Origin: Bacillota bacterium
Lineage (GTDB): Bacteria > Bacillota > Clostridia > Peptostreptococcales > Anaerovoracaceae
NCBI GenBank assembly: GCA_017522185.1
Contig: JAFWZZ010000010.1
Location: 1-64,000 of the forward strand
Direction of reading: 5' to 3'
DNA length: 64,000 bases
Below the pieces are notes generated by a model that saw only the letters and a list, made by a program, of their open reading frames with translations, ran no database searches and had not been told where the DNA came from. Made by a program: the position numbers and the translations under genes. Each line of letters starts with the position of its first letter. Positions within the stretch are counted from its first letter, which is position 1. Shown piece after piece: positions 1 to 64,000 of the stretch.

Positions 1-27
1 GTTAAGATGCCGTAGCGACATCTTAAC
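1..27. other. 9-bp perfect inverted repeat at window edge
   Basis: GTTAAGATG and CATCTTAAC pair perfectly around a 9-nt loop. It lies just downstream of tRNA-Gln on the minus strand, where a tRNA-operon terminator would be expected, but any T-tract would fall outside the window, so its role cannot be decided. Confidence 0.45.
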
Positions 28-31
28 GAGT

Positions 32-106
32 TGGCTAGGGAAGCAGGATTCGAACCTGCGGATGACGGAATCAGAATCCGTTGCCTTACCACTTGGCAAT
101 ACCCCA
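32..106 (-). tRNA. tRNA-Gln (anticodon CTG)
   Basis: A 75-nt cloverleaf with encoded CCA at its 3' end (position 32). The anticodon stem ACGGA/TCCGT closes a loop whose anticodon is CTG, and the T-loop TTCGAAT is canonical. The acceptor stem has one U-U mismatch. It is the last of five tandem minus-strand tRNAs. Confidence 0.93.
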
Positions 107-115
107 ACGTTTTTA

Positions 116-192
116 TGGGGTGGGTAGTGGGATTCGAACCCACGTATACAGGAGCCACAACCCTGGGTCTTAACCACTTGACGATACCCACC
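116..192 (-). tRNA. tRNA-His (anticodon GTG)
   Basis: The anticodon stem CAGGG/TCCTG holds anticodon GTG. The acceptor stem GTGGGTA/TACCCAC is perfect, the histidine-specific G-1 is encoded (192) opposite C73, and CCA is encoded. It has its own promoter at 247-275 and lies 9 bases upstream of tRNA-Gln. Confidence 0.95.
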
Positions 193-246
193 ATATGGTG
201 CTAAAACGCAATTCACTTACACATCGTGCTCAGCTTTTGCTTAAAT

Positions 247-275
247 ATTTTAGCATAAGCATCATACTTTGTCAA
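247..275 (-). promoter_or_regulatory. Sigma-A promoter for tRNA-His/tRNA-Gln
   Basis: Read on the minus strand: TTGACA (270-275), a 17-bp spacer and TAAAAT (247-252). It lies in the 104-base gap between tRNA-Asp and tRNA-His, so the last two tRNAs of the cluster can be transcribed on their own. Confidence 0.85.
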
Positions 276-296
276 CCAAAACATGATTTAAAAAAT

Positions 297-373
297 TGGC
301 GACCTGGAACGGGCTCGAACCGTCGACCTCCAGCGTGACAGGCTGGCATTCTAACCAACTGAACTACCAGGCC
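297..373 (-). tRNA. tRNA-Asp (anticodon GTC)
   Basis: A 77-nt tRNA with encoded CCA. The anticodon stem CCAGC/GCTGG holds GTC, and the acceptor stem is GGCCTGG/CCAGGTC with one G-U pair. It sits 26 bases downstream of tRNA-Val in the same transcription unit. Confidence 0.95.
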
Positions 374-399
374 GCATTGTCGTTTCTATTTGAAACAAA

Positions 400-475
400 T
401 GGTGGGCGTAATAGGGCTCGAACCTATGACCCTCTGCTTGTAAGGCAGATGCTCTCCCAGCTGAGCTATACGCCC
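400..475 (-). tRNA. tRNA-Val (anticodon TAC)
   Basis: A 76-nt tRNA with encoded CCA. The anticodon stem TCTGC/GCAGA holds TAC, and the acceptor stem GGGCGTA/TACGCCC is perfect. Seven bases separate it from tRNA-Met. Confidence 0.95.
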
Positions 476-482
476 ATAAAAA

Positions 483-559
483 TGGTAGCGGCGAGTGGAT
501 TCGAACCACCGACCTTCCGGGTATGAACCGGACGCTCTAGCCAACTAAGCTACACCGCC
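483..559 (-). tRNA. Elongator-type tRNA-Met (anticodon CAT)
   Basis: A 77-nt tRNA with encoded CCA and anticodon CAT in a TCCGG/CCGGA stem. The anticodon stem lacks the three consecutive G-C pairs of initiators, and position 1-72 is a G-U pair rather than the initiator mismatch, so an elongator is favoured. A lysidine-modified tRNA-Ile2 also reads CAT and cannot be fully excluded. Confidence 0.88.
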
Positions 560-600
560 ACATGAGTTGAAGTATTTGTTTCAAATCATCGACAAGCAAT

Positions 601-629
601 ATCTTACCAAATATCAAAGGCTTTGTCAA
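601..629 (-). promoter_or_regulatory. Proximal sigma-A promoter of the tRNA cluster
   Basis: TTGACA (624-629), 17-bp spacer, TAAGAT (601-606) on the minus strand, about 40 bases before tRNA-Met. It should drive Met-Val-Asp and possibly read on into His-Gln. Confidence 0.85.
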
Positions 630-706
630 CAACTTTTTTCATGTTTTTAAGAAAAGTTTTCGACCTCCGTCTCCATGCGACTTTCAGTGATATCGCTCGG
701 TTATTT

Positions 707-735
707 ATAATACTATATACACTTTATCTTGTCAA
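707..735 (-). promoter_or_regulatory. Distal sigma-A promoter of the tRNA cluster
   Basis: TTGACA (730-735), 17-bp spacer, TATTAT (707-712) on the minus strand, about 105 bases upstream of the proximal promoter. No gene lies between the two, so they look like tandem promoters for the tRNAs. Confidence 0.8.
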
Positions 736-752
736 GCGCTTTTTTACGAAAA

Positions 753-1454
753 TTACAGTGCAATTTTTACCGGTTCTTTCAGTTTCAGGGAGTCCTCCCT
801 CACCCCACAGGTCCACGCCATCATACATACACCTGCTTTATCGGCTTTTCTCAGTGCATCGCCAAAAGCTTTGTGCATTTTGTCGTTAGGCTCAAAGTAA
901 GAGACTTCCGGCATCTGAATGACGAAGAGCACATAACCGCGGTAGCCTTCCCCCACAGCAGCGATCAGTTCTTCTACGTGCTTCACCCCTCGTTCTGTAG
1001 GTGCATCCGGGAATCTGGCAACGCCAGCCTCTTCCAAAGTAACACCTTTGACCTCCAGCCATCCGATTTGTCCGTCGGCATCTTCCACACGGAAGTCAAA
1101 TCTGGAACCACCATATGTCTTTTCCCGCTTCACGTCCGTCAAAGTACCCATTCCCGGCAGCTGCAGACGCCCGGACAAAAGCGCCTCTTCACAGACTTTG
1201 TTCGGCGCCTGGGAATCCATATTGATTAAGACGTCCCCTTTCTCCACGCCAATCAAAGAATACCGCATCTTCCGCGTTCCCATTCTGCCATCAAAATCCT
1301 CAAGGTATACTGTTGCGCCGGGAATCAGCAGTTCCCTGCATCGTCCCGTGTTTTTCACGTGAGCCTTCTCTGTTTTTCCGTCTATTTCCACCACCGCGAT
1401 GAAACGATTTGGACGTTCTATAAATTTTCCTCTGCAAATCTTGTCGTACTTCAT
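753..1454 (-). CDS. sfsA: SfsA family protein (sugar fermentation stimulation homolog)
   Basis: Family role: SfsA proteins bind DNA/RNA nonspecifically and have a nuclease-like fold; the cellular role is unsettled. Seen: an early GKFIERPNRF block, the VKNTGRCRELL motif and the LEVKGVTL and FPDAPTERG motifs, the usual SfsA landmarks, over about 233 residues. In-frame ATGs also occur at 1466 and 1499. A minus-strand promoter with its -10 at 1482-1487 would start transcripts near 1475, and family members begin close to the motif chosen here, so 1454 is preferred; no strong ribosome site decides it. The gene is divergent from lgt and ends just before the tRNA promoters. Confidence 0.88.
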   Translation of the reverse strand: MKYDKICRGKFIERPNRFIAVVEIDGKTEKAHVKNTGRCRELLIPGATVYLEDFDGRMGTRKMRYSLIGVEKGDVLINMDSQAPNKVCEEALLSGRLQLPGMGTLTDVKREKTYGGSRFDFRVEDADGQIGWLEVKGVTLEEAGVARFPDAPTERGVKHVEELIAAVGEGYRGYVLFVIQMPEVSYFEPNDKMHKAFGDALRKADKAGVCMMAWTCGVREDSLKLKEPVKIAL

Positions 1455-1460
1455 ATCGTA

Positions 1461-1489
1461 TTGCATTGTATCAAATTTTTCATTATAAT
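1461..1489 (+). promoter_or_regulatory. Promoter for lgt
   Basis: TTGCAT (1461-1466), 17-bp spacer, TATAAT (1484-1489) on the plus strand, 34 bases before the lgt start. Its -10 shares bases with the opposite-strand -10 at 1482-1487, the two forming the symmetric octamer ATTATAAT. Confidence 0.75.
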
Positions 1490-1510
1490 AAAAGGACATT
1501 TTTGAGACAA
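1482..1510 (-). promoter_or_regulatory. Promoter for sfsA
   Basis: TTGTCT (1505-1510), 17-bp spacer, TATAAT (1482-1487) on the minus strand. It overlaps the lgt promoter and argues that sfsA translation starts at 1466 or 1454 rather than 1499. Confidence 0.6.
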
Positions 1511-1522
1511 AGGAGGGCGGCT

Positions 1523-2269
1523 ATGAGAGCACCCGATCCAATTGCTTTTACATTATTCGGTATGGACGTAAGATGGTACGGTCTTCTGATCGGTACCGGC
1601 TTTCTGCTGGCCATCCTGCTTTCCTATAAAAGAGCACCAAAGTACGGCATCAAAGAAGATCATGTATTGGATTTCGCTTTGTTCATGATTCCGGCCGCTA
1701 TCATCGGTGCCCGGGCCTATTACGTCATCTTTAACTGGGATTATTACGGCGGCGATATGGCGCGCATCCTGGATATCCGTAGCGGCGGACTTGCCATCCA
1801 CGGCGGCCTCATCGCAGGAATCCTGGTAGCCATCGCGGTATGTAAATATCATAAAATCAGGATTCTGGATCTGGCGGATCTCTGCTTCCCGACGGTTGCC
1901 CTCGCCCAGTCCATCGGCAGATGGGGTAATTTCTTCAACAGCGAGGCACACGGCGGTCCGACGGATCTTCCATGGGCTATCTATGTAGACGGTCAGTACG
2001 TACACCCGACTTTCCTGTATGAATCCATCTGGTGTTTCGCCCTGTTCCTGTTTTTGATGTTCTATATGGAAAAGCGAAGAACCTTTTCCGGACAGCTTGC
2101 ACTGCTTTACGGCATGCTGTATTCACTGGAAAGAATCTTCGTGGAACAGCTGCGAACAGACAGCCTGATGATCGGGCCTTTTAAGCAGGCACAGGTACTG
2201 AGTTTTTGTGTGATTGTGCTCTGCGCCGCAGCTTATGTGTATTTGCAGAGAAAGGAAAGAAAAAGATAG
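1523..2269 (+). CDS. lgt: Prolipoprotein diacylglyceryl transferase
   Basis: Lgt moves a diacylglyceryl group from phosphatidylglycerol to the lipobox cysteine of prelipoproteins in the cytoplasmic membrane. The 248-residue product has multiple hydrophobic segments, an early DVRWYG block, the SGGLAIHGG motif holding the conserved His, and the family signature GRWGNFFNSEAHG near residues 134-146. The ATG at 1523 follows AAAGGAGG with good spacing; an upstream in-frame start at 1466 would add residues absent from the family and lie inside the promoter. The lipoprotein encoded at 4409-5098 would be a natural substrate. Confidence 0.96.
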   Translation: MRAPDPIAFTLFGMDVRWYGLLIGTGFLLAILLSYKRAPKYGIKEDHVLDFALFMIPAAIIGARAYYVIFNWDYYGGDMARILDIRSGGLAIHGGLIAGILVAIAVCKYHKIRILDLADLCFPTVALAQSIGRWGNFFNSEAHGGPTDLPWAIYVDGQYVHPTFLYESIWCFALFLFLMFYMEKRRTFSGQLALLYGMLYSLERIFVEQLRTDSLMIGPFKQAQVLSFCVIVLCAAAYVYLQRKERKR

Positions 2270-2350
2270 CTTTTTACTATATTTTGTAGTATAATAGTAC
2301 GGATTTTGTTTAGACGTTAATGACAATTGAAATAAGGAGATAGATAACAC

Positions 2351-3445
2351 ATGAAATTAGGTATTGTAGGTCTGCCTAACGTAGGCAAAAGTACATTATT
2401 CAACGCAATTACAAAAGCTGGCGCGGAAGCTGCCAACTACCCTTTCTGCACCATCGAACCAAACGTTGGTGTAGTAACAGTTCCAGACGAAAGAATCACA
2501 AGACTTCATGAAATTTACAACTCCAGAAAGACGGTTTACACAACTATCGAATTCTGTGACATCGCGGGCCTGGTAAAGGGTGCTTCCAAAGGTGAAGGAC
2601 TGGGCAACAAGTTCCTGGGTCATATCAGAGAAGTTGCTGCTATCGTTCACGTGGTAAGATGTTTCCAAAACGACAACATCGTACACGTTGACGGCAGAAT
2701 CGATCCGGCTTCCGATATCGAAACCATTAACACAGAACTGCTGCTGTCTGACATCGAAATTCTGGAACGCCGTATCCAGAAGACAGCAAAGATGGCAAAG
2801 GCAGACAAGAAACTGCAGGGCGAACTGGACCTGTTAAACAGAGTGAATGACTTCCTTGCAGATGGCAACAACGCAAGATCCATGGATTTAGACGAAGACG
2901 AAGCTGCTTTCGTAAAATCTCTGGACCTGCTGTCCTATAAGCCAATCATCTACGTAGCAAACGTATCCGACGAAGATCTGGTTGCAGGTGAAGATAACGA
3001 ATATGTGCAGAAAGTAAGAGAGATCGCTGCCGGCGAAGACGCTGAAGTTGTTGTGATTTCTGCAGAAATTGAATCCGAAATCGCCGAACTGGAAGACGAA
3101 GAAAAAGCATTGTTCTTAGAAGATTTAGGTATCGAAGAATCTGGTCTGGACAAGCTGATTAAGGCATCTTATCACCTGTTAGACCTGATTTCCTATCTGA
3201 CTGCCGGCGAAGACGAGTGCCGTGCATGGACGATCCGCAGAGGCACAAAGGCACCGCAGGCTGCAGGTAAAATCCACTCCGACTTTGAAAGAGGCTTCAT
3301 CAGGGCAGAAACCATCGCTTACGATAAGTTCATCGAATGCGGCGGCAATATGGCAACAGCAAAGGAAAAGGGCCTGCTCCGCTCTGAAGGCAAAGAGTAT
3401 GTGGTAAAAGACGGAGATATCATCACGTTCCTGTTTAACGTATAA
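2351..3445 (+). CDS. ychF: Redox-regulated ATPase YchF (Obg-like)
   Basis: YchF/OLA1 is a ribosome-associated P-loop ATPase of the Obg group. The 364-residue product begins with G1 GLPNVGKST (residues 6-14), has the G3 block DIAGLVKGASKGEGLG (about 73-88), and carries NVSD in place of the NKxD that gives GTP specificity, as expected for this ATP-preferring family. A coiled-coil insert and a C-terminal TGS domain ending in a DGDI.FLFNV run complete it. AAGGAG lies about 11 bases before the ATG. A strong terminator follows at 3507. Confidence 0.97.
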   Translation: MKLGIVGLPNVGKSTLFNAITKAGAEAANYPFCTIEPNVGVVTVPDERITRLHEIYNSRKTVYTTIEFCDIAGLVKGASKGEGLGNKFLGHIREVAAIVHVVRCFQNDNIVHVDGRIDPASDIETINTELLLSDIEILERRIQKTAKMAKADKKLQGELDLLNRVNDFLADGNNARSMDLDEDEAAFVKSLDLLSYKPIIYVANVSDEDLVAGEDNEYVQKVREIAAGEDAEVVVISAEIESEIAELEDEEKALFLEDLGIEESGLDKLIKASYHLLDLISYLTAGEDECRAWTIRRGTKAPQAAGKIHSDFERGFIRAETIAYDKFIECGGNMATAKEKGLLRSEGKEYVVKDGDIITFLFNV

Positions 3446-3506
3446 AAATCCCAAAACTGTCACTCGCAGAGAGCTCTCGCGTTTGGCAAGTATATACAAC
3501 GCGCTC

Positions 3507-3563
3507 AAGGACTTTGGGGAGTTTGATAAAACAGTATCACAACTCCTACCAAAGTCCTTTTTT
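3507..3563 (+). terminator. Rho-independent terminator of ychF
   Basis: AAGGACTTTGG (3507-3517) pairs with CCAAAGTCCTT, enclosing a second nested stem (GGAGTT..AACTCC and TGATA..TATCA), followed by a T run at 3558-3563. The stem is unusually long. The remaining bases to 3705 hold no gene that can be supported. Confidence 0.85.
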
Positions 3564-3705
3564 CGCACCTTGTATCCTTGCAGCAAACCCTCGAGAAACT
3601 GCTCTTAACAGCTTTAAGATTTCACAATAAATACATATATACTGTCTATGATTGTCAAATCTGTGAGCAGTCGCCGGCAGATAGAATGCAGCTATGAAAA
3701 TACAC

Positions 3706-4416
3706 TTACAATTTCTGCACCATTTCTTTCACAATCTCCATGCTCCGCCTTGCGGCTTCCAATTCGAAACTGTGGAAATCCACATCGGCGCTGTCGTCGG
3801 CTTTGTCTGAGATAGAACGGATAACGACGAAAGGAATGCCGTTCAAGTAAGCGCTGTGGCCGATAGATGCACCTTCCATTTCCGTACAAAGACCGCCAAA
3901 CTTCGCAATAACAGCCGCTTTGCGTTCTGCACTGTTGATGAACCAGTCCCCGGTGACGATCCGGCCTTTGTGAATAGCCGGTGGTTGTTCCATCCTGCTG
4001 ATAACCTTACAGCAGGCCTCTACCGCACAGGCAATCATCTTCTCGTCTGCCGTATACAGAAGCCAGCCCGGTCTCGGCTGTTCGCCCGGTTTGTAGCCCA
4101 TAGCCTCGTTATGCATATCGTGATAGCAGACTTCCGTGGAAATGACGATATCGCAATAATCCACATCCGCGTCTAACGACCCTGCCACACCCGTGTTGAT
4201 GATATGGGTCACGTCAAACAGATCCGCCAGAATCTGGGCACAGATTGCACTGTTAACCTTGCCTGCCCCGCTCTTTACGATTACAACAGGCACACCGCAA
4301 AGAAGGCCCTCATAAAAGGACATCCCTGCTTTTTCTGTAATGCGGCACTGCTCCAGCTGTTCCTGCAGGAGATTTACCTCAATTTCCATAGCACCGATAA
4401 TGCCGGTTTTATTCAT
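3706..4416 (-). CDS. mtnN: 5'-methylthioadenosine/S-adenosylhomocysteine nucleosidase
   Basis: MtnN (Pfs) cleaves the glycosidic bond of methylthioadenosine and S-adenosylhomocysteine, feeding methionine salvage and the activated methyl cycle. The 236-residue product shows the N-terminal GIIGAME catalytic Glu block, the TEMEGASIGH block that binds the ribose and holds a second Glu, and SDKAD with the catalytic Asp near residue 207. Length is typical. Its ATG overlaps the end of the upstream lipoprotein gene by 8 bases, with GGAGG about 12 bases upstream, so translation is probably coupled. No clear terminator follows. Confidence 0.95.
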   Translation of the reverse strand: MNKTGIIGAMEIEVNLLQEQLEQCRITEKAGMSFYEGLLCGVPVVIVKSGAGKVNSAICAQILADLFDVTHIINTGVAGSLDADVDYCDIVISTEVCYHDMHNEAMGYKPGEQPRPGWLLYTADEKMIACAVEACCKVISRMEQPPAIHKGRIVTGDWFINSAERKAAVIAKFGGLCTEMEGASIGHSAYLNGIPFVVIRSISDKADDSADVDFHSFELEAARRSMEIVKEMVQKL

Positions 4417-5098
4417 AATAGATGTCCGCCTCCTTCAGAGCGTCTTTTTCAGTCACATTGTCCCGGATCAGCTGTGCGCACACATCCAGGACAGCCTTGT
4501 ACGAAGCATAAGATTCCGAAGCTTTGAACCGGTTTACTGATTCTTCCTTGTAAGACTCCAGCTCCTCATAGCTTTTAATCCCTGCTTTTTCTCCAATCAA
4601 ATCTACTTTGTAGCTGTCTTTATACGCCCAGATGGTATCTTCGAAGGTAATGCCTTCCCTTTCGCAGGCCTGACTGACCACATCATAGTTCTCATCTTTC
4701 GCAACCTGAGAGATAATGTTGTCCTGGATATAAGCATTGACATCCTTCTCGCTCACTGCAATCCCATCCTGCTCCGCTCTCCAGAACACCGCCTGTTCCT
4801 CGGCAAGATAAGTAACCGCCTGGGCAATCGCCTCTTCCTGCGTCAGCCCGGAACTCATCATGGAACCTTTGATGCTGCGCTTCATGGCCGGATAAGGCGT
4901 ATTCTCTCCCAGCGCATCTGTCAAAAGCATATATTCTTTGATCAGCGCACAGTATATGCTGACTCTTTGCTCGTTCGTCGCCTGATTCCAGTTAGCCTGA
5001 GCCTGCTTTGCTGCTTTCTCTTCATCTGTCTTACAACTGCAGCAGGAAAATGCCAGCAGGCATACCAGGAGCATCACAAAAAATCTCTTCCCCGTCAT
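4409..5098 (-). CDS. Putative lipoprotein, SurA N-terminal-like
   Basis: The 229-residue product starts with a positively charged n-region, a hydrophobic core and a cysteine-rich stretch (FSCCSCK, residues 17-23) where a lipobox would lie, so lipidation is plausible although the -3 residue is not ideal. The mature part is charged and helical. The segment around residues 85-125 (EEAIAQAV..., VSEKDVNAYI) resembles SurA/PrsA-type chaperone N-domains, but no parvulin isomerase domain follows. It sits between a thioesterase gene (16-base gap) and mtnN (8-base overlap). A chaperone-like role outside the membrane is an inference. Confidence 0.7.
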   Translation of the reverse strand: MTGKRFFVMLLVCLLAFSCCSCKTDEEKAAKQAQANWNQATNEQRVSIYCALIKEYMLLTDALGENTPYPAMKRSIKGSMMSSGLTQEEAIAQAVTYLAEEQAVFWRAEQDGIAVSEKDVNAYIQDNIISQVAKDENYDVVSQACEREGITFEDTIWAYKDSYKVDLIGEKAGIKSYEELESYKEESVNRFKASESYASYKAVLDVCAQLIRDNVTEKDALKEADIYYE

Positions 5099-5114
5099 AT
5101 GTCTTCAGCGTCCC

Positions 5115-5504
5115 TTACTTTTCAAGTTTGCGATTGGCCTTACCCTGGAATTTTTCGTTTTCTACAACGAATCTTTCGTGGGTTCCCTTACCGATCAGAC
5201 CAGCTTCGTCATAAGCTTCCACCTTGAATGTCAGTTTACGACCTTCCACCGCAGTTACTTCACTCTCACAATGCACCTTCATGCCCAGCGGTGTTGCTGC
5301 CACGTGATCCACATTCAGCTGAATGCCCACACTGCCCTGACCTTCTTCCAGATAAGGCTGCACGCTCTTCCATGCAGTTTCTTCCATCAAAGCGATCATC
5401 GCAGGGGTTGCAAACACGTCCAGCGTACCGCTTCCCATAGTCTTTGCGGAATTCGCCTCTGTCACCATAACTTCCTGATATCCTTTTAAACCGATTTCTA
5501 ACAT
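5115..5504 (-). CDS. Hot-dog thioesterase, FlK-like
   Basis: The 129-residue single hot-dog domain resembles the fluoroacetyl-CoA thioesterase (FlK)-like family: a GSGTLDVFATP block, a central helix with MEETAW carrying a candidate catalytic Glu, and an NVDHVAATPLG block with the candidate His. Members hydrolyse short acyl-CoAs; the substrate here is unknown and fluoroacetate specificity is not implied. GGAGGA precedes the ATG and a promoter lies at 5540-5568. First gene of a three-gene minus-strand unit with the lipoprotein and mtnN. Confidence 0.82.
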   Translation of the reverse strand: MLEIGLKGYQEVMVTEANSAKTMGSGTLDVFATPAMIALMEETAWKSVQPYLEEGQGSVGIQLNVDHVAATPLGMKVHCESEVTAVEGRKLTFKVEAYDEAGLIGKGTHERFVVENEKFQGKANRKLEK

Positions 5505-5539
5505 AACTGTTCCTCCGTTTTACTTCAAATCTTTTTTCA

Positions 5540-5568
5540 AGTATAACAAAAGTTGAAACAACTTGCAA
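5540..5568 (-). promoter_or_regulatory. Promoter of the thioesterase-lipoprotein-mtnN unit
   Basis: TTGCAA (5563-5568), 17-bp spacer, TATACT (5540-5545) on the minus strand. The spacer contains a small AGTTG-AAA-CAACT inverted repeat that could be an operator, though it is short enough to be chance. Confidence 0.65.
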
Positions 5569-5632
5569 TCATTCCAAAAGGTTGATACTATGGAAGGGAT
5601 AAATCAAAAATACGCATACAGGAGGTTTCGAT

Positions 5633-6031
5633 ATGAAAGCTTTTTTTAACGAATTCAAGGAATTTATCACCCGTGGGAACGTCATGAGCATGGCCATCGG
5701 TATCATCATTGGCGGTGCGTTCACATCTATCGTACAGTCTCTGGTAAACGACGTCATCACCCCGCTGTTAGGCATTATCTTAGGCGGACTTGACTTCACC
5801 AGCATTGCAATTACCGTCGGCAGCGCAAACCTGATGGTCGGTAACTTCATTCAGGCTGTCATTACCTTTCTGTTAACGGCACTCGTGGTTTTCTCTATCA
5901 TGAAAACCTTTAACAGTTTCCTGAGAAAGAAGGAAGAAGAGGTTCCTGAAGAAGAGGCTGAACCTGAAATTCCTGCTGATATCCAGCTGCTGACCGAAAT
6001 CAGAGATATGCTGAAGGAGAGAGAGAACTAA
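5633..6031 (+). CDS. mscL: Large-conductance mechanosensitive channel MscL
   Basis: MscL forms a homopentameric membrane pore that opens under tension and protects against hypo-osmotic shock. The 132-residue product has the conserved N-terminal [24 protein letters not shown] block (TM1 about residues 15-45), a short extracellular loop, TM2 (about 70-95) and a charged cytoplasmic helix rich in Glu. AGGAGG lies 7 bases before the ATG. The next gene starts 2 bases after its stop, so the two are co-transcribed. Confidence 0.97.
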
Positions 6032-6033
6032 TC

Positions 6034-7065
6034 ATGAAATTTATAGACAAACAAGGAAAAGGCCTTCTCCTTTGTCTGCTGATTGCAGTACCGTCCTGGT
6101 TCATAGGGAAGAGCTTCCCGATTGTCGGAGGACCTGTCGTTTCCATTCTTCTGGGGATGATTGTGACGCTGTTCATCAGAGATAAGACTGGCTTTGAAGC
6201 AGGCATCAAATTTACATCAAAGAAAATACTGCAGTGGGCTGTGATTCTTCTGGGATTTGGACTGAACCTGAACGTAATTTTAGAAACAGGCGCCCAGTCC
6301 CTGCCAATCATCATCTGCACCATCGCTACATCGCTAGTGATTGCTTACACACTGCATAAACTCCTGCACATTCCCGGCAATATCTCTACGTTGGTAGGTG
6401 TAGGTTCCTCAATCTGTGGAGGTTCTGCAGTTGCCGCAACCGCGCCGGTTATCGATGCAGACGACGAGGAAGTTGCACAGGCGATTTCCATCATCTTTTT
6501 CTTTAACGTGGTTGCCGCGCTGGTATTCCCTGCTTTGGGCACCATGATTGGCTTTGATACTGCTTCCGGGGAAGCATTTGGAATCTTTGCGGGAACAGCT
6601 GTCAACGACACCTCTTCCGTTACGGCATGTGCATCTACCTGGGACAGTATGTACAATCTGGGCAGCGAAACACTGGACAAAGCCGTTACGGTAAAACTGA
6701 CCAGAACACTTGCAATCATTCCAATTACACTGGCACTTGCATTCTGGCGGACCAGAAAAGAGCAGGATAAAGAAGGAACAAGCGTCAGCATCAAAAGCAT
6801 TTTCCCGTTCTTTATCCTCTACTTTATCGGTGCATCCATCATAACTACAGTCGCTGTTTCCATCGGCGTTTCACCAACCTTCTTTGCACCAGTTAAGGAA
6901 CTGTCCAAGTTCTTTATCGTGCTGGCAATGGCCGCAATCGGCCTCAACACCAACATTGTGAAGCTCATCAAAACCGGTGGAAAACCGCTGATTATGGGAT
7001 TCTGCTGCTGGATCGGCATCAGTGCCGTCAGCCTGCTCATGCAGCATTTACTTGGGCTTTGGTAA
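6034..7065 (+). CDS. YeiH family putative sulfate exporter
   Basis: The 343-residue polytopic protein of the UPF0324/YeiH family has about ten hydrophobic segments. The block [13 protein letters not shown] and the glycine-rich [20 protein letters not shown] stretch (about residues 119-138) are hallmarks of this family, as is NDTSSV. Family members are annotated as putative sulfate or anion exporters; the substrate is not established. It follows mscL by 2 bases and is closed by a terminator at 7083. Confidence 0.88.
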
Positions 7066-7082
7066 AGATCATCGAATCTTTG

Positions 7083-7115
7083 AAGACTGTCTTCGCACAG
7101 AGGACAGTCTTTTTT
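7083..7115 (+). terminator. Terminator of mscL-yeiH
   Basis: AAGACTGTC (7083-7091) pairs with GACAGTCTT, followed by T6 at 7110-7115. Confidence 0.9.
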
Positions 7116-7130
7116 GTCGCCCATTTATTA

Positions 7131-7159
7131 TTGACATATGTTAAGAATAGGATTATAAT
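7131..7159 (+). promoter_or_regulatory. Consensus sigma-A promoter of the DUF134 gene
   Basis: TTGACA (7131-7136), exactly 17 bp, TATAAT (7154-7159): a perfect match to consensus. Such a strong promoter normally needs a repressor, and palindromes overlap the -35 and lie just downstream of the -10. Confidence 0.93.
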
Positions 7160-7177
7160 ATTTATAACATATGTTAA
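7134..7177 (+). promoter_or_regulatory. Twin palindromic operator-like sites
   Basis: The 11-mer ACATATGTTAA occurs at 7134-7144 and again at 7167-7177, 33 bp apart (about three helical turns). Each sits in a near-perfect palindrome around ACATATGT; the second contains the perfect TAACATATGTTA. One overlaps the -35, the other the start of the transcript. Autoregulation by the adjacent helix-turn-helix protein is inferred. Confidence 0.7.
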
Positions 7178-7194
7178 TAACAAAGGAGAGAGTG

Positions 7195-7941
7195 ATGGCA
7201 CGACCAAGAAAAAACAGATTGGTCTACTCCATGCCTTCCTGTGAAGGCTTCGTCCCCCTGGGATATCACCGGAGCGAGGAAATCGAAACCGTCGTCATGA
7301 CAGTAGATGAATACGAAACCATCAGACTCATCGACTACGGAAAACTGACACAGGAGACTTGTGCAGAGCGGATGGGTATTTCCAGACCAACTGTAACAAA
7401 CATTTACGAAACTGCCCGCTTCAAGCTGGCAGATGCTTTACTCAACGAAAAGAGACTTCTGATCGCAGGCGGCGATTACGATGTCTATCACGAAAACAAA
7501 TTAACAGGTATCATAGAAAAGGAGAGCAGAATCATGAAAATTGCAGTAACTTATGAAAACGGACAGATTTTCCAGCACTTTGGACATTGTGAAAACTTCA
7601 AGATCTACACAGTCGAAGACGGCAAAGTTGTAGATGCGAAGGTTGAAAATGCAGCAGGCTCCGGACACGGCGCGCTGGCAGGCTTCTTAAAGACTTTAGG
7701 CGTAGAAGTTTTGATCTGCGGCGGTATCGGCGGCGGTGCACAGATGGCCCTTGCGGAAGCAGGCATCAGATTATTCGGCGGTGTCATCGGAGAAGCCGAT
7801 GCGGCTGTAGATGCATTGCTGGCAGGAAATCTGGCATACAATGCAAACGTGCAGTGTAACCACCACGGCCACGGACATGGCCACGAAGAAGGTCATGCAT
7901 GCGGAAGCCACGGTTGCGGAAGCCACGGCTGCGGACACTAA
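7195..7941 (+). CDS. DUF134 HTH protein fused to a NifX/NafY-type domain
   Basis: The 248-residue fusion has an N-terminal DUF134/UPF0251 domain (about 1-95) with a sigma-like helix-turn-helix (TQETCAERMGISRPTVTNIY), then a dinitrogenase iron-molybdenum-cofactor-binding-type domain (about 115-220; FQHFGHCENF, GGIGGGAQMAL). The last 25 residues are His/Cys-rich (GHGHGHEEGHACGSHGCGSH), a likely metal-binding tail. ATG 7195 is chosen because AAGGAGAGAG lies just before it; an in-frame ATG at 7171 lies inside the operator. No nitrogenase genes are in the window, so a metal- or redox-sensing regulator is the likeliest role, by inference. Confidence 0.85.
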   Translation: MARPRKNRLVYSMPSCEGFVPLGYHRSEEIETVVMTVDEYETIRLIDYGKLTQETCAERMGISRPTVTNIYETARFKLADALLNEKRLLIAGGDYDVYHENKLTGIIEKESRIMKIAVTYENGQIFQHFGHCENFKIYTVEDGKVVDAKVENAAGSGHGALAGFLKTLGVEVLICGGIGGGAQMALAEAGIRLFGGVIGEADAAVDALLAGNLAYNANVQCNHHGHGHGHEEGHACGSHGCGSHGCGH

Positions 7942-7968
7942 TCTTCCTTGTCAAAGGAGCAGGTACCT

Positions 7969-8616
7969 ATGGATAAAAAAAGAATTTTGATATACGGTGA
8001 CTCCAATACACACGGTTTCCGTATCGACAACGGTCTCAGATTTGACCGTAATACCCGCTGGCCCGGTGTCTGTCAAAACGAACTGGGCGAAGAGTATGAA
8101 ATCTTGGAAGAAGGACTCAATGGCAGAACTACCTGTCATGATGAGCCTGGTATGGAGTTTAGAAACGGACTTAACTATATCGAGCCCTGTATCCGCACCC
8201 ACCTGCCTCTGGACGCAGTCTGCGTCATGCTGGGTTCCAACGACCTGAAGGCGGAGTTCCATCAGACGGCTGTATCCGTTGCAGAAAACGCCGCAAAGGT
8301 GCTGGCTAAAGCACGATGGGTAGTAAACAGCAAGTATCCGGACAACAGCTGCCGGTACGTGCTCATCGCACCGCCAGAGATAGGCCCCGAAGTCATACAC
8401 GGGCCTTTCGCCTGGGATTTCGAAGGACAGAGAACCATCGATACATCAAAGGACTTCGCACCTGCCTTTGCGCAGCAGGCGGATTTACACGACTTCCTGT
8501 TTTTTGATGCAGCAAAGCACGCGCGTCCCTGCAGAATCGACGGTCTCCATCTGGATCCAGAGAATCACAAATCCCTAGGGCTTGCATTTGCAAAATGGAC
8601 AAAAGAAAACTTATAG
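7969..8616 (+). CDS. SGNH/GDSL hydrolase
   Basis: The 215-residue product has the four SGNH blocks: GDSN (nucleophile Ser near residue 12), NGRTT, GSNDLK and DGLHLDPENH with the catalytic Asp/His. The pattern resembles arylesterase/acyltransferase-type members, acting on esters; the substrate is unknown. No signal peptide is seen, so it is cytoplasmic. AAGGAG precedes ATG 7969; an upstream in-frame TTG at 7948 has no ribosome site. It starts 27 bases after the DUF134 fusion and probably shares its promoter. Confidence 0.88.
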   Translation: MDKKRILIYGDSNTHGFRIDNGLRFDRNTRWPGVCQNELGEEYEILEEGLNGRTTCHDEPGMEFRNGLNYIEPCIRTHLPLDAVCVMLGSNDLKAEFHQTAVSVAENAAKVLAKARWVVNSKYPDNSCRYVLIAPPEIGPEVIHGPFAWDFEGQRTIDTSKDFAPAFAQQADLHDFLFFDAAKHARPCRIDGLHLDPENHKSLGLAFAKWTKENL

Positions 8617-8623
8617 TTAAGAA

Positions 8624-8659
8624 AGAGGATTGTCTCACAGGGGCAATCCTCTATTTTTC
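8624..8659. terminator. Bidirectional terminator between SGNH hydrolase and adhesin genes
   Basis: AGAGGATTG (8624-8632) pairs with CAATCCTCT (8644-8652), followed by ATTTTTCT on the plus strand; the minus strand reads TTTCTT after the stem. It serves two convergent genes. Confidence 0.85.
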
Positions 8660-11600
8660 TATTCATCCTTTCGTCTGGTTCCTGCAATCAGACCGCTGAC
8701 ACCTAACACGGCGACCATCATCCATCCAAGAGGATGATTCGCATCCCCGGTTTGAGGTGTTTCAGGTTCGGGTTCAGGTTCGGGTTCGGGTTCAGGCTTT
8801 TGTTCAGTATCTGGTGCCGGTTCAGGGATTGGTGCCGGTTCAGGTTCAGGCAGGGGCGTTGGTAGCAGCTCAGAATCCGGCTCAGGCGCAGGTTTCGGCT
8901 CAGGCACAGGTTCTGGTTCAGGTTCCGGCACGGGCTCAGGCGCAGGTTCTGGCTCCGTCTCAGGTTCTGGTTCTGGTTCCGGCTCAGGCACAGGTTCTGG
9001 TTCCGCCTCAGGTTCTGGTTCAGGTTCCGGCACGGGCTCAGGCGCAGGTTCCGGCTGTGGCTTAGGCTCAGGTTCAGGATTCGGCTCGGGCTCTGGTTCA
9101 GGTTCCGGGGTGGGTTCGGTCTCTGGCTTTGGAACTGGTGCAGGTTCCGCTACGACAGTTTTTTTATCCAGCATGGTATAAGTTTGGAACTCTGCGGTTT
9201 CTTTGACCTCAATGATCATAGGCTCCGCCTTCTCATATCCGTCAGGTGCCTTTAACTCTGTCAGAGTATAGGTTCCAACCGGCAGTCTGCAGAACTGTTT
9301 TGCATTCTCTGTAGATTCCCATGTTGCAACCCTATCAGCGTTTTCATCGGTTAATTGCAGAGTCGCACCTGACAGAGATTCCTTTAATTCAGCATCGGCT
9401 TTCAGAATTTCAACCTTTGTGTAATCATTTTCGAGTGTGAAAGTCTGAACTTCCGCGGTGTCTTTAACAGTAAAGGCTATATCCTCTGTTTTTACATAAC
9501 CGGCAGGAGCTTTTGCTTCGCGCAGGATATATTCGCCTACAGGAATACGTTCGATGAAATGAGGGTTTTCATCGGTAATCCATGTATCGAATGTTGCACC
9601 AACGTTAGGATTTCCGTCTTCATCTAAAGGAATGATGGATAACTGTGCGCCGATAACAGGTTCTCCTGTTTCGATGTCAGTTTTAATGATTTCAACTTTT
9701 GTATAGTCATCCTTCATTTCAACCTTCTGGACTTCTGCAGTATCGGAAACAGTGAACTTTACGTCTTCCGCAGCCACGTAGCCGTAATCCCAGGCCTGTC
9801 CTGTCAAGGTTTCACGTAGGATATAATCGCCAACAGGAAGTCTTTCTACGCGGTGTTCCTTATCATCTGTAATCCAGGTTTCAAAGGCTTCACCCAGTTT
9901 AGGCAGACCGAAGATATTTACCGGATAGATGGCAAGCTGTGCGCCGACAACAGGTTCACCCGTTGCAATGTCCGTCTTTGCGATATCCACCTTGGTGTAG
10001 TCATCCTTCATTTCCAGTTTCTGTACGTCTCCCGTATCAGGAACCGTAAACTCGATATCTTCCGCAGTAACATAACCGTAATCCCAGGCCTGGCCTGTTA
10101 AGGTTTCACGCAGGATATATGTTTTTCCTACTTCCAGACCTTCAACCCTGTGTTCCTTATCTTCTGCCAGCCATGTTTCAAAGGTATTGCCGGCGTCAGG
10201 ATTTCCTTCGCTGTCCAGCGGAATGATGGCAAGCTGGGCACCGATGACATAGTCACCTGTTGCGATGTCTCTCTTTGCAATATCAAACTTTGTAATCTGG
10301 TTTTCCACTTCAACCGGAATCACTTCACCGTCGGTATCAACCGTTACAGGATAAGATACATCGGATAATGCAAAGCCGACAGGCGCCTTGATTTCCCGGA
10401 CAATATATTCGCCATAAGCAACGTTTTCAAATGAAAATGCACCGTTTATATCAGAAATATCCGTCAGGATTGCATTGCTTTCCATAAACTCAATTTCATC
10501 CGGCCAGAACAGTCCCATCAGGGCATCCTTCAGTTCTACTCCTGTTTCACTGACCTTACAGCCTTCGATGCTGCCTCTGATGATTTCGTTATCAATCAGA
10601 TTACCGTCGTTTACATCAACTTCTACTGTGGCAATATTCTGGTCCTTGTAAGTAAAGTCTACAGGATACTTGGTATTATCCAGAATATATCCTTCAGAGG
10701 TTTCAGCCTCCTTCACGTAGAACTCGCCATGCGGCAGGTCTGCCGTAAAGGTGCCGCTGTAAATTCCACCGTCTTCTGTTACACCGATGGCTTCCACCAG
10801 GCCGTCTGCAGGAATGGAGGTACCATCCTGGGCCTTGATTTCGTTCTTAGCATAGATACCGAAGACGATGTCTTTGTGTCTGTCTTTTCCGTATTTAAAC
10901 AGCGTGTCTGTTTCCAGAGCCTTTGATAAGCTTACGGACGCAGTCTGTCTTTCGTTATCGACAGAGACACTGTCGCCTACCTGCACCTTCTGCATGTCGT
11001 AAACAAGTTCTGTGTTGAATACAGATGTATTTAATACATGGTTCTCGCCGGCAGTAACCTCTTTGACTTCGTATTTGCCAAGGTACAGTGCCTTGGACTG
11101 TGCGATGCCGTCAGCGTCAGTGGTCACAGTGTCAACTTTTTCACCGGCGGAATATCTCTTTGTTCCTTCAGGCGTCACGATATCTTCTTTCGCAAAGATA
11201 TCAAAAGCTGCATCTTTGATTCTGCCGTCTGCAAATACCGGCGTGCAGCTTCCGTCAGCATTTGCGGTCACGCTCTTTAGGATTTCACCGGTCTTTGTGA
11301 TTTCGATAACGCCCTTTTGCGGATCGTTTTCCTTCACGACAACAACAGGGTCCTGTGTGCCGTCAACTCTGAACATGACAGGGTCAGAAGATAGAACGTA
11401 GCCTTCAGGCGGTGCCTGTTCCACCAGCTCATAGCTTCCGTAAGGCAGGGTACCAGGCAACTGGAAAGTACCGGTTTCATCGGTTTCAAACACATCCAGG
11501 GTATGCTTGTTCGGATATTTGATTTCAAAACTGATCCAGCCGTCTGTCGTACCGGCGTGTCTGATTTTGAACTTCGCCCCGGCAACTGGGATGGTCTTTC

Positions 11601-14600
11601 CTGTTTCACTGTCCTTCTTGATAACCTGCACATCCCTGTCAATCTGGTCGTTGTTCAAAATGAAGGAGTACGGTGAAGCACTGCTGCTGTCCTCGTTGAT
11701 GAATACGTCAAAATCAGGAACCTTATCATGTCCTTCCGTAGTGTTTACCTGATGTACCGTGTAAACGCCGTATGGCAGTGCCTTTGTTTCCGCATAACCA
11801 CGGTAATTTGTTGTAATGGTCTGTTTTTCGCTGTCCAGAGCATTCCCATAGCTTCCTGCGGATTTCAGGTAAATCTGGAACTGAATTCCGGATTCAGGTA
11901 CTAAACTACCTGTTTCAGACTGGGCATTTAACACCTTGGTAATGACAACCTTATTCTTAATTACGTCGTTCTGCACCAGGCGTTCCAGCGGAGTGTACTG
12001 TACGGTAATGGTATCGCCTTCCAGCTCATCCAGCCTGTACTCCGTCTTATGCGGCAGATAGCCTTCCGGCGGCGTGATTTCCTTTACAATATACTTCTGG
12101 TTGCCGTCGCCGATGTTATAGTACGGTGTTGTGAAGGTATAGTCGGTTCCGGTGGTATATTTTTCAACCAGAGTGCCGTCTCTGTAAAGGCCAAAGACTG
12201 CACCTTTCAGTGTCGCATCACCCTGGGCGCGCTTACCGCTTTCGCTGTCCTGTTTTTCCAGCTTCAGGCAGAACTCCTTCGGGTCGTTGATGTTTGTCTT
12301 TTGGGTATACGTGATTTCTGGATTCGATGCGGTACCGGTATGGTCTACGGTTGTAAATCTCGGTTCCGGGTCGAGGATATAGCCCTTTGGCGGAACGACT
12401 TCCGTAATGACGTAAGAACCGATCATACCGACAGGTATACCGTTGTCATCTTTATATAGCGGTATTGTATTTCTCGCCGGATCTAAATAGTCATCACGAA
12501 AACCGATTATGCCGACACCATTCTCCATTTTGGTGTTAAAGTACCAGGTTCTCTTCGCTGTTTCACCGCTTAATCCACTCCGGTCTGCTGCAATCTTGGT
12601 ATAATATTCCACCTTGAAAACAGCACCTGCAAGGGACGGCTTATTCGCCTTGTTATTACCCGGTTCTTTATCTAAAGCGATGGTAATCGGGTCAAGCAGA
12701 GGCGGTTCTTTGGATGTATGCGTTGTTACCTTATTTCTCTCAACGGTAATCTTCTGCACGCCCTGGCAGTCAAGGTCAAAGCCCGGAGATGCTTCAAGTT
12801 CCCTGATATAGTAGTCGCCAACCGTCAGTTTCGCTTCTTCGGATTCTCCGGTTGCTTTCGTAATGAGCAGAGCAACTCTTCTCGTCGTATCATTGTAGGT
12901 TGCCGCAGTTTTGGTCGTATAGATACCGTATTTCGCACCGGCCAGACTGTACTGCTGCGGACATTCATCCAGCACATAGCTTTCGCTTGCAGCAACCTTT
13001 TTGACCTTTGCCGTACCGGTGGAAATCGGTTCCACGGAGTTTACGGTTTCCGTTTCGTCAGAGGACAGGACAACTTTGTATGCTTTTTCATCCAGTTCCA
13101 GATTAGCAGGTGCCTTGTATTCGCGTACATAGTATGTACCTGGCAGAAGAGATACTGTATTGGTGTTGCCGTCTTCTTTGGTCGTCAGTGTTTTCTGTTT
13201 GTTGACGTTGTTTTTCGCATCCGCTTCGGACAGATATACCCCGTACTCAGCACCGGCCTTACCGTAATCATTTTTGGAATACGGCGCCACCGTTTTCGTT
13301 TTCTTTTTCAGCATTACAAAGCCCGGTTTCGGCATATCAGTGGATTTTACCGTCACGGTCACATAATCGCCGTAAGGAACGTAAACCTCATGAACTTTTG
13401 TATCCAGCTCGTAATGTGCGGCTGCTTTGGTTTCCTTCACGTAGTAGGTTTTTCCAGCCGTTACCTCAATGGTTTTCGTCGTGCCATTGTCTGCAGTTGT
13501 CAGCGTCCACTTTCTGTTGCTGTCGCTTCCGGCATCGGCAGAAGTCAGATATACACCGTATTCCGCCCCTGCGATGGTGTATTCTGAAGGGCTTCCCTTT
13601 GATTTTACCAGGGTGATATATCCCGGTTTCGGTACATCCGTGGATTTTACCGTTACTGTTTTGGTCGGCAGAACAGTTATCTTATGTATGGTTTTATCCA
13701 GTTTCAGCCATTCTGGGCAGGATGTTTCCCTTACATAGTAGGTGCCGGGATCCAGGGTTGCTGTTTCCGTGTCCCCGTTGGCATCGGTAGTCAGGGACTT
13801 AATCCTGTGTGCACCGTTTTCCGCATCGGATAATGACCCGTAGATGCCGTATTTTGCCCCTGCAAGGGAATACCCTGCAGGAATCGGACTGATGGTGGTG
13901 GATTTCTTTACTTTTGCATATCCCGGTTTCATCTTATCCACAGAATAAAGGGTAAGAGGCTCCGTCTGTCCGTAAGGAACCACTGCGGTCTTTACTTCGG
14001 TATCCAGTTCCAGCCAGGAAGGACAGTAGTATTCCTTCACGTAGTAGGTGCCGGGATAAAGACTCACGGTATTGGTGCTGCCATCTGCAGTTGTGGTCAG
14101 GACTCTCTGCAGGTTTACGTTTGCGTTGGCATCTTCCACGCTCCGGTATACACCGTATTCAGCACCTGCCAGGGTATACCCTGCAGGAAGCGGCGCATCG
14201 GCAGATTTCACCAGGTTCAGTCTTCCCGGTTTTACCCAGTCAACGGATTTAACGATTACCGGACCGTCCTGTCCGTAGGCTGCCTTTACCGGATAGATGG
14301 TCTGATCCAGCACCAGCCAGGAAGGGCATGAGATTTCGCGGACATAGTAGGTTACTTCCGGCAGAATGGTTACGGAATTGGTCCGGCCCCACTTGTCAGT
14401 AACCAGGCCGTACAGTCTTCCTGCTTCGGTATTGGCTTCTGCCGCAGCATAGCTGTCATAAACGCCGTACCAGGCACCTTCAAGGGAAAATCCGTCCGGA
14501 ATCGGACTCGCATCGGTCGATTTCTCCACGTAAAGTTTAGCCGGTTTCATGTAGTTGACAGAGAAAACGGTTTCCGCTTCTCCCGGGAGCAGTTCAACCT

Positions 14601-16008
14601 CTTTTACCTCAGAATCCATACTCATCCATGCCGGGCACCAGATTTCCTTGACGTAATACTGCCCGGGATCCAGCGTTACCGGGTCGGTGGTTCCGTCTGC
14701 TTTGGTTGTCAGAACGGCTTTGCGTTCTTCTGCATCCGTGGAGGCTTCGTCCGCAGCTTCCATGGATGTATAGACACCGAACTGAATGCCTTCGATGGTC
14801 TGTCCGGAAGGCACATAGCCGATGTCAACGGATTTGTTGATTCGGATGGTCCCAGGGGCAGCCTTATCCACAGAGTAAGCCTTGGAAGTCTTACCGGAAA
14901 TAACGGTCACAACATGGGTCGTCTTATCAATCTGCAGCCAGGAAGGACAGGATATTTCCTTCACATAATATGTTTTTCCTGCTTCCAGTCCCGTTGCAGT
15001 ATTGGAAACGCCACTTTCTTTGGTTGTCAGAGTTTTTATCCTGTTTTTATCACTACCGGCATCAGCTTTTGACGCATAAACCCCGTACACAGCCCCTGCA
15101 AGGGAATATCCTGCCGGGATTGGGTCAACGTTGGTAGTCTTGACGACTTTGATGCCGCCTTCTTCCAGCGGATCCTCGGATTTCACCGTCCAGCTTCCGC
15201 CTTCCTGCATGGTCTTACTGTAAACGGCTTCATCAAGACCGAATCCGTCTGGGGCTGTAATTTCTTTCACGTAATACGTCTTACTGCCCGTGAAATATAC
15301 AGTCAGCGAATCAGTCGTGCCGTCTGCCTTCGTGGTCAGAATGCCGACACGTTTTGCCTCATTATTGCTATTTGCGGCTGCCTTTGTGGTATATATGCCG
15401 TACTTTGCACCTGCAAGACTCTTTGATGTTGGAGTTTCAGCAGTCTTTTTCAGTGTGATTATGGAAGGGCTTACGCTTCTCCATGCCAGCATCTGCTGTG
15501 CTCCATTGACCGGTGTTGCCTTATATGCGACAAACCTGTTCGGTACGGGCTCGGCGGCATTGGCCTTTGCATGGGCATCATCATAAAGGCTGTTAACATC
15601 GTCGGTCAGAATGTAGTTATTCTTTGGAACATCACCGGTATGTCTTGCTGCCGCACGGGAAATGATGTACTGCTGCTTGTTTTCATCTGCAGTAAAGCGG
15701 TCTTTTCCCAGATAGGCGATCCATGCAAGGGTGCTGCTTCTTGACAAGAAGGCCATATTCACTTTGCCGCCGACAGAAGGAATGCTCTGGTTGGACGGCT
15801 CCATGCAGGTGGCATCATACGTCTTCCCGTTGTCATCTTTCAGCGTAAAGCCCCAGTTAATACTGCCAGACTGAATCACAGCCTGTTCACGGTCTTCCAC
15901 AATACCGTCCAAAGCCATAGCGATGGATGATGACATGCTGGTAAAGATCAGGATAAACGCCATCATCAATGCTAAGACTTTCTGCAGTCTTTTGCTTTTC
16001 GTTTGCAT
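8659..16008 (-). CDS. Giant sortase-anchored Cna-B/SpaA repeat adhesin
   Basis: The 2449-residue surface protein has a signal peptide (about 1-32); a thioester-domain-like N-domain (about 45-175; TYDATCMEP with Cys68, then [10 protein letters not shown]); nine SpaA-like repeats of about 100 residues (about 182-1106), each with a strand Lys, a YYVKE-type Glu and a terminal Asp/Asn able to form Lys-Asp/Asn isopeptide bonds; about eleven more divergent Cna-B domains (to about 2280); a Pro-Glu spacer (about 2284-2418); and a TPQTGD sorting motif with hydrophobic tail and RRK. Family knowledge says such rods are covalently wall-anchored adhesins. No promoter is evident upstream, so it may be read through from the FN3 gene at 16090-17670. 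No sortase is in the window. Confidence 0.9.
8757..9160 (-). repeat. Low-complexity Pro-Glu coding repeat
   Basis: About 400 bp of imperfect hexanucleotide repeats (minus strand CCxGAx) encode a (PE)n-rich wall-spanning spacer of about 134 residues with scattered Ala, Val, Thr and Lys. The opposite strand is open too but reads as Val-Gln-Val-Arg repeats, an artefact. Such tracts are prone to length variation by slippage. Confidence 0.85.
12690..15470 (-). repeat. Nine tandem Cna-B/SpaA-encoding repeats
   Basis: Units of about 300 bp encode the same order of motifs: a Lys strand, AGAxYGVY, TTxxDGxT, GTYYVKE, then xLD and a closing SVD/KPG. The nucleotide sequence has diverged, so this is an old duplication rather than a fresh one. 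Units 2-6 carry Cys-Pro-x-Trp after the catalytic Glu. Confidence 0.85.
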
Positions 16009-16046
16009 AATATTCTCTTTCCTTTCCCTAGTTTTTTGAATCTATG

Positions 16047-16077
16047 TAAAAACCGGAAAGCGTTGTGCCTTCCGGTT
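16047..16077 (-). terminator. Terminator-like hairpin between FN3 gene and giant adhesin
   Basis: On the minus strand AACCGGAAGG pairs with CTTTCCGGTT, loop CACAACG, followed by T5. It lies 12 bases after the FN3 gene stop and 39 bases before the adhesin start. With no promoter seen after it, partial read-through may set the ratio of the two products. Confidence 0.75.
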
Positions 16078-16089
16078 GAAAATGAAGTC

Positions 16090-17670
16090 TTAGTCGTTCC
16101 AAACTACGATGATACCAGGTATTTTTCCTATATCGGAGTTTTCAAGAAGATAATTATATTCAGATTCAGTAAATGTATCTTCATCATATCCCACAATAAT
16201 CTTATATTTCTCATCCGGGCAGCCGTCCTGGTTATCGTCGAAAGCGCCGGAACCGTAACTGATTTGCATTGCCTGACTCCAACATTCAGTTTGTTTATCT
16301 GTGAATGCCTGTGGATCAATTGTCTTAAATATAATTTCACCTTTATGCTTAATCCAGTAAACCTTTTTTGTCTCATAAACCGGAACCTTTACCGTAACCA
16401 TCCTTTCAGCAGGTTTTTCCGGTTCTTCCGGCGCTTCCGGCACTACAGGTGTATTCGGATTATCAGGAGCAGGGGATTCGTCCGGAACGGATGGTGCCTC
16501 TGCTTCCGGTTCCTCATATGCCTCAACTTCCGGCATCTTAGGAAGTGCTGGTGGTTCGTCGGATACCACTACATCCGGATCTACGATATTTTTCTCCTTG
16601 CTGGAAATCTTATTGAATTCCTCATCGCTTTCGGTTTTATAAATGACCTTGCCGGATTTATCTTTGATATAAAACAGGTATTTCTCTTCGTATAACGGAA
16701 CATGAACGGTTACTATCGGTTCATCCGGAGCAGAAGGCGTTACCAGCTGTTCTTTTTTTGGAATGACTTCTTCTTTAGTTTCTTCACATCTGTAACAACC
16801 GTATTTTGTATAACCTTCTTCTGTAAAGGTCGAAGGCTTCATGCCGGTAATGTGCCATCTATGTCCGAAAGCCAGCGCACCTGCTTCTTTTTTTGTTACC
16901 GGGCATCTGCCGCACTTATATTCCGTGTATCCGCTGGATGTGCAAGTTGGAGCAGCTTCTTTTTCCACCTGGAAATGATGGCCCACAATTGCACAGTCCG
17001 GGGTGACAGGAACAGATGGTTCGTCTGGGACTGCAGGCTTCTTTCCTGTGACAACTGTCTTTGCTGCGGATTCTGTCATCTTGCCCGCTTTGGAAACTGC
17101 CTTTACCTTATATGTGTACTTGGTGTCATATGCAGTTTTCTTATTTGTATAGGAAAGGGCAGTGGTTGTCTTAACCAGAACGTATTTTCCGCCGGTTTTC
17201 CTTCTGTATACCTTGTACTTGATTGCGCCCTTGGTACTCTTCCAGGTTACCTTAACACCGTTAATGCCCTGGACCTTTGCTGTGATTACAGGTTTCTCAG
17301 GCTTGGTGAAAACTACCTTAATCCTGGAGGTGCTCTTTCTTCCTGCCTTGGAAAGGGCAGTCACTTTGTAAGCATACCTGGTACCGTATGCCAGCTTCTT
17401 GTTCCGACATTCTCTCTTGGCAGTTGTCTTAACCAGGACGAACCTGCCGTCAGCTTTTTTTCTGTATATTTTGTATTTCTCGGCATTCTTTGCCTTGCTC
17501 CACTTCAGATTTACCGTATTGTTATTTACAGCCGCAGCCTTGGTAATCTTCGGTTTTTCCGGCAATTTACTTGCAGCAAACGCGGCTTCACCTGACATGG
17601 CAAAAGACCCGGTTACAAGAACTGCAGACATCAGCGTTACTGCTGTCAGCCTGCTCAATGCTTTTCTCAT
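16090..17670 (-). CDS. Secreted fibronectin type III / CxxC-repeat protein
   Basis: The 526-residue product has a signal peptide (about 1-33) and two fibronectin III-like domains (about 38-122 and 124-208; VNLKWSKAKNAEKYKIYR and VKVTWKSTKGAIKYKVYR). Two CxxC modules follow (YKCGRC, YGCYRC, about 225-300), of a type common in clostridial surface proteins, then two HVP/VKVPVYE-type segments separated by a Pro/Glu linker. No sorting motif or membrane anchor is seen, so release or non-covalent wall binding is likely. Function unknown. It lies directly upstream of the giant adhesin in the same direction. Confidence 0.8.
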   Translation of the reverse strand: MRKALSRLTAVTLMSAVLVTGSFAMSGEAAFAASKLPEKPKITKAAAVNNNTVNLKWSKAKNAEKYKIYRKKADGRFVLVKTTAKRECRNKKLAYGTRYAYKVTALSKAGRKSTSRIKVVFTKPEKPVITAKVQGINGVKVTWKSTKGAIKYKVYRRKTGGKYVLVKTTTALSYTNKKTAYDTKYTYKVKAVSKAGKMTESAAKTVVTGKKPAVPDEPSVPVTPDCAIVGHHFQVEKEAAPTCTSSGYTEYKCGRCPVTKKEAGALAFGHRWHITGMKPSTFTEEGYTKYGCYRCEETKEEVIPKKEQLVTPSAPDEPIVTVHVPLYEEKYLFYIKDKSGKVIYKTESDEEFNKISSKEKNIVDPDVVVSDEPPALPKMPEVEAYEEPEAEAPSVPDESPAPDNPNTPVVPEAPEEPEKPAERMVTVKVPVYETKKVYWIKHKGEIIFKTIDPQAFTDKQTECWSQAMQISYGSGAFDDNQDGCPDEKYKIIVGYDEDTFTESEYNYLLENSDIGKIPGIIVVWND

Positions 17671-17733
17671 TTTTCATTCTCCTTTCAGTCTTAGATGTAT
17701 TGGTCTGCATTCCCGCCGAATACAATGCTAAAC

Positions 17734-17785
17734 AAAAAACAGCTTACCTCCACGGAAACATTCGTCCATGAAATAAGCTGTTTTT
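17734..17785. terminator. Bidirectional terminator, long nested stem
   Basis: AAAAACAGCTTA pairs with TAAGCTGTTTTT across the site, and an inner CATGGA/TCCGTG stem (minus strand) stacks on it. T-runs flank both sides. It ends the PIN toxin transcript. Confidence 0.8.
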
Positions 17786-17816
17786 CATTTAACTATTCAT
17801 TTTTAACTTTTCTACG

Positions 17817-18236
17817 TTACGCATTCTTCATAAGCCGCAGAAAGTCAGCCGGCGTTACTGCCTGCACATCTGTGTCTTCAAAATCCTTCAGGTTCCGGGT
17901 CACGATACATGCGGCCTTTGTCCTCTTTGCGGTTTCCGCGAGAACACCGTCTTCAAAATCACGATAGCCTTTAGCCAGCGCATTTCTGCAGTCTTCAGCA
18001 AGGGTATCCTCTATCAGGAAAATATCCAATAAATCGTACAGTTGTGCACTTGCCGTCTCCCTGCTTTGTACTGCTTTCCTCATATGATAGTAAATATCGG
18101 TTACTGATTTTGCTGCAATCCTACCTTGAACCTTCTGTTTGACGACAAGAGAGAGCACCTCATAGGCGCTTTCCCAAAAGGGCTCTCTTTTCTGCAAAAC
18201 ATCTAACACAACACAAGTATCAATCAAGATTTTCAT
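17817..18236 (-). CDS. PIN-domain toxin
   Basis: The 139-residue PIN domain (VapC-like RNase fold) carries acidic residues of the Mg2+ site: ILIDTCVVLDVL (Asp6, Asp12) at the start, Asp and Glu in the middle, and GVLAETAKRTKAACIVTRNLKDFED near the C-terminus. PIN toxins cleave RNA, often tRNA. It overlaps the antitoxin gene by 17 bases, the classic coupled toxin-antitoxin arrangement, and ends at a terminator. Confidence 0.87.
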   Translation of the reverse strand: MKILIDTCVVLDVLQKREPFWESAYEVLSLVVKQKVQGRIAAKSVTDIYYHMRKAVQSRETASAQLYDLLDIFLIEDTLAEDCRNALAKGYRDFEDGVLAETAKRTKAACIVTRNLKDFEDTDVQAVTPADFLRLMKNA

Positions 18237-18447
18237 ATTCCGTCAGACGCCCCTTTCTTATCTCTTCAAAATCTGCATCTTCTGGCAGAATCCCAATCAG
18301 TGAATTAAGCTTTTCAATTTTATCTTTATATGCATTGCATAACATGCTGACCACCCTTCCATTCTTTGTGATATAAATATCTTCCTCCTCGGATTTCTCT
18401 AGATACATGCTCAGGTTTTCCTTCAGTTCTGTTGCAGTGATAATCAT
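18220..18447 (-). CDS. Phd/YefM-type antitoxin
   Basis: The 75-residue product starts IITATELKENLSMYLEKS and has ITKNGRVVSML, the Phd/YefM N-terminal DNA-binding fold, and an acidic C-terminal tail that should clamp the toxin. AGGAGGGG precedes the ATG. The promoter is overlapped by a palindromic operator, consistent with autorepression by the complex. Confidence 0.87.
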   Translation of the reverse strand: MIITATELKENLSMYLEKSEEEDIYITKNGRVVSMLCNAYKDKIEKLNSLIGILPEDADFEEIRKGRLTEYENLD

Positions 18448-18471
18448 CGTATTCCCCTCCTTTTTGCCTTC

Positions 18472-18500
18472 ATTTTATGATATTTCGTACGATTTGTCAA
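18472..18500 (-). promoter_or_regulatory. Promoter of the toxin-antitoxin operon
   Basis: TTGACA (18495-18500), 17-bp spacer, TAAAAT (18472-18477) on the minus strand, 25 bases before the antitoxin start. Confidence 0.87.
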
Positions 18501-18519
18501 AGATTTCGTACGAAATATC
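18479..18519 (-). promoter_or_regulatory. Palindromic operator of the toxin-antitoxin operon
   Basis: A 14-bp inverted repeat (GATATTTCGTACGA at 18479-18492 against the arm at 18504-18519) brackets the -35 box. Each arm contains its own TTCGTACGA palindrome, giving four half-sites, as expected for cooperative antitoxin-toxin repression. Confidence 0.85.
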
Positions 18520-18543
18520 AACGCGAGAAGAACGATTAAGGCA

Positions 18544-19389
18544 CTACTCCCATTTCGGGGTACAGATCTGATCCGTTGCGCGGTGATAATAGTAAGCGTG
18601 ATCCGAAAGCATATCCTCTTCTTTCAGGATGGCCTCGTTAGCCGAAGCTACGATACGGTTCAGCTCCCTGACATCCTGTCCCACGTCCGGAATGATAAAT
18701 ACCTCGTTGAGTGAACCGGGCAGAATGAACAGGTCGCTGTCCACATCTTCTGCCAGATCTGAAAGTACGCCAGGGTACAGTAATGCAGAAGCCCCGGATA
18801 TGCATAGCTGATTAGACAGAACAAAGAGTCCGCTTTCCGACATCCGCAGATCCAGAGGCAGCATATCCGGTGTATTCTTTATGGACAGTTTATACAGATC
18901 TTCTTCTGTCAAATCCAGCTCTTCCGCCATCTCTTTCGTTACGATTGCACTGTTGATGCCGTCCTGTTCCGATATCAGAACCACGCGATAGATCAGGGCA
19001 AGGTCCATGATCAGCCTGTGGGGCACGCCTGCAAGAAGACGTTCATTTCCGCGCTGCGGTATCAGAACAAAGATAATATTGTCTTTTGGCAGGTCTCCCG
19101 CATCACAGATGTCTATCTTCGACAGATAATCCATCCCGATTACAAAAATGGCAGCGGCCTTCTGACAGGTTTTTGCGAAATTACTGCAGTTCTCGTAATA
19201 GTCAAAAAGCTCATCCAGATAAAGTGTCGGACTGCCACCGTATCCGCCCGGCGGCATCACATGCAGCGCCTCCCTCGTCCCGTTTACCTTCACGATTTCG
19301 TGAACAGATACCTGCCAGTTACGATATTCTGCCGGCAGATATTCCGTCAGTTCAGCTGTTACAGCTGTCTTAAACGCCTCATAATTCAT
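18544..19389 (-). CDS. DUF5688 family protein
   Basis: The 281-residue cytoplasmic protein resembles DUF5688, a family of unknown function frequent in Lachnospiraceae-type genomes: an N-terminal MNYEAFKTAV helix, VNGTREALHVMPPG.GGSPTLYLDELFDYYE, mid-protein NTPDMLPLDLRM, and a C-terminal LFILPGSLNEVFIIPD segment. No catalytic motif is recognised. No membrane segments. It lies between the toxin-antitoxin promoter and the deformylase terminator. Confidence 0.75.
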   Translation of the reverse strand: MNYEAFKTAVTAELTEYLPAEYRNWQVSVHEIVKVNGTREALHVMPPGGYGGSPTLYLDELFDYYENCSNFAKTCQKAAAIFVIGMDYLSKIDICDAGDLPKDNIIFVLIPQRGNERLLAGVPHRLIMDLALIYRVVLISEQDGINSAIVTKEMAEELDLTEEDLYKLSIKNTPDMLPLDLRMSESGLFVLSNQLCISGASALLYPGVLSDLAEDVDSDLFILPGSLNEVFIIPDVGQDVRELNRIVASANEAILKEEDMLSDHAYYYHRATDQICTPKWE

Positions 19390-19403
19390 TTCTTTTCCTC
19401 CAT

Positions 19404-19447
19404 AAAAAAAGGCCCTCTCACCCGCCGCTCTGCAGGTAAAAAAGCCT
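19404..19447 (-). terminator. Probable terminator of def
   Basis: On the minus strand AGGC and GCCT bracket an ACCTGC/GCGGGT inner stem, followed by T7. The long unpaired arms make it a weaker candidate than others here. Confidence 0.5.
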
Positions 19448-19482
19448 CATACTTCACTAAATTCTCATATTATTCTATTTTG

Positions 19483-19980
19483 CTATTTTCTGTATTCGTT
19501 GATATCACCATAAAAGAATGATTTCTCATCGATGGCCCGCATGGTGGCAGTGATGCCGTCCAGGTGATCATATTCATGCTGGATCAGTTCTGCCAGATCC
19601 CCTTCTAAATGCAGTTCCTGTCTTCTCCACTGCATATCATAGAAGGTGATGATACAACGCTTATACCGTTCCACCTTTACCAGGAAGCCAGGGAAGGACA
19701 TACAGTCGTCCATCACAATCATCTTCTCGTCGTCCGGAAACTGCAGCACCGGATTGATCATCGGTACCGGATGGTCAATGTACATATACAGGAGTCTCTT
19801 CTGCACGCCGATCTGTGGTGCAGCAACAGCTCTGCCTGCACCATGAACCCTTTTGTATTCCATGAGGGTATCGTGCAGGTCTTCCACGACAGCTTCGATT
19901 TCTTTAATGTTCTCCTTCTGATACTCTGTAGATTTCACATACAGACTTGGATTGCCCAGTTTTAAAACTTCTTTAATCAT
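19483..19980 (-). CDS. def: Peptide deformylase (divergent)
   Basis: The 165-residue protein removes the N-formyl group from nascent chains, a metal-dependent reaction. Motif I reads GRAVAAPQIG; motif III HEYDHLDG gives the two His ligands and catalytic Glu (about 136-140); motif II reads DDCMS where the canonical sequence is EGCLS, keeping the Cys ligand but replacing Gly by Asp. This matches a divergent deformylase-like subgroup, so a second canonical def may exist elsewhere. GGAGG precedes the ATG. It follows the Tad-like cluster but has its own probable promoter. Confidence 0.87.
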   Translation of the reverse strand: MIKEVLKLGNPSLYVKSTEYQKENIKEIEAVVEDLHDTLMEYKRVHGAGRAVAAPQIGVQKRLLYMYIDHPVPMINPVLQFPDDEKMIVMDDCMSFPGFLVKVERYKRCIITFYDMQWRRQELHLEGDLAELIQHEYDHLDGITATMRAIDEKSFFYGDINEYRK

Positions 19981-19999
19981 GGTCCACCTCCTGTTTGCC

Positions 20000-20086
20000 C
20001 TATTGTAACATAATCAAATCCATCTGAAAAGCCAGCAGTTTCATTAAAAAAAGAATCATTGCGGCCGTCACAATCAGGTTATCCAT
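20000..20086 (-). CDS. Possible 28-residue hydrophobic peptide
   Basis: An ATG at 20086 opens a 28-codon frame (starting MDNLIVTAAMILF) that overlaps the stop of the preceding pilus gene by 8 bases, the same coupling style as the rest of the cluster. It is hydrophobic and Met/Leu-rich. The region also contains the likely def promoter, so the frame may be fortuitous. Confidence 0.3.
   Translation of the reverse strand: MDNLIVTAAMILFLMKLLAFQMDLIMLQ
20002..20030 (-). promoter_or_regulatory. Candidate promoter of def
   Basis: TTTTCA (20025-20030), 17-bp spacer, TACAAT (20002-20007) on the minus strand, 22 bases before the def start. Moderate match to consensus. Confidence 0.45.
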
Positions 20087-20411
20087 TCTCCGCCTCTCTT
20101 TCCCACTGGTATCTGCCGCTGTTCTCTTTCGGATCTATCCCCCAGAACGCCGGTGCGGCCAAAATACGCTTCACAGGTGACGTAACTACAAAAACGCCCT
20201 GTTGCTCCTCCACGCTGATTTCATCCGTCTCACAGCCCATTATATGCCCCAGACCGGATTTCAGCCTTTCCACATCCCTGTGTTCACAAAACTGTTCCAC
20301 CATATGGCTTCCGCTTTCCAGCTGCAAAAGCAGTTTCTGGTTATGTACAAACTGGGAAAGCAGCGCCATCAGGACCAGGAGACAGGCTGTCATCGTAATC
20401 AAATGCTTCAC
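20079..20411 (-). CDS. Small membrane-anchored protein of the Tad-like cluster
   Basis: A 110-residue product starting at GTG 20411, with AGGAGG 5 bases upstream. One N-terminal hydrophobic segment (about 5-22) is followed by a soluble domain with no recognised family. Size and layout resemble a minor pilin (TadE/F-like pseudopilin) or a pilus assembly accessory, but no type III leader or GxxxxEY cleavage motif is present. It starts 10 bases after the second small peptide gene. Function inferred only from context. Confidence 0.6.
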   Translation of the reverse strand: MKHLITMTACLLVLMALLSQFVHNQKLLLQLESGSHMVEQFCEHRDVERLKSGLGHIMGCETDEISVEEQQGVFVVTSPVKRILAAPAFWGIDPKENSGRYQWEREAENG

Positions 20412-20420
20412 GCTGTCCTC

Positions 20421-20558
20421 CTACTCTCTGTACCACTGCAGCATCTGCTCCATCTGTATGCCTGCCGCAGTTTTCAGACTTTCTCCGTCTCCTGCGATCA
20501 TATCGAAGATCAGACATCCCAGCAGAAGAGAGCCGATTATGACAATGAGTTCTTTCAT
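20421..20558 (-). CDS. Pilin-like micro-protein 2 (45 aa)
   Basis: A 45-residue frame starting MKELIVIIGSLLLGCLIFD: an N-terminal hydrophobic helix of about 17 residues, then an acidic turn (AGDGES) and an amphipathic helix. It is a paralogue in layout of the 52-residue peptide just upstream (MK.xIxIIG.xLLG at the same place, then GDGE/GEGE and xAA). GGAG lies 7 bases before the ATG and the gene starts 2 bases after its neighbour's stop. Likely a Flp-type pilin or assembly peptide, although no prepilin cleavage motif is seen. Confidence 0.65.
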   Translation of the reverse strand: MKELIVIIGSLLLGCLIFDMIAGDGESLKTAAGIQMEQMLQWYRE

Positions 20559-20560
20559 GG

Positions 20561-20719
20561 CTATTCTCCGATCTTTACCGATTCAATCTGGGAGACGCCC
20601 CGTTCAATGACCGTTTTTGCTGCGCTTTGCAGGGATGCTTCTCCCTCTCCCAGAATCATGCTGTTTACGATAACGACACCCAGCAAAATGGTGCCGATGA
20701 TGATAATGACGTTTTTCAT
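20561..20719 (-). CDS. Pilin-like micro-protein 1 (52 aa)
   Basis: A 52-residue frame starting MKNVIIIIGTILLGVVIVN, with a hydrophobic helix at residues 4-22, then GEGEASLQSAAKTVIE and an amphipathic tail. Size and hydrophobic-then-amphipathic layout fit Flp-type pilins, but the leader with Gly before a Glu-Tyr pair is absent. It is spaced 21 bases after the TadC-like gene and is followed by a similar 45-residue peptide. Confidence 0.65.
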   Translation of the reverse strand: MKNVIIIIGTILLGVVIVNSMILGEGEASLQSAAKTVIERGVSQIESVKIGE

Positions 20720-20740
20720 ACATTCACACTCCTTTTTTGA

Positions 20741-21331
20741 TTAAAATAACTGTCCGAGAATCTGCAGCGTATCCAGAAAGATTACGACAACCGTAAAATT
20801 CAGCAGCACCACAAAGACCGTAGCTGTGGAAGTCAGCGTCGTAACCAGACTCTTCCGCTCCGCTCTCGCCATGGCTTTGGTCTTCCGCTCCGCAGAAAAG
20901 GTTTCTTCAAACCCATCCATCTGCATCACCAGCTCCGAAGGCTCTATGCAGTCCAGCTTGCTCAGAATTCTCGCAAAATCCGTTGCAGCTTTCACGGGCA
21001 CCCTCTGCGGCAGAATCCGGAAGGCAGCGTCCTGTTCACCTCTGCGATACAGAGACAGGATGTCTGCATAGACGTTTCGCAACGGTCTTCCTGCATCCAT
21101 CAGCTGCTCCAGCAGAAAATCTGCCGTCATAGGCAGTTCCTGGTGAATCAGCGCCAGGTTCTTCAGCAACACACAGCTGTGAAACAGCTCTCTTTCCATC
21201 CTGTCCTGCTGGAGGAAGTACAGGTTTTTCTGTACCATCTCCCGTATCTGTTTTCTCATGTGTCCGTCATGCTTTGCTGCAGCCGGTTCCAGCCGCTTTT
21301 TTCTCCAGAATATATATCGTCTCCATTTCAT
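20741..21331 (-). CDS. TadC-like membrane protein (short)
   Basis: A 196-residue protein whose ATG overlaps the TadB-like stop (ATGA), which fixes the start; an upstream in-frame extension would run deep into the previous gene. A cytoplasmic helical region (VLLKNLALIHQELPMTADFLLEQL... about 45-125) resembles one GspF/T2SS-F module, ending in a C-terminal membrane segment (about 172-195). It is much shorter than usual TadC (about 300 residues) and keeps only one clear membrane anchor. Likely the second inner-membrane platform subunit of the Tad-like machine. Confidence 0.65.
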   Translation of the reverse strand: MKWRRYIFWRKKRLEPAAAKHDGHMRKQIREMVQKNLYFLQQDRMERELFHSCVLLKNLALIHQELPMTADFLLEQLMDAGRPLRNVYADILSLYRRGEQDAAFRILPQRVPVKAATDFARILSKLDCIEPSELVMQMDGFEETFSAERKTKAMARAERKSLVTTLTSTATVFVVLLNFTVVVIFLDTLQILGQLF

Positions 21332-22275
21332 CAGATATCCATCTTCTCCTTTGCCAAAAATCCATGCACCAGCAGACTCACTACGTAGCAGAACACCATG
21401 GAAAAAAACCATTGCAGCCCCAGGGCAGTGCCCAGCTGATAGGCAAAAAACTTCCCCAGCGTAAAGTCAAAGAACCTGCAGGCAAAGAAAATGGAAAGCA
21501 GGAAACTGACCGGCGTCAGCCATACCAACATCATTCTTGCCTCGTGGTTTTCCCTCCTGCTATATTCTACCGCCTTGCGGCTCTGCACCATGCAGTGCAG
21601 CAGATCCTTCATTGCACCATCCACCCTTACACCATAGAGATGGGAGAACAGAATATTAGACGCCAGTACGTTGCCCCATACCGTATCAAAGGCATAGCGG
21701 AATTCTGCAAGCAGATCCTCAACCTCTTTTTTCGTCACCGCGTTCTGCAGGTCTTTTGCCAGCTGGAGGAAGAGCCGCTTCCCCAGCGGCTCTCCCTCCA
21801 GCGCCAGTGCCGCCCGTTCCAAGGCCTCTGTCATCTTGTAATCGCAGATCTGGTACTGGTTCAAAAGTTCCTGCACCAACACATCGCCCTCCCTGGATCT
21901 GCACACCCGTTTCTCATGAAGCAGGGCTTGCAACATCAGGTAAGGCATGCAGGTCAGGAATCCGCCCCACAGCAGGGCCGTATGCCATGGAACAAGCAGT
22001 GTGAACAGGATGCCCGGTATGCCTCCAAGAAGACCGCTGATCAGGCAGAACCGCTCCACCGTAGGAAAATACCGTTCTGCCTCCGCCGCCAGAATCAGCA
22101 TACGCAGATACTCCCCTGCCTTCCCGTAAGACTTCAGACTGCTCTCGTCACCAAAACTTCCCAGCTTCCGTCTCATGCGGAATCTGGTACGGCAGGCACA
22201 CCACAGCCAGTATACGGACGGATGCACCAGCATCGTCAGCCCTGCCAGGAAAACAAGATAAAACACCTTATTCAT
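21331..22275 (-). CDS. TadB-like pilus platform membrane protein
   Basis: A 314-residue protein with an N-terminal membrane segment, two around residues 75-120, a cytoplasmic GspF-like helical domain (about 130-240; VQELLNQYQICDYKMTEALERAALAL) and two to three C-terminal membrane segments (about 248-305). TadB/TadC pairs form the inner-membrane platform worked by the TadA ATPase. It overlaps the ATPase gene by 8 bases and the TadC-like gene by 4, so all three are translationally coupled. Confidence 0.75.
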   Translation of the reverse strand: MNKVFYLVFLAGLTMLVHPSVYWLWCACRTRFRMRRKLGSFGDESSLKSYGKAGEYLRMLILAAEAERYFPTVERFCLISGLLGGIPGILFTLLVPWHTALLWGGFLTCMPYLMLQALLHEKRVCRSREGDVLVQELLNQYQICDYKMTEALERAALALEGEPLGKRLFLQLAKDLQNAVTKKEVEDLLAEFRYAFDTVWGNVLASNILFSHLYGVRVDGAMKDLLHCMVQSRKAVEYSRRENHEARMMLVWLTPVSFLLSIFFACRFFDFTLGKFFAYQLGTALGLQWFFSMVFCYVVSLLVHGFLAKEKMDI

Positions 22276-23704
22276 ACCGGTTACCTTCGTAATAGGCCGG
22301 ATAGATCACATCATCCTCCAGCCGGTCTGCCTCTCCCAGTTTTTTAAACAAGGCCTGCACCTTTTCCAGATGGGCCCGTTCCTCAGGATACTTCTTCAAC
22401 TTTTCTTTCCCTCCTTCCTGATTCCAGCGCCAGATGCCTTCCTGGAAGTCGTAGGCACATACCCGACGACAGAAAACACGGTTGGTTTTGTAGTCATACC
22501 CATATTCCAACATTCCTTTCATGATCTTTTTTGATTTATCCACGGGATCCTGACACAGCTCGATGACATAGTCGAAATTCTGAAAAACCTGTGCGATCAG
22601 CTGCTGTTCGTTCCCGCCGTACCGTTCACGGATTTTTGATGCCATCCGGTAGGGAATGTTCACACCGTTCCTTTCGTGAATGGTCGCCTTGCACCGGCTG
22701 GTTCCCGTAGAAGTCATGTCAAGGGCCATACGGAAGGCCGTCCCGTCACGCATCTCCTCCATGAGCAGATAGTCGTTGTCACCCCGCAGCAGGGATTTTG
22801 TCATCTCCTCCAGCGCCTTTCCGTCGGCAACCAACTGCATCAAAGGTGCCTCCGGCATGATCTTGTGCCACGGAGTCTCCGCATCGGTTGCCAATGCCAT
22901 ACCCTCCAGATCCGTCCGCTCATGACGCTGCCAGATCTGCAGGAATGTAGTCTTGCCGGATCTTACCTGACCGGCAAACAGTACGTTGACGCCGGCTCCT
23001 ATCATGGCGAGAAACAGGGGAACCGCACCTGCCGGTATGGTCTTCCTTTCTACCAGGCTTTCGAAATCCAGTTCCTCCAGCACGTATTTTCTGAACACCA
23101 TGATTTCCTGATCCGGCTTAGTCCGGGTCCCACCATAGATGGTAATGCGGATGCCGTTTCTCAAATATACCTCGTGGAAACCGTATTCCAGCCGTTCATG
23201 AGGCGTGGCCAAAAGCAGCGTCCGTTTCAGCTGTTCCCGTCTTCTCCCGGATATACGCTGTGGCTGCAGCCGGGGCTTCCCATCGATTAGACAGTAAAGC
23301 CTGTCACCAATCAGCTTTGCCGAAGAAGACATCCTGTATGCATCCGTCATATCATAGGCCCAGGGGGCCAGACCGGCAAGTCCATACAGCTCCGCGAAAA
23401 CGGCCTCCGTCAGATCAGGATACCATGGCGGATGCCACCGTTCCAGCAGGTTCTGTTCGCTGAGCAGCATACGGATCTTCTCTTTATAAAAACGCATTTC
23501 CTCTTCATATCCCATCATGGCCCGCTTCTCCCGCTCCAGTTTCCGCTTCTTTGCCAGGTCATCCGTCTCCTTCCATTCCTGCTCAAAACTACGTCTTACT
23601 ACTTCACAAATACGAAAAAAACGATCCATCCGATCCCGGTCATCTCCGTCCGTCTGTGCCATTCGGCCCTGCAGATAGGTCTCTAAATGAAAGGTCTTTT
23701 CCAT
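22268..23704 (-). CDS. TadA/CpaF-type secretion ATPase
   Basis: A 478-residue type II/IV secretion ATPase. Walker A GQVRSGKTTF lies near residues 243-252, Walker B YLLMEEMRDG near 310, with a His-box KATIHE following. The N-terminal 110 residues are charged and coiled-coil-like, replacing the usual CpaF N-domain. It hydrolyses ATP to drive pilin export and assembly through the TadB/C platform in the cytoplasm. It overlaps the TadZ-like gene by 22 bases. Confidence 0.85.
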   Translation of the reverse strand: MEKTFHLETYLQGRMAQTDGDDRDRMDRFFRICEVVRRSFEQEWKETDDLAKKRKLEREKRAMMGYEEEMRFYKEKIRMLLSEQNLLERWHPPWYPDLTEAVFAELYGLAGLAPWAYDMTDAYRMSSSAKLIGDRLYCLIDGKPRLQPQRISGRRREQLKRTLLLATPHERLEYGFHEVYLRNGIRITIYGGTRTKPDQEIMVFRKYVLEELDFESLVERKTIPAGAVPLFLAMIGAGVNVLFAGQVRSGKTTFLQIWQRHERTDLEGMALATDAETPWHKIMPEAPLMQLVADGKALEEMTKSLLRGDNDYLLMEEMRDGTAFRMALDMTSTGTSRCKATIHERNGVNIPYRMASKIRERYGGNEQQLIAQVFQNFDYVIELCQDPVDKSKKIMKGMLEYGYDYKTNRVFCRRVCAYDFQEGIWRWNQEGGKEKLKKYPEERAHLEKVQALFKKLGEADRLEDDVIYPAYYEGNRYE

Positions 23705-24429
23705 CTCTTCACCTTCTTTTCCTCATCCACATAGTACGCCGTCAAATCCTCTATGGCTTTGGCAAAGCGGGGTGCTCCCAGAAGGTTCTTCTGCTCCAGT
23801 TCCGCCTGCCATCCGTTTTCTACCAATGGAATGACATAAACATCCTCTGTCCCAAGAATCCGGCACAGGTCTTTCTTCAAAAACAGCGCCGGATCCTTCC
23901 TGTAGCGGTTGACAATCACCTGACCACGAAACCCCAACGGGTCAAAAAAATACTGTTTTCGTCTCATGTACCGGTGCAGACTCTTCGCCTGCTGCGTGAG
24001 CACGAAAAAGCGATCGCTGCACAGGTTTAACGCTGAAACGGTCAGCCCAAGCCGGATATCGCTGCCTCCATCGATTACCACATCATCAAAATCTAACTCC
24101 ACATCCGCCAACAGAATCTGAAACGTATCTTCCATAAAGTATTCCGCAGTCAGGCTGTTTTTTGTCCCGTGCAGCATCCACAGTTCCTTCTTCTTCTCCA
24201 GACATTGGAACAATTCTTCCCGTTCCACCCTGCCGCTTCGCAAAAACGCCTTCAGATCATCAATAGAACGTCCGTTTTCCATGGGAATCACAGCCTGATC
24301 ATCGCCGCCGCTTCCGAAAATCAGAAGTACGCGCCGACCTTTCGCAGACAGTCTCTCCGCGAAGGACCAGGCGGTCATGGTAGTCCCGGTCTGACTGTCG
24401 CCGCCAAAAAATCCAATCACATGTTCCAT
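23683..24429 (-). CDS. TadZ/CpaE-like MinD-type ATPase
   Basis: A 248-residue ParA/MinD-superfamily protein. The P-loop position reads FGGDSQTGTTMTA, so the catalytic Lys of GKT is replaced by Thr; TadZ proteins are known for atypical Walker A boxes and act as polar localisers of Tad machinery. FDDVVIDGGSDIRLG is the Walker B/switch II region (about 115-129). It starts 10 bases after the CpaB-like gene. Confidence 0.75.
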   Translation of the reverse strand: MEHVIGFFGGDSQTGTTMTAWSFAERLSAKGRRVLLIFGSGGDDQAVIPMENGRSIDDLKAFLRSGRVEREELFQCLEKKKELWMLHGTKNSLTAEYFMEDTFQILLADVELDFDDVVIDGGSDIRLGLTVSALNLCSDRFFVLTQQAKSLHRYMRRKQYFFDPLGFRGQVIVNRYRKDPALFLKKDLCRILGTEDVYVIPLVENGWQAELEQKNLLGAPRFAKAIEDLTAYYVDEEKKVKRWKRPFI

Positions 24430-24439
24430 CCATTACCTC

Positions 24440-24982
24440 CTATTGATACACCAGGGCAAGCCTGCCTCCGGCTTCCGTTACCTGGCAGATATCCGCAGCC
24501 TGCGTTTTTCCTACGATGATTTCCACGGCGCCGTCTTTCGTCACTTCTACCACATCGGCTTCCGTCACCATGCGTTTTCCAAAAAACAAAAAAACCTTAT
24601 CCCCTCTGGATAAAGCCGTCGGTCTGGATGTGATCCAATCTGTTGGAAGACACATCCCGTATCTGTTCTTTGATTCATCCGGCGAAAGGTCCGGTTCCTG
24701 AAAATACGCTGCAAACAAAGGTGATCCCTTGTGAATAAACGCGGCCGCCTGCATACCGACAAGTTCCTTCCCTTCCGCAAAGGACAGGCACGGCTCATCG
24801 AAATCCAGTTTCCTGACATCCAGCATATCCTCCGTGATGATGGTCCCCTTCTCCACGTTCTGCCTCAGCACCAGGATTTCATCATAGAGAATCCGCTCTT
24901 TTCCCCATTGTTCCCAGAAGACAAATCCCGCGATACTGATACAGATCAGAAATAGACCGAAAACTCTTTTTCCACTTATCAA
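24440..24982 (-). CDS. CpaB/RcpC-like SAF-domain protein
   Basis: First gene of the Tad-like cluster. The 180-residue product starts at TTG 24982, which AGGAGG precedes by 6 bases; upstream in-frame codons lack a ribosome site. One N-terminal membrane segment (about 8-25) leads to a SAF domain (about 38-105: VEKGTIITEDMLDVRKLDF, ELVGMQAAAFIHKGSPL) and a C-terminal beta-rich part. In Gram-negatives CpaB/RcpC works at the secretin; here, without an outer membrane, it may shape the extracellular part of the apparatus (inference). Confidence 0.72.
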   Translation of the reverse strand: MISGKRVFGLFLICISIAGFVFWEQWGKERILYDEILVLRQNVEKGTIITEDMLDVRKLDFDEPCLSFAEGKELVGMQAAAFIHKGSPLFAAYFQEPDLSPDESKNRYGMCLPTDWITSRPTALSRGDKVFLFFGKRMVTEADVVEVTKDGAVEIIVGKTQAADICQVTEAGGRLALVYQ

Positions 24983-25026
24983 TTCATTCCTCCTTTCTCT
25001 CATGGGAACAAAAAGTCCCCCAAACA

Positions 25027-25054
25027 GAAAAAGAGACCTCATCTGAGATCTCTT
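25027..25054 (-). terminator. Terminator or attenuator in the Tad leader
   Basis: On the minus strand AAGAGATC pairs with GGTCTCTT (one G-U/mismatch near the loop), followed by TTTC. It lies between the promoter at 25090-25118 and the cpaB-like start. It can end the upstream EamA transporter transcript, or attenuate the pilus operon. Confidence 0.6.
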
Positions 25055-25089
25055 GTATATGTACCATTTATTTCCATTTATCCAATACC

Positions 25090-25118
25090 ATATTAGCACA
25101 TGTCGATTTCCCGCGCAA
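25090..25118 (-). promoter_or_regulatory. Candidate promoter of the Tad-like operon
   Basis: Extended -10 TGCTAATAT (core 25090-25095) with a weak TTGCGC -35 (25113-25118), 17-bp spacer, on the minus strand just after the EamA gene stop. The weak -35 suggests regulation. Confidence 0.5.
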
Positions 25119-25126
25119 GTCCCAAT

Positions 25127-26029
25127 TTAACTTTTTTGCGTAGACGAAAGGACGATGCCGGTGATGGTCAGTGCAAGACCCACGACAGTATACCAGCCGA
25201 AAGGATCTCCCCCCATCATGCAGCCTGCCAGCACGCCTACCGCAGTCGTTCCGTTGGCAACCAGATTGGTGGCAATGGCCGGCGGCAGCTTGCCCAGCAC
25301 ATAGTTAAAGATCAGATAGCAGAGGCAGGAACAGCATACGCCCAGGAACAGCACGCTGAGGAGCAGCTTTCCGTCTCCGAAACACGCCTGCCAGCCTGAC
25401 AATCCGTAACCCATGGCAAAGCTCATGGCATTGAAACAGATGCAGCCCATGATTGCGATAGATGCCGTAATCTCGATGGCGTTGTAGTTCTCACTTGCCA
25501 GACTGCTGGCATAGGAATAAAAGCCCCCTGCCAGAATGGCACCACCCAGCATCAGGAATCCGAAGGCTTTTCCACCCAGAGAGAATCCCGGTGCAAAGGC
25601 AATACAGATGACAACACCGGCAAATGCCATTACGATGGACAGCTTGGTCATGCCGCTGGTCTTCCTATGAAAGAACAGTTCCCCGATAACCAGAACCATC
25701 AGCGGAATGGTCGCGATGAGGATGGCCGACTCCGACGCCGTCGTCAAATCGACCCCTATGGTCTCAAAAGGGGAATAGATACACGGCTGCAGCAGCCCTG
25801 TCAGCAGAAGCCACTTCATCGGTCTGCCTTTGAAATTCAGGTTAATCACCCGAAACAGGCCCAGAAGCAGGAAAATCAATGCCCCTACGGTCCAGCGCAT
25901 AGCCAGCAGCTGCATGGTCTCCAGCTGCTGCAGGGCAACCTTTGTGCCCAAAAAGGAAAAACCCCAGCATAGCGAGCATACTGGAATCATTCCGTATAGA
26001 AATATTTTACTCTGCGTAAATTTCTGCAT
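25127..26029 (-). CDS. EamA/DMT family transporter
   Basis: A 300-residue drug/metabolite transporter with ten predicted membrane helices in two EamA repeats: the first with CSLCWGFSFLGTKVAL, the second with a C-terminal AIATNLVANGTTAVGVLAGCMMGGDP. Members export amino acids or metabolites. The ATG at 26029 follows GGAGG by 7 bases and lies 1 base after the hom stop, so co-transcription with hom hints at an amino-acid exporter of the threonine/homoserine type; that is inference. Confidence 0.87.
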   Translation of the reverse strand: MQKFTQSKIFLYGMIPVCSLCWGFSFLGTKVALQQLETMQLLAMRWTVGALIFLLLGLFRVINLNFKGRPMKWLLLTGLLQPCIYSPFETIGVDLTTASESAILIATIPLMVLVIGELFFHRKTSGMTKLSIVMAFAGVVICIAFAPGFSLGGKAFGFLMLGGAILAGGFYSYASSLASENYNAIEITASIAIMGCICFNAMSFAMGYGLSGWQACFGDGKLLLSVLFLGVCCSCLCYLIFNYVLGKLPPAIATNLVANGTTAVGVLAGCMMGGDPFGWYTVVGLALTITGIVLSSTQKS

Positions 26030-26030
26030 G

Positions 26031-27059
26031 TTAAACCTCCAGCACACGGAGCACATCACCGAAGACGCCGTAAGCAGTCTGCTCGATTTCCGGTGCATGT
26101 TCGATGACAGATACCTTACCCATCAGATCTGTCGTAATGGAAACCACAGAAGTCGTGCTGTCCACAGACGCCATCATATCCTGCTTATCCACTTCCACCG
26201 GCTTCACGGATGCGATTACCTTTTCGTCTTCCAGCCGGCCTTCGCAGAGCAGCTTGATGACCTTTCCTCTTGCTTCTGCGGCTTTGATATCCTCTACCGT
26301 GATGTCTTCGATTCCCTTGCGGTCCACGTCCTCCGGCGTAATACCTGCATGCATCAAAACGTTCAGCAGCGCCGTTACCTTTGCCGCCGCATCATAGCCA
26401 TGGGTATCCATAGTAGGATCAGCTTCCACAAAACCGAGTCTGCGGCCTTCTTCCATGATTGTATCATAATCCGTTCCCGCAGCCAGACCTTCTAAGATAA
26501 AGTTGGTCGTGCTGTTTAAGATGCCGGAAACGGCAGTCACCTTGCATAATTTCAGCGTATGCTCCACCAGATTGAATACCGGCGTGCCGTCCATTACCGT
26601 GGTTTCATAGAAGAAACCCAACCCCTTTTCGTCGGCCTCCTGCTTCAGTTCATCAAAAGCCCAGGCGATAGGGCCTTTGTTAGCCGTTACCACGTGCTTT
26701 CCCCGTGCGAAAGCGCCTTTGATGTGGTCGATGGCCGGCTGACCGGTAAAGATGTTCAGCACGGTCATTTCACAGATAGCGTCGTAATCAGCCTCTGCCA
26801 CGACTTCCATGGTATTTTTGTCGCAGTATCCCTTTGTTTCAGGATCGAATGCGCCAGTCGCCTCCACGTCGGCACATACCTTCATCAGGTCGATGCCGTC
26901 AGGGTCGACAATCGTGCCCTTGGATCTGCCTGAGATGGCCGTTACGATGACGCCGCGTCCGTAAGTTTTTCTGATATCGTCCTGCTTTTCTGTCAGCATC
27001 TTGGAGAAGGCCTGTCCGACACTTCCAAAACCCAGTAAAGCCAGTTTCAAATCACCCAT
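26031..27059 (-). CDS. hom: Homoserine dehydrogenase (short form)
   Basis: The 342-residue protein reduces aspartate semialdehyde to homoserine with NAD(P)H, the branch point to threonine and methionine. It has the Rossmann motif GFGSVGQAF, the VTANKGPIA block, the GILNSTTNFIL substrate block and GFVEADPTMDTHGYDAAAK with the catalytic Lys. The C-terminal ACT domain of longer homologs is missing, so feedback by threonine through ACT is unlikely. ATG 27059 is preceded by GGAGG; a TTG at 27074 is not. Confidence 0.93.
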   Translation of the reverse strand: MGDLKLALLGFGSVGQAFSKMLTEKQDDIRKTYGRGVIVTAISGRSKGTIVDPDGIDLMKVCADVEATGAFDPETKGYCDKNTMEVVAEADYDAICEMTVLNIFTGQPAIDHIKGAFARGKHVVTANKGPIAWAFDELKQEADEKGLGFFYETTVMDGTPVFNLVEHTLKLCKVTAVSGILNSTTNFILEGLAAGTDYDTIMEEGRRLGFVEADPTMDTHGYDAAAKVTALLNVLMHAGITPEDVDRKGIEDITVEDIKAAEARGKVIKLLCEGRLEDEKVIASVKPVEVDKQDMMASVDSTTSVVSITTDLMGKVSVIEHAPEIEQTAYGVFGDVLRVLEV

Positions 27060-27078
27060 CCTGCACCTCCACAATCCG

Positions 27079-27699
27079 TTATTCTTCTAATAACGCGTAA
27101 ATTCTCTGGTTCAGCATCTCCAGGGCAACGGTATTGAAACCGCCTTCCGGGATGATGATGTCTGCATATTTCTTGCTCGGTTCCACGAACTGTTCATGCA
27201 TCGGTTTTACCGTAGTCAGATACTGGCTCACCACGGAGTCCAGGGTTCTGCCTCTTTCCTGCACGTCTCTTAAGATTCTGCGCAGGATTCTGACATCGGC
27301 ATCGGTGTCCACATAAACCTTGATGTCGAACAGATCCAGCAGTTCCTTGTTTTCGAAGATCAGAATACCCTCTACAACTACAACTTTGGAAGGCATTACC
27401 GTTACCGTCTCATCCGGCTTTCTGTTGTGCACCGTAAAATCATACACAGGCCGTTCGATTTTCTTCCATTCTTTCAATGCCTTCACGTGTTCGATCATCA
27501 GGTCTGTCTCGATAGCATTTGGATGGTCGTAGTTCAGCTGGCAACGCTCCTCGTAGGTCATCTCGTCATGGGCTTTGTAATAAAAGTCATGGCTGAGCAT
27601 GGTGATTTTGTCTGCAAACTCCTCGTTGATGCGCTGAATCAGCGTGCTTTTGCCGGATCCTGTACCGCCGGCGATTCCGATTACAATTACATTTTCCAT
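27079..27699 (-). CDS. udk: Uridine kinase
   Basis: The 206-residue protein phosphorylates uridine and cytidine in pyrimidine salvage. P-loop GGTGSGKST lies near residues 10-18; SHDFYYKAHDEMT, NYDHPNAIE and YDFTVHNR are the nucleoside-site blocks, and VVVEGILIFEN the Walker B region. Length is typical. It lies 7 bases after the beta-CASP gene and 19 bases before hom in a tightly packed run. Confidence 0.95.
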   Translation of the reverse strand: MENVIVIGIAGGTGSGKSTLIQRINEEFADKITMLSHDFYYKAHDEMTYEERCQLNYDHPNAIETDLMIEHVKALKEWKKIERPVYDFTVHNRKPDETVTVMPSKVVVVEGILIFENKELLDLFDIKVYVDTDADVRILRRILRDVQERGRTLDSVVSQYLTTVKPMHEQFVEPSKKYADIIIPEGGFNTVALEMLNQRIYALLEE

Positions 27700-27706
27700 A
27701 TCGTCT

Positions 27707-29374
27707 CTATTGCTCCATACTGCGGTCTTCTTCTGTTACTGTTGTGCCAAGAACCATAGTTGCTTTCTTTAATTCCTGAATGACGTTGTTGATCTGGTTC
27801 AGCTTCGCTTCTGTAATCTCACCGCCCATGGCAAGGTCTGCATGATACAGAATGCTTTCCAGGTCGTTATGAATGTCCGCGATGGAACGTCTCACCTTCT
27901 GGACCTCATCGTCGTGGGCAGCCATCTTCATCGCTTCTTCATAATTCACTACCTGTGCCGTATTCATATCCAGCTCGAATGCGGAGTTGCCCATGACAAC
28001 CACCGGTTCATAGCCCAGCTTGTCCGCAATCAGCGCCGCAAAGTCCTTCTTGGAATCCTCTTCCCCGTGAACCAGGAATACCTGTTTCGGTTTCTGCTGG
28101 AACGCACCGATCCACGCAAGCAGGCTGTTCTGGTCTGCGTGACCGGAGAATCCGCCCAGGTTGTAAATCTCTGCACCAACGGAAATCACTTCTCCGAACA
28201 TGGTTACTTCCTTTGCGCCTTCTACCAGCATCTTGCCCAGCGTACCTTCCGCCTGATAGCCTACGAAAACAACGCTGTTTCTCGCATCCCAAAGGTTATG
28301 TTTCAGGTGGTGGCGGATACGTCCCGCTTCACACATGCCGCTGGCAGAAATGATAATCTTCGGTTCTTTGTTGAAATTCAGTCCCTGGGATTCCTGGGTG
28401 GTTCTGGTAAACTTCAGATTCTTGAAGTCCAGCGGATTGTCCCCCTTCAGGATGTAGCCTTTGGTCTCCTCATCAAAGACCTGGGCGTTCTTCCGGAAGA
28501 CTTCGGTGGCCGTCGTCGCCATCGGGCTGTCCACGTATACCATAACCTTGTCCAGCACTTCCTTGTATTCGTCATGTTCTTCATAGAACTTATTGAGCTC
28601 GTATACTAATTCCTGGGTTCTTCCTACCGCAAAGGACGGGATGACCACGTTGCCGCCCCGCTTGACTGTCTTCAGGATGATTTCCAGAAGCTCCATGATG
28701 CTGGTGGAATTCTCAGGATGGTTTCTGTTGCCGTAGGTCGTCTCCATGATGACGTAGTCGGCTTTTTTGATGAATGTCGGATCTCTGAGGATTGGTCTGT
28801 CCACCATGCCAAGGTCTCCGGAGAAGACAACTTTCGCTTCTTTGTCTCCTTCTTTTACCCATATTTCCGTGATTGCGGAACCCAGGATATGTCCAGCGTC
28901 GTTGAAAACGATACGCATATCCTCGTTGAGTTCGAAGAGCTGATCGTAAAGAACCGGTTTCACCAGGCCCAGCGTCTTCTCTGCATCCTTCTGGGTATAC
29001 AGCGGCTCTACAGGCGGTTTCCCTGCACGAAGCGCCTTCTTACTCTTCCATTCCGCTTCTTTCTCATGGATGTAGGCACTGTCCTTCAGCATGACCTGCA
29101 GTAGATCTGCCGTAGCATCCGTACAATAGATATTCCCTTCAAAGCCCCGTTTTACCAACAGCGGCAGCCTGCCGCAATGGTCGATGTGGGCGTGGCTGAG
29201 CAGCACACACTCCACCTCTGCTGGTTCGAACGGAAACGGTTCTGCATTCAGGGCCTCCATGGCCTTTCCACCCTGAAACTGTCCGCAGTCCAGAAGTATC
29301 TTATGCTGTTCTGTGCTGAGTAAGTGACAGGATCCTGTTACACTGCTTGATGCACCACAAAATTGAATCTTCAT
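27707..29374 (-). CDS. Beta-CASP metallo-beta-lactamase-fold ribonuclease-like protein
   Basis: A 555-residue protein with the MBL Zn motif HAHIDHCG (about 59-66), a later GHILGSA, GDLG and the beta-CASP insert, then ISASGMCEAGRIRHHL, GYQAEGTLG, FSGHADQ and VHGEE blocks. This is the CPSF73-like/YsgG-type family that processes RNA. The C-terminal 80 residues add a charged helix typical of bacterial long forms. AGGAGGG precedes the ATG. RNA substrate unknown. Confidence 0.87.
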   Translation of the reverse strand: MKIQFCGASSSVTGSCHLLSTEQHKILLDCGQFQGGKAMEALNAEPFPFEPAEVECVLLSHAHIDHCGRLPLLVKRGFEGNIYCTDATADLLQVMLKDSAYIHEKEAEWKSKKALRAGKPPVEPLYTQKDAEKTLGLVKPVLYDQLFELNEDMRIVFNDAGHILGSAITEIWVKEGDKEAKVVFSGDLGMVDRPILRDPTFIKKADYVIMETTYGNRNHPENSTSIMELLEIILKTVKRGGNVVIPSFAVGRTQELVYELNKFYEEHDEYKEVLDKVMVYVDSPMATTATEVFRKNAQVFDEETKGYILKGDNPLDFKNLKFTRTTQESQGLNFNKEPKIIISASGMCEAGRIRHHLKHNLWDARNSVVFVGYQAEGTLGKMLVEGAKEVTMFGEVISVGAEIYNLGGFSGHADQNSLLAWIGAFQQKPKQVFLVHGEEDSKKDFAALIADKLGYEPVVVMGNSAFELDMNTAQVVNYEEAMKMAAHDDEVQKVRRSIADIHNDLESILYHADLAMGGEITEAKLNQINNVIQELKKATMVLGTTVTEEDRSMEQ

Positions 29375-29414
29375 CTTCTACCCTCCTGTAACACCTGCGG
29401 TGTCGAAGCGTCTT

Positions 29415-29972
29415 CTACAGCTTCATACTCCACAGCTCTGCTTCGCCGGTAGATACCACATCGGCACCTGCATCCAGCGCTGCCTTAACTTCTTCCACGG
29501 TTTCCACCAGGCCGCCGGCAATGATCGGCATGCTAGCTTTCTCCGCGAATTCTCTGATTTTCTTCGTTACGACACCCGGCATGATTTCGATAATATCCGG
29601 TTTAGAAATTTTGATAGAGTCTACAGAGGTACCCAGAGAGTGGGAATCCACAATAAAGAAACGCTGCACCGTAATCAGGCCGTATTCCTTGGCCGCTTTT
29701 ACGATGTTGGTTCTTGTTGTCAGAATACCGTCTACGCCCTGCTTGGCTAAGAATTCCAAACCGTAACGGTCCTTGCCGATGCCTTCCGCAAAGTCAACAT
29801 GAACAAAAGCCTTCTTGCCTGCACTGTGAATTTCCTTGACATACTGGTGTACTGTCATGATGTTAGAGTGCAGCAGAAAAACCATGTCTACATCGGATCG
29901 CAGCGCTGTACTGAAATCCTTTTCCGTACGAATCGCCGCTGCGATGGGTTTCTTCATAAAATCTAACGCCAT
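29415..29972 (-). CDS. glpP: Glycerol-3-phosphate-responsive antiterminator (GlpP family)
   Basis: A 185-residue TIM-barrel-like RNA-binding regulator. Landmarks: FLLHSNIMTVHQYVKEIHSAGKKAFVHVDF, GKDRYGLEFLAKQGVDGILTTR, IEIMPGVV and IIAGGLV. In Bacillus GlpP binds glycerol-3-phosphate and prevents termination before glpD and glpFK. No glp gene is nearby, so targets would be elsewhere. AAGGAG precedes the ATG. Confidence 0.87.
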   Translation of the reverse strand: MALDFMKKPIAAAIRTEKDFSTALRSDVDMVFLLHSNIMTVHQYVKEIHSAGKKAFVHVDFAEGIGKDRYGLEFLAKQGVDGILTTRTNIVKAAKEYGLITVQRFFIVDSHSLGTSVDSIKISKPDIIEIMPGVVTKKIREFAEKASMPIIAGGLVETVEEVKAALDAGADVVSTGEAELWSMKL

Positions 29973-30030
29973 TCCGTTTCTCCTTTTCTCTCAAATGGTT
30001 TCAATTTTTATCTATGATATATGCTATATG

Positions 30031-30825
30031 CTACAGTTTTGCAATCTGTTCCGGTTCCCCATGGAAATCGGAGCCCTGCAGGATGTGTAGATAGCATTTT
30101 CCGGCCAGCACCGCCAGCTTGCCCGCAAGATCATCATCGGCAGAAGGATGGAAACATTCGAGGCCCTTCATGCCCTTCTTCTTCAGTTCGCGGATCAGCT
30201 TCTCCAGCTTCGTCCAGAATTCTTCGCTTCCCGGTTCACCGATGTGCTTAATCTGTGCCGGATGGGCAAGCACCGGAATACCGCCGGCGCCTTTGATCAG
30301 ATCCATGGCTTCTTCTGCAGAAATCTTTTCCTTCGGTACTTCGGCAAAGAAGTCCCACATGTTCTCGATGACATAGCCCTTCTTTTCCAGTGCTCTCGCA
30401 AAGTTCGGCTTGCCGATATATGTCTGCTTCGGTCTTGTCAGGATATCATCCCATGTCAGTTCATATCCCGCGTCGTTAAGCTTCTGCAGCAGTTTCTCGT
30501 TTCTTTCCTTACGGGCCTTTCTGATGTCTCTCAGTCTGTCCAGCAGGTCCTCATTTTCGATATCGATGTAGTATCCCAGCATGTGCAGCTCCAGGGTTTC
30601 ACCTTCGAATTCGTATTCCGTTGCGAATTCAATGCCTGCAATGATCTGCAGCCCCAGTGCTTCCCCTGCAATCTGGGCTTCCTGTACACCACCAACGCCG
30701 TCGTGGTCTGTAATCGCCACGATGTCATACTGTTTCTCTGCAAAAAGTCTCACCATTTCCGTCGGCTTCATCAGACCGTCAGAATGATAAGTATGTGTGT
30801 GGAAATCCACTTTATAATCCATCAT
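30031..30825 (-). CDS. PHP-domain metal-dependent phosphoesterase
   Basis: A 264-residue PHP domain protein. Metal ligands are visible: DFHTHTYHSDG near the N-terminus, AITDHDGVGG, the Glu of IAGIEFATEYE, AHPAQI and the C-terminal GSDFHGE. Related proteins hydrolyse nucleoside 3',5'-bisphosphates or short RNAs (YciV/TrpH type). AGGAG is 8 bases before ATG 30825. It follows the DJ-1 gene by 25 bases. Confidence 0.88.
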   Translation of the reverse strand: MMDYKVDFHTHTYHSDGLMKPTEMVRLFAEKQYDIVAITDHDGVGGVQEAQIAGEALGLQIIAGIEFATEYEFEGETLELHMLGYYIDIENEDLLDRLRDIRKARKERNEKLLQKLNDAGYELTWDDILTRPKQTYIGKPNFARALEKKGYVIENMWDFFAEVPKEKISAEEAMDLIKGAGGIPVLAHPAQIKHIGEPGSEEFWTKLEKLIRELKKKGMKGLECFHPSADDDLAGKLAVLAGKCYLHILQGSDFHGEPEQIAKL

Positions 30826-30850
30826 ATGATTCTCTCTCCTATTTGTATCT

Positions 30851-31396
30851 TTACTGTCTGTAGACCAGATCCTCTCTGATTTCAGCAGCTGTCTCTTCAC
30901 CTTTCAGTTCTGCAATCAGTGCCAGCGCAAAGTCCATAGCCGTACCGGGACCTTTGGACGTAATCAGCTGACCGGACTTTACCACATTGCCAGGGGCAGG
31001 TACTGCACCCACAAGTTCCTCTTCCATACCGGGATAGATGGTTGCTTCGTGACCGTCAAAGAGGCCTGCCTTCGCCAGCACCATCGGTGCTGCACAGATT
31101 GCCGCCAGCGGTCTTCCGGATGTATAAAACTGTCTGATTTCTTCTGTCAGTTCCCTGTGGTTGCACAGGTTCGTAGTACCCGGCATGCCGCCTGGGAAGA
31201 CCAGCATGGCGCATCTCTTAAAATCAGCTTCTTTGAACAGAATATCAGCTTCTACGCCGATGCCGTGGGCACCGTAAACCAGTTTTTCTTCCATAATGGA
31301 AACAGACTTTACCTGTATGTCCGCTCTTCTCAGTAGATCCACCGTTGTCAATGCTTCAATTTCCTCAAATCCATGTGCTAAAAAAATATAAACCAT
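30851..31396 (-). CDS. DJ-1 family glutamine-amidotransferase-like protein
   Basis: A 181-residue DJ-1/PfpI protein. The nucleophile-elbow Cys is in AAICAAPMVLAKAGL (about Cys100), a Glu lies at HGFEEIE (about residue 11-14), and FPGGMPGTTNL and SKGPGTAMDFAL are family blocks. Bacterial members act as deglycase-like or chaperone-like stress proteins; the actual reaction here is unknown. Confidence 0.9.
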   Translation of the reverse strand: MVYIFLAHGFEEIEALTTVDLLRRADIQVKSVSIMEEKLVYGAHGIGVEADILFKEADFKRCAMLVFPGGMPGTTNLCNHRELTEEIRQFYTSGRPLAAICAAPMVLAKAGLFDGHEATIYPGMEEELVGAVPAPGNVVKSGQLITSKGPGTAMDFALALIAELKGEETAAEIREDLVYRQ

Positions 31397-31411
31397 TGTC
31401 AGCCTCTCTTT

Positions 31412-32077
31412 CTAGTAAAAGATACGATTCGGTCTTGTCAGCGTGTGATGCAGATAGGTGACAATCGCCAAAGCACCGCCGCCGAAAATACTCGCAAACA
31501 GAATATACGTGACATAAGACGGGTCTCCCAGAATCAGCTGCAGGATGGAATCCTTGTGCAGCGGGAGTCCGATTAACGTCTGGTACAGCCATACCCTGAA
31601 GCCTTTGATGCTGCACAAGACTGCCTGCAGGACCAGAAGTCCGGCAGTTACACCAATGCAGACCTTGTAACGGTTTCTCAAGGCCTCATAGAATCCGCTC
31701 TTCAGCAGATACCCATAGATGCCCACCGAAAGGACCAGACAGAAGAGGCCGATCGCCAGTTCAATATTAAGAACATCCTTTGCCTTCTCCATCACAGCCT
31801 GTTCGTCCTGCTCAAAGATTTCGTCTTTGAACATGCCGTTATCTTCGTATACCTGAAATGGTTCGTCGGAAAAGAATCCATTCCAATACGATGTGATTTC
31901 CGATGCGAATTCATTGCCTTTCACGTTGTATGGCACTTCCATGACAACCTGACTGTCGTTAAAGTGGAAGGTATACGCGGCCGATGACCTTAATATTAAA
32001 TTGGAAGATAAAATGACAATCGTCAGCGGCAGCACGATGGCCAGTACGATTGAACATACATAATTAAACTGTCTCAT
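31412..32077 (-). CDS. TIGR01906/DUF1461 family membrane protein
   Basis: A 221-residue membrane protein with four hydrophobic segments (about 7-28, 106-125, 142-160, 188-210) and an extracytoplasmic loop of about 75 residues after the first. The layout, spacing and C-terminal HTLTRPNRIF match the TIGR01906 integral membrane family. Function unknown. It lies 15 bases upstream of the DJ-1 gene. Confidence 0.8.
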   Translation of the reverse strand: MRQFNYVCSIVLAIVLPLTIVILSSNLILRSSAAYTFHFNDSQVVMEVPYNVKGNEFASEITSYWNGFFSDEPFQVYEDNGMFKDEIFEQDEQAVMEKAKDVLNIELAIGLFCLVLSVGIYGYLLKSGFYEALRNRYKVCIGVTAGLLVLQAVLCSIKGFRVWLYQTLIGLPLHKDSILQLILGDPSYVTYILFASIFGGGALAIVTYLHHTLTRPNRIFY

Positions 32078-32102
32078 TTTGTCTCCTTCAAATTTTAATG
32101 AA

Positions 32103-32127
32103 GGGATAGGCCCGCAGGACCTATCCC
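32103..32127 (-). terminator. Strong hairpin after pduL
   Basis: GGGATAGGTCC pairs with GGGCCTATCCC (one G-U) around a TGC loop on the minus strand, followed by TTCATTAAAATTT. The U-tract is imperfect, so this is either an inefficient terminator or an mRNA-protecting hairpin. Confidence 0.55.
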
Positions 32128-32140
32128 AAAGAAAAACTTC

Positions 32141-32713
32141 TTATTTGATGATTTCGCATACTGCGTTTGGTCCGCAGCCTGCTGCATTACCTTCGTCAGT
32201 ATCCAGATGTACTTCTGCAAAGTGCTTTTCGCCTGCTCTAACCAGTACGTTTTCGAATACCAGACCTCTTTCGCCGCCTAATTTGATGCTTACCCAGTCG
32301 CCATCCTTTACGCCGGCTTCTGCAGCCTGTTCATCGTTTAAGTGAACGTGTCTCAGTGCAGCGATAACGCCCTTTTCCAGTTCTACTTCACCGCAAGGAC
32401 CAACCAGCTTGCAGCCTGGAGTTCCGTCTAACTTGCCGGATTCTCTTACTGGAGCTGTGATGCCGATGCCTCTTGCATCAGTTAAAGCTAATTCAACCTG
32501 TGTTTCAGGACGAACAGGTCCTAAAACTCTTACACCCTTGATTGCCTTCTTAGGTCCAACGATGTCGATCTTTTCTTCAGCAGCAAACTGACCTGGCTGT
32601 ACTAATGCCTTTGTTGGAGTCAGTTCGTGTCCTTCTCCAAATAAAACATCTAAGTCCTTCTGGCTTAAATGTACGTGCTTGTTAGATAATCCAATTTTTA
32701 CTTCGTAGCCCAT
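32141..32713 (-). CDS. pduL: Phosphate propanoyltransferase PduL
   Basis: A 190-residue PduL-type phosphotransacylase exchanges CoA and phosphate on short acyl groups, a step toward acyl-phosphate and ATP. Zn-binding His are seen in SNKHVHLS (about 10-17) and LRHVHLN (about 120-126). The product lacks an N-terminal encapsulation peptide and no microcompartment shell genes are near, so a cytosolic phosphotransacetylase role in fermentation is likely. Confidence 0.93.
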   Translation of the reverse strand: MGYEVKIGLSNKHVHLSQKDLDVLFGEGHELTPTKALVQPGQFAAEEKIDIVGPKKAIKGVRVLGPVRPETQVELALTDARGIGITAPVRESGKLDGTPGCKLVGPCGEVELEKGVIAALRHVHLNDEQAAEAGVKDGDWVSIKLGGERGLVFENVLVRAGEKHFAEVHLDTDEGNAAGCGPNAVCEIIK

Positions 32714-32758
32714 GTTATCTATCTCCTTTGTTAATTAAAATATGAACAATGCTGTAAC

Positions 32759-33289
32759 TTAGCCTTCCAGATAGCTGATGTATGGCAGGTTTCTGTACTT
32801 CTGATTGAAGTCCAGACCATAACCTACGATGAACAGGTCTTCTACAACGAAACCGATGTAGTCGCCCTTCACATCAACCTTTCTTCTGGCCGGTTTATCC
32901 AAAAGTGTGCAGATGCTGACACTCTTTGGTCCTCTCTTCTGCAGATATGCTTTCAGCGCCTTGATGGTATTTCCTGTGTCGATAATGTCTTCTACCAGAA
33001 TCACATGCTTGTCTGTCAGGTCTAAAGTAATGTCGTGCTTCAGGATAACTTCTCCGGAACTTTCTGTACCGGATCCGTAGCTGCTTGCCGCAACAAAGTC
33101 AATCTCCACATCCAGGGAAATGTTCTTCATCAGATCAGCCATGAAAGGAACCGCGCCCTTCAGGGTACCGATTAAAACAACCTGTTCGCCGGCATAGTCT
33201 TCAGAAATTTCCTGTCCTAATTCTTCAGCTCTGCGCCAAATCTGCTCTTGTGTAAACAAAATTTTTCCGATTGTATCAGTGTGTTCCAT
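32759..33289 (-). CDS. hpt: Hypoxanthine phosphoribosyltransferase
   Basis: A 176-residue purine salvage enzyme that makes IMP/GMP from hypoxanthine/guanine and PRPP. The PRPP loop VILVEDIIDTGNT lies near residues 96-108, with GTLKGAVPFMADL earlier and the KPARRKVDVKGDYIGF purine-site block after. Length is typical. AAGGAG precedes the ATG; it sits 3 bases after the DUF1232 gene. Confidence 0.96.
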   Translation of the reverse strand: MEHTDTIGKILFTQEQIWRRAEELGQEISEDYAGEQVVLIGTLKGAVPFMADLMKNISLDVEIDFVAASSYGSGTESSGEVILKHDITLDLTDKHVILVEDIIDTGNTIKALKAYLQKRGPKSVSICTLLDKPARRKVDVKGDYIGFVVEDLFIVGYGLDFNQKYRNLPYISYLEG

Positions 33290-33292
33290 ACT

Positions 33293-33631
33293 TTACTCCT
33301 TGTCATTTTTACCATCATCTTCTACATTAAATTCTACACCCTCTACAAAGGTCTTGTCACGAAATTTTTTGGAGAAATCCTCTTTTTTTTCGCCGATCCA
33401 ATAGGTGTCTAATTCTTCCGCCAGATGGAACAGGATGTAGGTCCAGACAATCAGGTCGTCGATGATTGCAAACGGGAATAAAACCGGTGGAATCAGGTCA
33501 ACGGGACAGAGCAGATACACAATCCCGAAGATAACCAGAATCTTCTTGCGCAGGGGCACGGTCTTATCCTTCAAAAGATAGAAGATTGCCCCGATTCGCT
33601 TCAAAAGTACGCGTATTCCGATGTAATGCAT
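33293..33631 (-). CDS. DUF1232 (YkvA-like) membrane protein
   Basis: A 112-residue protein with the DUF1232 core VPLRKKILVIFGIVYLLCPVDLIPP.LFPFAIIDDLIV, containing two short hydrophobic segments joined by the family's CPVDLIP motif. The tail is acidic. Function unknown. It is directly abutting engB on one side (adjacent bases 33631/33632) and hpt on the other. Confidence 0.85.
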   Translation of the reverse strand: MHYIGIRVLLKRIGAIFYLLKDKTVPLRKKILVIFGIVYLLCPVDLIPPVLFPFAIIDDLIVWTYILFHLAEELDTYWIGEKKEDFSKKFRDKTFVEGVEFNVEDDGKNDKE

Positions 33632-34219
33632 TTAGTCCTCCAGCAGCCCTTCAATGACCTCCAGCAGTTCTTCATATCCTGTACGCTTCAGTGCGGAAAC
33701 AGGAATCACCTTGTCCTCCTTGGACAGGTCCAGCGTCTTACGGATCATCGCGATGTTCTTCGCGGCTTCGTTTCTGGAAACCTTGTCCGCCTTGGTGCAA
33801 ACCACGATGCCGTCCAGGCCGTAGTGACGCAGATATTCATACATCTGCACGTCCTGGGCAGACGGTTTGTGACGGATATCCACCAGCTGAATCACCTTCT
33901 TCAGTCCCTGACGCTTCTGGAAATAGGTTTCCATCATGGCGCCCCAGTTTTCTGTTGCAGACTTGGAAAGCTTCGCATAGCCGTATCCCGGTAAATCCAC
34001 GATTCTAAACGCATCGTTTACCAGATAGAAGTTGATGGTTCTGGTCTTGCCCGGACTGCCGCTGACTCTCGCCAGCTTTTTTCTGTTTGTCAGCAGATTC
34101 AGCAGGGAAGATTTTCCCACATTGGATCTGCCGGCAAAGGCCACTTCCGGCATGGTGTCAGGCGGATACTGACTCGGTTTTACTGCAACGGTATCTAATT
34201 CAGATTTTACAATTCTCAT
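33632..34219 (-). CDS. engB: Ribosome biogenesis GTPase EngB (YsxC)
   Basis: A 195-residue TrmE-Era family GTPase needed for 50S subunit assembly. G1 GRSNVGKSS (about 30-38), G2 Thr in GKTRTINFY, G3 DLPGYG, G4 TKAD and G5 SALK are all present. It follows lon by 12 bases, the same lon-engB order as in Bacillus. Confidence 0.96.
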   Translation of the reverse strand: MRIVKSELDTVAVKPSQYPPDTMPEVAFAGRSNVGKSSLLNLLTNRKKLARVSGSPGKTRTINFYLVNDAFRIVDLPGYGYAKLSKSATENWGAMMETYFQKRQGLKKVIQLVDIRHKPSAQDVQMYEYLRHYGLDGIVVCTKADKVSRNEAAKNIAMIRKTLDLSKEDKVIPVSALKRTGYEELLEVIEGLLED

Positions 34220-34231
34220 ACTCTACCTACT

Positions 34232-36607
34232 TTACTTTACCAAAGCTTCTTCCAGTGCCTGGTTCACATCGTCCAGAAGCACAAAGGTCAGATGCTTTCT
34301 CACTGCCGCCGGAATATCATCGATGTCCGGTTCGTTTGCCTTCGGCAGCAGAATCTTCTTGATGCCTGCTCTGTGCGCCGCCAGAACCTTTTCTCTGATA
34401 CCGCCGACAGGCAGAACCTTGCCTCTCAGGGTGATTTCTCCGGTCATCGCCACATCGCGCTTCACAGGAATACCTGTCAGCGTGGAAATGACAGCCGTGC
34501 ACATAGTTACGCCGGCAGACGGGCCGTCCTTTGGCACCGCGCCTTCCGGAACATGTACATGGAGATCGTACTTCTTGTAGAAGTCTTCTTCGATGCCCAG
34601 TTTGTCTGCTACGGAACGGATGTAGCTGATGCCTGCCTTTGCGGATTCCTGCATCACATCGCCCAGCTGTCCGGTCAGTACCAGCTTACCGGTACCTGCA
34701 ACCGCCGTGGTTTCAATCTGCAGCGTATCACCGCCGACAGCAGTCCATGCCATACCGGTGGTCACACCTACCTGGTTTTCGCCTTCCACCATATCGTAAT
34801 GGAATCTGTGCTTACCCAGATATTTTTCCAGGTTGCCCTGGGTAATGCTGTAAGACTTCGCCTTGCCGGTTACGATTTTTCTGGCCGTCTTTCTGCAGAG
34901 ATTTGCGATTTCACGTTCCAGGTTTCTCACACCGGATTCTCTCGTATAGTAATTGATGACATCGCGAAGCGCCTTTTCGGAGATTTTGATGTTTTCCTTC
35001 TTCAGGCCATGTTCCTTCACCTTCTTCGGGATCAGGTACTTCTGCGCAATCTTCACCTTTTCTTCTTCTGTGTAGCCAGGCACCTCTACCACTTCCATTC
35101 TGTCCAGCAACGGACGCGGAATGGTGTCGATGGAGTTGGCTGTCGTAATGAACATCACCTTAGACAGATCAAACGGCACTTCCAGGAAGTGGTCGGTAAA
35201 GGTGTTGTTCTGTTCCGGGTCTAATACTTCCAGCAGTGCAGATGCAGGATCGCCCTTGAAATCCGCACCGATTTTGTCCACTTCGTCAAAGAGGAATACC
35301 GGATTGTTGGTGCCGGCATCCTTCAGGCAGGACACCACACGGCCCGGAATCGCACCGATATAGGTTCTTCTGTGTCCTCTGATTTCTGCTTCGTCACGAA
35401 CGCCGCCTAAGGACATTCTGACGAACTCTCTGCCGGAGGCTCTCGCGATGGATCTTGCGATGGAAGTCTTACCAACCCCCGGAGGACCTACCAGACAAAG
35501 GATCGGGCCCTTGATGGCCTTGGACAGGTGCACCACCGCCAGATATTCCAACACTCTTTCTTTCACTTTCTCCATGCCGTAGTGGTCTTCGTTGAGAATC
35601 TTCTCAGCCTTCTTCAGGTTCACGTTAACCTTGGACGCTTTGTTCCACGGCAGGGTCAGGATGGTTTCCACGTAGTTGCGGACTACCGCAGCTTCCGCGG
35701 AAGATGCCATCATCTTGGAGAATTTATTGATTTCTTTCTTTACTTTTTCTGCGGTCTTTTCTTCCAGATGCAGGTTTTCCAGATCCTTCAGCCATTCTGC
35801 GGCCTCAGCACCGGCATCTTCGTTGACACCCAGCTCTTCCTGGATTGCCTTCATCTTCTCACGCAGATAGTATTCCTTCTGGTTCTGGTCAACGCTTTCC
35901 TTGACCTTCTTTGCCAGCACCTTTTCTACCATGGCGATTTCGTTTTCTTCCGCCACGATGGCCGCCAGTTTCTGGATTCTCAGAGAGAAATCCAGTTCTT
36001 CCAAGATAGTCTGCTTTCTGGCGCAGGAAACCAGCATTTCAGATGCGATTTTATCTACGATAACCAGAGGATTTCCACTGGCTGTTACTTTGTCCACGAT
36101 GTCATCGTTGACATGGCTGGATAACGCTACGTACTGTGCGAAGTTTTCGTGGAGGATGCGCATTGCCGCCTTATCTTCCGTGGTAAAGTCCTCTTCATAC
36201 AGTTCCTCCATCAAAGGCTCGATGGTGCAGGACATGTAATCCTCCTCGGAAATGACTTCGTCGATGGCGCCACGGTGCAGGCCCTCTACCAGCACGCGGA
36301 CAGCGTCGCCCTGAATCTTCAGCATCTGCTTGATTTTTACTAAAGTCCCGATCTCATAAACATCATCAAAGGTCGGGATTAAAACGTTTTCATCTTTCTG
36401 TGTAGAAACAAACAGCAGCTTGTCTTTGGACATGGCCTTTTCCAATGCGCGGATAGACTTTTCTCTGCCGATGTCAAAATGAGTAACCGTGTTCGGAAAG
36501 ATGGAAACGCCTCTGAGTGCGATACAAGGGTAAACGGTTTTGCTTTCTTCGATGATCTCTTCGATCGGTTCGATACGTTCTTCGATCTCGATACGTTCTT
36601 CGCTCAT
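34232..36607 (-). CDS. lon: ATP-dependent protease Lon
   Basis: A 791-residue LonA protease. The N-terminal substrate domain starts ALRGVSIFPN; Walker A GPPGVGKTS lies near 365-373, Walker B FLFDEVDKIG, and the proteolytic Ser is in KDGPSAGVTM (about Ser690) with the partner Lys in the IREKVLAA segment. It degrades misfolded and regulatory proteins in the cytoplasm. GGAGGA precedes the ATG. A hairpin separates it from clpX. Confidence 0.97.
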   Translation of the reverse strand: MSEERIEIEERIEPIEEIIEESKTVYPCIALRGVSIFPNTVTHFDIGREKSIRALEKAMSKDKLLFVSTQKDENVLIPTFDDVYEIGTLVKIKQMLKIQGDAVRVLVEGLHRGAIDEVISEEDYMSCTIEPLMEELYEEDFTTEDKAAMRILHENFAQYVALSSHVNDDIVDKVTASGNPLVIVDKIASEMLVSCARKQTILEELDFSLRIQKLAAIVAEENEIAMVEKVLAKKVKESVDQNQKEYYLREKMKAIQEELGVNEDAGAEAAEWLKDLENLHLEEKTAEKVKKEINKFSKMMASSAEAAVVRNYVETILTLPWNKASKVNVNLKKAEKILNEDHYGMEKVKERVLEYLAVVHLSKAIKGPILCLVGPPGVGKTSIARSIARASGREFVRMSLGGVRDEAEIRGHRRTYIGAIPGRVVSCLKDAGTNNPVFLFDEVDKIGADFKGDPASALLEVLDPEQNNTFTDHFLEVPFDLSKVMFITTANSIDTIPRPLLDRMEVVEVPGYTEEEKVKIAQKYLIPKKVKEHGLKKENIKISEKALRDVINYYTRESGVRNLEREIANLCRKTARKIVTGKAKSYSITQGNLEKYLGKHRFHYDMVEGENQVGVTTGMAWTAVGGDTLQIETTAVAGTGKLVLTGQLGDVMQESAKAGISYIRSVADKLGIEEDFYKKYDLHVHVPEGAVPKDGPSAGVTMCTAVISTLTGIPVKRDVAMTGEITLRGKVLPVGGIREKVLAAHRAGIKKILLPKANEPDIDDIPAAVRKHLTFVLLDDVNQALEEALVK

Positions 36608-36636
36608 AATCTTTCCTCCTTCTTTCTCTATGATTT

Positions 36637-36667
36637 AAAACAAGGCGACACCCGGCCGCCTGTTTTG
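36637..36667 (-). terminator. Terminator between clpX and lon
   Basis: On the minus strand AAAACAGGCG pairs with CGCCTTGTTTT (single bulge) and continues into TTTTAAAT. It lies within the 61-base clpX-lon gap, so lon probably also has partial read-through or its own start signal. Confidence 0.65.
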
Positions 36668-36668
36668 T

Positions 36669-37943
36669 TTATGAAGCATCTGCTTCGTTATTTTCTTTTT
36701 CATCTAAAACCAGCACAGGTTCCTTTCCGTCTTCGATGGTTTCCTTCGTAATGATGCACTTCTTCACATCATTTCTGGACGGAATGTCGAACATGATGTC
36801 TGTCATGGCTTTTTCGAAGATGCTGCGCAGACCTCTCGCGCCGGTCTTTCTTTCGATGGCCTTCTTCGCGATGGCGCAAATGGCTTCTTCTTCGATTTCC
36901 AGTTCCACATGATCCAGATCAAAGAGCTTTGTGTACTGCTTGATCAAAGCATTCTTCGGTTCCTTCATGATGCGGACCAGCGCATCTTCGTCCAGAGATT
37001 CCAAAGATACGATAACAGGCAGTCTGCCGATGAATTCCGGAATCAGACCGAACTTCAGCAGATCTTCCGGCTGCACCTGCGCCAGCAGGTTTTCTTCGTC
37101 CATCTTCGCCGCTGCGAAGTCGGAGTTGAAGCCGATGACTCTCTCGCCTTTTCTTCTCTGAATGATGTTTTCCATACCGTCAAAAGCACCACCGCAGATA
37201 AACAACACGTTGGTTGTATCAAACTGAATGAATTCCTGATGCGGATGCTTTCTTCCACCCTGTGGCGGAACGTTGGCAACGGTACCTTCCAGAATCTTCA
37301 GCAGTGCCTGCTGTACGCCTTCACCGCTGACATCTCTGGTAATGGACGGATTCTCAGATTTTCTGGCAATCTTGTCGATTTCGTCCACATAGATGATACC
37401 CTTCTGTGCTTTTTCTATATCGAAATCTGCCGCCTGTAACAGACGCAGCAGAATGTTTTCCACGTCTTCACCAACGTAACCGGCTTCTGTCAGCGCTGTT
37501 GCGTCAGCAATTGCAAACGGTACATTCAGAATCTTAGCCAGTGTCTGTGCCAGAAGTGTCTTACCGGAGCCGGTCGGACCCATCATGACGATGTTGCTCT
37601 TCTGCAGTTCAACATCTCTTTCACTGTCTGTCGCACCGTTGATACGTTTATAGTGGTTGTAAACCGCCACAGCCAGAGCCTTCTTCGCAGCATCCTGACC
37701 GATGACATAGTCGGACAGGGTGTCAAAGATTTCCCTAGGTTTTGGCAGTTCATATCTTACATTGTTCTTCGGTCCTTTGCCTGTTTCTGCCCTCATGGCT
37801 TCGTTCACGATGTCCATGCACATTTCCACACATTCATCGCAAATATACACACCGGGACCTGCAACCAGGCGCTTTACCTGGCTCTGCGGCTTGCCGCAGA
37901 AGGAACAGCGCAGCTGTTTGTTGTCGTCATATCTGTCTGTCAT
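36669..37943 (-). CDS. clpX: ATP-dependent Clp protease ATPase subunit ClpX
   Basis: A 424-residue AAA+ unfoldase that feeds ClpP. The N-terminal zinc-binding domain has CSFC and CDEC Cys pairs (about 14-40); Walker A GPTGSGKT, Walker B YVDEIDKI, the GAFDG loop in the pore region and sensor motifs follow. It lies 12 bases after clpP, the common order tig-clpP-clpX. Confidence 0.97.
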
Positions 37944-37955
37944 GTCAGCTCCCCC

Positions 37956-38537
37956 TTATTTAGACTTGATTACCTTGTCGACCAGACCGTATGCACACGC
38001 ATCGTCTGCACACATAAAGTTATCTCTGTCCGTATCCTGTTCGATTTGCGCCAACGTCTGGCCGGTATTCTCGCTCAGGATTCGGTTCAGCTTTTCTCTT
38101 GTCTTTATGATCCAGTCTGCATGGATTTTGATGTCAGATGCCTGACCTCTTGCACCGCCCAGCGGCTGATGAATCATAATCTCTGCATTCGGCAGTGCGT
38201 ATCTCTTTCCCTTGGTCCCTGAAGACAGCAGGAATGCTCCCATGCTTGCTGCAAGTCCGACGCAGATTGTAGATACGTCGCACTTGATATACTGCATCGT
38301 ATCATAAATAGCCATGCCGGCGGTTACAGAACCGCCGGGGCTATTGATGTAAATACAGATATCTTTCTCAGGGTCCTCTGCTTCTAAGAACAGCAATTGA
38401 GCCACAACCAGGCTTGCAATATGATCATCGATTTCTTCGCTTAAAAAGATAATTCTATCCTTTAACAATCTGGAATAGATGTCATAGGATCTTTCTCCTT
38501 TGCCCGTCTGTTCAACTACGTATGGTACTAAAGCCAT
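37956..38537 (-). CDS. clpP: ATP-dependent Clp protease proteolytic subunit ClpP
   Basis: A 193-residue serine protease that assembles into a 14-mer chamber. The catalytic Ser is in AASMGAFLL (about Ser97), His in MIHQPLGG (about His122) and Asp in DRDNFM (about Asp171). A short propeptide may be removed. It lies 29 bases after tig. Confidence 0.97.
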
Positions 38538-38566
38538 TCTTTCTTCCCCCTTAAAATAAATCTAGA

Positions 38567-39874
38567 TTATTCTTCTTCCTTTGGTGCAACCTTTGTTACA
38601 ACAGCCTTTTCGTACATCAGGTCGATTACCTTCTTCAGCTGGATGTCCTTCTTGAAGAACTTCATGCCTTCTGCACCGATTGCATTCTTTACTTCTTCTA
38701 CAGACATGTTGTAAGTTGTTGCCATGTTCTTTAATTCTTCTTCTAAGTCTTCTTCTGTTACTTCGATGCCTTCAGCTTCTACGATGGACATCAGAACCAG
38801 TCTTGTAGCAACCTTCTTTTCTGCGTCTGGTCTCAGTTCATCTCTGAAAGCAGCTGCTTCCTTCTGCATGAACTGCATGTACTGGTCGATGGACAGACCC
38901 TGGTATCTTAACTGCTGGTCTAATTCCTGAATCATGTTGTCGATTTCATCTTCGATCATAGCTGCTGGAGCTTCTACAGGGTTTGCTTCGAATACCTTTT
39001 CGATGATTGCATCCTTCGCTCTGCTGATGGACTGTGCATCGATATACTTCTGTAGTCTTTCCGCACTTGCAGCTTTTAATTCTTCTAATGTGTCGTATTC
39101 GCTTACATCCTTAGCAAATTCATCATCCAGTTCTGGCAGTTCTTCGAACTTCACTTCGTGAACCTTGCACTTGAATACAGCTTCCTTACCAGCTAAGTCA
39201 GGAGCGTGGTATTCTTCTGGGAATGTTACAACAACGTCCTTTTCTTCGCCAGCATTTACGCCAACTAACTGTTCTTCGAAACCTGGAATGAACATACCGG
39301 AACCGATCTTTAATTCCTGTCTTTCAGCAGTGCCGCCTTCGAACTGATCTTCGCCAACGAAACCAGCATAGTCTAATACAACTGTGTCGCCTTCTTCTAC
39401 AGCTCTTTCAGCTACAACCATTCTGCTGTTTCTCTTCTGCAGTGCTTCGATTTCTCTGTTTACGTCTTCTTCGCTTACAGTTTCTTCAACCTGTTCTACT
39501 TCAACGCCGAAGTAATCTTTTACTTCTACAACCGGATAAACAGGTACGGAGATTGTGATTGTTAATGGCTTGCCTTTGCCGATTTCGCTGAAGTCAGCAG
39601 CAGGGCTGTCGATAACTTCTAATTCTAATTCGGAAATAGCAGCTGGGTAGCTTTCGCTAAATAATGTGTTGATAGCATCTTCAAAGAATACGCCTTCGCC
39701 GTAGTGCTTCTCGATGATGCTTCTTGGAGCCTTACCCTTTCTGAATCCGTCGATCATGAACTGACCCTTGGATGCCTGGTAAGCCTTTACTACTGCAGCT
39801 TCGAATTCTTCAGCAGTAAATTCCATTGTGAACTTTGCGATGTTGTTTTCTTTTGAAACAAAAGTTGTTTTCAT
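38567..39874 (-). CDS. tig: Trigger factor
   Basis: A 435-residue ribosome-bound chaperone and prolyl isomerase. The ribosome-docking signature GFRKGKAP is at about 43-50, the FKBP-like domain is about 155-250 (GDTVVLDYAGFVG), and a helical C-domain with an acidic tail follows. It uses a strong promoter at 39946-39974 and heads the tig-clpP-clpX group. Confidence 0.97.
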   Translation of the reverse strand: MKTTFVSKENNIAKFTMEFTAEEFEAAVVKAYQASKGQFMIDGFRKGKAPRSIIEKHYGEGVFFEDAINTLFSESYPAAISELELEVIDSPAADFSEIGKGKPLTITISVPVYPVVEVKDYFGVEVEQVEETVSEEDVNREIEALQKRNSRMVVAERAVEEGDTVVLDYAGFVGEDQFEGGTAERQELKIGSGMFIPGFEEQLVGVNAGEEKDVVVTFPEEYHAPDLAGKEAVFKCKVHEVKFEELPELDDEFAKDVSEYDTLEELKAASAERLQKYIDAQSISRAKDAIIEKVFEANPVEAPAAMIEDEIDNMIQELDQQLRYQGLSIDQYMQFMQKEAAAFRDELRPDAEKKVATRLVLMSIVEAEGIEVTEEDLEEELKNMATTYNMSVEEVKNAIGAEGMKFFKKDIQLKKVIDLMYEKAVVTKVAPKEEE

Positions 39875-39945
39875 TGATATATATCCTCCTAAAATTATAG
39901 CAGTTTTTCAGCCTACAGGCTGATTCTAAACATAGAATGCAATCT

Positions 39946-39974
39946 ATTATACATCTTTTTCGCCCTAAAGTAAA
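39946..39974 (-). promoter_or_regulatory. Promoter of tig
   Basis: TTTACT (39969-39974), 17-bp spacer, TATAAT (39946-39951) on the minus strand. A small AGCC-TGTA-GGCT hairpin lies in the leader at about 39910-39921. Confidence 0.75.
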
Positions 39975-39980
39975 GGAAAT

Positions 39981-40017
39981 AAAAGAAAATGGCCGTATAA
40001 AACAGCCATTTTTCTTC
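39981..40017 (-). terminator. Terminator of the dapB-CYTH unit
   Basis: On the minus strand AAAATGGC pairs with GCCATTTT, flanked by AAGA and TCTTTT, with a T-rich tail. It insulates tig from the upstream genes. Confidence 0.85.
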
Positions 40018-40041
40018 TATTCTTCACATTTTTTGTATTTT

Positions 40042-40662
40042 TTAGTCCATTAGGTCCAGTCCACGCTTAAATTTGCTGACATTTGAGGCTGTAAGTCCGT
40101 ATTTTTCAGCTAAACGGTCCCCCAAAGCAACCATATCGGCCTCTTCCCCGGAGAAAAGCTCGATTTCCAGTTCCAGGATCGGCGCAGTTTTCTCTCCGAC
40201 TCTGACCTCACCTTTGTCCACCGACAATTCACTGATGGATTTGCCCGTATCGATTCTCACCTGATGACGGACGGAGTCAACCTCCATCATTGGCACCAGC
40301 GCCTTTGCACCTATGATATCTGCCAATACATCGCCCATGTCGCTCTGATCGAAAATGTCGATGTCCGGCGCATGCAGCTTCTCCGGATCATCCACTGCGA
40401 CGTTCAGCTCCTCTCTCCGGTGCATACCTTCCTCACTGGAGCCGTTCCATTTCAGCGTCGCCTGCAGGCTGCAGCCTTCTCTTCTGATGCGGAACGCGAT
40501 CCCTTCCCGCAGAAGGTCACGTTCTTCTGTGTCAAAGTACACCGCATACATATCGATGGAACTTTCCGTGTTCTTATCCTTTATCATCTCAATATAGGGA
40601 TCCTGAAAGACCGCATCCATAACCGCTTCGTCTTCCATCATATACTTCAGTTCAATTTCCAT
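40042..40662 (-). CDS. CYTH-domain protein
   Basis: A 206-residue CYTH (triphosphate tunnel) protein. It begins with the hallmark MEIELKY (ExExK), followed by alternating charged strands (YFDTEERDLL, AFRIRREG, ATLKWNG, ELEIELF). Family members hydrolyse tripolyphosphate or bind adenylate-type substrates. ATG 40662 is chosen because ExExK normally begins the domain and AGAGG precedes it; an upstream GTG at 40731 would add 23 charged residues. It follows dapB by about 85 bases. Confidence 0.83.
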   Translation of the reverse strand: MEIELKYMMEDEAVMDAVFQDPYIEMIKDKNTESSIDMYAVYFDTEERDLLREGIAFRIRREGCSLQATLKWNGSSEEGMHRREELNVAVDDPEKLHAPDIDIFDQSDMGDVLADIIGAKALVPMMEVDSVRHQVRIDTGKSISELSVDKGEVRVGEKTAPILELEIELFSGEEADMVALGDRLAEKYGLTASNVSKFKRGLDLMD

Positions 40663-40746
40663 ATCGGACCTCTTGTCTTTCTGTTCTTTGTCGTTTGAAG
40701 ATTTGTCTATGTATAAACTATGTTTTATCACGAAAATGGCTGTACG

Positions 40747-41460
40747 TCAATAGAACACGTCTTCTATTGTGTAGATACCCGGCTTTCTTCCGTTTAACCA
40801 CAAAGCCGCTTCGATTGCGCCTTTTGCAAAAATTCTTTTTGAGAAAGCCGTGTGGGTAATCTCAATCACTTCATCCTCCATGGCATAGATTACGCTGTGT
40901 TCCCCGAAGATGGTACCGCCCCGAAGGCTGTGAATACCGAGTTCTTTCCCCCGCTTCCCGTCGGCGTTCCGCCCGGTCAGCCAGCGTCTGCAGTGCTCTG
41001 GATCACAGATGCCTGCCAGCATCAAAGCCGTCCCGCTGGGCACATCCGTTTTCAGGTTATGATGTTTCTCGATGATTTCCATGTCCGCCCGTCCATCCAG
41101 CATCGGTCTGGCACAGGCAAGCAGTTTCTTCATCGTCTGTATGCCATAAGAATAGTTATAGCTTTGGATAACCGGTGCAATACGTGCCAGCTTCCGAATC
41201 TCTGCAAGCTGCTCTTCTGTAAATCCCGTAGTGCCAAAGACTACACCGGTTCTGCCCTGCCCTTCCTGCACGAATCTGCAGATATCTGTCAGTGCATCCG
41301 GATGGCTGAAATCGATGATCACGTCCGGTATCTCTACATCAAAGAGCGACTCGCCCTTTACCGGTTCGACTGCAGTCACCTTCTCTATTGCAGGATTTTC
41401 TTCTGCCATTTGATAAATCAGGCTGCCCATCATGCCGGTTCCCGTAACCGTTAATCTCAT
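40747..41460 (-). CDS. dapB: 4-hydroxy-tetrahydrodipicolinate reductase
   Basis: A 237-residue DapB that reduces the dihydrodipicolinate precursor to tetrahydrodipicolinate for lysine and peptidoglycan. The nucleotide motif GTGMMG is near residues 7-12, GTTGF follows mid-protein, and the catalytic EKHHNLKTDVPSGTA block is near 131-145. AAGGGGGG precedes the ATG. No other lysine genes are adjacent. Confidence 0.94.
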   Translation of the reverse strand: MRLTVTGTGMMGSLIYQMAEENPAIEKVTAVEPVKGESLFDVEIPDVIIDFSHPDALTDICRFVQEGQGRTGVVFGTTGFTEEQLAEIRKLARIAPVIQSYNYSYGIQTMKKLLACARPMLDGRADMEIIEKHHNLKTDVPSGTALMLAGICDPEHCRRWLTGRNADGKRGKELGIHSLRGGTIFGEHSVIYAMEDEVIEITHTAFSKRIFAKGAIEAALWLNGRKPGIYTIEDVFY

Positions 41461-41493
41461 ACATATCCCCCCTTGGTTCTGGATATGTTTAAT

Positions 41494-42810
41494 CTATTCT
41501 CCCTTGAACGGATTTGCCACCTTTTTCTGAATGGCATAACAGATCGGTATCAGGAACAGATAGAAGCTGAGTGGTACGATTTCGTATCCTACCTCCATGA
41601 AATTCAGCGGTACGGAGCAGGCAATAACCCATGGCACCACCGCCGCCAGTACGATAACAGAGTTTTCAATATCCATGGCCAGTTCGGATTTGCTGGCGCC
41701 CGCTTCCTGATAAGGTTTCGCCATGATATCGTTGCACATCATGGATGCAATGGTCTGGTTACAGAACATCGCAAGTGTCACAAAGGATACGACTACCATG
41801 GTACCGAATCTACCGATGTACTTCATCATCGGTTTCAGTTTATCCTGAATACCTGCCAGCATATCGGTTCCCGCAAAGATGCCGGAATAGGTGCAGGAAA
41901 TCGCTACAATGAATACCACTTCAATCATGGAAACCAGGCCCCCTCCATTAATGATATGACCCAGCGTTCCATCGGATTCATAGCCGAAGACCATTGCTTT
42001 CAGCAGCGTCATCAGATCCATATGCTGCACAAAAAGGCTCAAAGCCACGCCGCTGGCAATACTAATCAGCATGGCATGGAGAACCTGAACCTTCAGCAGT
42101 GGCAGCACCAGCATAAACACTGCCGGAATCACACACCACCAGGAGATGACAAACTCACTCTGCAGTGCATTCAAGAAACTCTGGTCTACACTATGTATCG
42201 GATTAAACCAGGACATGACACCGTAAATCCCTGTACACAAGACCAGTGCGGCGATTCCCGTCCGCATCATCAGTTTTACGTTGTCGAGAATATCCGTCTT
42301 TGTGACTGCCGCAACCAGAATGGCACTGGAAGACACCGGAGATCCTCTGTCTCCGAAATAAATGCCGCTCATGATAGCCGCCGCCGTTACCACCTCACTG
42401 ACGCCGCCGCTTCTCGCCAGGGTCATAAAGATAACCCCTACCGTACCTGCAACGCCGAAAGAAGTACCCAGGGCGTAAGACAGCAGACAGCACAGCGCGA
42501 AGGTGATGATAATAAACAGGTTCGGTGTGATGATTTTAATCCCCCAGTATACGAAGAAGGAGATGGTTCCGGAAGCACGCCATACCGCTGTAATAAAGCC
42601 GATGACGAACATCACTTCCACAACCACGAATGCATCTTTCAGCCCGTCTTTTCCCATCTTTGTCAGTTCACTGACCGTAAACCCGTTTTTGTAGCCTGTT
42701 GCCGTAAATACAATCAGCCCAATAAAAAGGGCAATGACCATCGTGTGCCCGCTCATAATGCATCCGATCATTGCCACAATAAATACGATAAAACTTGTCA
42801 TCAGATTCAT
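41494..42810 (-). CDS. NhaC family Na+/H+ antiporter
   Basis: A 438-residue polytopic protein of the NhaC superfamily with about eleven membrane segments. Family landmarks include GTSFGVAGTVGVIFM, IMSGIYFGDRGSPVSSSAILVA (about 147-168) and NQTIASMMCNDIMAKPY. Members exchange Na+ for H+, and some relatives carry amino or dicarboxylic acids, so the substrate is not certain. It starts 2 bases after the preceding small gene. Confidence 0.87.
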   Translation of the reverse strand: MNLMTSFIVFIVAMIGCIMSGHTMVIALFIGLIVFTATGYKNGFTVSELTKMGKDGLKDAFVVVEVMFVIGFITAVWRASGTISFFVYWGIKIITPNLFIIITFALCCLLSYALGTSFGVAGTVGVIFMTLARSGGVSEVVTAAAIMSGIYFGDRGSPVSSSAILVAAVTKTDILDNVKLMMRTGIAALVLCTGIYGVMSWFNPIHSVDQSFLNALQSEFVISWWCVIPAVFMLVLPLLKVQVLHAMLISIASGVALSLFVQHMDLMTLLKAMVFGYESDGTLGHIINGGGLVSMIEVVFIVAISCTYSGIFAGTDMLAGIQDKLKPMMKYIGRFGTMVVVSFVTLAMFCNQTIASMMCNDIMAKPYQEAGASKSELAMDIENSVIVLAAVVPWVIACSVPLNFMEVGYEIVPLSFYLFLIPICYAIQKKVANPFKGE

Positions 42811-42812
42811 TT

Positions 42813-43289
42813 CTATTCTCCTTTGTGTCTGCGACGCAGTTCTTCCATCAGTTTCTCGTTAAGTTTCTGCTGGGTCTCCTCCAGGCTCACGCCGGCCGGC
42901 ATGTCAGTCAGCTGCATTACCCACAGATACTTCTTCATAGAGCATTCTTCCAGTTTTCTGGTAATCGCTCTTTGCACAAATACTGCTTTCTCCCTGGCGT
43001 TTACCAGATACACTCTGGCCAGGATACCGCTCTTCACTCTTCTGATTTCCACAAAGCTTTCCACGTTTCCGACTTCCTGAATTGCATCCCTGATGTCACC
43101 GGCGATGGTCTCTCCGATCAGTCTGTGCTGCTCGTTTCTCATCAGCAGGAAGAACCCTGCCATTGCCGCCAGAGAAAGAAGGCGCGCAGCAAAGGGCCCG
43201 AAGCTGTTCACGGTTCCGTAAAACATGATGCAGCCCAGAGGAATGCACAGCCATTTCGCCAGTCCGATAACTCTTACTTGTCTTTCCAT
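42813..43289 (-). CDS. Unknown two-TM membrane protein
   Basis: A 158-residue product with two hydrophobic segments near the N-terminus (about 8-26 and 32-50) and a cytoplasmic alpha/beta domain with many Arg/Glu residues (GDIRDAIQEVGNVESFVEIRR). No family recognised. It is the first gene of the operon with the NhaC antiporter, 2 bases apart, under a perfect-consensus promoter. A regulatory or accessory role for the antiporter is possible. Confidence 0.65.
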   Translation of the reverse strand: MERQVRVIGLAKWLCIPLGCIMFYGTVNSFGPFAARLLSLAAMAGFFLLMRNEQHRLIGETIAGDIRDAIQEVGNVESFVEIRRVKSGILARVYLVNAREKAVFVQRAITRKLEECSMKKYLWVMQLTDMPAGVSLEETQQKLNEKLMEELRRRHKGE

Positions 43290-43339
43290 ATATATTATAT
43301 TTACTTCCTTTCTAATTCTGCTTTCAAAGCATCCACACC

Positions 43340-43368
43340 ATTATATGCGGAAAGTGCTGTATTGTCAA
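43340..43368 (-). promoter_or_regulatory. Consensus promoter of the unknown protein-NhaC operon
   Basis: TTGACA (43363-43368), 17-bp spacer, TATAAT (43340-43345) on the minus strand; a full consensus match divergent from deoC. Confidence 0.88.
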
Positions 43369-43461
43369 AACAAAAAATGACAAAATTATATTCCCCCGTC
43401 AGGCCCCTTTTATGATAGAATGGTGTTGTGAATTTTTGTTAGATGAAAGGGGATACAGCTT

Positions 43462-44121
43462 ATGAAACTCAATCAGTATTTTGACCATACATTGTTGAAA
43501 CCGGAAGCAACCACGGCACAGGTTCTCACGCTATGTGAAGAGGCAAAAGAATACGGATTCTACGCGGTCTGCGTCAACTCCAGCATGGTGACCACCGCCT
43601 ACGAAGCCTTAAAAAACAGCGATGTGAAAATCGCTGCCGTCGTTGGCTTCCCTCTGGGGGCATGCACAACCTCTACCAAGGTTTTTGAGACGGAAGAAGC
43701 GTGCAAGACCGGCGCGAAGGAAATCGACATGGTTCTCCACCTGGGTAAGCTCAAGGAGGGTGAATGGGATTATGTCTACGCTGACATCGCGGCAGTCGTA
43801 TGGGCGGCCTCCCACTATGGCGCCATCGTCAAAGTTATTCTGGAAACCTGCCAGCTGACCGATGAGGAAATCGTCCGCGCCTGTCAGATATCTGAAGAGG
43901 CCGGTGCTGCCTTTGTCAAGACATCTACCGGATTCGGCTCTGGCGGTGCCACCGCACATCACGTTGCGCTGATGCGCAAATCCGTATCCGAAGCCGTTCA
44001 GATCAAAGCCTCCAGCGGCATCCGTGACTACAAGACAGTTATGGAAATGATTGAAGCCGGTGCAGACCGTATTGGTGCCAGTGCCAGCGTGGCTGTGATG
44101 AAGGAAGCGGAAGGAAAATAG
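43462..44121 (+). CDS. deoC: Deoxyribose-phosphate aldolase
   Basis: A 219-residue class I aldolase that splits 2-deoxyribose-5-phosphate into glyceraldehyde-3-phosphate and acetaldehyde. The Schiff-base Lys is in FVKTSTGF (Lys153) and the second active Lys in IKASSGIR (Lys182); DHTLLKP is near the N-terminus. AAAGGGG precedes the ATG. A terminator follows. No other deoxyribonucleoside genes are adjacent. Confidence 0.96.
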   Translation: MKLNQYFDHTLLKPEATTAQVLTLCEEAKEYGFYAVCVNSSMVTTAYEALKNSDVKIAAVVGFPLGACTTSTKVFETEEACKTGAKEIDMVLHLGKLKEGEWDYVYADIAAVVWAASHYGAIVKVILETCQLTDEEIVRACQISEEAGAAFVKTSTGFGSGGATAHHVALMRKSVSEAVQIKASSGIRDYKTVMEMIEAGADRIGASASVAVMKEAEGK

Positions 44122-44135
44122 AATATTTCAAAACC

Positions 44136-44179
44136 AAAAACAGGTGATTGCCGGTTCACGGCTTTCACCTGTTTTTTCT
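44136..44179. terminator. Bidirectional terminator between deoC and the J-like pair
   Basis: AAAACAGGTGA pairs with TCACCTGTTTT, enclosing a GCCG/CGGC inner stem, with T6 on the plus side and a T run on the minus side. It serves convergent genes. Confidence 0.88.
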
Positions 44180-44181
44180 TT

Positions 44182-45081
44182 TTATATATGTTCGTAAGCA
44201 TCCAGCAGGAAACTGATATGCTCTGTGTACTCCCAGATTTCTTCCCCTGTATAAGGGTTATTGGTGTATCTGGTATCGTCAAACGTCGGAAACTCATAGA
44301 ACAGCATAATGGTATCCAGCTGTCTTACCGTCGTATCGCTGCCGTCGGACGGATATCCTTCATAGGTTTCTGCCAAATAATTAGATACCTCTCCAATGGT
44401 TTCCATCTTCCAAAATGTTTGGGCAAAGTAGTCCGCATTCTCCGGCAAAGAAGGGTTACCGCGGTCTTCTCCGCCCTGTACGATGCCGGTATCGAATTCC
44501 ATTTTCTCTTTGTAGATATGATAAATCTCATCTGCCTTGGCGGCGATTTCTCTGTCTAATTCCTGAATTTCAGAGTTTCGGTATTCGTTGATTGTCTTCA
44601 ATTCTGCTTCATTCAGATCTGAAAAATCGCAGGAGATAACGCCAATCATCACTGAAAAGACTGCAACAACCAATAGCGTTACGACGATAGCTGCCTTGTT
44701 AGCTTTGCTGCGGCCGTATTTATTGATGTATCGTTGTCTTTGACGCTCTCTTCCCGATATATCCCCCATACGCCGAAATGTTCCCAGATGTTTGTGATAC
44801 AGCTGCTTCATGTATTCTTCCGGATCCTCGTCGATATCTACCGTAGGCTTTTCTTTATAGTCAGCCTGCGTGTCGCTGGAGGAAATACCTTCCGTTTTGC
44901 CGGCCAGCCTGCAGGCTTCCTTGTAGGCCTGCTTCAGCTCCTTCAGCTTCTTCTTCGCATATTTGGGATCATCCAGGTATACGTCATTGCTGTATCTGGT
45001 AACCTTCCTCTCATATGCAGCTTGAATCTGTTCTATCGTAGCGTTCTCACCAACGCCTAATATTTCAAAACACTGTTTCAT
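44182..45081 (-). CDS. Membrane protein with degenerate J-like domain (copy 2)
   Basis: A 299-residue protein. The N-terminal 60 residues (FEILGVGENATIEQIQAAYERKVTRYSND...YAKKKLKELKQAYKEA) follow the J-domain helix pattern but the HPD tripeptide is replaced by SND. A cytoplasmic linker, one membrane segment (about 130-150) and an outside alpha-helical domain ending in PYTGEEIW follow. It parallels the preceding gene throughout, so the two arose by tandem duplication. Without HPD it should not stimulate DnaK ATPase. Function unknown. Confidence 0.7.
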   Translation of the reverse strand: MKQCFEILGVGENATIEQIQAAYERKVTRYSNDVYLDDPKYAKKKLKELKQAYKEACRLAGKTEGISSSDTQADYKEKPTVDIDEDPEEYMKQLYHKHLGTFRRMGDISGRERQRQRYINKYGRSKANKAAIVVTLLVVAVFSVMIGVISCDFSDLNEAELKTINEYRNSEIQELDREIAAKADEIYHIYKEKMEFDTGIVQGGEDRGNPSLPENADYFAQTFWKMETIGEVSNYLAETYEGYPSDGSDTTVRQLDTIMLFYEFPTFDDTRYTNNPYTGEEIWEYTEHISFLLDAYEHI

Positions 45082-45093
45082 CTCTGCCTCCCC

Positions 45094-46185
45094 TTACTGT
45101 GCCTCATAAAACTGGTTCAGATAATCCAGATAATTTCCATAGCTCTCTATGCGCTCACCGGTATACGGCTGATCATACCACTGGGCCGTTTCCAAACTGG
45201 CGAATCCGTAAAAAGCAAAGATTGCTTCCAGCTGTGTGGATGCAGGGTCATCCGAAGATACCGCATAATCGCCATAATTTTGATAGAGGTAATCAGAAAC
45301 CAACGAGATGCTGTCTTTGTCCCAGTATTTTTGTGCAAAGAGATCCGCCTTGTCCCGGTAATAGCTTTCTCTGTCGTCCTCCAGGTACGCAGAGCCACGC
45401 TCCGTCTGTTCCGTAAGAAGCACGTAGGTTCTGTCTGCCAGTTCTGCCACTTCGCGGTCAGACTCTTCGATATCTTCTATGGACTGATCATAGATATAGG
45501 AATAAGCGGGTTCTTCGTAGTCCTCCTCCACGTCACTGTCGCCGCAGGAACCAATCAGGAAGATGACCAGCGCCACAACGAGGGAAACGATCGTGCCGAT
45601 TTTTTCGTCATTTTTCGAATCCTGCTTTGATGGAACATAGCGTTCCGGATCTCCTTCCACTTCAAAAGCTTCAACATTAGTAGATTCCACGTCTTCTTCT
45701 GTGTTCAAATCCAGCTGTGTTGCGACTTCATCTTTCATTTCCTTTAGTTTATCTTTTAGCTTGGAAAAATCAGGTTTAGCCAGCTTCGGAATAGATTTAC
45801 TTTTGCTGTCTTTTCGTTTATTCTTTTCATCATCGCGACGTTCCATCCACTGATGGAACTTTTCTCTTAGATTATGTTCCGCCGCATCCCGTTCTTCATC
45901 CAGAAGACGACTTGCCTTTGCAGGTTTCTTCTTCGTTTCTGCAGGACGCCCTACGTCCCGTGTCGTGTAAGTATTCTGATATGCAGCCGGATTGCTTTCC
46001 GCCAGTTCCAAAGCCTCCTGATAGGCCTGATAAAGCTGTGACAGCTTGCGCTCTGCATATGCGGGCTCTTCCGCATAATCCGGTCCCTTGTATCTGGCGA
46101 CTTTTCTTTGATAAGCCGCTTCTACCTGGGCCTTTGTTGCATTTTCACTTAAGCCTAAAATGCTAAAACTTCTGCCTCTATCCAT
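45094..46185 (-). CDS. Membrane protein with degenerate J-like domain (copy 1)
   Basis: A 363-residue paralogue of the neighbouring gene. J-like N-terminus (FSILGLSENATKAQVEAAYQRKVARYKGPDY...YAERKLSQLYQAYQEA, HPD replaced by GPD), a long charged Lys/Glu linker (about 85-200), one membrane segment (about 203-220), then an acidic outside domain ending with PYTGERIESYGNYL. A 12-base gap links it to copy 2, and a promoter lies at 46239. Predicted topology puts the J-like part inside and the C-domain outside. Confidence 0.7.
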   Translation of the reverse strand: MDRGRSFSILGLSENATKAQVEAAYQRKVARYKGPDYAEEPAYAERKLSQLYQAYQEALELAESNPAAYQNTYTTRDVGRPAETKKKPAKASRLLDEERDAAEHNLREKFHQWMERRDDEKNKRKDSKSKSIPKLAKPDFSKLKDKLKEMKDEVATQLDLNTEEDVESTNVEAFEVEGDPERYVPSKQDSKNDEKIGTIVSLVVALVIFLIGSCGDSDVEEDYEEPAYSYIYDQSIEDIEESDREVAELADRTYVLLTEQTERGSAYLEDDRESYYRDKADLFAQKYWDKDSISLVSDYLYQNYGDYAVSSDDPASTQLEAIFAFYGFASLETAQWYDQPYTGERIESYGNYLDYLNQFYEAQ

Positions 46186-46238
46186 AGTTCCCTCTGTTTC
46201 TGTAAACGCCTTGCAAATATAGTGAAATGATTTACTTA

Positions 46239-46267
46239 ATTATACAATTTATCTGATGTTGCGTCAA
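46239..46267 (-). promoter_or_regulatory. Promoter of the J-like gene pair
   Basis: TTGACG (46262-46267), 17-bp spacer, TATAAT (46239-46244) on the minus strand, about 54 bases before the start of copy 1. Confidence 0.82.
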
Positions 46268-46312
46268 TCTAAGGGCTTTCATATAAAGAGTCACTATTGG
46301 GTTGTTGCAAGG

Positions 46313-46418
46313 ACAAAAGTGTACACGCTGGAGACTGCCACATATACACTTTGCATCAAAAAATGCCGCTTTCGTTTACAATGTAATAGTTTCTCCAAGA
46401 ATCCCTGTACACTTTTGT
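46313..46418. repeat. 13-bp inverted repeats flanking about 80 bp
   Basis: ACAAAAGTGTACA (46313-46325) and TGTACACTTTTGT (46406-46418) are exact inverted copies. The 80 bp between holds a further partial copy (TACACTTTG near 46346) and no gene. The element could be a miniature inverted-repeat element or two recombination-type sites. A related string (CCCTGTATACGTTTTTG) occurs at 46911-46927. Confidence 0.55.
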
Positions 46419-46447
46419 CGATTTTTCTGTTCAGTAGTAATTTTGCA

Positions 46448-46463
46448 GGGTTCGAATCCCTAA
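46448..46463 (+). repeat. tRNA T-arm-like fragment, copy A
   Basis: GGGTTCGAATCCCTAA, matching the T-arm of a tRNA but with no cloverleaf around it. An exact second copy lies at 46644-46659. Confidence 0.7.
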
Positions 46464-46478
46464 CAATCATATCGCAAT

Positions 46479-46516
46479 AAAAAAATAGAACAGGCAATAA
46501 CCTGTTCTATTTTTTT
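46479..46516. terminator. Bidirectional terminator in the tRNA-Leu scar
   Basis: ATAGAACAGG (46485-46494) pairs with CCTGTTCTAT (46501-46510), loop CAATAA, with A7 before and T7 after. It abuts the extra copy of the tRNA-Leu 3' end. Confidence 0.88.
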
Positions 46517-46534
46517 GGTGCGGTCTAAGGGATT
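46513..46534 (-). pseudogene. Extra copy of the tRNA-Leu 3' end
   Basis: The 22 bases match 46711-46732 exactly: the last 16 bases of tRNA-Leu, CCA and flanking T's. Upstream of them (minus strand) the T-loop and rest of the tRNA are missing and GC-rich DNA takes their place. It is a truncated tRNA remnant, as left by recombination at tRNA 3' ends. Confidence 0.75.
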
Positions 46535-46657
46535 TTGCGGCCACTCCGTGGACCGCCGTGCTGCGCCGCCCCTTCCAGGCGGCTTGCACCATCGCCTACT
46601 CGACCTTCCACCGGAAGCTCTCCCTTCACGGCGATGCCCTTGCGGGTTCGAATCCCT
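46528..46657 (-). ncRNA. GC-rich five-stem element, candidate structured RNA or mobile hairpin
   Basis: Minus-strand AGGGATT (46651-46657) pairs with AATCCCT (46528-46534), closing four internal hairpins: CCC-GCAA-GGG (46637-46646), ATCGCC/GGCGAT with inner CTTCC/GGAAG (46591-46635), GCCGCC/GGCGGC (46565-46583) and GCGG.CCAC/GTGG.CCGC (46537-46556). GC content is far above the AT-rich surroundings. It is open in several frames but none has a ribosome site or recognisable protein. Its ends overlap tRNA-Leu-derived repeats. RNA versus DNA function is undecided. Confidence 0.5.
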
Positions 46658-46659
46658 AA
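46644..46659 (+). repeat. tRNA T-arm-like fragment, copy B
   Basis: Exact second copy of GGGTTCGAATCCCTAA, 196 bp after copy A, forming one end of the GC-rich element. Confidence 0.7.
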
Positions 46660-46671
46660 TGATTCCAAACG

Positions 46672-46709
46672 CAAAAAATGAAAAACGACTGGAGAACCAG
46701 TCGTTTTCA
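46672..46709 (-). terminator. Terminator of tRNA-Leu
   Basis: On the minus strand AAAACGACTGG pairs with CCAGTCGTTTT, loop TTCT, followed by a T-rich tail, directly after the tRNA CCA. Confidence 0.88.
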
Positions 46710-46713
46710 TTTT

Positions 46714-46795
46714 GGTGCGGTCTAAGGGATTCGAACCCCCACGGTTTCCCACACGGACCTGAACCGTGCGCGTCTGCCAATTCCGCCAAGACCGC
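46714..46795 (-). tRNA. tRNA-Leu (anticodon CAG)
   Basis: A class II tRNA of 82 nt with encoded CCA. Acceptor GCGGTCT/AGACCGC is perfect, the anticodon stem CACGG/CCGTG holds CAG, the long variable arm is present and the T-loop TTCGAAT is canonical. Promoter at 46831-46858. Confidence 0.93.
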
Positions 46796-46830
46796 ATATT
46801 TTGTTCTCGCTTCATTCAAGCGACTATTTT

Positions 46831-46858
46831 ATTATACACGTTTGAAGAAATAATGCAA
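46831..46858 (-). promoter_or_regulatory. Promoter of tRNA-Leu
   Basis: TTGCAT (46853-46858), 16-bp spacer, TATAAT (46831-46836) on the minus strand, 36 bases upstream of the tRNA. Confidence 0.75.
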
Positions 46859-46974
46859 GTGTTTTTTTAATATTTTTTTGTTTTTATTTCCGTACAAAAC
46901 TTACCCCTATCCCTGTATACGTTTTTGTGCTATAATGATTGCCGTATTATAAAAACCAAAGGAGACTTTTACAT

Positions 46975-47181
46975 ATGTGGAATATGAAACATTTACTGAT
47001 TGGAATCCTGTTTGCAGTCTGCGCAATCGTATGCCTTGTGGCGTTCCTGTTCTTTGACGGAGGTCATATTACATCCGGATTTATTTTTGGTGGTACAGGT
47101 GAAAAGAACACCTTCGCACCTGTCGGCGCAGTGATCTTTGGATTCTTCAGTTTCATTTTCTTAAGAAACGCAAGAAGATAA
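46975..47181 (+). CDS. Small two-TM membrane protein (68 aa)
   Basis: The ATG at 46975 follows AAAGGAGA, giving 68 residues; the frame could be extended to a TTG at 46939 but without a ribosome site. Two hydrophobic segments (about 7-27 and 47-62) flank a Gly-rich loop, with a C-terminal RNARR anchor. An extended -10 (TGCTATAAT, core 46931-46936) lies upstream and a strong terminator follows, so it is an independent small gene. Function unknown. Confidence 0.7.
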   Translation: MWNMKHLLIGILFAVCAIVCLVAFLFFDGGHITSGFIFGGTGEKNTFAPVGAVIFGFFSFIFLRNARR

Positions 47182-47196
47182 AACGGCATAAAAAAA

Positions 47197-47228
47197 AGCT
47201 GTCTGCATAAGCAGGCAGCTTTCTTTGT
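47197..47228. terminator. Bidirectional terminator
   Basis: AGCTGTCTGC (47197-47206) pairs with GCAGGCAGCT (47211-47220), loop ATAA. T-rich on the plus side, T8 on the minus side; it serves two convergent genes. Confidence 0.9.
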
Positions 47229-47235
47229 TTACAGA

Positions 47236-47505
47236 TTATTCTTCAGCCATGATAGCTTCGAATTCAGCAACAGCGCCTTCGAATTCTGCATCGTCTTCGA
47301 TGTCAACTAATTCGAATTCGTCTTCGCCAACTTCTTTGTAACCATAGATGTAAACATCATCGGAATCATCTAATGGAATTAAAGCGATGTATTCCTTACC
47401 AGCGTATTCGTAAACGCCCATGATTTCACATTCCAGTTCTACACCATCATCAAATTCTAAAGTGATCACAGCTTCCTGATCTACTGGCTGTTTATTTTCA
47501 GTCAT
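47236..47505 (-). CDS. DUF1292 family protein
   Basis: An 89-residue acidic protein with the DUF1292 core ITLEFDDGVELECEIMGVYEYAGKEYIALIPL and a Glu-rich tail. Found widely in Firmicutes, function unknown. GGAGG precedes the ATG; it lies 74 bases after uvrC. Confidence 0.87.
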   Translation of the reverse strand: MTENKQPVDQEAVITLEFDDGVELECEIMGVYEYAGKEYIALIPLDDSDDVYIYGYKEVGEDEFELVDIEDDAEFEGAVAEFEAIMAEE

Positions 47506-47579
47506 GTCTTTCGTCCTCCGTTTTCATTTTGAGATATTCTCTAATATCCATATTAATATACCATTATTAAGGCCAATAA

Positions 47580-49415
47580 TCAACCAAAATATTCCTGAAT
47601 GTTCTCCGCTACCTGTCTGGTCATGCCGGGTACATCCATCAGCTCATCCAGGCTGGCTTTTTTGATCCTCTCTACGGTACCAAAGTGCTGCAGGAGTGCG
47701 TTTCGCCGCGTCGGACCCACGCCTTTGATATTGTCCAGCACCGAATGGATGGCATTACGGTTACGTAGGTTGTGGTGATAGCTGATTGCAAAGCGGTGTA
47801 CCTCTTCCTGGATAGTCCCTGCATATCGGAACAGCATTGGACGGTCCGCAAGCTCCAGTTCTCTGCCGTCTTCACACACGATGGCACGGGTTCTGTGTTT
47901 ATCATCCTTCGCCATACCTACAACCGGCAGACTGATTCCCATGGCCCTGAGAATCTTCAGCGCCGCACTTACCTGACCCTGACCGCCGTCCATGAAGATG
48001 GCATCGGGCAATTTCACAAAACCGGCGTCACCCGCCTGGGCACGTTTGAATCTTCTGTAGAGCATCTCCTGCAGGCTGGCATAATCGTCAGGGCCTTCCA
48101 CCGTCTTAATCTTGAAACGGCGGTAATCCTTGCGAATTGGTTTCAGTCCTTCAAACACCACCATGGCACCTACAGAATCTACGCCGTTGGTGTTGGAAAT
48201 ATCGTAAGACTCGATGCGGTAGTCCGGCTTGTCCGGCGGTTCGTAGCCCGCCATGCGGATAACATCCGCCACCTGGGCGCGGATTACAGTCTGCTTCTCG
48301 TCCTGCAGTTTCGCCTTCTGGGACAAAGTCTTTACCATTTCCAGGCAGTCGCTTCTCGCCAGATCCATCAGGGCCTTCTTGTCGCCCTTCTGCGGAACAA
48401 AGATGCGGACCTTACGACCTTCGCGTCCTAAATATTCCTCTAACAAAGCCTTATCCGGCGGTTCCTTTGAAACCAGAATCTCCGGCGGTACCTGGGCCCA
48501 CTGTCCATAGTATTGCTTGATAAACTCACCGACCATTTCTTCTCTCTCATCGCTGTCACCAGTCTGAATCTGGAAGGTCTCGCGGCCGCTCAGCTTGCCG
48601 TCGCGAACCGTAAAGAGTGCAATAAAAGAATTCTGCTCATCTTTCACAGGAAGAACCACGTCGATGTCCTTGTCGCTGACCAGGGTTACCCGCTGGGTTT
48701 CAGACAGGGCTTTGACGGAAATAATATAATCCCGATATCTTGCAGCCTCTTCATATTCCATCTTTTCAGAGGCAGCCATCATCTTCTCTTCCAGACTCTT
48801 CAGCAGCGGTTTATCTTTGCCACCCAGAAACTCCAGAACTTTCTCAATGGCCGCACCGTATTCCTCTTTAGTCACCTTGCCCGCACAGACACCTCTGCAC
48901 TGCTGAATGTGATAGTTCAGGCATGGACGGTGTCCGGACGGAAACTCCTTTGCCGAGCATCGCTTCAGGGAATAAATATCGGACAGAAGATCCACAATCT
49001 GGTTGACCGCACCTTCATCGCTGTATGGACCGAAATACTTGTTCCCGTCCTTTGCGATGATACGGGTCTTCACAACCCGTGGAAAATCTTCCGTAGTGGT
49101 CACCATGATGTAAGGATAAGTCTTGTCGTCGCGGAGCAAAACGTTATACTTCGGCATGTACTTCTTAATCAGATTACATTCCAAAATCAACGCTTCCATC
49201 TCCGTACCGCAGGTGATGTATTCAAACTCTGCGATGTGGGAAACCATGGCACGGACCTTTGGATTGGTCTGGGCCGATTTCTGAAAATACTGTCTTACAC
49301 GGTTTCGCAGTGATATCGCTTTCCCTACATAGATAACCTGCCCTAATTTATCCTTATGCATATAAACTCCCGGAGAATCCGGGAGTTTTTTCAGGTTTTC
49401 TTGAATATTGAACAT
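47580..49415 (-). CDS. uvrC: Excinuclease ABC subunit C
   Basis: A 611-residue UvrC that makes the dual incision in nucleotide excision repair. The GIY-YIG-type 3' nuclease domain starts PGVYMHKDKLGQVIYVGKA (about 14-32), a UVR motif lies near 205-240, and the RNase H-like 5' nuclease domain and C-terminal helix-hairpin-helix pair (IKGVGPTRRNALL, MDVPGMTRQVAENI) follow. It begins 1 base after the carboxypeptidase stop, so it is co-transcribed with serC-apgM. Confidence 0.97.
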   Translation of the reverse strand: MFNIQENLKKLPDSPGVYMHKDKLGQVIYVGKAISLRNRVRQYFQKSAQTNPKVRAMVSHIAEFEYITCGTEMEALILECNLIKKYMPKYNVLLRDDKTYPYIMVTTTEDFPRVVKTRIIAKDGNKYFGPYSDEGAVNQIVDLLSDIYSLKRCSAKEFPSGHRPCLNYHIQQCRGVCAGKVTKEEYGAAIEKVLEFLGGKDKPLLKSLEEKMMAASEKMEYEEAARYRDYIISVKALSETQRVTLVSDKDIDVVLPVKDEQNSFIALFTVRDGKLSGRETFQIQTGDSDEREEMVGEFIKQYYGQWAQVPPEILVSKEPPDKALLEEYLGREGRKVRIFVPQKGDKKALMDLARSDCLEMVKTLSQKAKLQDEKQTVIRAQVADVIRMAGYEPPDKPDYRIESYDISNTNGVDSVGAMVVFEGLKPIRKDYRRFKIKTVEGPDDYASLQEMLYRRFKRAQAGDAGFVKLPDAIFMDGGQGQVSAALKILRAMGISLPVVGMAKDDKHRTRAIVCEDGRELELADRPMLFRYAGTIQEEVHRFAISYHHNLRNRNAIHSVLDNIKGVGPTRRNALLQHFGTVERIKKASLDELMDVPGMTRQVAENIQEYFG

Positions 49416-49416
49416 A

Positions 49417-50736
49417 TTAGAATCGCCAATCTCTTTCTTTACGACTTCTTTCAGCTTCCAGTTCCTGCATCGCCATTTCCTGGATTCTGCGCTGACGTTC
49501 CATCATTTTTCTTCTCTTACGCTTAGCAGACTCTACACCGATCCAGATACGTGCGATCAGCAGAAGCATCAGAACCACGCCGATGATTACGGCAGCTCTG
49601 TTGGAAATGCCCAGGTAGGATGTGAACCATCCCTTTTTCACGTCTTCCTTGATGACCAGGTCTACCTGGTTCACCAGATCTTCGCCAACGTAGATTTCAT
49701 ACTTACCCACTACAGTTCCTGCTTTTACCGGCGCTGTCACGTCGTTAAACATGACGATCTTTGTTCCAATCAGGGACTCAGAAGCCTCTTTTGGCAGATA
49801 TGCATACCCTACTTCTGCGGTGTAGGTCTTCAGTCTGGTCTTCGCACCCTGTTTGATGCGGACCTTGCCTTCCTCTGCGTCCTTGCCGACAACCTTGACA
49901 CCTTCTACTTTTTTCGTCGTGTACTCGGTAATCTTCTTGACGTCCTTTTCACGTTCGTCCTTCGTCGCATCCAGAACGACTACACAAAGCTGCAGGCCGT
50001 TTTCTTCATAGCCAAGGACGATAGAGCAGTTGTTATCGTCCCAGTAGCCTGTCTTTCCGGCATAGAAACCGGAGTCCTTCTTATCAATCAGCGGCACGTG
50101 GGTCTTCATGACTCTCTTATCGCTCAGGTTGGTCGCATCCATCTTATACTTCACGGTACCTGCCGCTGTACGGATGGTTTCGTTGGAAAGGGCCAGTTTG
50201 GTAATCAGCATCATATCATAGGCTGTGGAATAATGATCCTTTTCATCCATACCGTTTGGATTGGAAAAATGTGTATTCTCGCAGCCGATGTTTTTTGCTG
50301 TTTTGTTCATCAGTTTCACGAACTTGTTTACATTGCCGGATACGGCTTCAGCCAGCGCCCATGCTGCATCATTGCCGGAAAGAATCAGCGTGCCGTAAAC
50401 CAGGTCCTTGACAGTAACGACTTCTCCTGCCTGCAGTTCCATGGTCGCTTCGCCTTCCTGCACCGCTCTTTCGGAAACGGTTACTTCCTGATCCAAAGGC
50501 AGATTCTGCACTGCCAGCAGAGCCGTCATCATCTTGGTCGTGCTGTAAGGCGCAAACCTCTTATTCTTATTCTTTGCGTAAATGATTTCTCCTGTGTTCT
50601 GACAGTATGTTACCGCACCGCCTGCTGTAATCGCAGGACGTTTCACGGTTGCCGCCCAGGATGGCGCCACTGAAGCGAACAGGAAAATGCACATCAGGCA
50701 AAGAGCTAATACTTGTCTTCTCGTTTTTCTTAACAT
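49417..50736 (-). CDS. D-alanyl-D-alanine carboxypeptidase (PBP5-like)
   Basis: A 439-residue penicillin-binding protein that trims the terminal D-Ala of peptidoglycan stems. Signal-like segment at about 8-28; SxxK in YSTTKMM, SxN in LSGNDAAW and KTG in AGKTGYWDD form the active site. A PBP5_C beta domain and a C-terminal membrane anchor (about 382-404) with a basic cytoplasmic tail follow. ATG 50736 is 4 bases after the apgM stop, suggesting coupling; longer in-frame versions would overlap apgM. Confidence 0.93.
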   Translation of the reverse strand: MLRKTRRQVLALCLMCIFLFASVAPSWAATVKRPAITAGGAVTYCQNTGEIIYAKNKNKRFAPYSTTKMMTALLAVQNLPLDQEVTVSERAVQEGEATMELQAGEVVTVKDLVYGTLILSGNDAAWALAEAVSGNVNKFVKLMNKTAKNIGCENTHFSNPNGMDEKDHYSTAYDMMLITKLALSNETIRTAAGTVKYKMDATNLSDKRVMKTHVPLIDKKDSGFYAGKTGYWDDNNCSIVLGYEENGLQLCVVVLDATKDEREKDVKKITEYTTKKVEGVKVVGKDAEEGKVRIKQGAKTRLKTYTAEVGYAYLPKEASESLIGTKIVMFNDVTAPVKAGTVVGKYEIYVGEDLVNQVDLVIKEDVKKGWFTSYLGISNRAAVIIGVVLMLLLIARIWIGVESAKRKRRKMMERQRRIQEMAMQELEAERSRKERDWRF

Positions 50737-50740
50737 CAGT

Positions 50741-51952
50741 CTACGCACCAAAGAAATAGTCTGCCAACGCATAGCCGTCGTCAAAATATTTTCCTTTCTG
50801 TCCGGATGTTTCGTTAAATTTTCTTGTATCATCTGCTTCCTTCTCGTCTCTGCTGTCATAGATGACATACGGAACCGGTGTGGAAGAATGAGTTCTGATA
50901 CAAAGCGGTGTTCTATGGTCAGGCACAATCAAAGCCCTGAATTCTTCGCCATCCGCACGGAGCGCTTCTACGATTGGCTTTACGATCTTCTGGTCGATAT
51001 CTCCCAGGCAGACGATTTTGCCTTCCATGTCGCCCTGATGCGCACATTCATCCGGTCCTTCCAGATGCACATATACAAAGTCCTTGCCGTCTCTGAATTC
51101 ACGGATTGCGGCTTCGGCCTTACCTTCGAAGTTAGTATGGAGTGTGCCTGTCGCACCTTCCACATCTACAGACTTGAGTCCGGCACAAATAGCGATACCC
51201 TTGATCAGGTCTACCGCACTGATAGCAGTGCCTTTCAGACCGTATTTGTCATAGAACGGAGACAACTGCGGTTTCTTGCCCTGACCCCAGATCCATAAGG
51301 TGTTGGCAGGTCTCAGACCCTTTTCTCTTCTCGCCACGTTAACAGGATGGTTGTTCAGAATCTCATAGCTTGCCTTCATCATGTCGATGATTGGCTGTGC
51401 ATGAGGACCCTTTGGCAGATGGTCGCCAACTCTCTGGTCTAACACATCGTGTGGCGGTGTGAATTCATATTCCGTTTCACCATTATGTACGATGAGGCAG
51501 TGACGGTAACTTACACCGGTATGGAATGTCCGTGTTTCGTCTGCAAAAGCCTCATTGACTGCTTTGATCAGTTCTGCAGCTTCTTCGGTGGAGATATCGC
51601 CTGCGCTGTGGTCTTTGATAATCAGGTCTTCGTAAGCGCCTTCCCCTTCTAATGTGATGATGTTGGTTCTGAAAGCCACATCTGAATCGGACATTTCGAT
51701 GCCGATGCTGGCTGCTTCCAGTGGGGAACGTCCTGTCAGATAGATGGTTGGATCGTAACCCATTACGGACAGGTTAGCCGCGTCACTTCCCGGTGCGATG
51801 CCAGGCGGAACGGTTCTCACCATGCCGATTTCACCTTTTGCTGCTAATCCATTGATAAACGGCATTTCTGCCACTTCCAGCGGTGTTTTTCCCTCCAGTC
51901 GTTCAACCGGGTCGTCACCTGCACCGTCCGGAACTACTACTAAATATTTCAT
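50741..51952 (-). CDS. apgM: Cofactor-independent phosphoglycerate mutase, ApgM-type
   Basis: A 403-residue alkaline-phosphatase-fold enzyme of the archaeal-type iPGAM family. Metal ligands are visible: PDGAGD near the N-terminus, PPGIAPGSDAANLSVMGYDP with the phospho-Ser, DECAHQGD, VPDHRTP and HSSTPVP. It interconverts 3- and 2-phosphoglycerate; some bacterial relatives are predicted homoserine kinases. Placement after serC, with a 1-base overlap, links it to 3-phosphoglycerate use in serine synthesis. Confidence 0.9.
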   Translation of the reverse strand: MKYLVVVPDGAGDDPVERLEGKTPLEVAEMPFINGLAAKGEIGMVRTVPPGIAPGSDAANLSVMGYDPTIYLTGRSPLEAASIGIEMSDSDVAFRTNIITLEGEGAYEDLIIKDHSAGDISTEEAAELIKAVNEAFADETRTFHTGVSYRHCLIVHNGETEYEFTPPHDVLDQRVGDHLPKGPHAQPIIDMMKASYEILNNHPVNVARREKGLRPANTLWIWGQGKKPQLSPFYDKYGLKGTAISAVDLIKGIAICAGLKSVDVEGATGTLHTNFEGKAEAAIREFRDGKDFVYVHLEGPDECAHQGDMEGKIVCLGDIDQKIVKPIVEALRADGEEFRALIVPDHRTPLCIRTHSSTPVPYVIYDSRDEKEADDTRKFNETSGQKGKYFDDGYALADYFFGA

Positions 51953-53043
51953 TACAGATTCTCCTCTTCAAATTTCTTCATGAAAGCAATCAGTTTTTCT
52001 ACGCCTTCCTTCGGCATAGCGTTGTAGATGCTCGCTCTCATACCGCCTACACTGCGGTGTCCATTTAAGTTAATCATACCCTCTGCCTTCGCATCGGAAA
52101 CAAATTTCTTGTCTAAATCCGTGTCGCCTGTTACGAATACTACGTTCATCAGGGATCTGTCTTCCTTCGCTACAGGGCTCTTAAACAGTTTACTCTGGTC
52201 GATATAACTGTACAGCAACTCTGCCTTTTCTACGTCAGCCGCGTGCATTGCTGCCAGGCCGCCCATTTCTTTGATTCTCTTGAACACCAGCCCTGCGATG
52301 TAAATCGCGAAGCATGGCGGTGTATTGTACATGGAATCGTTCTTTGCGTGTACCTTGTAATCCAGGTAAGTCGGTACGGTCGCATCTGCGTGGCCGATCA
52401 GGTCTTCTCTGATGATGACGATGGTCATGCCGGCAGGGCCCACATTCTTCTGTGCGCCTGCAAAGATGACGCCGAACTTTGTCACGTCGATTTCTTCACT
52501 CAGGATGCAGCTGGACATGTCAGCAACCAGCGGAATGTCTCCGGTGTCAGGCAGTTCGTTCATGTGCGTACCGTAAATGGTGTTGTTATAGCATACATAT
52601 ACGTAGTCCGCATCCGGTCTGATATCTTCCTTTGTGAACTTCGGAATGTATGTAAAGGTATCTTCTTCGGAGCTTGCAATCAGGCGGATATCGCCGAATT
52701 TACATGCTTCCTGGTATGCCTTCTTGCCCCAGGAACCGGCAACTACGTAGTCAGCCTTTTTAGAGGCTCTCAGCAGGTTTAATGGCACCATTGCAAATTG
52801 AAGAGTTCCTCCGCCTTGTAAAAACAGGACTTTGTAGTTTTCCGGGATGTTCATCAAATCGCGCAGATCTGCTTCTGCTTCTTCGATGATCTTACCAAAC
52901 TCTTTTGAACGGTGACTCATTTCCATGACAGACTGTCCGCATCCATTGTAGTCAGCAAGGTTTGCAGCTGCATCTTCGATTACGTCAAGCGGCAGCATGG
53001 ATGGTCCTGCGGAAAAGTTAAATACTCTGTTTGTGTTTGTCAT
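51952..53043 (-). CDS. serC: Phosphoserine aminotransferase
   Basis: A 363-residue PLP enzyme converting 3-phosphohydroxypyruvate to phosphoserine. It starts FNFSAGPSMLP, has MEMSHRSKEF, FLQGGGTLQFAMVP, DMSSCILS, and the PLP-Lys block VIFAGAQKNVGPAG (about Lys198). Divergent from the serA-like gene with overlapping promoters. Confidence 0.97.
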   Translation of the reverse strand: MTNTNRVFNFSAGPSMLPLDVIEDAAANLADYNGCGQSVMEMSHRSKEFGKIIEEAEADLRDLMNIPENYKVLFLQGGGTLQFAMVPLNLLRASKKADYVVAGSWGKKAYQEACKFGDIRLIASSEEDTFTYIPKFTKEDIRPDADYVYVCYNNTIYGTHMNELPDTGDIPLVADMSSCILSEEIDVTKFGVIFAGAQKNVGPAGMTIVIIREDLIGHADATVPTYLDYKVHAKNDSMYNTPPCFAIYIAGLVFKRIKEMGGLAAMHAADVEKAELLYSYIDQSKLFKSPVAKEDRSLMNVVFVTGDTDLDKKFVSDAKAEGMINLNGHRSVGGMRASIYNAMPKEGVEKLIAFMKKFEEENL

Positions 53044-53097
53044 TTTTGTCCCCCTCCATTGTGTTTCAAAATATTACCTAAAATTCATATGCTAAAT

Positions 53098-53126
53098 ATT
53101 ATAGCACTTTAGTCCTTGAAAGTAAA
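53098..53126 (-). promoter_or_regulatory. Promoter of serC
   Basis: TTTACT (53121-53126), 17-bp spacer, extended -10 TGCTATAAT (core 53098-53103) on the minus strand. Its -35 shares a base with the divergent serA -35. Confidence 0.75.
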
Positions 53127-53144
53127 GGAATTCGGTGTTATAAT
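53116..53144 (+). promoter_or_regulatory. Promoter of serA
   Basis: TTGAAA (53116-53121), 17-bp spacer, TATAAT (53139-53144), 36 bases before the ATG. Confidence 0.8.
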
Positions 53145-53180
53145 TCATTCAAATTACTAATTTATAGAGGAGGTACAACC

Positions 53181-54329
53181 ATGTACAACATTGCAACATT
53201 AAACAAGATTTCACCGGTCGGCCTGGCCCATTTTTCAGACAGATATACGATTACGGATGAAGTCTCTGGTTCCTCTGCTATTTTAGTAAGAAGTCAGGAT
53301 ATGCATGAAATGGAATTCGGCCGCGAGCTCTTATCCATCGCAAGAGCCGGTGCGGGCGTCAACAATATTCCGCTGGAAAGATGCGCAGAAGAAGGTATCG
53401 TTGTATTCAACACCCCTGGTGCCAATGCCAACGCAGTAAAGGAACTGACCCTTGCAGGGCTGTTCTTAGCTGCCAGAAATATTCCAGCCGGCATTGCATG
53501 GGCTTCTTCACTGACAGAGAACGTGAGCAAAGCCGTAGAAAAAGGCAAGAGTCAGTTCGCAGGCACAGAAATCAAGGGTAAGACTCTGGGCGTTATCGGT
53601 CTGGGTGCCATCGGCGGTATGGTTGCCAACGCGGCAGTCGATTTAGGCATGAATGTCATCGGCTACGATCCTTACTTCAGCGTCAAGGCTGCCCACCAGC
53701 TCTACAGCTGCGTGGACATTAAGGCAGAGCTGAAGGATCTGCTGCCGGAATGTGACTACGTTTCCATCCACATCCCTGCTACCGATACAACAAAGGGCAT
53801 GTTCAACGCTGAAATCTTTGCACAGATGAAAGACGGCGCGATTCTGCTCAACTTCTCCAGAGACAAGCTGGTCAACGAAGCAGATCTGCTGGCAGCCGTA
53901 GAATCCGGCAAGCTGGCAAAATACGTGTGTGACTTCGCCACAGACGGCACACTGAACAAAGAAAACATCATCGTTCTGCCACACCTGGGCGCCTCCACCG
54001 CAGAAGCAGAAGACAATTGCGCAACCATGGCAGTATGGCAGACACGTGACTACATCGAAAACGGCAACATCGTAAACTCCGTCAACTTCCCTGCCGTAGA
54101 CCTGGGACCGATGAAGGGCGACAACCGTATCTGCATCATGACAAAGGGTGAACCGTACCCTGTAAAGCTGGCTGCAGCCATGTTCGCCAACATCAACATC
54201 AAGGCCATCGCAGGCGGCGTACGCGGTGCTTACGGCTACGCGCTGATTTCCACAGATGACATGATTACATCCGTTCCGGCAGTGGACGGTGTCATCCGTG
54301 TGAGAGTCATCCAGCCGGACGAACTGTAA
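53181..54329 (+). CDS. serA: D-3-phosphoglycerate dehydrogenase (ACT-containing)
   Basis: A 382-residue SerA that oxidises 3-phosphoglycerate to phosphohydroxypyruvate. RAGAGVNNIP and VFNTPGANANAV start the substrate domain, GLGAIGGMVA is the nucleotide motif (about 140-149), NFSRDKLV carries the catalytic Arg and LPHLGASTAEAE the His. The C-terminal about 60 residues (AAMFANINIKAI...) form a short ACT-like domain for serine feedback. GAGGAGG precedes the ATG. Together with serC it makes a divergent serine unit. Confidence 0.95.
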   Translation: MYNIATLNKISPVGLAHFSDRYTITDEVSGSSAILVRSQDMHEMEFGRELLSIARAGAGVNNIPLERCAEEGIVVFNTPGANANAVKELTLAGLFLAARNIPAGIAWASSLTENVSKAVEKGKSQFAGTEIKGKTLGVIGLGAIGGMVANAAVDLGMNVIGYDPYFSVKAAHQLYSCVDIKAELKDLLPECDYVSIHIPATDTTKGMFNAEIFAQMKDGAILLNFSRDKLVNEADLLAAVESGKLAKYVCDFATDGTLNKENIIVLPHLGASTAEAEDNCATMAVWQTRDYIENGNIVNSVNFPAVDLGPMKGDNRICIMTKGEPYPVKLAAAMFANINIKAIAGGVRGAYGYALISTDDMITSVPAVDGVIRVRVIQPDEL

Positions 54330-54360
54330 AAGCTTACGATTACAACATCAAAAACGTCAA

Positions 54361-54389
54361 AAGAGACCTTTTCCAAGGTCTCTTTCTTT
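54361..54389 (+). terminator. Terminator of serA
   Basis: AAGAGACC (54361-54368) pairs with GGTCTCTT, loop TTTTCCAA, followed by TCTTT. Confidence 0.88.
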
Positions 54390-54409
54390 GTATGTATCAA
54401 ACTGTACGA

Positions 54410-55522
54410 TTATTCAAAAATTCTTCTGACATCCACAACAGGATTTCCGGAATAGTTCAGACCGGTTACCCCGATGCCGTAGCCGTAGTCGATGGCGTGC
54501 ACGATCTGTCCGCCGCCGATGTAGATGGCAACATGGGCCGGATAACAGATCAGGTCTCCCGGCTGCGCTTCTGACAGGGATACCCCTCTTCCATAGCTCT
54601 GCATGGTTACTGCGCCGTGAGGCAGGGATACGCCGAAGTGGTCGTAAACAGCCATAACGAAGCCGGAGCAGTCCGCACCGTCAGTCAGGGATGTACCACC
54701 GTATTCATATGGATTGCCGACATACTGCAGCGCAAAATCCGCAACAGCCTGTCCGCTTCCATTATAGGTTGCACCATCGGAATTCTTCTTCGCGTCACCG
54801 GTTCCCACCAGGATGATTTCCTTCTTCGGCTTCTTCAGGACCTTGGATTTCTTTACCTCTGTCTTCGTCGTCTTGCCGTTGACGGAAGTAATCAGTTCTG
54901 TAACACGCTTCTTTCCGTTTTTGCCCTTCTGTTTCACCTTCTGGGTGCCGGTCGTCAGTTTAGAGGTCTTACGCTCCACCTTCTCATACTTGATTTTCTT
55001 CGTGGATGTCACCAGCTGTACAACCTGCACATCTACAATCGGATCCAGCTCTGAGAAAACCAGCTTGTCTCCCGGATAGATGGACTCCATGTCCACATCC
55101 GGATTGATTTTCTCGATTTCTGAGATGGTCATGTCGTGCTTATACGCGATATCCCAGATGGTATCGCCTTCTTTTACCGTGTATGTCACCTCCGCCTTTT
55201 CGCCCTTCAGCAGGTAATCCGCTGTTTTCTTCGGTTTTTCCTCCGGCTTTGGTGCTTCTTTCTTCTTGTAAGTTGTTTTCACAACGGTTAGCGCCGGTGT
55301 CACTTCCAGTGATTTCACCTCTGCGTCTTTTTTCACGTAGCGGCCTTCCACTTCCGCGATGACAGCCTCAGCCTCCTCTTCCGTGGAAAAGACAGCAACG
55401 GTCTTGTCTCCCGCTTTCAGGTCCCAGTAATCGACTTTCGATACGCTGTTCACTACAAGGACGATGATGGCAATGGCGGCAATGGCAGCCACGGCGATGA
55501 TAATTGCTTTTTTCTTTGTCAT
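54410..55522 (-). CDS. NlpC/P60 peptidoglycan hydrolase with LysM and G5 domains
   Basis: A 370-residue cell-wall hydrolase. N-terminal membrane segment (about 5-26), a LysM domain (about 112-158; VKEGDTIWDIAYKHDM), a G5 domain (about 165-240) and a C-terminal NlpC/P60 domain (about 258-370). The active Cys is in DGADCSGFV and the His in PAHVAIYIG, with a further His in QIVHA. NlpC/P60 enzymes cut between D-Glu and diamino acid. It is anchored outside the cytoplasmic membrane. Confidence 0.92.
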   Translation of the reverse strand: MTKKKAIIIAVAAIAAIAIIVLVVNSVSKVDYWDLKAGDKTVAVFSTEEEAEAVIAEVEGRYVKKDAEVKSLEVTPALTVVKTTYKKKEAPKPEEKPKKTADYLLKGEKAEVTYTVKEGDTIWDIAYKHDMTISEIEKINPDVDMESIYPGDKLVFSELDPIVDVQVVQLVTSTKKIKYEKVERKTSKLTTGTQKVKQKGKNGKKRVTELITSVNGKTTKTEVKKSKVLKKPKKEIILVGTGDAKKNSDGATYNGSGQAVADFALQYVGNPYEYGGTSLTDGADCSGFVMAVYDHFGVSLPHGAVTMQSYGRGVSLSEAQPGDLICYPAHVAIYIGGGQIVHAIDYGYGIGVTGLNYSGNPVVDVRRIFE

Positions 55523-55543
55523 ATCCTAACCTGTATCTTTCTT

Positions 55544-56512
55544 CTACGCTCTGTAACCCTCGATTAATCTGTATAACATTTCGTCAAACTTTTCATCTCT
55601 TGTCAAGGTTTTTACCCTTGTTTCCTCATTGAGACAGACCTTGATGGCACCGTGGTGGTTCTGGATTCTGATATTCTCACAGCCTTCCTGATATTCTCCA
55701 TCCAGTGTCCACGGCATATCCGGTTCCGCCGTAATTTCCACGCTTGCAGCCGAGAAAAAAGTAATCATCGGCGAGTTGGTCAGGTTCTGTGTTGCCAGTG
55801 CCGCTACCATCTGATTCAGCTCAATGACGTTATTCGGCTTCTTGATGAGCAGCACCTCGAACTTGCCGTCTGTCATGTCCACAACTTTTTCCGATAACGT
55901 GAGAATACCCGCCACAGATGTGGAATTACAGATTGCACCAAACAGGTACTCTCCCTCGTAGGTCTCGTGTTCGCTGTGCACAGTCAGCTTCAGCGGCTTG
56001 ATAGACGGAATGTCTTTGATGCCTTCCAGCACATAAGCCAGATGTCCCAGCGTATTCTTCAGGTTCTGCGGTGCATTGTAAGAGGTCTGGGTAAAGGCCC
56101 CAAAGGATGCAACGTAAGAGAAGTATCTGCCGTTAAAAGATCCTACATCCAGATGATGGATACTTCCGTCTACAATGCTGTGGGCAGATGCCACGACATC
56201 TTTTGTCAGGCCCAGACTGCTGCCAAAATCGTTGGTGCTTCCTGCAGGAATATAGCCGATTTTCACGTCAAGCCTGCTGCGGAGTACGCCGTCCATGACT
56301 TCGTTGAAAGTGCCGTCGCCACCGATAGCGACAATCAGTTCGTAGCCATTTCCCCTATCCATGACAATCTCCGTGCCATCACCCTGCTTCTGTGTTACTG
56401 CAACTGTTGTTTCGTAACCAGCCTGGTTAAACACCTGCAGAATTTCCACGAAATACTTATTTGCCTGTTTCGTTCCTGCCTGTGGATTCAAAATAACAAG
56501 TGCTTTCTTCAT
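55544..56512 (-). CDS. Diacylglycerol kinase-family lipid kinase
   Basis: A 322-residue YegS/DgkB-like lipid kinase. NPQAGTK starts the fold, GGDGTFNEV (about 64-72) is the ATP-site motif, IPAGSTNDFGSSLG follows, and a C-terminal beta-domain ends in VCLNEETR. It phosphorylates diacylglycerol or a related lipid at the membrane. It overlaps the BrkB gene by 4 bases. Confidence 0.92.
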   Translation of the reverse strand: MKKALVILNPQAGTKQANKYFVEILQVFNQAGYETTVAVTQKQGDGTEIVMDRGNGYELIVAIGGDGTFNEVMDGVLRSRLDVKIGYIPAGSTNDFGSSLGLTKDVVASAHSIVDGSIHHLDVGSFNGRYFSYVASFGAFTQTSYNAPQNLKNTLGHLAYVLEGIKDIPSIKPLKLTVHSEHETYEGEYLFGAICNSTSVAGILTLSEKVVDMTDGKFEVLLIKKPNNVIELNQMVAALATQNLTNSPMITFFSAASVEITAEPDMPWTLDGEYQEGCENIRIQNHHGAIKVCLNEETRVKTLTRDEKFDEMLYRLIEGYRA

Positions 56513-57351
56513 TTCCTCTCTTCCTTTCTAAAATTCCCTTTTGTATCTCTCCAAACTTTGTTAAACACGATTCCCACGCCAAGTGCCCATGACAGGAAAT
56601 AAAACCAGAACATCAGGGCCACGATACTGGCCAGAGAACCGTAAATAATATCGTAATTCACCGCATAGTTTGCATAAGCGGAATAGCAGATGGTTACAAC
56701 CAGCATGCCCACTGCCCCGAAGCAGCTGCCTGGCAGGATTTCTTTATATCCAAGTTTTTCGTAGGGCAGCACATAATACACGTAGGACACCAGCAGGAAG
56801 TACAAAACGCCTGCAAGTGGCCAACGCATCCAGGTCCAAAGGGTATTGATGATACTGTCCTCCACCAGTGGGCCCATAACCAGCATCAGAATCACCTTCC
56901 CGTATACCAGGATGATTACGACAAAGGCGATGGTAAACAGCGTCAGTGCCATGGTCTTGATGGAACGGAAACGCTCACGGAAAAAGCCACCGGTTGTCTG
57001 CCCGCTGGAATAGGTGTAGTTCGCGATACGCATCAAAGAAAACTGCGCCCTGGAAGACGCCCAAAGGGCCATCAGAACCATGATGATGTTGGATGTCGCC
57101 GCCCCCATCGGTCTGTCTTCAATCACGCCCAGCAGGGTGTCTGCCATCTTCGGTGCAACATACAGGTCAATCCATTCCACCAGAATATCCAGGGATATCT
57201 CTAAAAGCCCCAGAATCTGCGTCAATACGATCAGCGTAGGCACCAGAGACAACACGATGTAGAAGGACATCTGTGCGGCAAACCCCTGATAATACGGGTC
57301 GCGAAACTGTTTAATTCCGAGTAAAATCATCTGCAGCAGTCTGCTCTTCAT
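56509..57351 (-). CDS. YihY/BrkB family membrane protein
   Basis: A 280-residue polytopic protein with six hydrophobic segments and the family start FRDPYYQGFAAQMSFYIVLSLVPTLIVL; also LLVSYVYYVLP and SYAVN-type loops. BrkB/YihY proteins are putative transporters or inner-membrane proteins once misnamed RNase BN. GAAAGGA precedes the ATG; overlaps the lipid kinase gene. Confidence 0.9.
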   Translation of the reverse strand: MKSRLLQMILLGIKQFRDPYYQGFAAQMSFYIVLSLVPTLIVLTQILGLLEISLDILVEWIDLYVAPKMADTLLGVIEDRPMGAATSNIIMVLMALWASSRAQFSLMRIANYTYSSGQTTGGFFRERFRSIKTMALTLFTIAFVVIILVYGKVILMLVMGPLVEDSIINTLWTWMRWPLAGVLYFLLVSYVYYVLPYEKLGYKEILPGSCFGAVGMLVVTICYSAYANYAVNYDIIYGSLASIVALMFWFYFLSWALGVGIVFNKVWRDTKGNFRKEERK

Positions 57352-57357
57352 GCCTGC

Positions 57358-57954
57358 TTATTTCCTTTCTTTCAGCAGTCTTTCCAATGTGGCCAGCGCG
57401 TTAGCTCTGTGGCTGATCTCGTTCTTCTCTTCCGGAGAAAGCTGTGAAAAGGTTCTCTGGAAGCCGTCCGGTACAAATAGCGGATCGTAGCCGAAACCGT
57501 TTTCACCCACAGGCGTATCGATGATATGGCCGTGGCACTCGCCTCTCGCAGTGATGGCTTCACCATCCGGGAATACCATGGTAATGACAGAGACGAACTT
57601 TGCTCTTCTTTCTTTGTATGGTACATCCGCGAGAAGTGTCAGCAGTTTCTCATTGTTCTTCTGGTCGTTACCGTCTTCTCCGGCAAATCTTGCGGAATAC
57701 ACGCCAGGTGCACCGCCCAGGTAATCCACCATCAGACCGGAATCATCGGAAATGGTAGTCTTACCGCAAAGCTTCATGATTTCATAAGCCTTCTTATAGG
57801 AGTTTTCCTCAAAGGTTTCTCCGTCTTCTTCGATTTCAATCTTCGGCACGCCGGCATCATCTCTGGAGATAATCTCCATACCGAACTTCTGTAAAATGGC
57901 CTGCATCTCGTCAATCTTATGCTGATTTCTGGATGCTGCTACAATCGTTTCCAT
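57358..57954 (-). CDS. rdgB: XTP/dITP diphosphatase
   Basis: A 198-residue RdgB/HAM1 pyrophosphatase that clears non-canonical purine triphosphates. It starts VAASRNQHKIDEM, has DDSGLMVDYLGGAPGVYSARFAG (about 69-91) and GFGYDPLFVPDG and SHRANAL near the C-terminus. ATG 57954 is used because AGGAAG precedes it; the longer in-frame version would run close to rph without a ribosome site. It lies 34 bases after rph. Confidence 0.95.
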   Translation of the reverse strand: METIVAASRNQHKIDEMQAILQKFGMEIISRDDAGVPKIEIEEDGETFEENSYKKAYEIMKLCGKTTISDDSGLMVDYLGGAPGVYSARFAGEDGNDQKNNEKLLTLLADVPYKERRAKFVSVITMVFPDGEAITARGECHGHIIDTPVGENGFGYDPLFVPDGFQRTFSQLSPEEKNEISHRANALATLERLLKERK

Positions 57955-57988
57955 GTCTGTAACTTCCTTTCCTTTTGTCGTACTACGC

Positions 57989-58690
57989 CTATAACATCGC
58001 CTTCTGCATTTCATGCAGCTCTCTGCAGCCTTTTTCGGCCAGATCCAGCAGTTCCATCAGGTCCGCCTTGGAAAACGGTGCTTCTTCGCCGGTTCCCTGC
58101 ACTTCGATAAACTCGCCTTTGTCTGTCATGATGACATTCATGTCGACTTTGGCGTTGCAGTCTTCCGCGTAACGAAGATCCAGCAGTTTCTCGCCGTCCA
58201 CGATGCCGACACTGATGGCGGATACGCAGGCTGTTACCGGGATTTCTTCGATCATGCCCTGTTCTTTCATCCACTGCATCGCCTGTACCATGGCAACATA
58301 GGCCCCTGTAATGGATGCCGTTCTGGTACCGCCGTCGGCCTGAATAACATCGCAGTCAATCCAGATCGTACGCTCACCCAGCTTTTCCATATCTACCACA
58401 GAGCGCAAGGATCTGCCGATCAACCTCTGGATTTCCACGGATCTGCCATCCTGCTTGCCCTTGTCTCTCTTCTTTCTCGTACCTGTAGAACCCGGCAGCA
58501 TACCGTATTCCGCAGTGACCCAGCCTTTGCCGGTTCCAACCAGGTGTCTTGCCGTGCTGTCTTCCACCGACGCCGTGCAGATTACCTTGGTATTGCCCAT
58601 TTCAATCAAAACAGACCCCTGGGGGCTCATCAGGTAATGGTCTGTCATCTTCACATTTCTCAGTGCATCAAAGCTTCTATCTGTTCTCAT
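57989..58690 (-). CDS. rph: Ribonuclease PH
   Basis: A 233-residue phosphorolytic 3' exoribonuclease that trims tRNA 3' ends. Landmarks: [78 protein letters not shown]. rph followed by rdgB is a common order. Divergent from the hydroxyacid dehydrogenase gene. Confidence 0.97.
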
Positions 58691-58801
58691 AACGATTACC
58701 TCTTTTAATATTCTAACAATAAATTATACCATATATTACAAAGTTGTGCTATACTTGTACTGCAATAAATTAGTATACCGAAACAGAGGAGTGAACATAC
58801 A

Positions 58802-59713
58802 ATGAAGGTAATCGTTTTAGATGCATATTCTATCAATCCGGGAGACCTGACATGGGAGCCTGTAGAGCAGCTTTGTGAGCTCACAACTTACAACCGTACT
58901 TCTAACGACCAGGTTGCAGAACGCATGCAGGACTGCGATGGCATCTTTGTCAGCAAAGTCTCTATCACCCGGGAAATCATGGAGAAATGTCCGAAACTGA
59001 AGTTCATCGGTGCTACAGCGACAGGTTACGATAACATCGATGTGACAGCGGCAAAAGAGCTTGGCATCGCCGTTTGCAACGTACCGGCCTATTCTACAGA
59101 AGCCGTGGCACAGCACGCCTTTGCACTGATTCTGGAACTGGCAAATCAGGTCGGCAGCTATAACGCCGCCGTACAGGATGGAGCATGGTATCGCAGCAAG
59201 GACTTTACTTTCATCAACGAGTCCCTGACCCTGCTGGACGGCAAGTCCTTAGGTATCATCGGCTACGGTAACATTGGCAAACGTGTAGCCCGCATCGGCG
59301 AAGCCTTCGGCATGAAAATCAACGTATACAGCCAGGATCCGGTTGCGGCACAGAAGTCCGATTATCTGACCCTGCACTGCCCTGCTACCGCTGAGAACCG
59401 GGGCTTCATCAACAAAGAATTCATCGCCGGCATGAAAGACGGTGCCATTCTGATCAATACTGCCAGAGGGGCTTTGGTCAACGAGGAAGACCTGGCAGAA
59501 GCCCTGAAGTCCGGCAAACTGGCAGCCGCAGGAGTAGACGTTCTGTCCTGTGAACCGCCAAAAGATCCACATCCGCTCATCGGTCTCGCAAACTGCATCC
59601 TGACACCGCACAACGCCTGGATGCCAAGAGAAACCAGAGCCAAGGTCGTAGACATCTGTGCACAGAACCTGGCCAGCTTCTTAGACGGCGGCCGTCACAA
59701 CCGTATCGTATAA
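58802..59713 (+). CDS. D-2-hydroxyacid dehydrogenase
   Basis: A 303-residue NAD-dependent D-isomer dehydrogenase. GYGNIGKRVA (about 154-163) binds nucleotide, and the catalytic triad Arg in NTARGALV, Glu in CEPPKDP and His in TPHNAWM are present. The pattern resembles glycerate/hydroxypyruvate reductases more than SerA, and no ACT domain follows. Substrate uncertain. An extended -10 (TGCTATACT, core 58750-58755) lies upstream and a terminator downstream. Confidence 0.9.
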   Translation: MKVIVLDAYSINPGDLTWEPVEQLCELTTYNRTSNDQVAERMQDCDGIFVSKVSITREIMEKCPKLKFIGATATGYDNIDVTAAKELGIAVCNVPAYSTEAVAQHAFALILELANQVGSYNAAVQDGAWYRSKDFTFINESLTLLDGKSLGIIGYGNIGKRVARIGEAFGMKINVYSQDPVAAQKSDYLTLHCPATAENRGFINKEFIAGMKDGAILINTARGALVNEEDLAEALKSGKLAAAGVDVLSCEPPKDPHPLIGLANCILTPHNAWMPRETRAKVVDICAQNLASFLDGGRHNRIV

Positions 59714-59726
59714 ACGCAATAAAACA

Positions 59727-59759
59727 GGGAGCCTTTCCATTTGGAAAAGGCTCCCTTTG
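59727..59759. terminator. Bidirectional terminator
   Basis: GGGAGCCTTTCC (59727-59738) pairs with GGAAAAGGCTCCC, followed by TTTG on the plus side and GTTTTATTG on the minus side. It serves two convergent genes. Confidence 0.87.
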
Positions 59760-59771
59760 TCGTCTGTGAAA

Positions 59772-60743
59772 TTATATAAATAAGAACGCAGCATACGCCA
59801 TCACAATGCACGCCGGGCAAATGAACTGGGTCTTTTTGTTTCTGAATCTGAGCATGATGTAGAAAGCAATGGCTGCCACAATACCGCATCCCAGCAGTTT
59901 CACCACTTCTGCGCCTGGAGTCATATAAATCTGTCTGTTAATCGCAACAAAGTCTGCAGCAACCAGAATCAGGAAGTTGAACAGGTTGCTTCCCACGATA
60001 TTACCTACCGCGATGTTGTAGTTCTTCAGTTTGAACAGTCTCAGGGACGTGGTCAGTTCCGGAACGGATGTTGCAACGCCCAGAAGGATTGCCCCTGCCC
60101 AGGTTTTGGTCAGTTCAATTTTAACGGAAATTTCGTTTGTCAGTACCGTTAACAGAATACTCGCAATCACCAGTGCAATGGCGGTAATTGCAAATTTAGG
60201 GAGAATCTTGTCCGGACGATGCTTCCCTTCTGCCATTTTCCGTGCCTGATACTGGATCATTTCATCATCTGCCTCCACATCTTCGGCAACAGCCAGATAC
60301 TTGGCTCCCAGCAGATATACGATAACCATAAGAACAGACGTGATGTTGATATGCAGAATGTTGAAATTAATGATATTCGCATAGTTCAGCACCAGCAGCA
60401 GATACATCGTGAATACGATTAGCACCACGTGTCTGTAACTCTTGGAAATCCTGCCCTTCGTAAAGCGCTTGAAGTAAGCCAGAATGATGACCGCCAACGC
60501 AGTAAAATTAAACAGGTCGCTTCCAAGAACATTACCTACACAAAGTTCCGGATGACCTAACAACATGGTTGCAGATACGCTGGTAAACAGTTCCGGCAGG
60601 GAGGTAACCCCGGATAACAGGATCCCGCCGAGGAATGCGCCGGACAGCTTGGTGTTTCTGTCTAAGCTGTCTACGTAGTCAGATATTTTAATGGATAATA
60701 CGACAACGATGGCTGCCATAATCAAGTAAGCTAAATAAATCAC
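59772..60743 (-). CDS. Sodium/calcium exchanger family protein (YrbG-like)
   Basis: A 323-residue CaCA antiporter with about ten membrane segments and two inverted alpha repeats: GVTSLPELFTS...GNVLGSDLFN (about 42-80) and GVATSVPELTTSL...GNIVGSNLFN (about 221-265), each carrying the ion-binding Glu. Such proteins exchange Ca2+ for Na+ or H+, and some move Mn2+. A palindromic operator over its promoter and a divergent DtxR-like regulator point to metal control. Confidence 0.9.
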   Translation of the reverse strand: MIYLAYLIMAAIVVVLSIKISDYVDSLDRNTKLSGAFLGGILLSGVTSLPELFTSVSATMLLGHPELCVGNVLGSDLFNFTALAVIILAYFKRFTKGRISKSYRHVVLIVFTMYLLLVLNYANIINFNILHINITSVLMVIVYLLGAKYLAVAEDVEADDEMIQYQARKMAEGKHRPDKILPKFAITAIALVIASILLTVLTNEISVKIELTKTWAGAILLGVATSVPELTTSLRLFKLKNYNIAVGNIVGSNLFNFLILVAADFVAINRQIYMTPGAEVVKLLGCGIVAAIAFYIMLRFRNKKTQFICPACIVMAYAAFLFI

Positions 60744-60769
60744 AATTGTAATCTCCCGTCGAATTCAAA

Positions 60770-60804
60770 TTTACCCAACATAATTCTATCATATGTCGGG
60801 TAAA
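60770..60804. promoter_or_regulatory. 12-bp inverted-repeat operator, DtxR-type candidate
   Basis: TTTACCCAACAT (60770-60781) and ATGTCGGGTAAA (60793-60804) match in 11 of 12 positions around an 11-bp spacer. The site spans the -10 and spacer of the exchanger promoter and lies 21 bases upstream of the -35 of the divergent regulator gene. Confidence 0.75.
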
Positions 60805-60812
60805 GCTGTCAA
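60783..60812 (-). promoter_or_regulatory. Promoter of the exchanger gene
   Basis: TTGACA (60807-60812), 18-bp spacer, TAGAAT (60783-60788) on the minus strand, inside the inverted-repeat operator. Confidence 0.75.
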
Positions 60813-60824
60813 CGAAGGGCATAC

Positions 60825-60853
60825 TTGTCAACCGGCTTTTTCTATGTTAGAAT
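60825..60853 (+). promoter_or_regulatory. Promoter of the DtxR-like gene
   Basis: TTGTCA (60825-60830), 17-bp spacer, TAGAAT (60848-60853), 38 bases before the ATG; AAAGGGAG is the ribosome site. Confidence 0.78.
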
Positions 60854-60891
60854 GGGCGTGTTAATCTATTGTACAAAAGGGAGACAAAGAC

Positions 60892-61272
60892 ATGTTAATC
60901 AGACAATCCGCCGAAGATTATTTCGAAACCATATATATGTTGAAACAGAAAAACGGTTCCGTCCGCGCCATCGACGTGGTAAACGAACTGGGTTTTTCCA
61001 AGCCTACGGTCAGCGTAGCCATGAAGAAGTTCCGCGAAAACGGTTTTGTTACCGTTGACGAAGACGGCCACATCGAACTGACCGCTGCCGGTCTCGCCAT
61101 CGCAAAGAAGACCTTTGAGAAACACAGCGTCATTTCTGAAATGCTGATGATGCTGGGCGTACCGGAAGAAATCGCCCTGGAGGATGCCTGCCGCATGGAA
61201 CATGGCCTTAGCGACGAAAGTTTCGAGGCTATGAAAAAGCATCTGGAGATGGCTAAAAGCATGGAAAAATAG
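60892..61272 (+). CDS. DtxR/MntR family metal-dependent repressor
   Basis: A 126-residue repressor with a winged helix (about 1-65; SAEDYFETIYML, DVVNELGFSKPTVSVAMKKF) and a dimerisation domain (about 70-126); the SH3 domain of long DtxR members is absent. Aligning by eye to MntR, metal ligands are Asp9, Glu12, His in FEKHSV, and CRMEH, where Cys stands at the position of MntR Glu99 as in DtxR/IdeR. Fe2+ or Mn2+ sensing is likely. It is divergent from the exchanger and shares its operator region. Confidence 0.9.
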   Translation: MLIRQSAEDYFETIYMLKQKNGSVRAIDVVNELGFSKPTVSVAMKKFRENGFVTVDEDGHIELTAAGLAIAKKTFEKHSVISEMLMMLGVPEEIALEDACRMEHGLSDESFEAMKKHLEMAKSMEK

Positions 61273-61306
61273 GATAGCATTGCCGGGTTTTACAAAAACA
61301 AAAAAT

Positions 61307-61361
61307 AAAGCCGATAACAGGGAATCTTTTATGAAAAAAAATCCCTATTGTCGGCTTTTTC
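61307..61361. terminator. Bidirectional terminator
   Basis: AAAGCCGATAACAGGGA pairs with TCCCTATTGTCGGCTTT (one G-U/mismatch), with T5 on the plus side and TTTATTTTTT on the minus side. It ends both the DtxR-like gene and the ABC operon. Confidence 0.88.
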
Positions 61362-61396
61362 TATTTTTCTGTAAAGATTATGTATACTTCTAATCG

Positions 61397-61519
61397 TTAT
61401 ATCGATGTAGTCTTCTCGTACTGGCTGCCATAATGGTAAACGACAGCACCCAGTCCGAAGCTGATGAGCAGAACGCCCGCCAGAAGCCCGGCCATCCATT
61501 TATGTTCCAATAAATTCAT
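61397..61519 (-). CDS. 40-residue single-pass membrane peptide
   Basis: The ATG at 61519 follows a perfect GGAGGAG with 5-base spacing. The product (starting MNLLEHKWMAGLLAGV) has one membrane segment (about 9-28) and a short polar tail. It is the last gene of the ABC-2 exporter operon, 30 bases after the permease stop. Probably a small exporter-associated subunit or regulator, by context only. Confidence 0.7.
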   Translation of the reverse strand: MNLLEHKWMAGLLAGVLLISFGLGAVVYHYGSQYEKTTSI

Positions 61520-61549
61520 CAAATCTCCTCCCCCATAAAAGCATTGCTT

Positions 61550-62344
61550 TTAGGCCGCAATATCGTAATGTCCGTTCAGGTTCTTTGATGCAACTCTCAC
61601 AAGCTGACAGACGATTACACCGAAAAGTGCAAAGAGCAGCAATTCTCCCGTGAAGAGGCCTACATACTTCATCGAAATGAGTAGATAAGTCACAAACAGG
61701 ATACCGCCCGCAAGCAGTGTCGCAAGGACCATTCCCAGAAATGTAACAACTACCGTAGGCAGTTTTTTCAGAAGCGGATGCAGATAGAGCTGTGTCATCA
61801 GCACTATGACCGCAAAGAAGCATCCAATCAGAAACAGCATGGCAGGTATCAGCATTGCCATCACAGAAGCCTGTGCAATCCCTGTGCCGTCATCGATCAG
61901 GTCACTGACCGCAGTATCCATGACACTGGGACAGGTATCGATGGCATAACGGTAATGAGGCAGTCCCCGGTAAAACAGGCTCATGCCGGACAGGCCGCCT
62001 TCCATGCCCATCACTTCGCTATCAATATATTGTCCCCCGTTTCGCATCATAAGAAAGGCTGGAATACTGCATATCACACTGACCCAGAATCCCGTCAGCA
62101 GAACCTTTGTGATGACCTGTGTCTTCGCGGATAACGGCAACAGATGCATCATGACAGCATCATCACCTACCAGACTCTTCCCCATCAGTTTGTCTGCCGC
62201 CCATAGAAAGCAGAGCCATCCACCGATTGCGGCATAAGGAAGTCCTTCCAGTCCTAAGACCATCAGCAGCGCGAACCCTGCAAAAGAGACAAGTAGCGGC
62301 ATCCGTATCAGCCTGTATTGCAACATGACATAATCTCTATTCAT
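61550..62344 (-). CDS. ABC-2-type permease-like membrane protein
   Basis: A 264-residue polytopic protein with six hydrophobic segments (about 17-35, 37-52, 82-100, 160-185, 195-222, 230-250). No strong motif, but position between an ABC ATPase gene unit and size fit an ABC-2 permease. ATG 62344 overlaps the preceding stop by 8 bases; GTG 62353 is an alternative start. Substrate unknown. Confidence 0.72.
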   Translation of the reverse strand: MNRDYVMLQYRLIRMPLLVSFAGFALLMVLGLEGLPYAAIGGWLCFLWAADKLMGKSLVGDDAVMMHLLPLSAKTQVITKVLLTGFWVSVICSIPAFLMMRNGGQYIDSEVMGMEGGLSGMSLFYRGLPHYRYAIDTCPSVMDTAVSDLIDDGTGIAQASVMAMLIPAMLFLIGCFFAVIVLMTQLYLHPLLKKLPTVVVTFLGMVLATLLAGGILFVTYLLISMKYVGLFTGELLLFALFGVIVCQLVRVASKNLNGHYDIAA

Positions 62345-63578
62345 CCTTTTCACCCCCTGTCTCTGCCTTCATCTGTCCGATGCGGAATTCCTGTTCATAG
62401 CAAACTGCGACGTGTCTGTTTTTCATAACCGTCAGGGTGTCGATTCCCTTGAAAACCGGTTCTATCAGGACATTGCCCTCTTTGTCGAGCACACCGTAAT
62501 GGCAGCCATCCAGTGTAAATACGGCCAGGCCGTCGTTGAACCCTTCCGTGTTGATTCCACGAACCAGCGAATTCTTATCATAGTGGGAATCGTCCGCATA
62601 CAGTTTCGGAATGTGAGCCTTTTTCTCGAAAACTATGTTAAGATTTTCGTCGATGCAGACCAGCTTGTTCCTGTAGTACAGCAGGCACAACCCCTCGTGA
62701 AACTCCGTGAACTCCAGTAGCTCGTCGTCGTATTCTGCCTTCACCTGCAGGTTTGCATCGAGGAGCTTGATTTGCCCGTTCTCTTCAGTCTGCCAGTAAC
62801 GATTCTGCTTTTCAGATTCCATCCAGATTGTACCGTTTTTTACTTTTGTCAGTTTCTTAAAATCTCTGTCAAAGTACACGGTCTCGCTATCGTCCTGATC
62901 ATCATATACCGCTTCATATCCGATGGCATTGGTGCTGACAAGCCAGTCTCCTTCCAGCTTCAGCAATTTTTCTCCCGTAACGATATCAAATACAACCGTG
63001 TCATTGCTTCTCTCGTAATACGGGCGTTTATAGCAAACGTCCCCCCAGAGATGTTGAAAGGTATAGTCCTCTGACTCCATCAAAATTTTGCCGTTGTAAT
63101 CCATAATACCATGGATTCTGCCCCCGATTTCTCCACAGACATATTGATCGGACCAACTGTGAATTTGTTTCATCTGGACGGTTCCCACTCTTTCTCCATA
63201 AGCGTCTACCATGATTTCTTGTCCGTCTCTCGTTGGCTCTGGACTAAGTGCAATCTTCTCAAACCAGTACTTTTGATTGTCCCATCGTTCGTCCTGTAGT
63301 CTTTGGTCAACTTCCTCAGCAGATAATGCTATTGGATTGGAAGAAAAGTAATTCTTTCCGCCGCTGGTAAAAGCCTCAAGAAGATCATATTGATGTTCAT
63401 AATACGCGCGATGACCAGGCAGTATCTCCATTGAACCTGTCTTCCAGTCCAGCTTTTCCAGTTCCGCATTTCTCTGCTGCGCGTTCATCGCCGACCCTGC
63501 GGCCAGCACCCCGAAGGCAATGGTCGTCATCACCATCAAAACCGGTAGAACATATATCCAAAAATATCGTTTTTTCAT
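62337..63578 (-). CDS. Membrane-anchored WG-repeat-like protein
   Basis: A 413-residue protein with one N-terminal membrane anchor (about 7-29) and a large outside beta-rich region. Near the C-terminus GLAVFTLDGCHYGVLDKEGNVLIEPVF fits the WG/KWG repeat pattern (gxaxvxxxgkwGfIDxxGxxvixPxf), and earlier segments (GRIHGIMDYNGKILME) look like worn copies, suggesting a beta-propeller-like domain. It lies 11 bases after the ABC ATPase gene and overlaps the permease gene. A sensor or substrate-binding role is inferred. Confidence 0.72.
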   Translation of the reverse strand: MKKRYFWIYVLPVLMVMTTIAFGVLAAGSAMNAQQRNAELEKLDWKTGSMEILPGHRAYYEHQYDLLEAFTSGGKNYFSSNPIALSAEEVDQRLQDERWDNQKYWFEKIALSPEPTRDGQEIMVDAYGERVGTVQMKQIHSWSDQYVCGEIGGRIHGIMDYNGKILMESEDYTFQHLWGDVCYKRPYYERSNDTVVFDIVTGEKLLKLEGDWLVSTNAIGYEAVYDDQDDSETVYFDRDFKKLTKVKNGTIWMESEKQNRYWQTEENGQIKLLDANLQVKAEYDDELLEFTEFHEGLCLLYYRNKLVCIDENLNIVFEKKAHIPKLYADDSHYDKNSLVRGINTEGFNDGLAVFTLDGCHYGVLDKEGNVLIEPVFKGIDTLTVMKNRHVAVCYEQEFRIGQMKAETGGEKDE

Positions 63579-63589
63579 TTGTCTTCCCC

Positions 63590-64000
63590 CTAGAATACTG
63601 CCTTCATGGCCTCTTCCAGCGTCGCATCGTATTCCATGCGGATGTCATCGCAGGAACAGTCCATAATCAGCTGTCCTTTCTTCAGTACCATCACCGAGTC
63701 AAACAATCTCTCAATCTCCGAAATCAGGTGGGTCGCCACCACGATTGTCCCTCTTGAATCAAAGTTTTCCAAAATCGCATCCAGCACGTGTTCCCTTGCC
63801 AGTGCGTCCACGCCCCCCAGTGGCTCGTCAAGCAGATAGAGTCTGGCATCTCTCGCCATGGTAAAACTGATCTGTACCTTGTCTATCATCCCCTTTGACA
63901 TTTCCGTAAACGGTGTTTTCAGGTCCAGCTCAAATTTCTCCATCAGATGCATGAACTTCTCTTTGTTAAAATCATCAAAGAAAGTCTCGTAGATGTCCAG
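63590..64000 (-). CDS. ABC transporter ATP-binding protein (3' part only)
   Basis: The window end cuts the gene; the last 136 residues are visible and the frame stays open to base 64000. Signature motif reads MSKGM in place of LSGGQ, Walker B is LYLLDEPLGG, and the H-loop His is in VATHLIS. This ABC-2/YtrB-like subfamily often uses SKGM. It powers the permease at 61550 and heads the operon with the WG protein. Confidence 0.88.
   Translation of the reverse strand: MDIYETFFDDFNKEKFMHLMEKFELDLKTPFTEMSKGMIDKVQISFTMARDARLYLLDEPLGGVDALAREHVLDAILENFDSRGTIVVATHLISEIERLFDSVMVLKKGQLIMDCSCDDIRMEYDATLEEAMKAVF

What the first reader, a model, noticed from the sequence alone, without database searches (positions are those of the whole stretch)
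46528..46657. GC-rich five-stem element grafted into a tRNA-Leu remnant
A 130-bp block far richer in GC than its surroundings folds, on the minus strand, into a closing AGGGATT/AATCCCT stem around four hairpins, one capped by a GCAA tetraloop. Its two ends are exactly the points where tRNA-Leu-derived repeats start. It has no ribosome site or convincing protein. It could be a structured RNA, a hairpin-type miniature mobile element that targets tRNA T-arms, or a recombination site. I do not recognise it as a named family.
Basis: partly seen in the sequence, partly recalled or inferred. Interest (0 to 1): 0.72.

Follow-up and report, generated by a model that had tools for sequence, protein, structure and literature searches.

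The report
Structured hitchhiker cassette behind tRNA genes
A short, strongly folded, protein-free DNA cassette sits right behind a tRNA gene; relatives of it occur behind many different tRNA genes in a family of gut bacteria, mostly with pieces matched to their own tRNA, which points to a previously undescribed kind of tRNA-targeting mobile element.

Summary
Window 46528-46657 (minus strand) folds into a closed multi-stem structure (z about -4). It is one of 170 copies that I examined in 60 genomes, nearly all in one bacterial family (Anaerovoracaceae, by named relatives). Covariation supports the structure strongly; no Rfam family matches.

The copy belongs to a 197-bp unit (46534-46730): tRNA-Leu 3' half from nucleotide 59, CCA, terminator-like hairpin, spacer, inverse T-arm, 118-nt core. 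Such units (153-222 bp in 87 measured) recur behind 22 tRNA types and tmRNA. Outer stems and flanking repeat mostly match the local tRNA T-arm (91 and 88 of 111), while inner cores stay alike. The repeat usually begins at nucleotide 58/59. Copies are patchy among relatives, tandem in several loci, sometimes separated by cargo.

Best reading: a non-coding, integrative tRNA cassette that keeps the tRNA whole. Its core acts as a folded attachment site that rebuilds the T-arm, most likely used in trans by a tyrosine recombinase, much as integron attC sites are. Mobility is inferred from comparison, not shown; neither the enzyme nor the working form (single-stranded DNA or RNA) is known. A guide-RNA mechanism remains open.

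The parts
46713..46795 (-). intact tRNA-Leu(CAG), the host gene; its part from nt59 to CCA (46730-46713) is supplied by the cassette in this reading
   Evidence: ARAGORN, Rfam RF00005
46534..46730 (-). the whole unit (197 bp): nt59-CCA, terminator-like hairpin, spacer, inverse T-arm, core
   Evidence: repeat spacing of 197; same layout in related loci
46675..46712 (-). terminator-like hairpin behind CCA, proximal unit (ends approximate)
   Evidence: inverted repeat I3; 104 of 104 spacers behind tRNAs other than Thr(UGU) have a hairpin of -8 kcal/mol or better, no shuffle control
46644..46659 (-). inverse T-arm (reads TTAGGGATTCGAACCC on -): left strand of P1, 4-nt gap, left strand of P2
   Evidence: likeness to own tRNA across the family
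46555..46651 (-). conserved core P2-P5, covariance model hit 106.7 bits (the window copy is one of the model's own 13 sequences)
46534..46554 (-). tail with P7 hairpin, ending in A next to nt59
   Evidence: 82 of 87 tails end in A
46516..46533 (-). right repeat: tRNA-Leu nt59-CCA; 46528-46533 forms the right strand of P1
46473..46515 (-). second terminator-like hairpin, taken as that of an older unit (ends approximate)
   Evidence: inverted repeat I1
46448..46463 (-). second inverse T-arm; no core follows (taken as a remnant unit)
   Evidence: repeat D6; only one model hit in the window

Best explanation
It is a non-coding integrative cassette. A cassette enters the T-arm of a tRNA or tmRNA gene at about A58/nt59. 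It brings its own copy of the tRNA 3' half, CCA and usually a terminator, so the tRNA stays whole and the old 3' half is pushed downstream as the right repeat. At its distal end lies a conserved, folded site of about 118 nt. On the tRNA-sense strand the two outer stems, P1 (AGGGAT/ATCCCT) and P2 (ACCC-GNRA-GGG), rebuild the T-arm duplex around an unpaired 4-nt spacer, with the inner core set into one strand. I infer that this folded strand is the substrate of a tyrosine recombinase acting in trans, as the folded attC strand is for integron integrases. Shown here: the family, the structure, ends that match the local tRNA in most units, the usual nt58/59 junction, tandem units and patchy occurrence. 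Inferred: active movement, a tyrosine recombinase, and single-stranded DNA as the working form.
For: Family and structure: 170 copies in 60 genomes; 28 of 29 pairs with changes on both sides, covariation score 0.537 against 0.160 shuffled. Targeting: 137 of 170 have a same-strand tRNA/tmRNA within 1 kb upstream; the 111 within 130 nt cover 22 tRNA types plus tmRNA. In these 111 the inverse T-arm matches its own tRNA from nt59 by a mean run of 5.70 nt against 1.07 with tRNAs shuffled, with a run of 5 or more in 91; P2 matches nt51-53 by 2.77 of 3 against 2.42. A right repeat of 7 nt or more from nt59 is seen in 88 of 111. Hairpin behind CCA in 104 of 104 units other than Thr(UGU), in 0 of 7 Thr(UGU) units. 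Changing targets: within one genome, inner cores at different tRNAs are 83-87% alike and each other's nearest neighbours (G344 tmRNA/Gly, G210 Ala/Thr, G163 Leu/Glu, G127 Ala/Leu). Patchiness: G007, G008 and G011 carry the identical tRNA-Leu without a core behind it, G005 has two. Enzyme class: tyrosine recombinase domains in 9 of 9 genomes searched, five of them core-bearing; PF00078 reverse transcriptase is missing from 3 of 10 and Y1 transposase over cut-off present in only 2 of 10 core-bearing genomes. In the own genome an integrase gene lies between two cores at tRNA-Lys.
Against: No recombinase specific to core-bearing genomes was found; the two conserved kinds also occur in genomes without model hits, and an HMM found a tyrosine recombinase at only 4 distinct core places, most loci having just 1.5 kb of flank. 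G-U pairing in P2, P3 and P5 is like that of tRNA stems, as an RNA would show. In P4, 17 of the 25 A-C cells sit at one pair, so the A-C excess there is weaker than it looks. No excised circle and no empty/filled pair within one species was seen. 22 of 111 units have no right repeat from nt59 and one has 5 nt; of these 23, six have a repeat starting at nt60-64 and 17 none. 33 of 170 cores lack a tRNA within 1 kb. 22 of 111 cores do not start with the exact complement of the T-loop. In 12 of 88 repeats the likeness reaches 2-4 bases left of nt59.
Confidence: 0.48

Rival explanations
1. A guide-RNA mobile element: the core is transcribed and works as an RNA whose inverse T-arm and P2 strand pair with the two strands of the target T-arm, directing a recombinase or nickase in trans, similar in logic to the IS110 bridge RNA.
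For: Segments complementary to one target strand and equal to the other; strong covariation; G-U/(A-U+G-U) of 0.11-0.24 in P2, P3, P5 against 0.11-0.18 in tRNA stems; conserved internal-loop letters.
Against: A terminator-like hairpin lies between tRNA and core in 104 of 111 spacers, so transcription from the tRNA would have to pass it; no promoter scan was made. P4 has G-U/(A-U+G-U) of only 0.019. The order of the two guide-like pieces is the reverse of that which I take for the bridge RNA (passages of PMC11208160; the order along the RNA is recalled). No IS110 recombinase was looked for.
Confidence: 0.22
2. Retroelement: the core RNA is copied into the tRNA gene by target-primed reverse transcription; the repeated 3' end plus terminator is a long target duplication.
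For: Right junction near-constant, left side more variable. In 22 of 88 units the two flanks are at least 80% alike beyond CCA; 4 of these (L041, L155, L195, L202) show no sign of a second core, and L009 looks the same by eye, as a duplication would leave.
Against: 10 of those 22 are followed by another model hit and 8 by an inverse T-arm-like start, so they are mostly tandem units; in the other 66 of 88 the flanks differ beyond CCA or were not comparable. No PF00078 match in the own genome, G344 or G411, which have six, six and four model hits.
Confidence: 0.1
3. Domesticated RNA or DNA feature without current mobility: an old tRNA-tail element inherited vertically, spread by duplication and gene conversion.
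For: Some nearest neighbours share the tRNA type across genomes, e.g. Thr(UGU), Met, Arg(CCU), tmRNA. Tandem copies may grow by ordinary recombination.
Against: Species of one genus (g20: G031, G137, G182, G210) carry it at only partly the same tRNAs; identical tRNA-Leu genes are with or without it.
Confidence: 0.15
4. Distal end of ordinary tRNA islands: the core is simply a conserved end of integrative elements whose inner parts were lost.
For: Stretches of about 3-8 kb with genes between cores in L079 (two), L082, L088, L140, L141.
Against: No gene shared by the six stretches was seen by eye; 111 of 170 cores lie within 130 nt of a tRNA, leaving no room for genes.
Confidence: 0.05

Closest known systems
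Integron gene cassettes and attC sites
   Same: Cassette arrays and a folded site at the cassette end, recognised on one strand by a tyrosine recombinase (attC passages: PMC3053210; the R/L-arm and spacer layout of attC is recalled).
   Different: Entry site is a tRNA T-arm, ends change with the target, the site is a multi-branched fold with conserved inner loops, most units examined carry no gene, no IntI was identified.
tRNA-targeting islands with repeated tRNA 3' ends (additive flexible islands, tycheposons, ICE/IME at tRNA)
   Same: Element restores the tRNA 3' end; [quoted passage not shown]
   Different: Here the unit is non-coding, about 196 bp, with a conserved structured core that the passages I saw do not mention.
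IS110 bridge RNA
   Same: Non-coding structured sequence with segments matched to both strands of the target (PMC11208160 passages).
   Different: No recombinase gene in the unit, segments seem to be in reversed order, target is a T-arm, expression unknown.
MITEs / REP-type hairpin elements (recalled)
   Same: Small, non-coding, structured, many copies.
   Different: Target-specific ends, junction near nt58/59, tRNA 3' end carried along.

Membership tests
Integron cassette / attC | folded single-strand site with paired outer arms around an unpaired spacer | tested here: inconclusive
   P1/P2 geometry fits; that single-stranded DNA is the working form is not shown
Integron cassette / attC | IntI integrase and attI platform | not tested
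   only PF00589 in general was searched; no IntI-specific model was run
Integron cassette / attC | consensus R/L boxes (recalled: GTT..AAC type) | tested here: not met
   the junction letters are those of the local tRNA T-arm, around TTCRA|nt59
tRNA-targeting integrative element | inserted at a tRNA 3' part and restoring it, with direct repeat | tested here: met
   88 of 111 with a repeat of 7 nt or more from nt59; insertion itself is inferred
tRNA-targeting integrative element | own integrase gene | tested here: not met
   87 measured units are 153-222 bp
IS110 bridge-RNA element | recombinase gene in the element | tested here: not met
   no room for a gene in the measured units
IS110 bridge-RNA element | expressed RNA bound by the recombinase | not testable with these tools
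   no transcript data
IS200/IS605-type (Y1) element | Y1 transposase available in the host | tested here: not met
   over cut-off in only 2 of 10 core-bearing genomes
Known Rfam family | match at gathering score | tested here: not met
   window and 20 loci: only tRNA and tmRNA; the weak matches are below every gathering score

The most novel reading that the evidence does not exclude
A retargetable insertion system: a small non-coding element whose folded end carries copies of both arms of its target, so that changing a handful of letters redirects it from one tRNA gene to another, with a dedicated trans-acting enzyme that reads the conserved inner core as a handle. That would be neither integron, nor bridge-RNA element, nor MITE.
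Probability: 0.35. Interest if true: 0.88.

Novelty: new variant of a known kind. Interest (0 to 1): 0.74.

Why it matters
If it moves as inferred, it is a minimal, gene-free cassette system that colonises tRNA and tmRNA genes without breaking them, and whose target choice can be read from its own ends. It would give a tractable case of how site-specific elements switch targets, an open question for tRNA-targeting islands, and a possible second natural use of folded recombination sites beside integrons. It may also explain spurious short ORFs and odd tRNA tails in these genomes.

Tried and rejected
Known RNA family: rejected. Protein-coding: the ORFs across the element (119, 112 and 96 aa) look spurious: they run into the tRNA, and core lengths vary by one to three bases among copies. 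Phage or plasmid origin: no match of the window element in 50,697 phage and 72,556 plasmid records; 0 viral contigs with the strict pattern; 3 with a looser one, one of which gave a model match of 13.6 bits, E 0.28, and two none. Long target duplication: judged unlikely, not excluded (see the retroelement rival, whose odds I raised from 0.08 to 0.10, and lowered the best from 0.50 to 0.48). Core-only excision scars: palindromes of 16 or more centred on TCGA were sought in the held loci; one AGGGATTCGAATCCCT without core (L010), one unrelated (L128). A core-specific tyrosine recombinase: not found. Cargo with a shared enzyme: none seen by eye in six stretches; only five proteins of one stretch (L088) were run against Pfam. 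DNA versus RNA by G-U content: P4 speaks for DNA, P2/P3/P5 are like tRNA, so left undecided. Wider spread: 53 of 297 genomes of the order, all 53 listed in the own family; 3 of 398 of the phylum including the own genome; 1 of 113 in the order of the outlier G617, which is G617 itself. Literature: the listings showed no such element by title or abstract start. Of the cited papers (PMC3053210, PMC10872708, PMC11208160) I saw passages found by terms, not the whole text.

Full report
What is in the window. On the minus strand the order is: tRNA-Leu(CAG) 46795-46713; a terminator-like hairpin; a spacer; AGGGATTCGAACCC, close to the reverse complement of the tRNA's T-arm; a GC-rich folded block; then AATCCCTTAGACCGCACCA, the tRNA 3' end again; a second, different terminator-like hairpin; and a second inverse T-arm without core. 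The fold is far better than in shuffles with both RNA and DNA parameters and the GC peak is real. The unit that repeats is 197 bp, 46534-46730.

It is a family. A DNA search of 61 genomes found matches in 11, the own one included. From 13 copies I built a covariance model. It finds six copies in the own genome, matches in 11 of 13 genomes of the genus, in 87 of 197 sampled genomes of the family, in 53 of 297 of the order, all in the own family, and in 3 of 398 of the phylum, the own genome included. The two outliers (G617, G694) also sit behind tRNA genes with a similar layout, though in G617 the neighbouring tRNA is Arg while the ends fit another tRNA, and in G694 the repeat is incomplete. 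A pattern scan that shows names returned 42 contigs, among them Emergencia timonensis, Hornefia, Aminicella and Anaerovorax. That these genera belong to Anaerovoracaceae (Clostridiales Family XIII) is my knowledge, not a call; some record titles say Family XIII.

The structure is under selection. On 119 distinct rows, 28 of 29 pairs show changes on both sides, 88.9% of cells are standard pairs against 67.6% shuffled, and the covariation score is 0.537 against 0.160; sliding the partner by 1-3 columns leaves at most 0.105. That alignment was fitted to the model and leans towards it; the first one, made by MAFFT without structure, gave 0.492 against 0.160, with pairs that I named after RNAalifold and by eye. 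Tandem G-A/A-G mismatches in P3 and P5 alternate with Watson-Crick pairs, which points to the tRNA-sense strand as the folded one.

It is tied to tRNA genes. I took 174 model hits and dropped 4 rows with the same genome, core and 60-nt flanks: two repeated fetches and two identical tandem copies. That leaves 170 in 60 genomes, one of them G617. They are what I fetched, not all hits of the capped lists. Of these, 137 have a same-strand tRNA or tmRNA within 1 kb upstream, median distance 61 nt. The 111 within 130 nt, covering 22 tRNA types and tmRNA, were used for matching. The inverse T-arm agrees with the local tRNA from nt59 for a mean of 5.70 nt against 1.07 when tRNAs are shuffled among units; the run is 5 or more in 91 of 111. 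P2 agrees with nt51-53 of the local tRNA by 2.77 of 3 against 2.42 shuffled. A right repeat of 7 nt or more from nt59 is present in 88 of 111 and is 18 nt in 60. In 6 of these 88 it starts at nt59, in 70 at nt58, in 12 the likeness reaches one to three bases further left; of the other 23 units, four have a 17-nt repeat from nt60, two a shorter one from nt62 or nt64, and 17 none. So the junction is near nt58/59 in most units, not in all. Of 87 measured units, chosen close to a tRNA and hence without cargo, the length is 153-222 bp, median 196, and 82 tails end in A.

It looks after the host gene. Of 104 spacers behind tRNAs other than Thr(UGU), all hold a hairpin of -8 kcal/mol or better and 96 a T-run; the 7 Thr(UGU) spacers hold none (no shuffle control). 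In L080 and L092 the tRNA-Thr(UGU) lies inside a row of tRNA genes, where a terminator would silence the tRNAs behind it; this is what selection would leave.

It changes target. Inner cores at different tRNAs of one genome can be each other's nearest neighbours (G344 tmRNA and Gly 0.86; G210 Ala and Thr 0.87; G163 Leu and Glu 0.84; G127 Ala and Leu 0.83), while their ends fit their own tRNAs. Other nearest neighbours share the tRNA type across genomes. So both vertical lines and switches are seen. G007, G008 and G011 have a tRNA-Leu identical to the window's over 88 bp but no core in the stretch behind it; G006 and G009, with a 92% similar one, also lack it; G005, 93%, has two cores there. I did not prove gene-order orthology of these loci.

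Cassette or duplication. In 88 units I compared the stretch behind CCA with that behind the right repeat. In 22 they are at least 80% alike; 10 of these are followed by another model hit, 8 by an inverse T-arm-like start, and 4 (L041, L155, L195, L202) by neither. Most alike pairs are thus tandem units, but a few could be read as duplications; this counts against my reading and is told under the retroelement rival.

How it may work. The folded tRNA-sense strand places AGGGAT against ATCCCT (P1) and ACCC against GGG (P2, turned by a GNRA loop) on one continuous strand AGGGAT-TCGA-ACCC, which is the bottom strand of the T-arm. The top strand is rebuilt in two pieces, with the inner core in between, and the junction lies where the pieces meet. 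This resembles the logic of a folded attC site (passages of PMC3053210). Tyrosine recombinase domains are in every genome searched (9 of 9); PF00078 and Y1 transposase are not. In G011 an integrase gene lies beside a unit whose ends fit tmRNA, and the stretch on that side ends at the same nt59. In the own genome a 7.9-kb stretch with integrase, Tn916-type excisionase and a MobA/MobL-like protein (below that family's cut-off) lies between two cores at tRNA-Lys. None of this proves which enzyme acts, and the conserved recombinases also occur in genomes without model hits.

DNA or RNA. G-U use in P2, P3 and P5 is like that in tRNA stems; P4 is nearly free of it (11 of 1319) and has 25 A-C cells, 17 of them at one pair. 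Tail hairpins often have a C-GNA triloop (24 of 85, no control), recalled as very stable in DNA. I leave this open.

What is new. Arrays marked by tRNA 3' ends and folded cassette sites are each known. A gene-free unit with a conserved multi-branched core and outer arms that match the tRNA it sits on is not in Rfam 15 at gathering score, nor did it show in the listings of the paper searches named under Tried and rejected. I therefore file it as a new variant of integrative tRNA cassettes and keep the bolder reading separate.

Noticed in passing
L003 1457-1469, L027 1627-1639, L036 1587-1599, L042 1587-1599, L050 848-860, L181 1495-1507: A second hairpin-rich repeat ending in GGCTAGGGCTTCA lies, by eye, inside the P2 loop of some cores (L036, L042, L050) and inside the right repeat of others (L003, L027); exact pattern in 8 of 295 loci, which are 6 distinct places.
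   Followed up: partly
window 46312-46419: Stretch bounded by a perfect 14-bp inverted repeat GACAAAAGTGTACA/TGTACACTTTTGTC; looks like a MITE or IS relic.
   Followed up: no
L088 423-517 (own genome C23): Core placed directly behind a sense-orientation tRNA-Lys fragment, CAGGGTGTCCAGGGTTCGA|ACCC, rather than an inverse T-arm; may show an island recombining with the start of a core.
   Followed up: partly
L010 about 1401: A palindrome AGGGATTCGAATCCCT at the array end, as if a core had been cleanly removed or had not yet entered.
   Followed up: partly
core helix P4, alignments A3 and A4: P4 varies greatly yet has 11 G-U among 1319 cells, far fewer than P2, P3 and P5; unexplained.
   Followed up: partly
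L080: A run of tRNA genes occurs twice in tandem, with three and two core copies behind the two tRNA-Thr(UGU) genes.
   Followed up: no
L142 4073-5085: Five model hits of the same score in a row, near tRNA-Gly(CCC), with uneven spacing.
   Followed up: no
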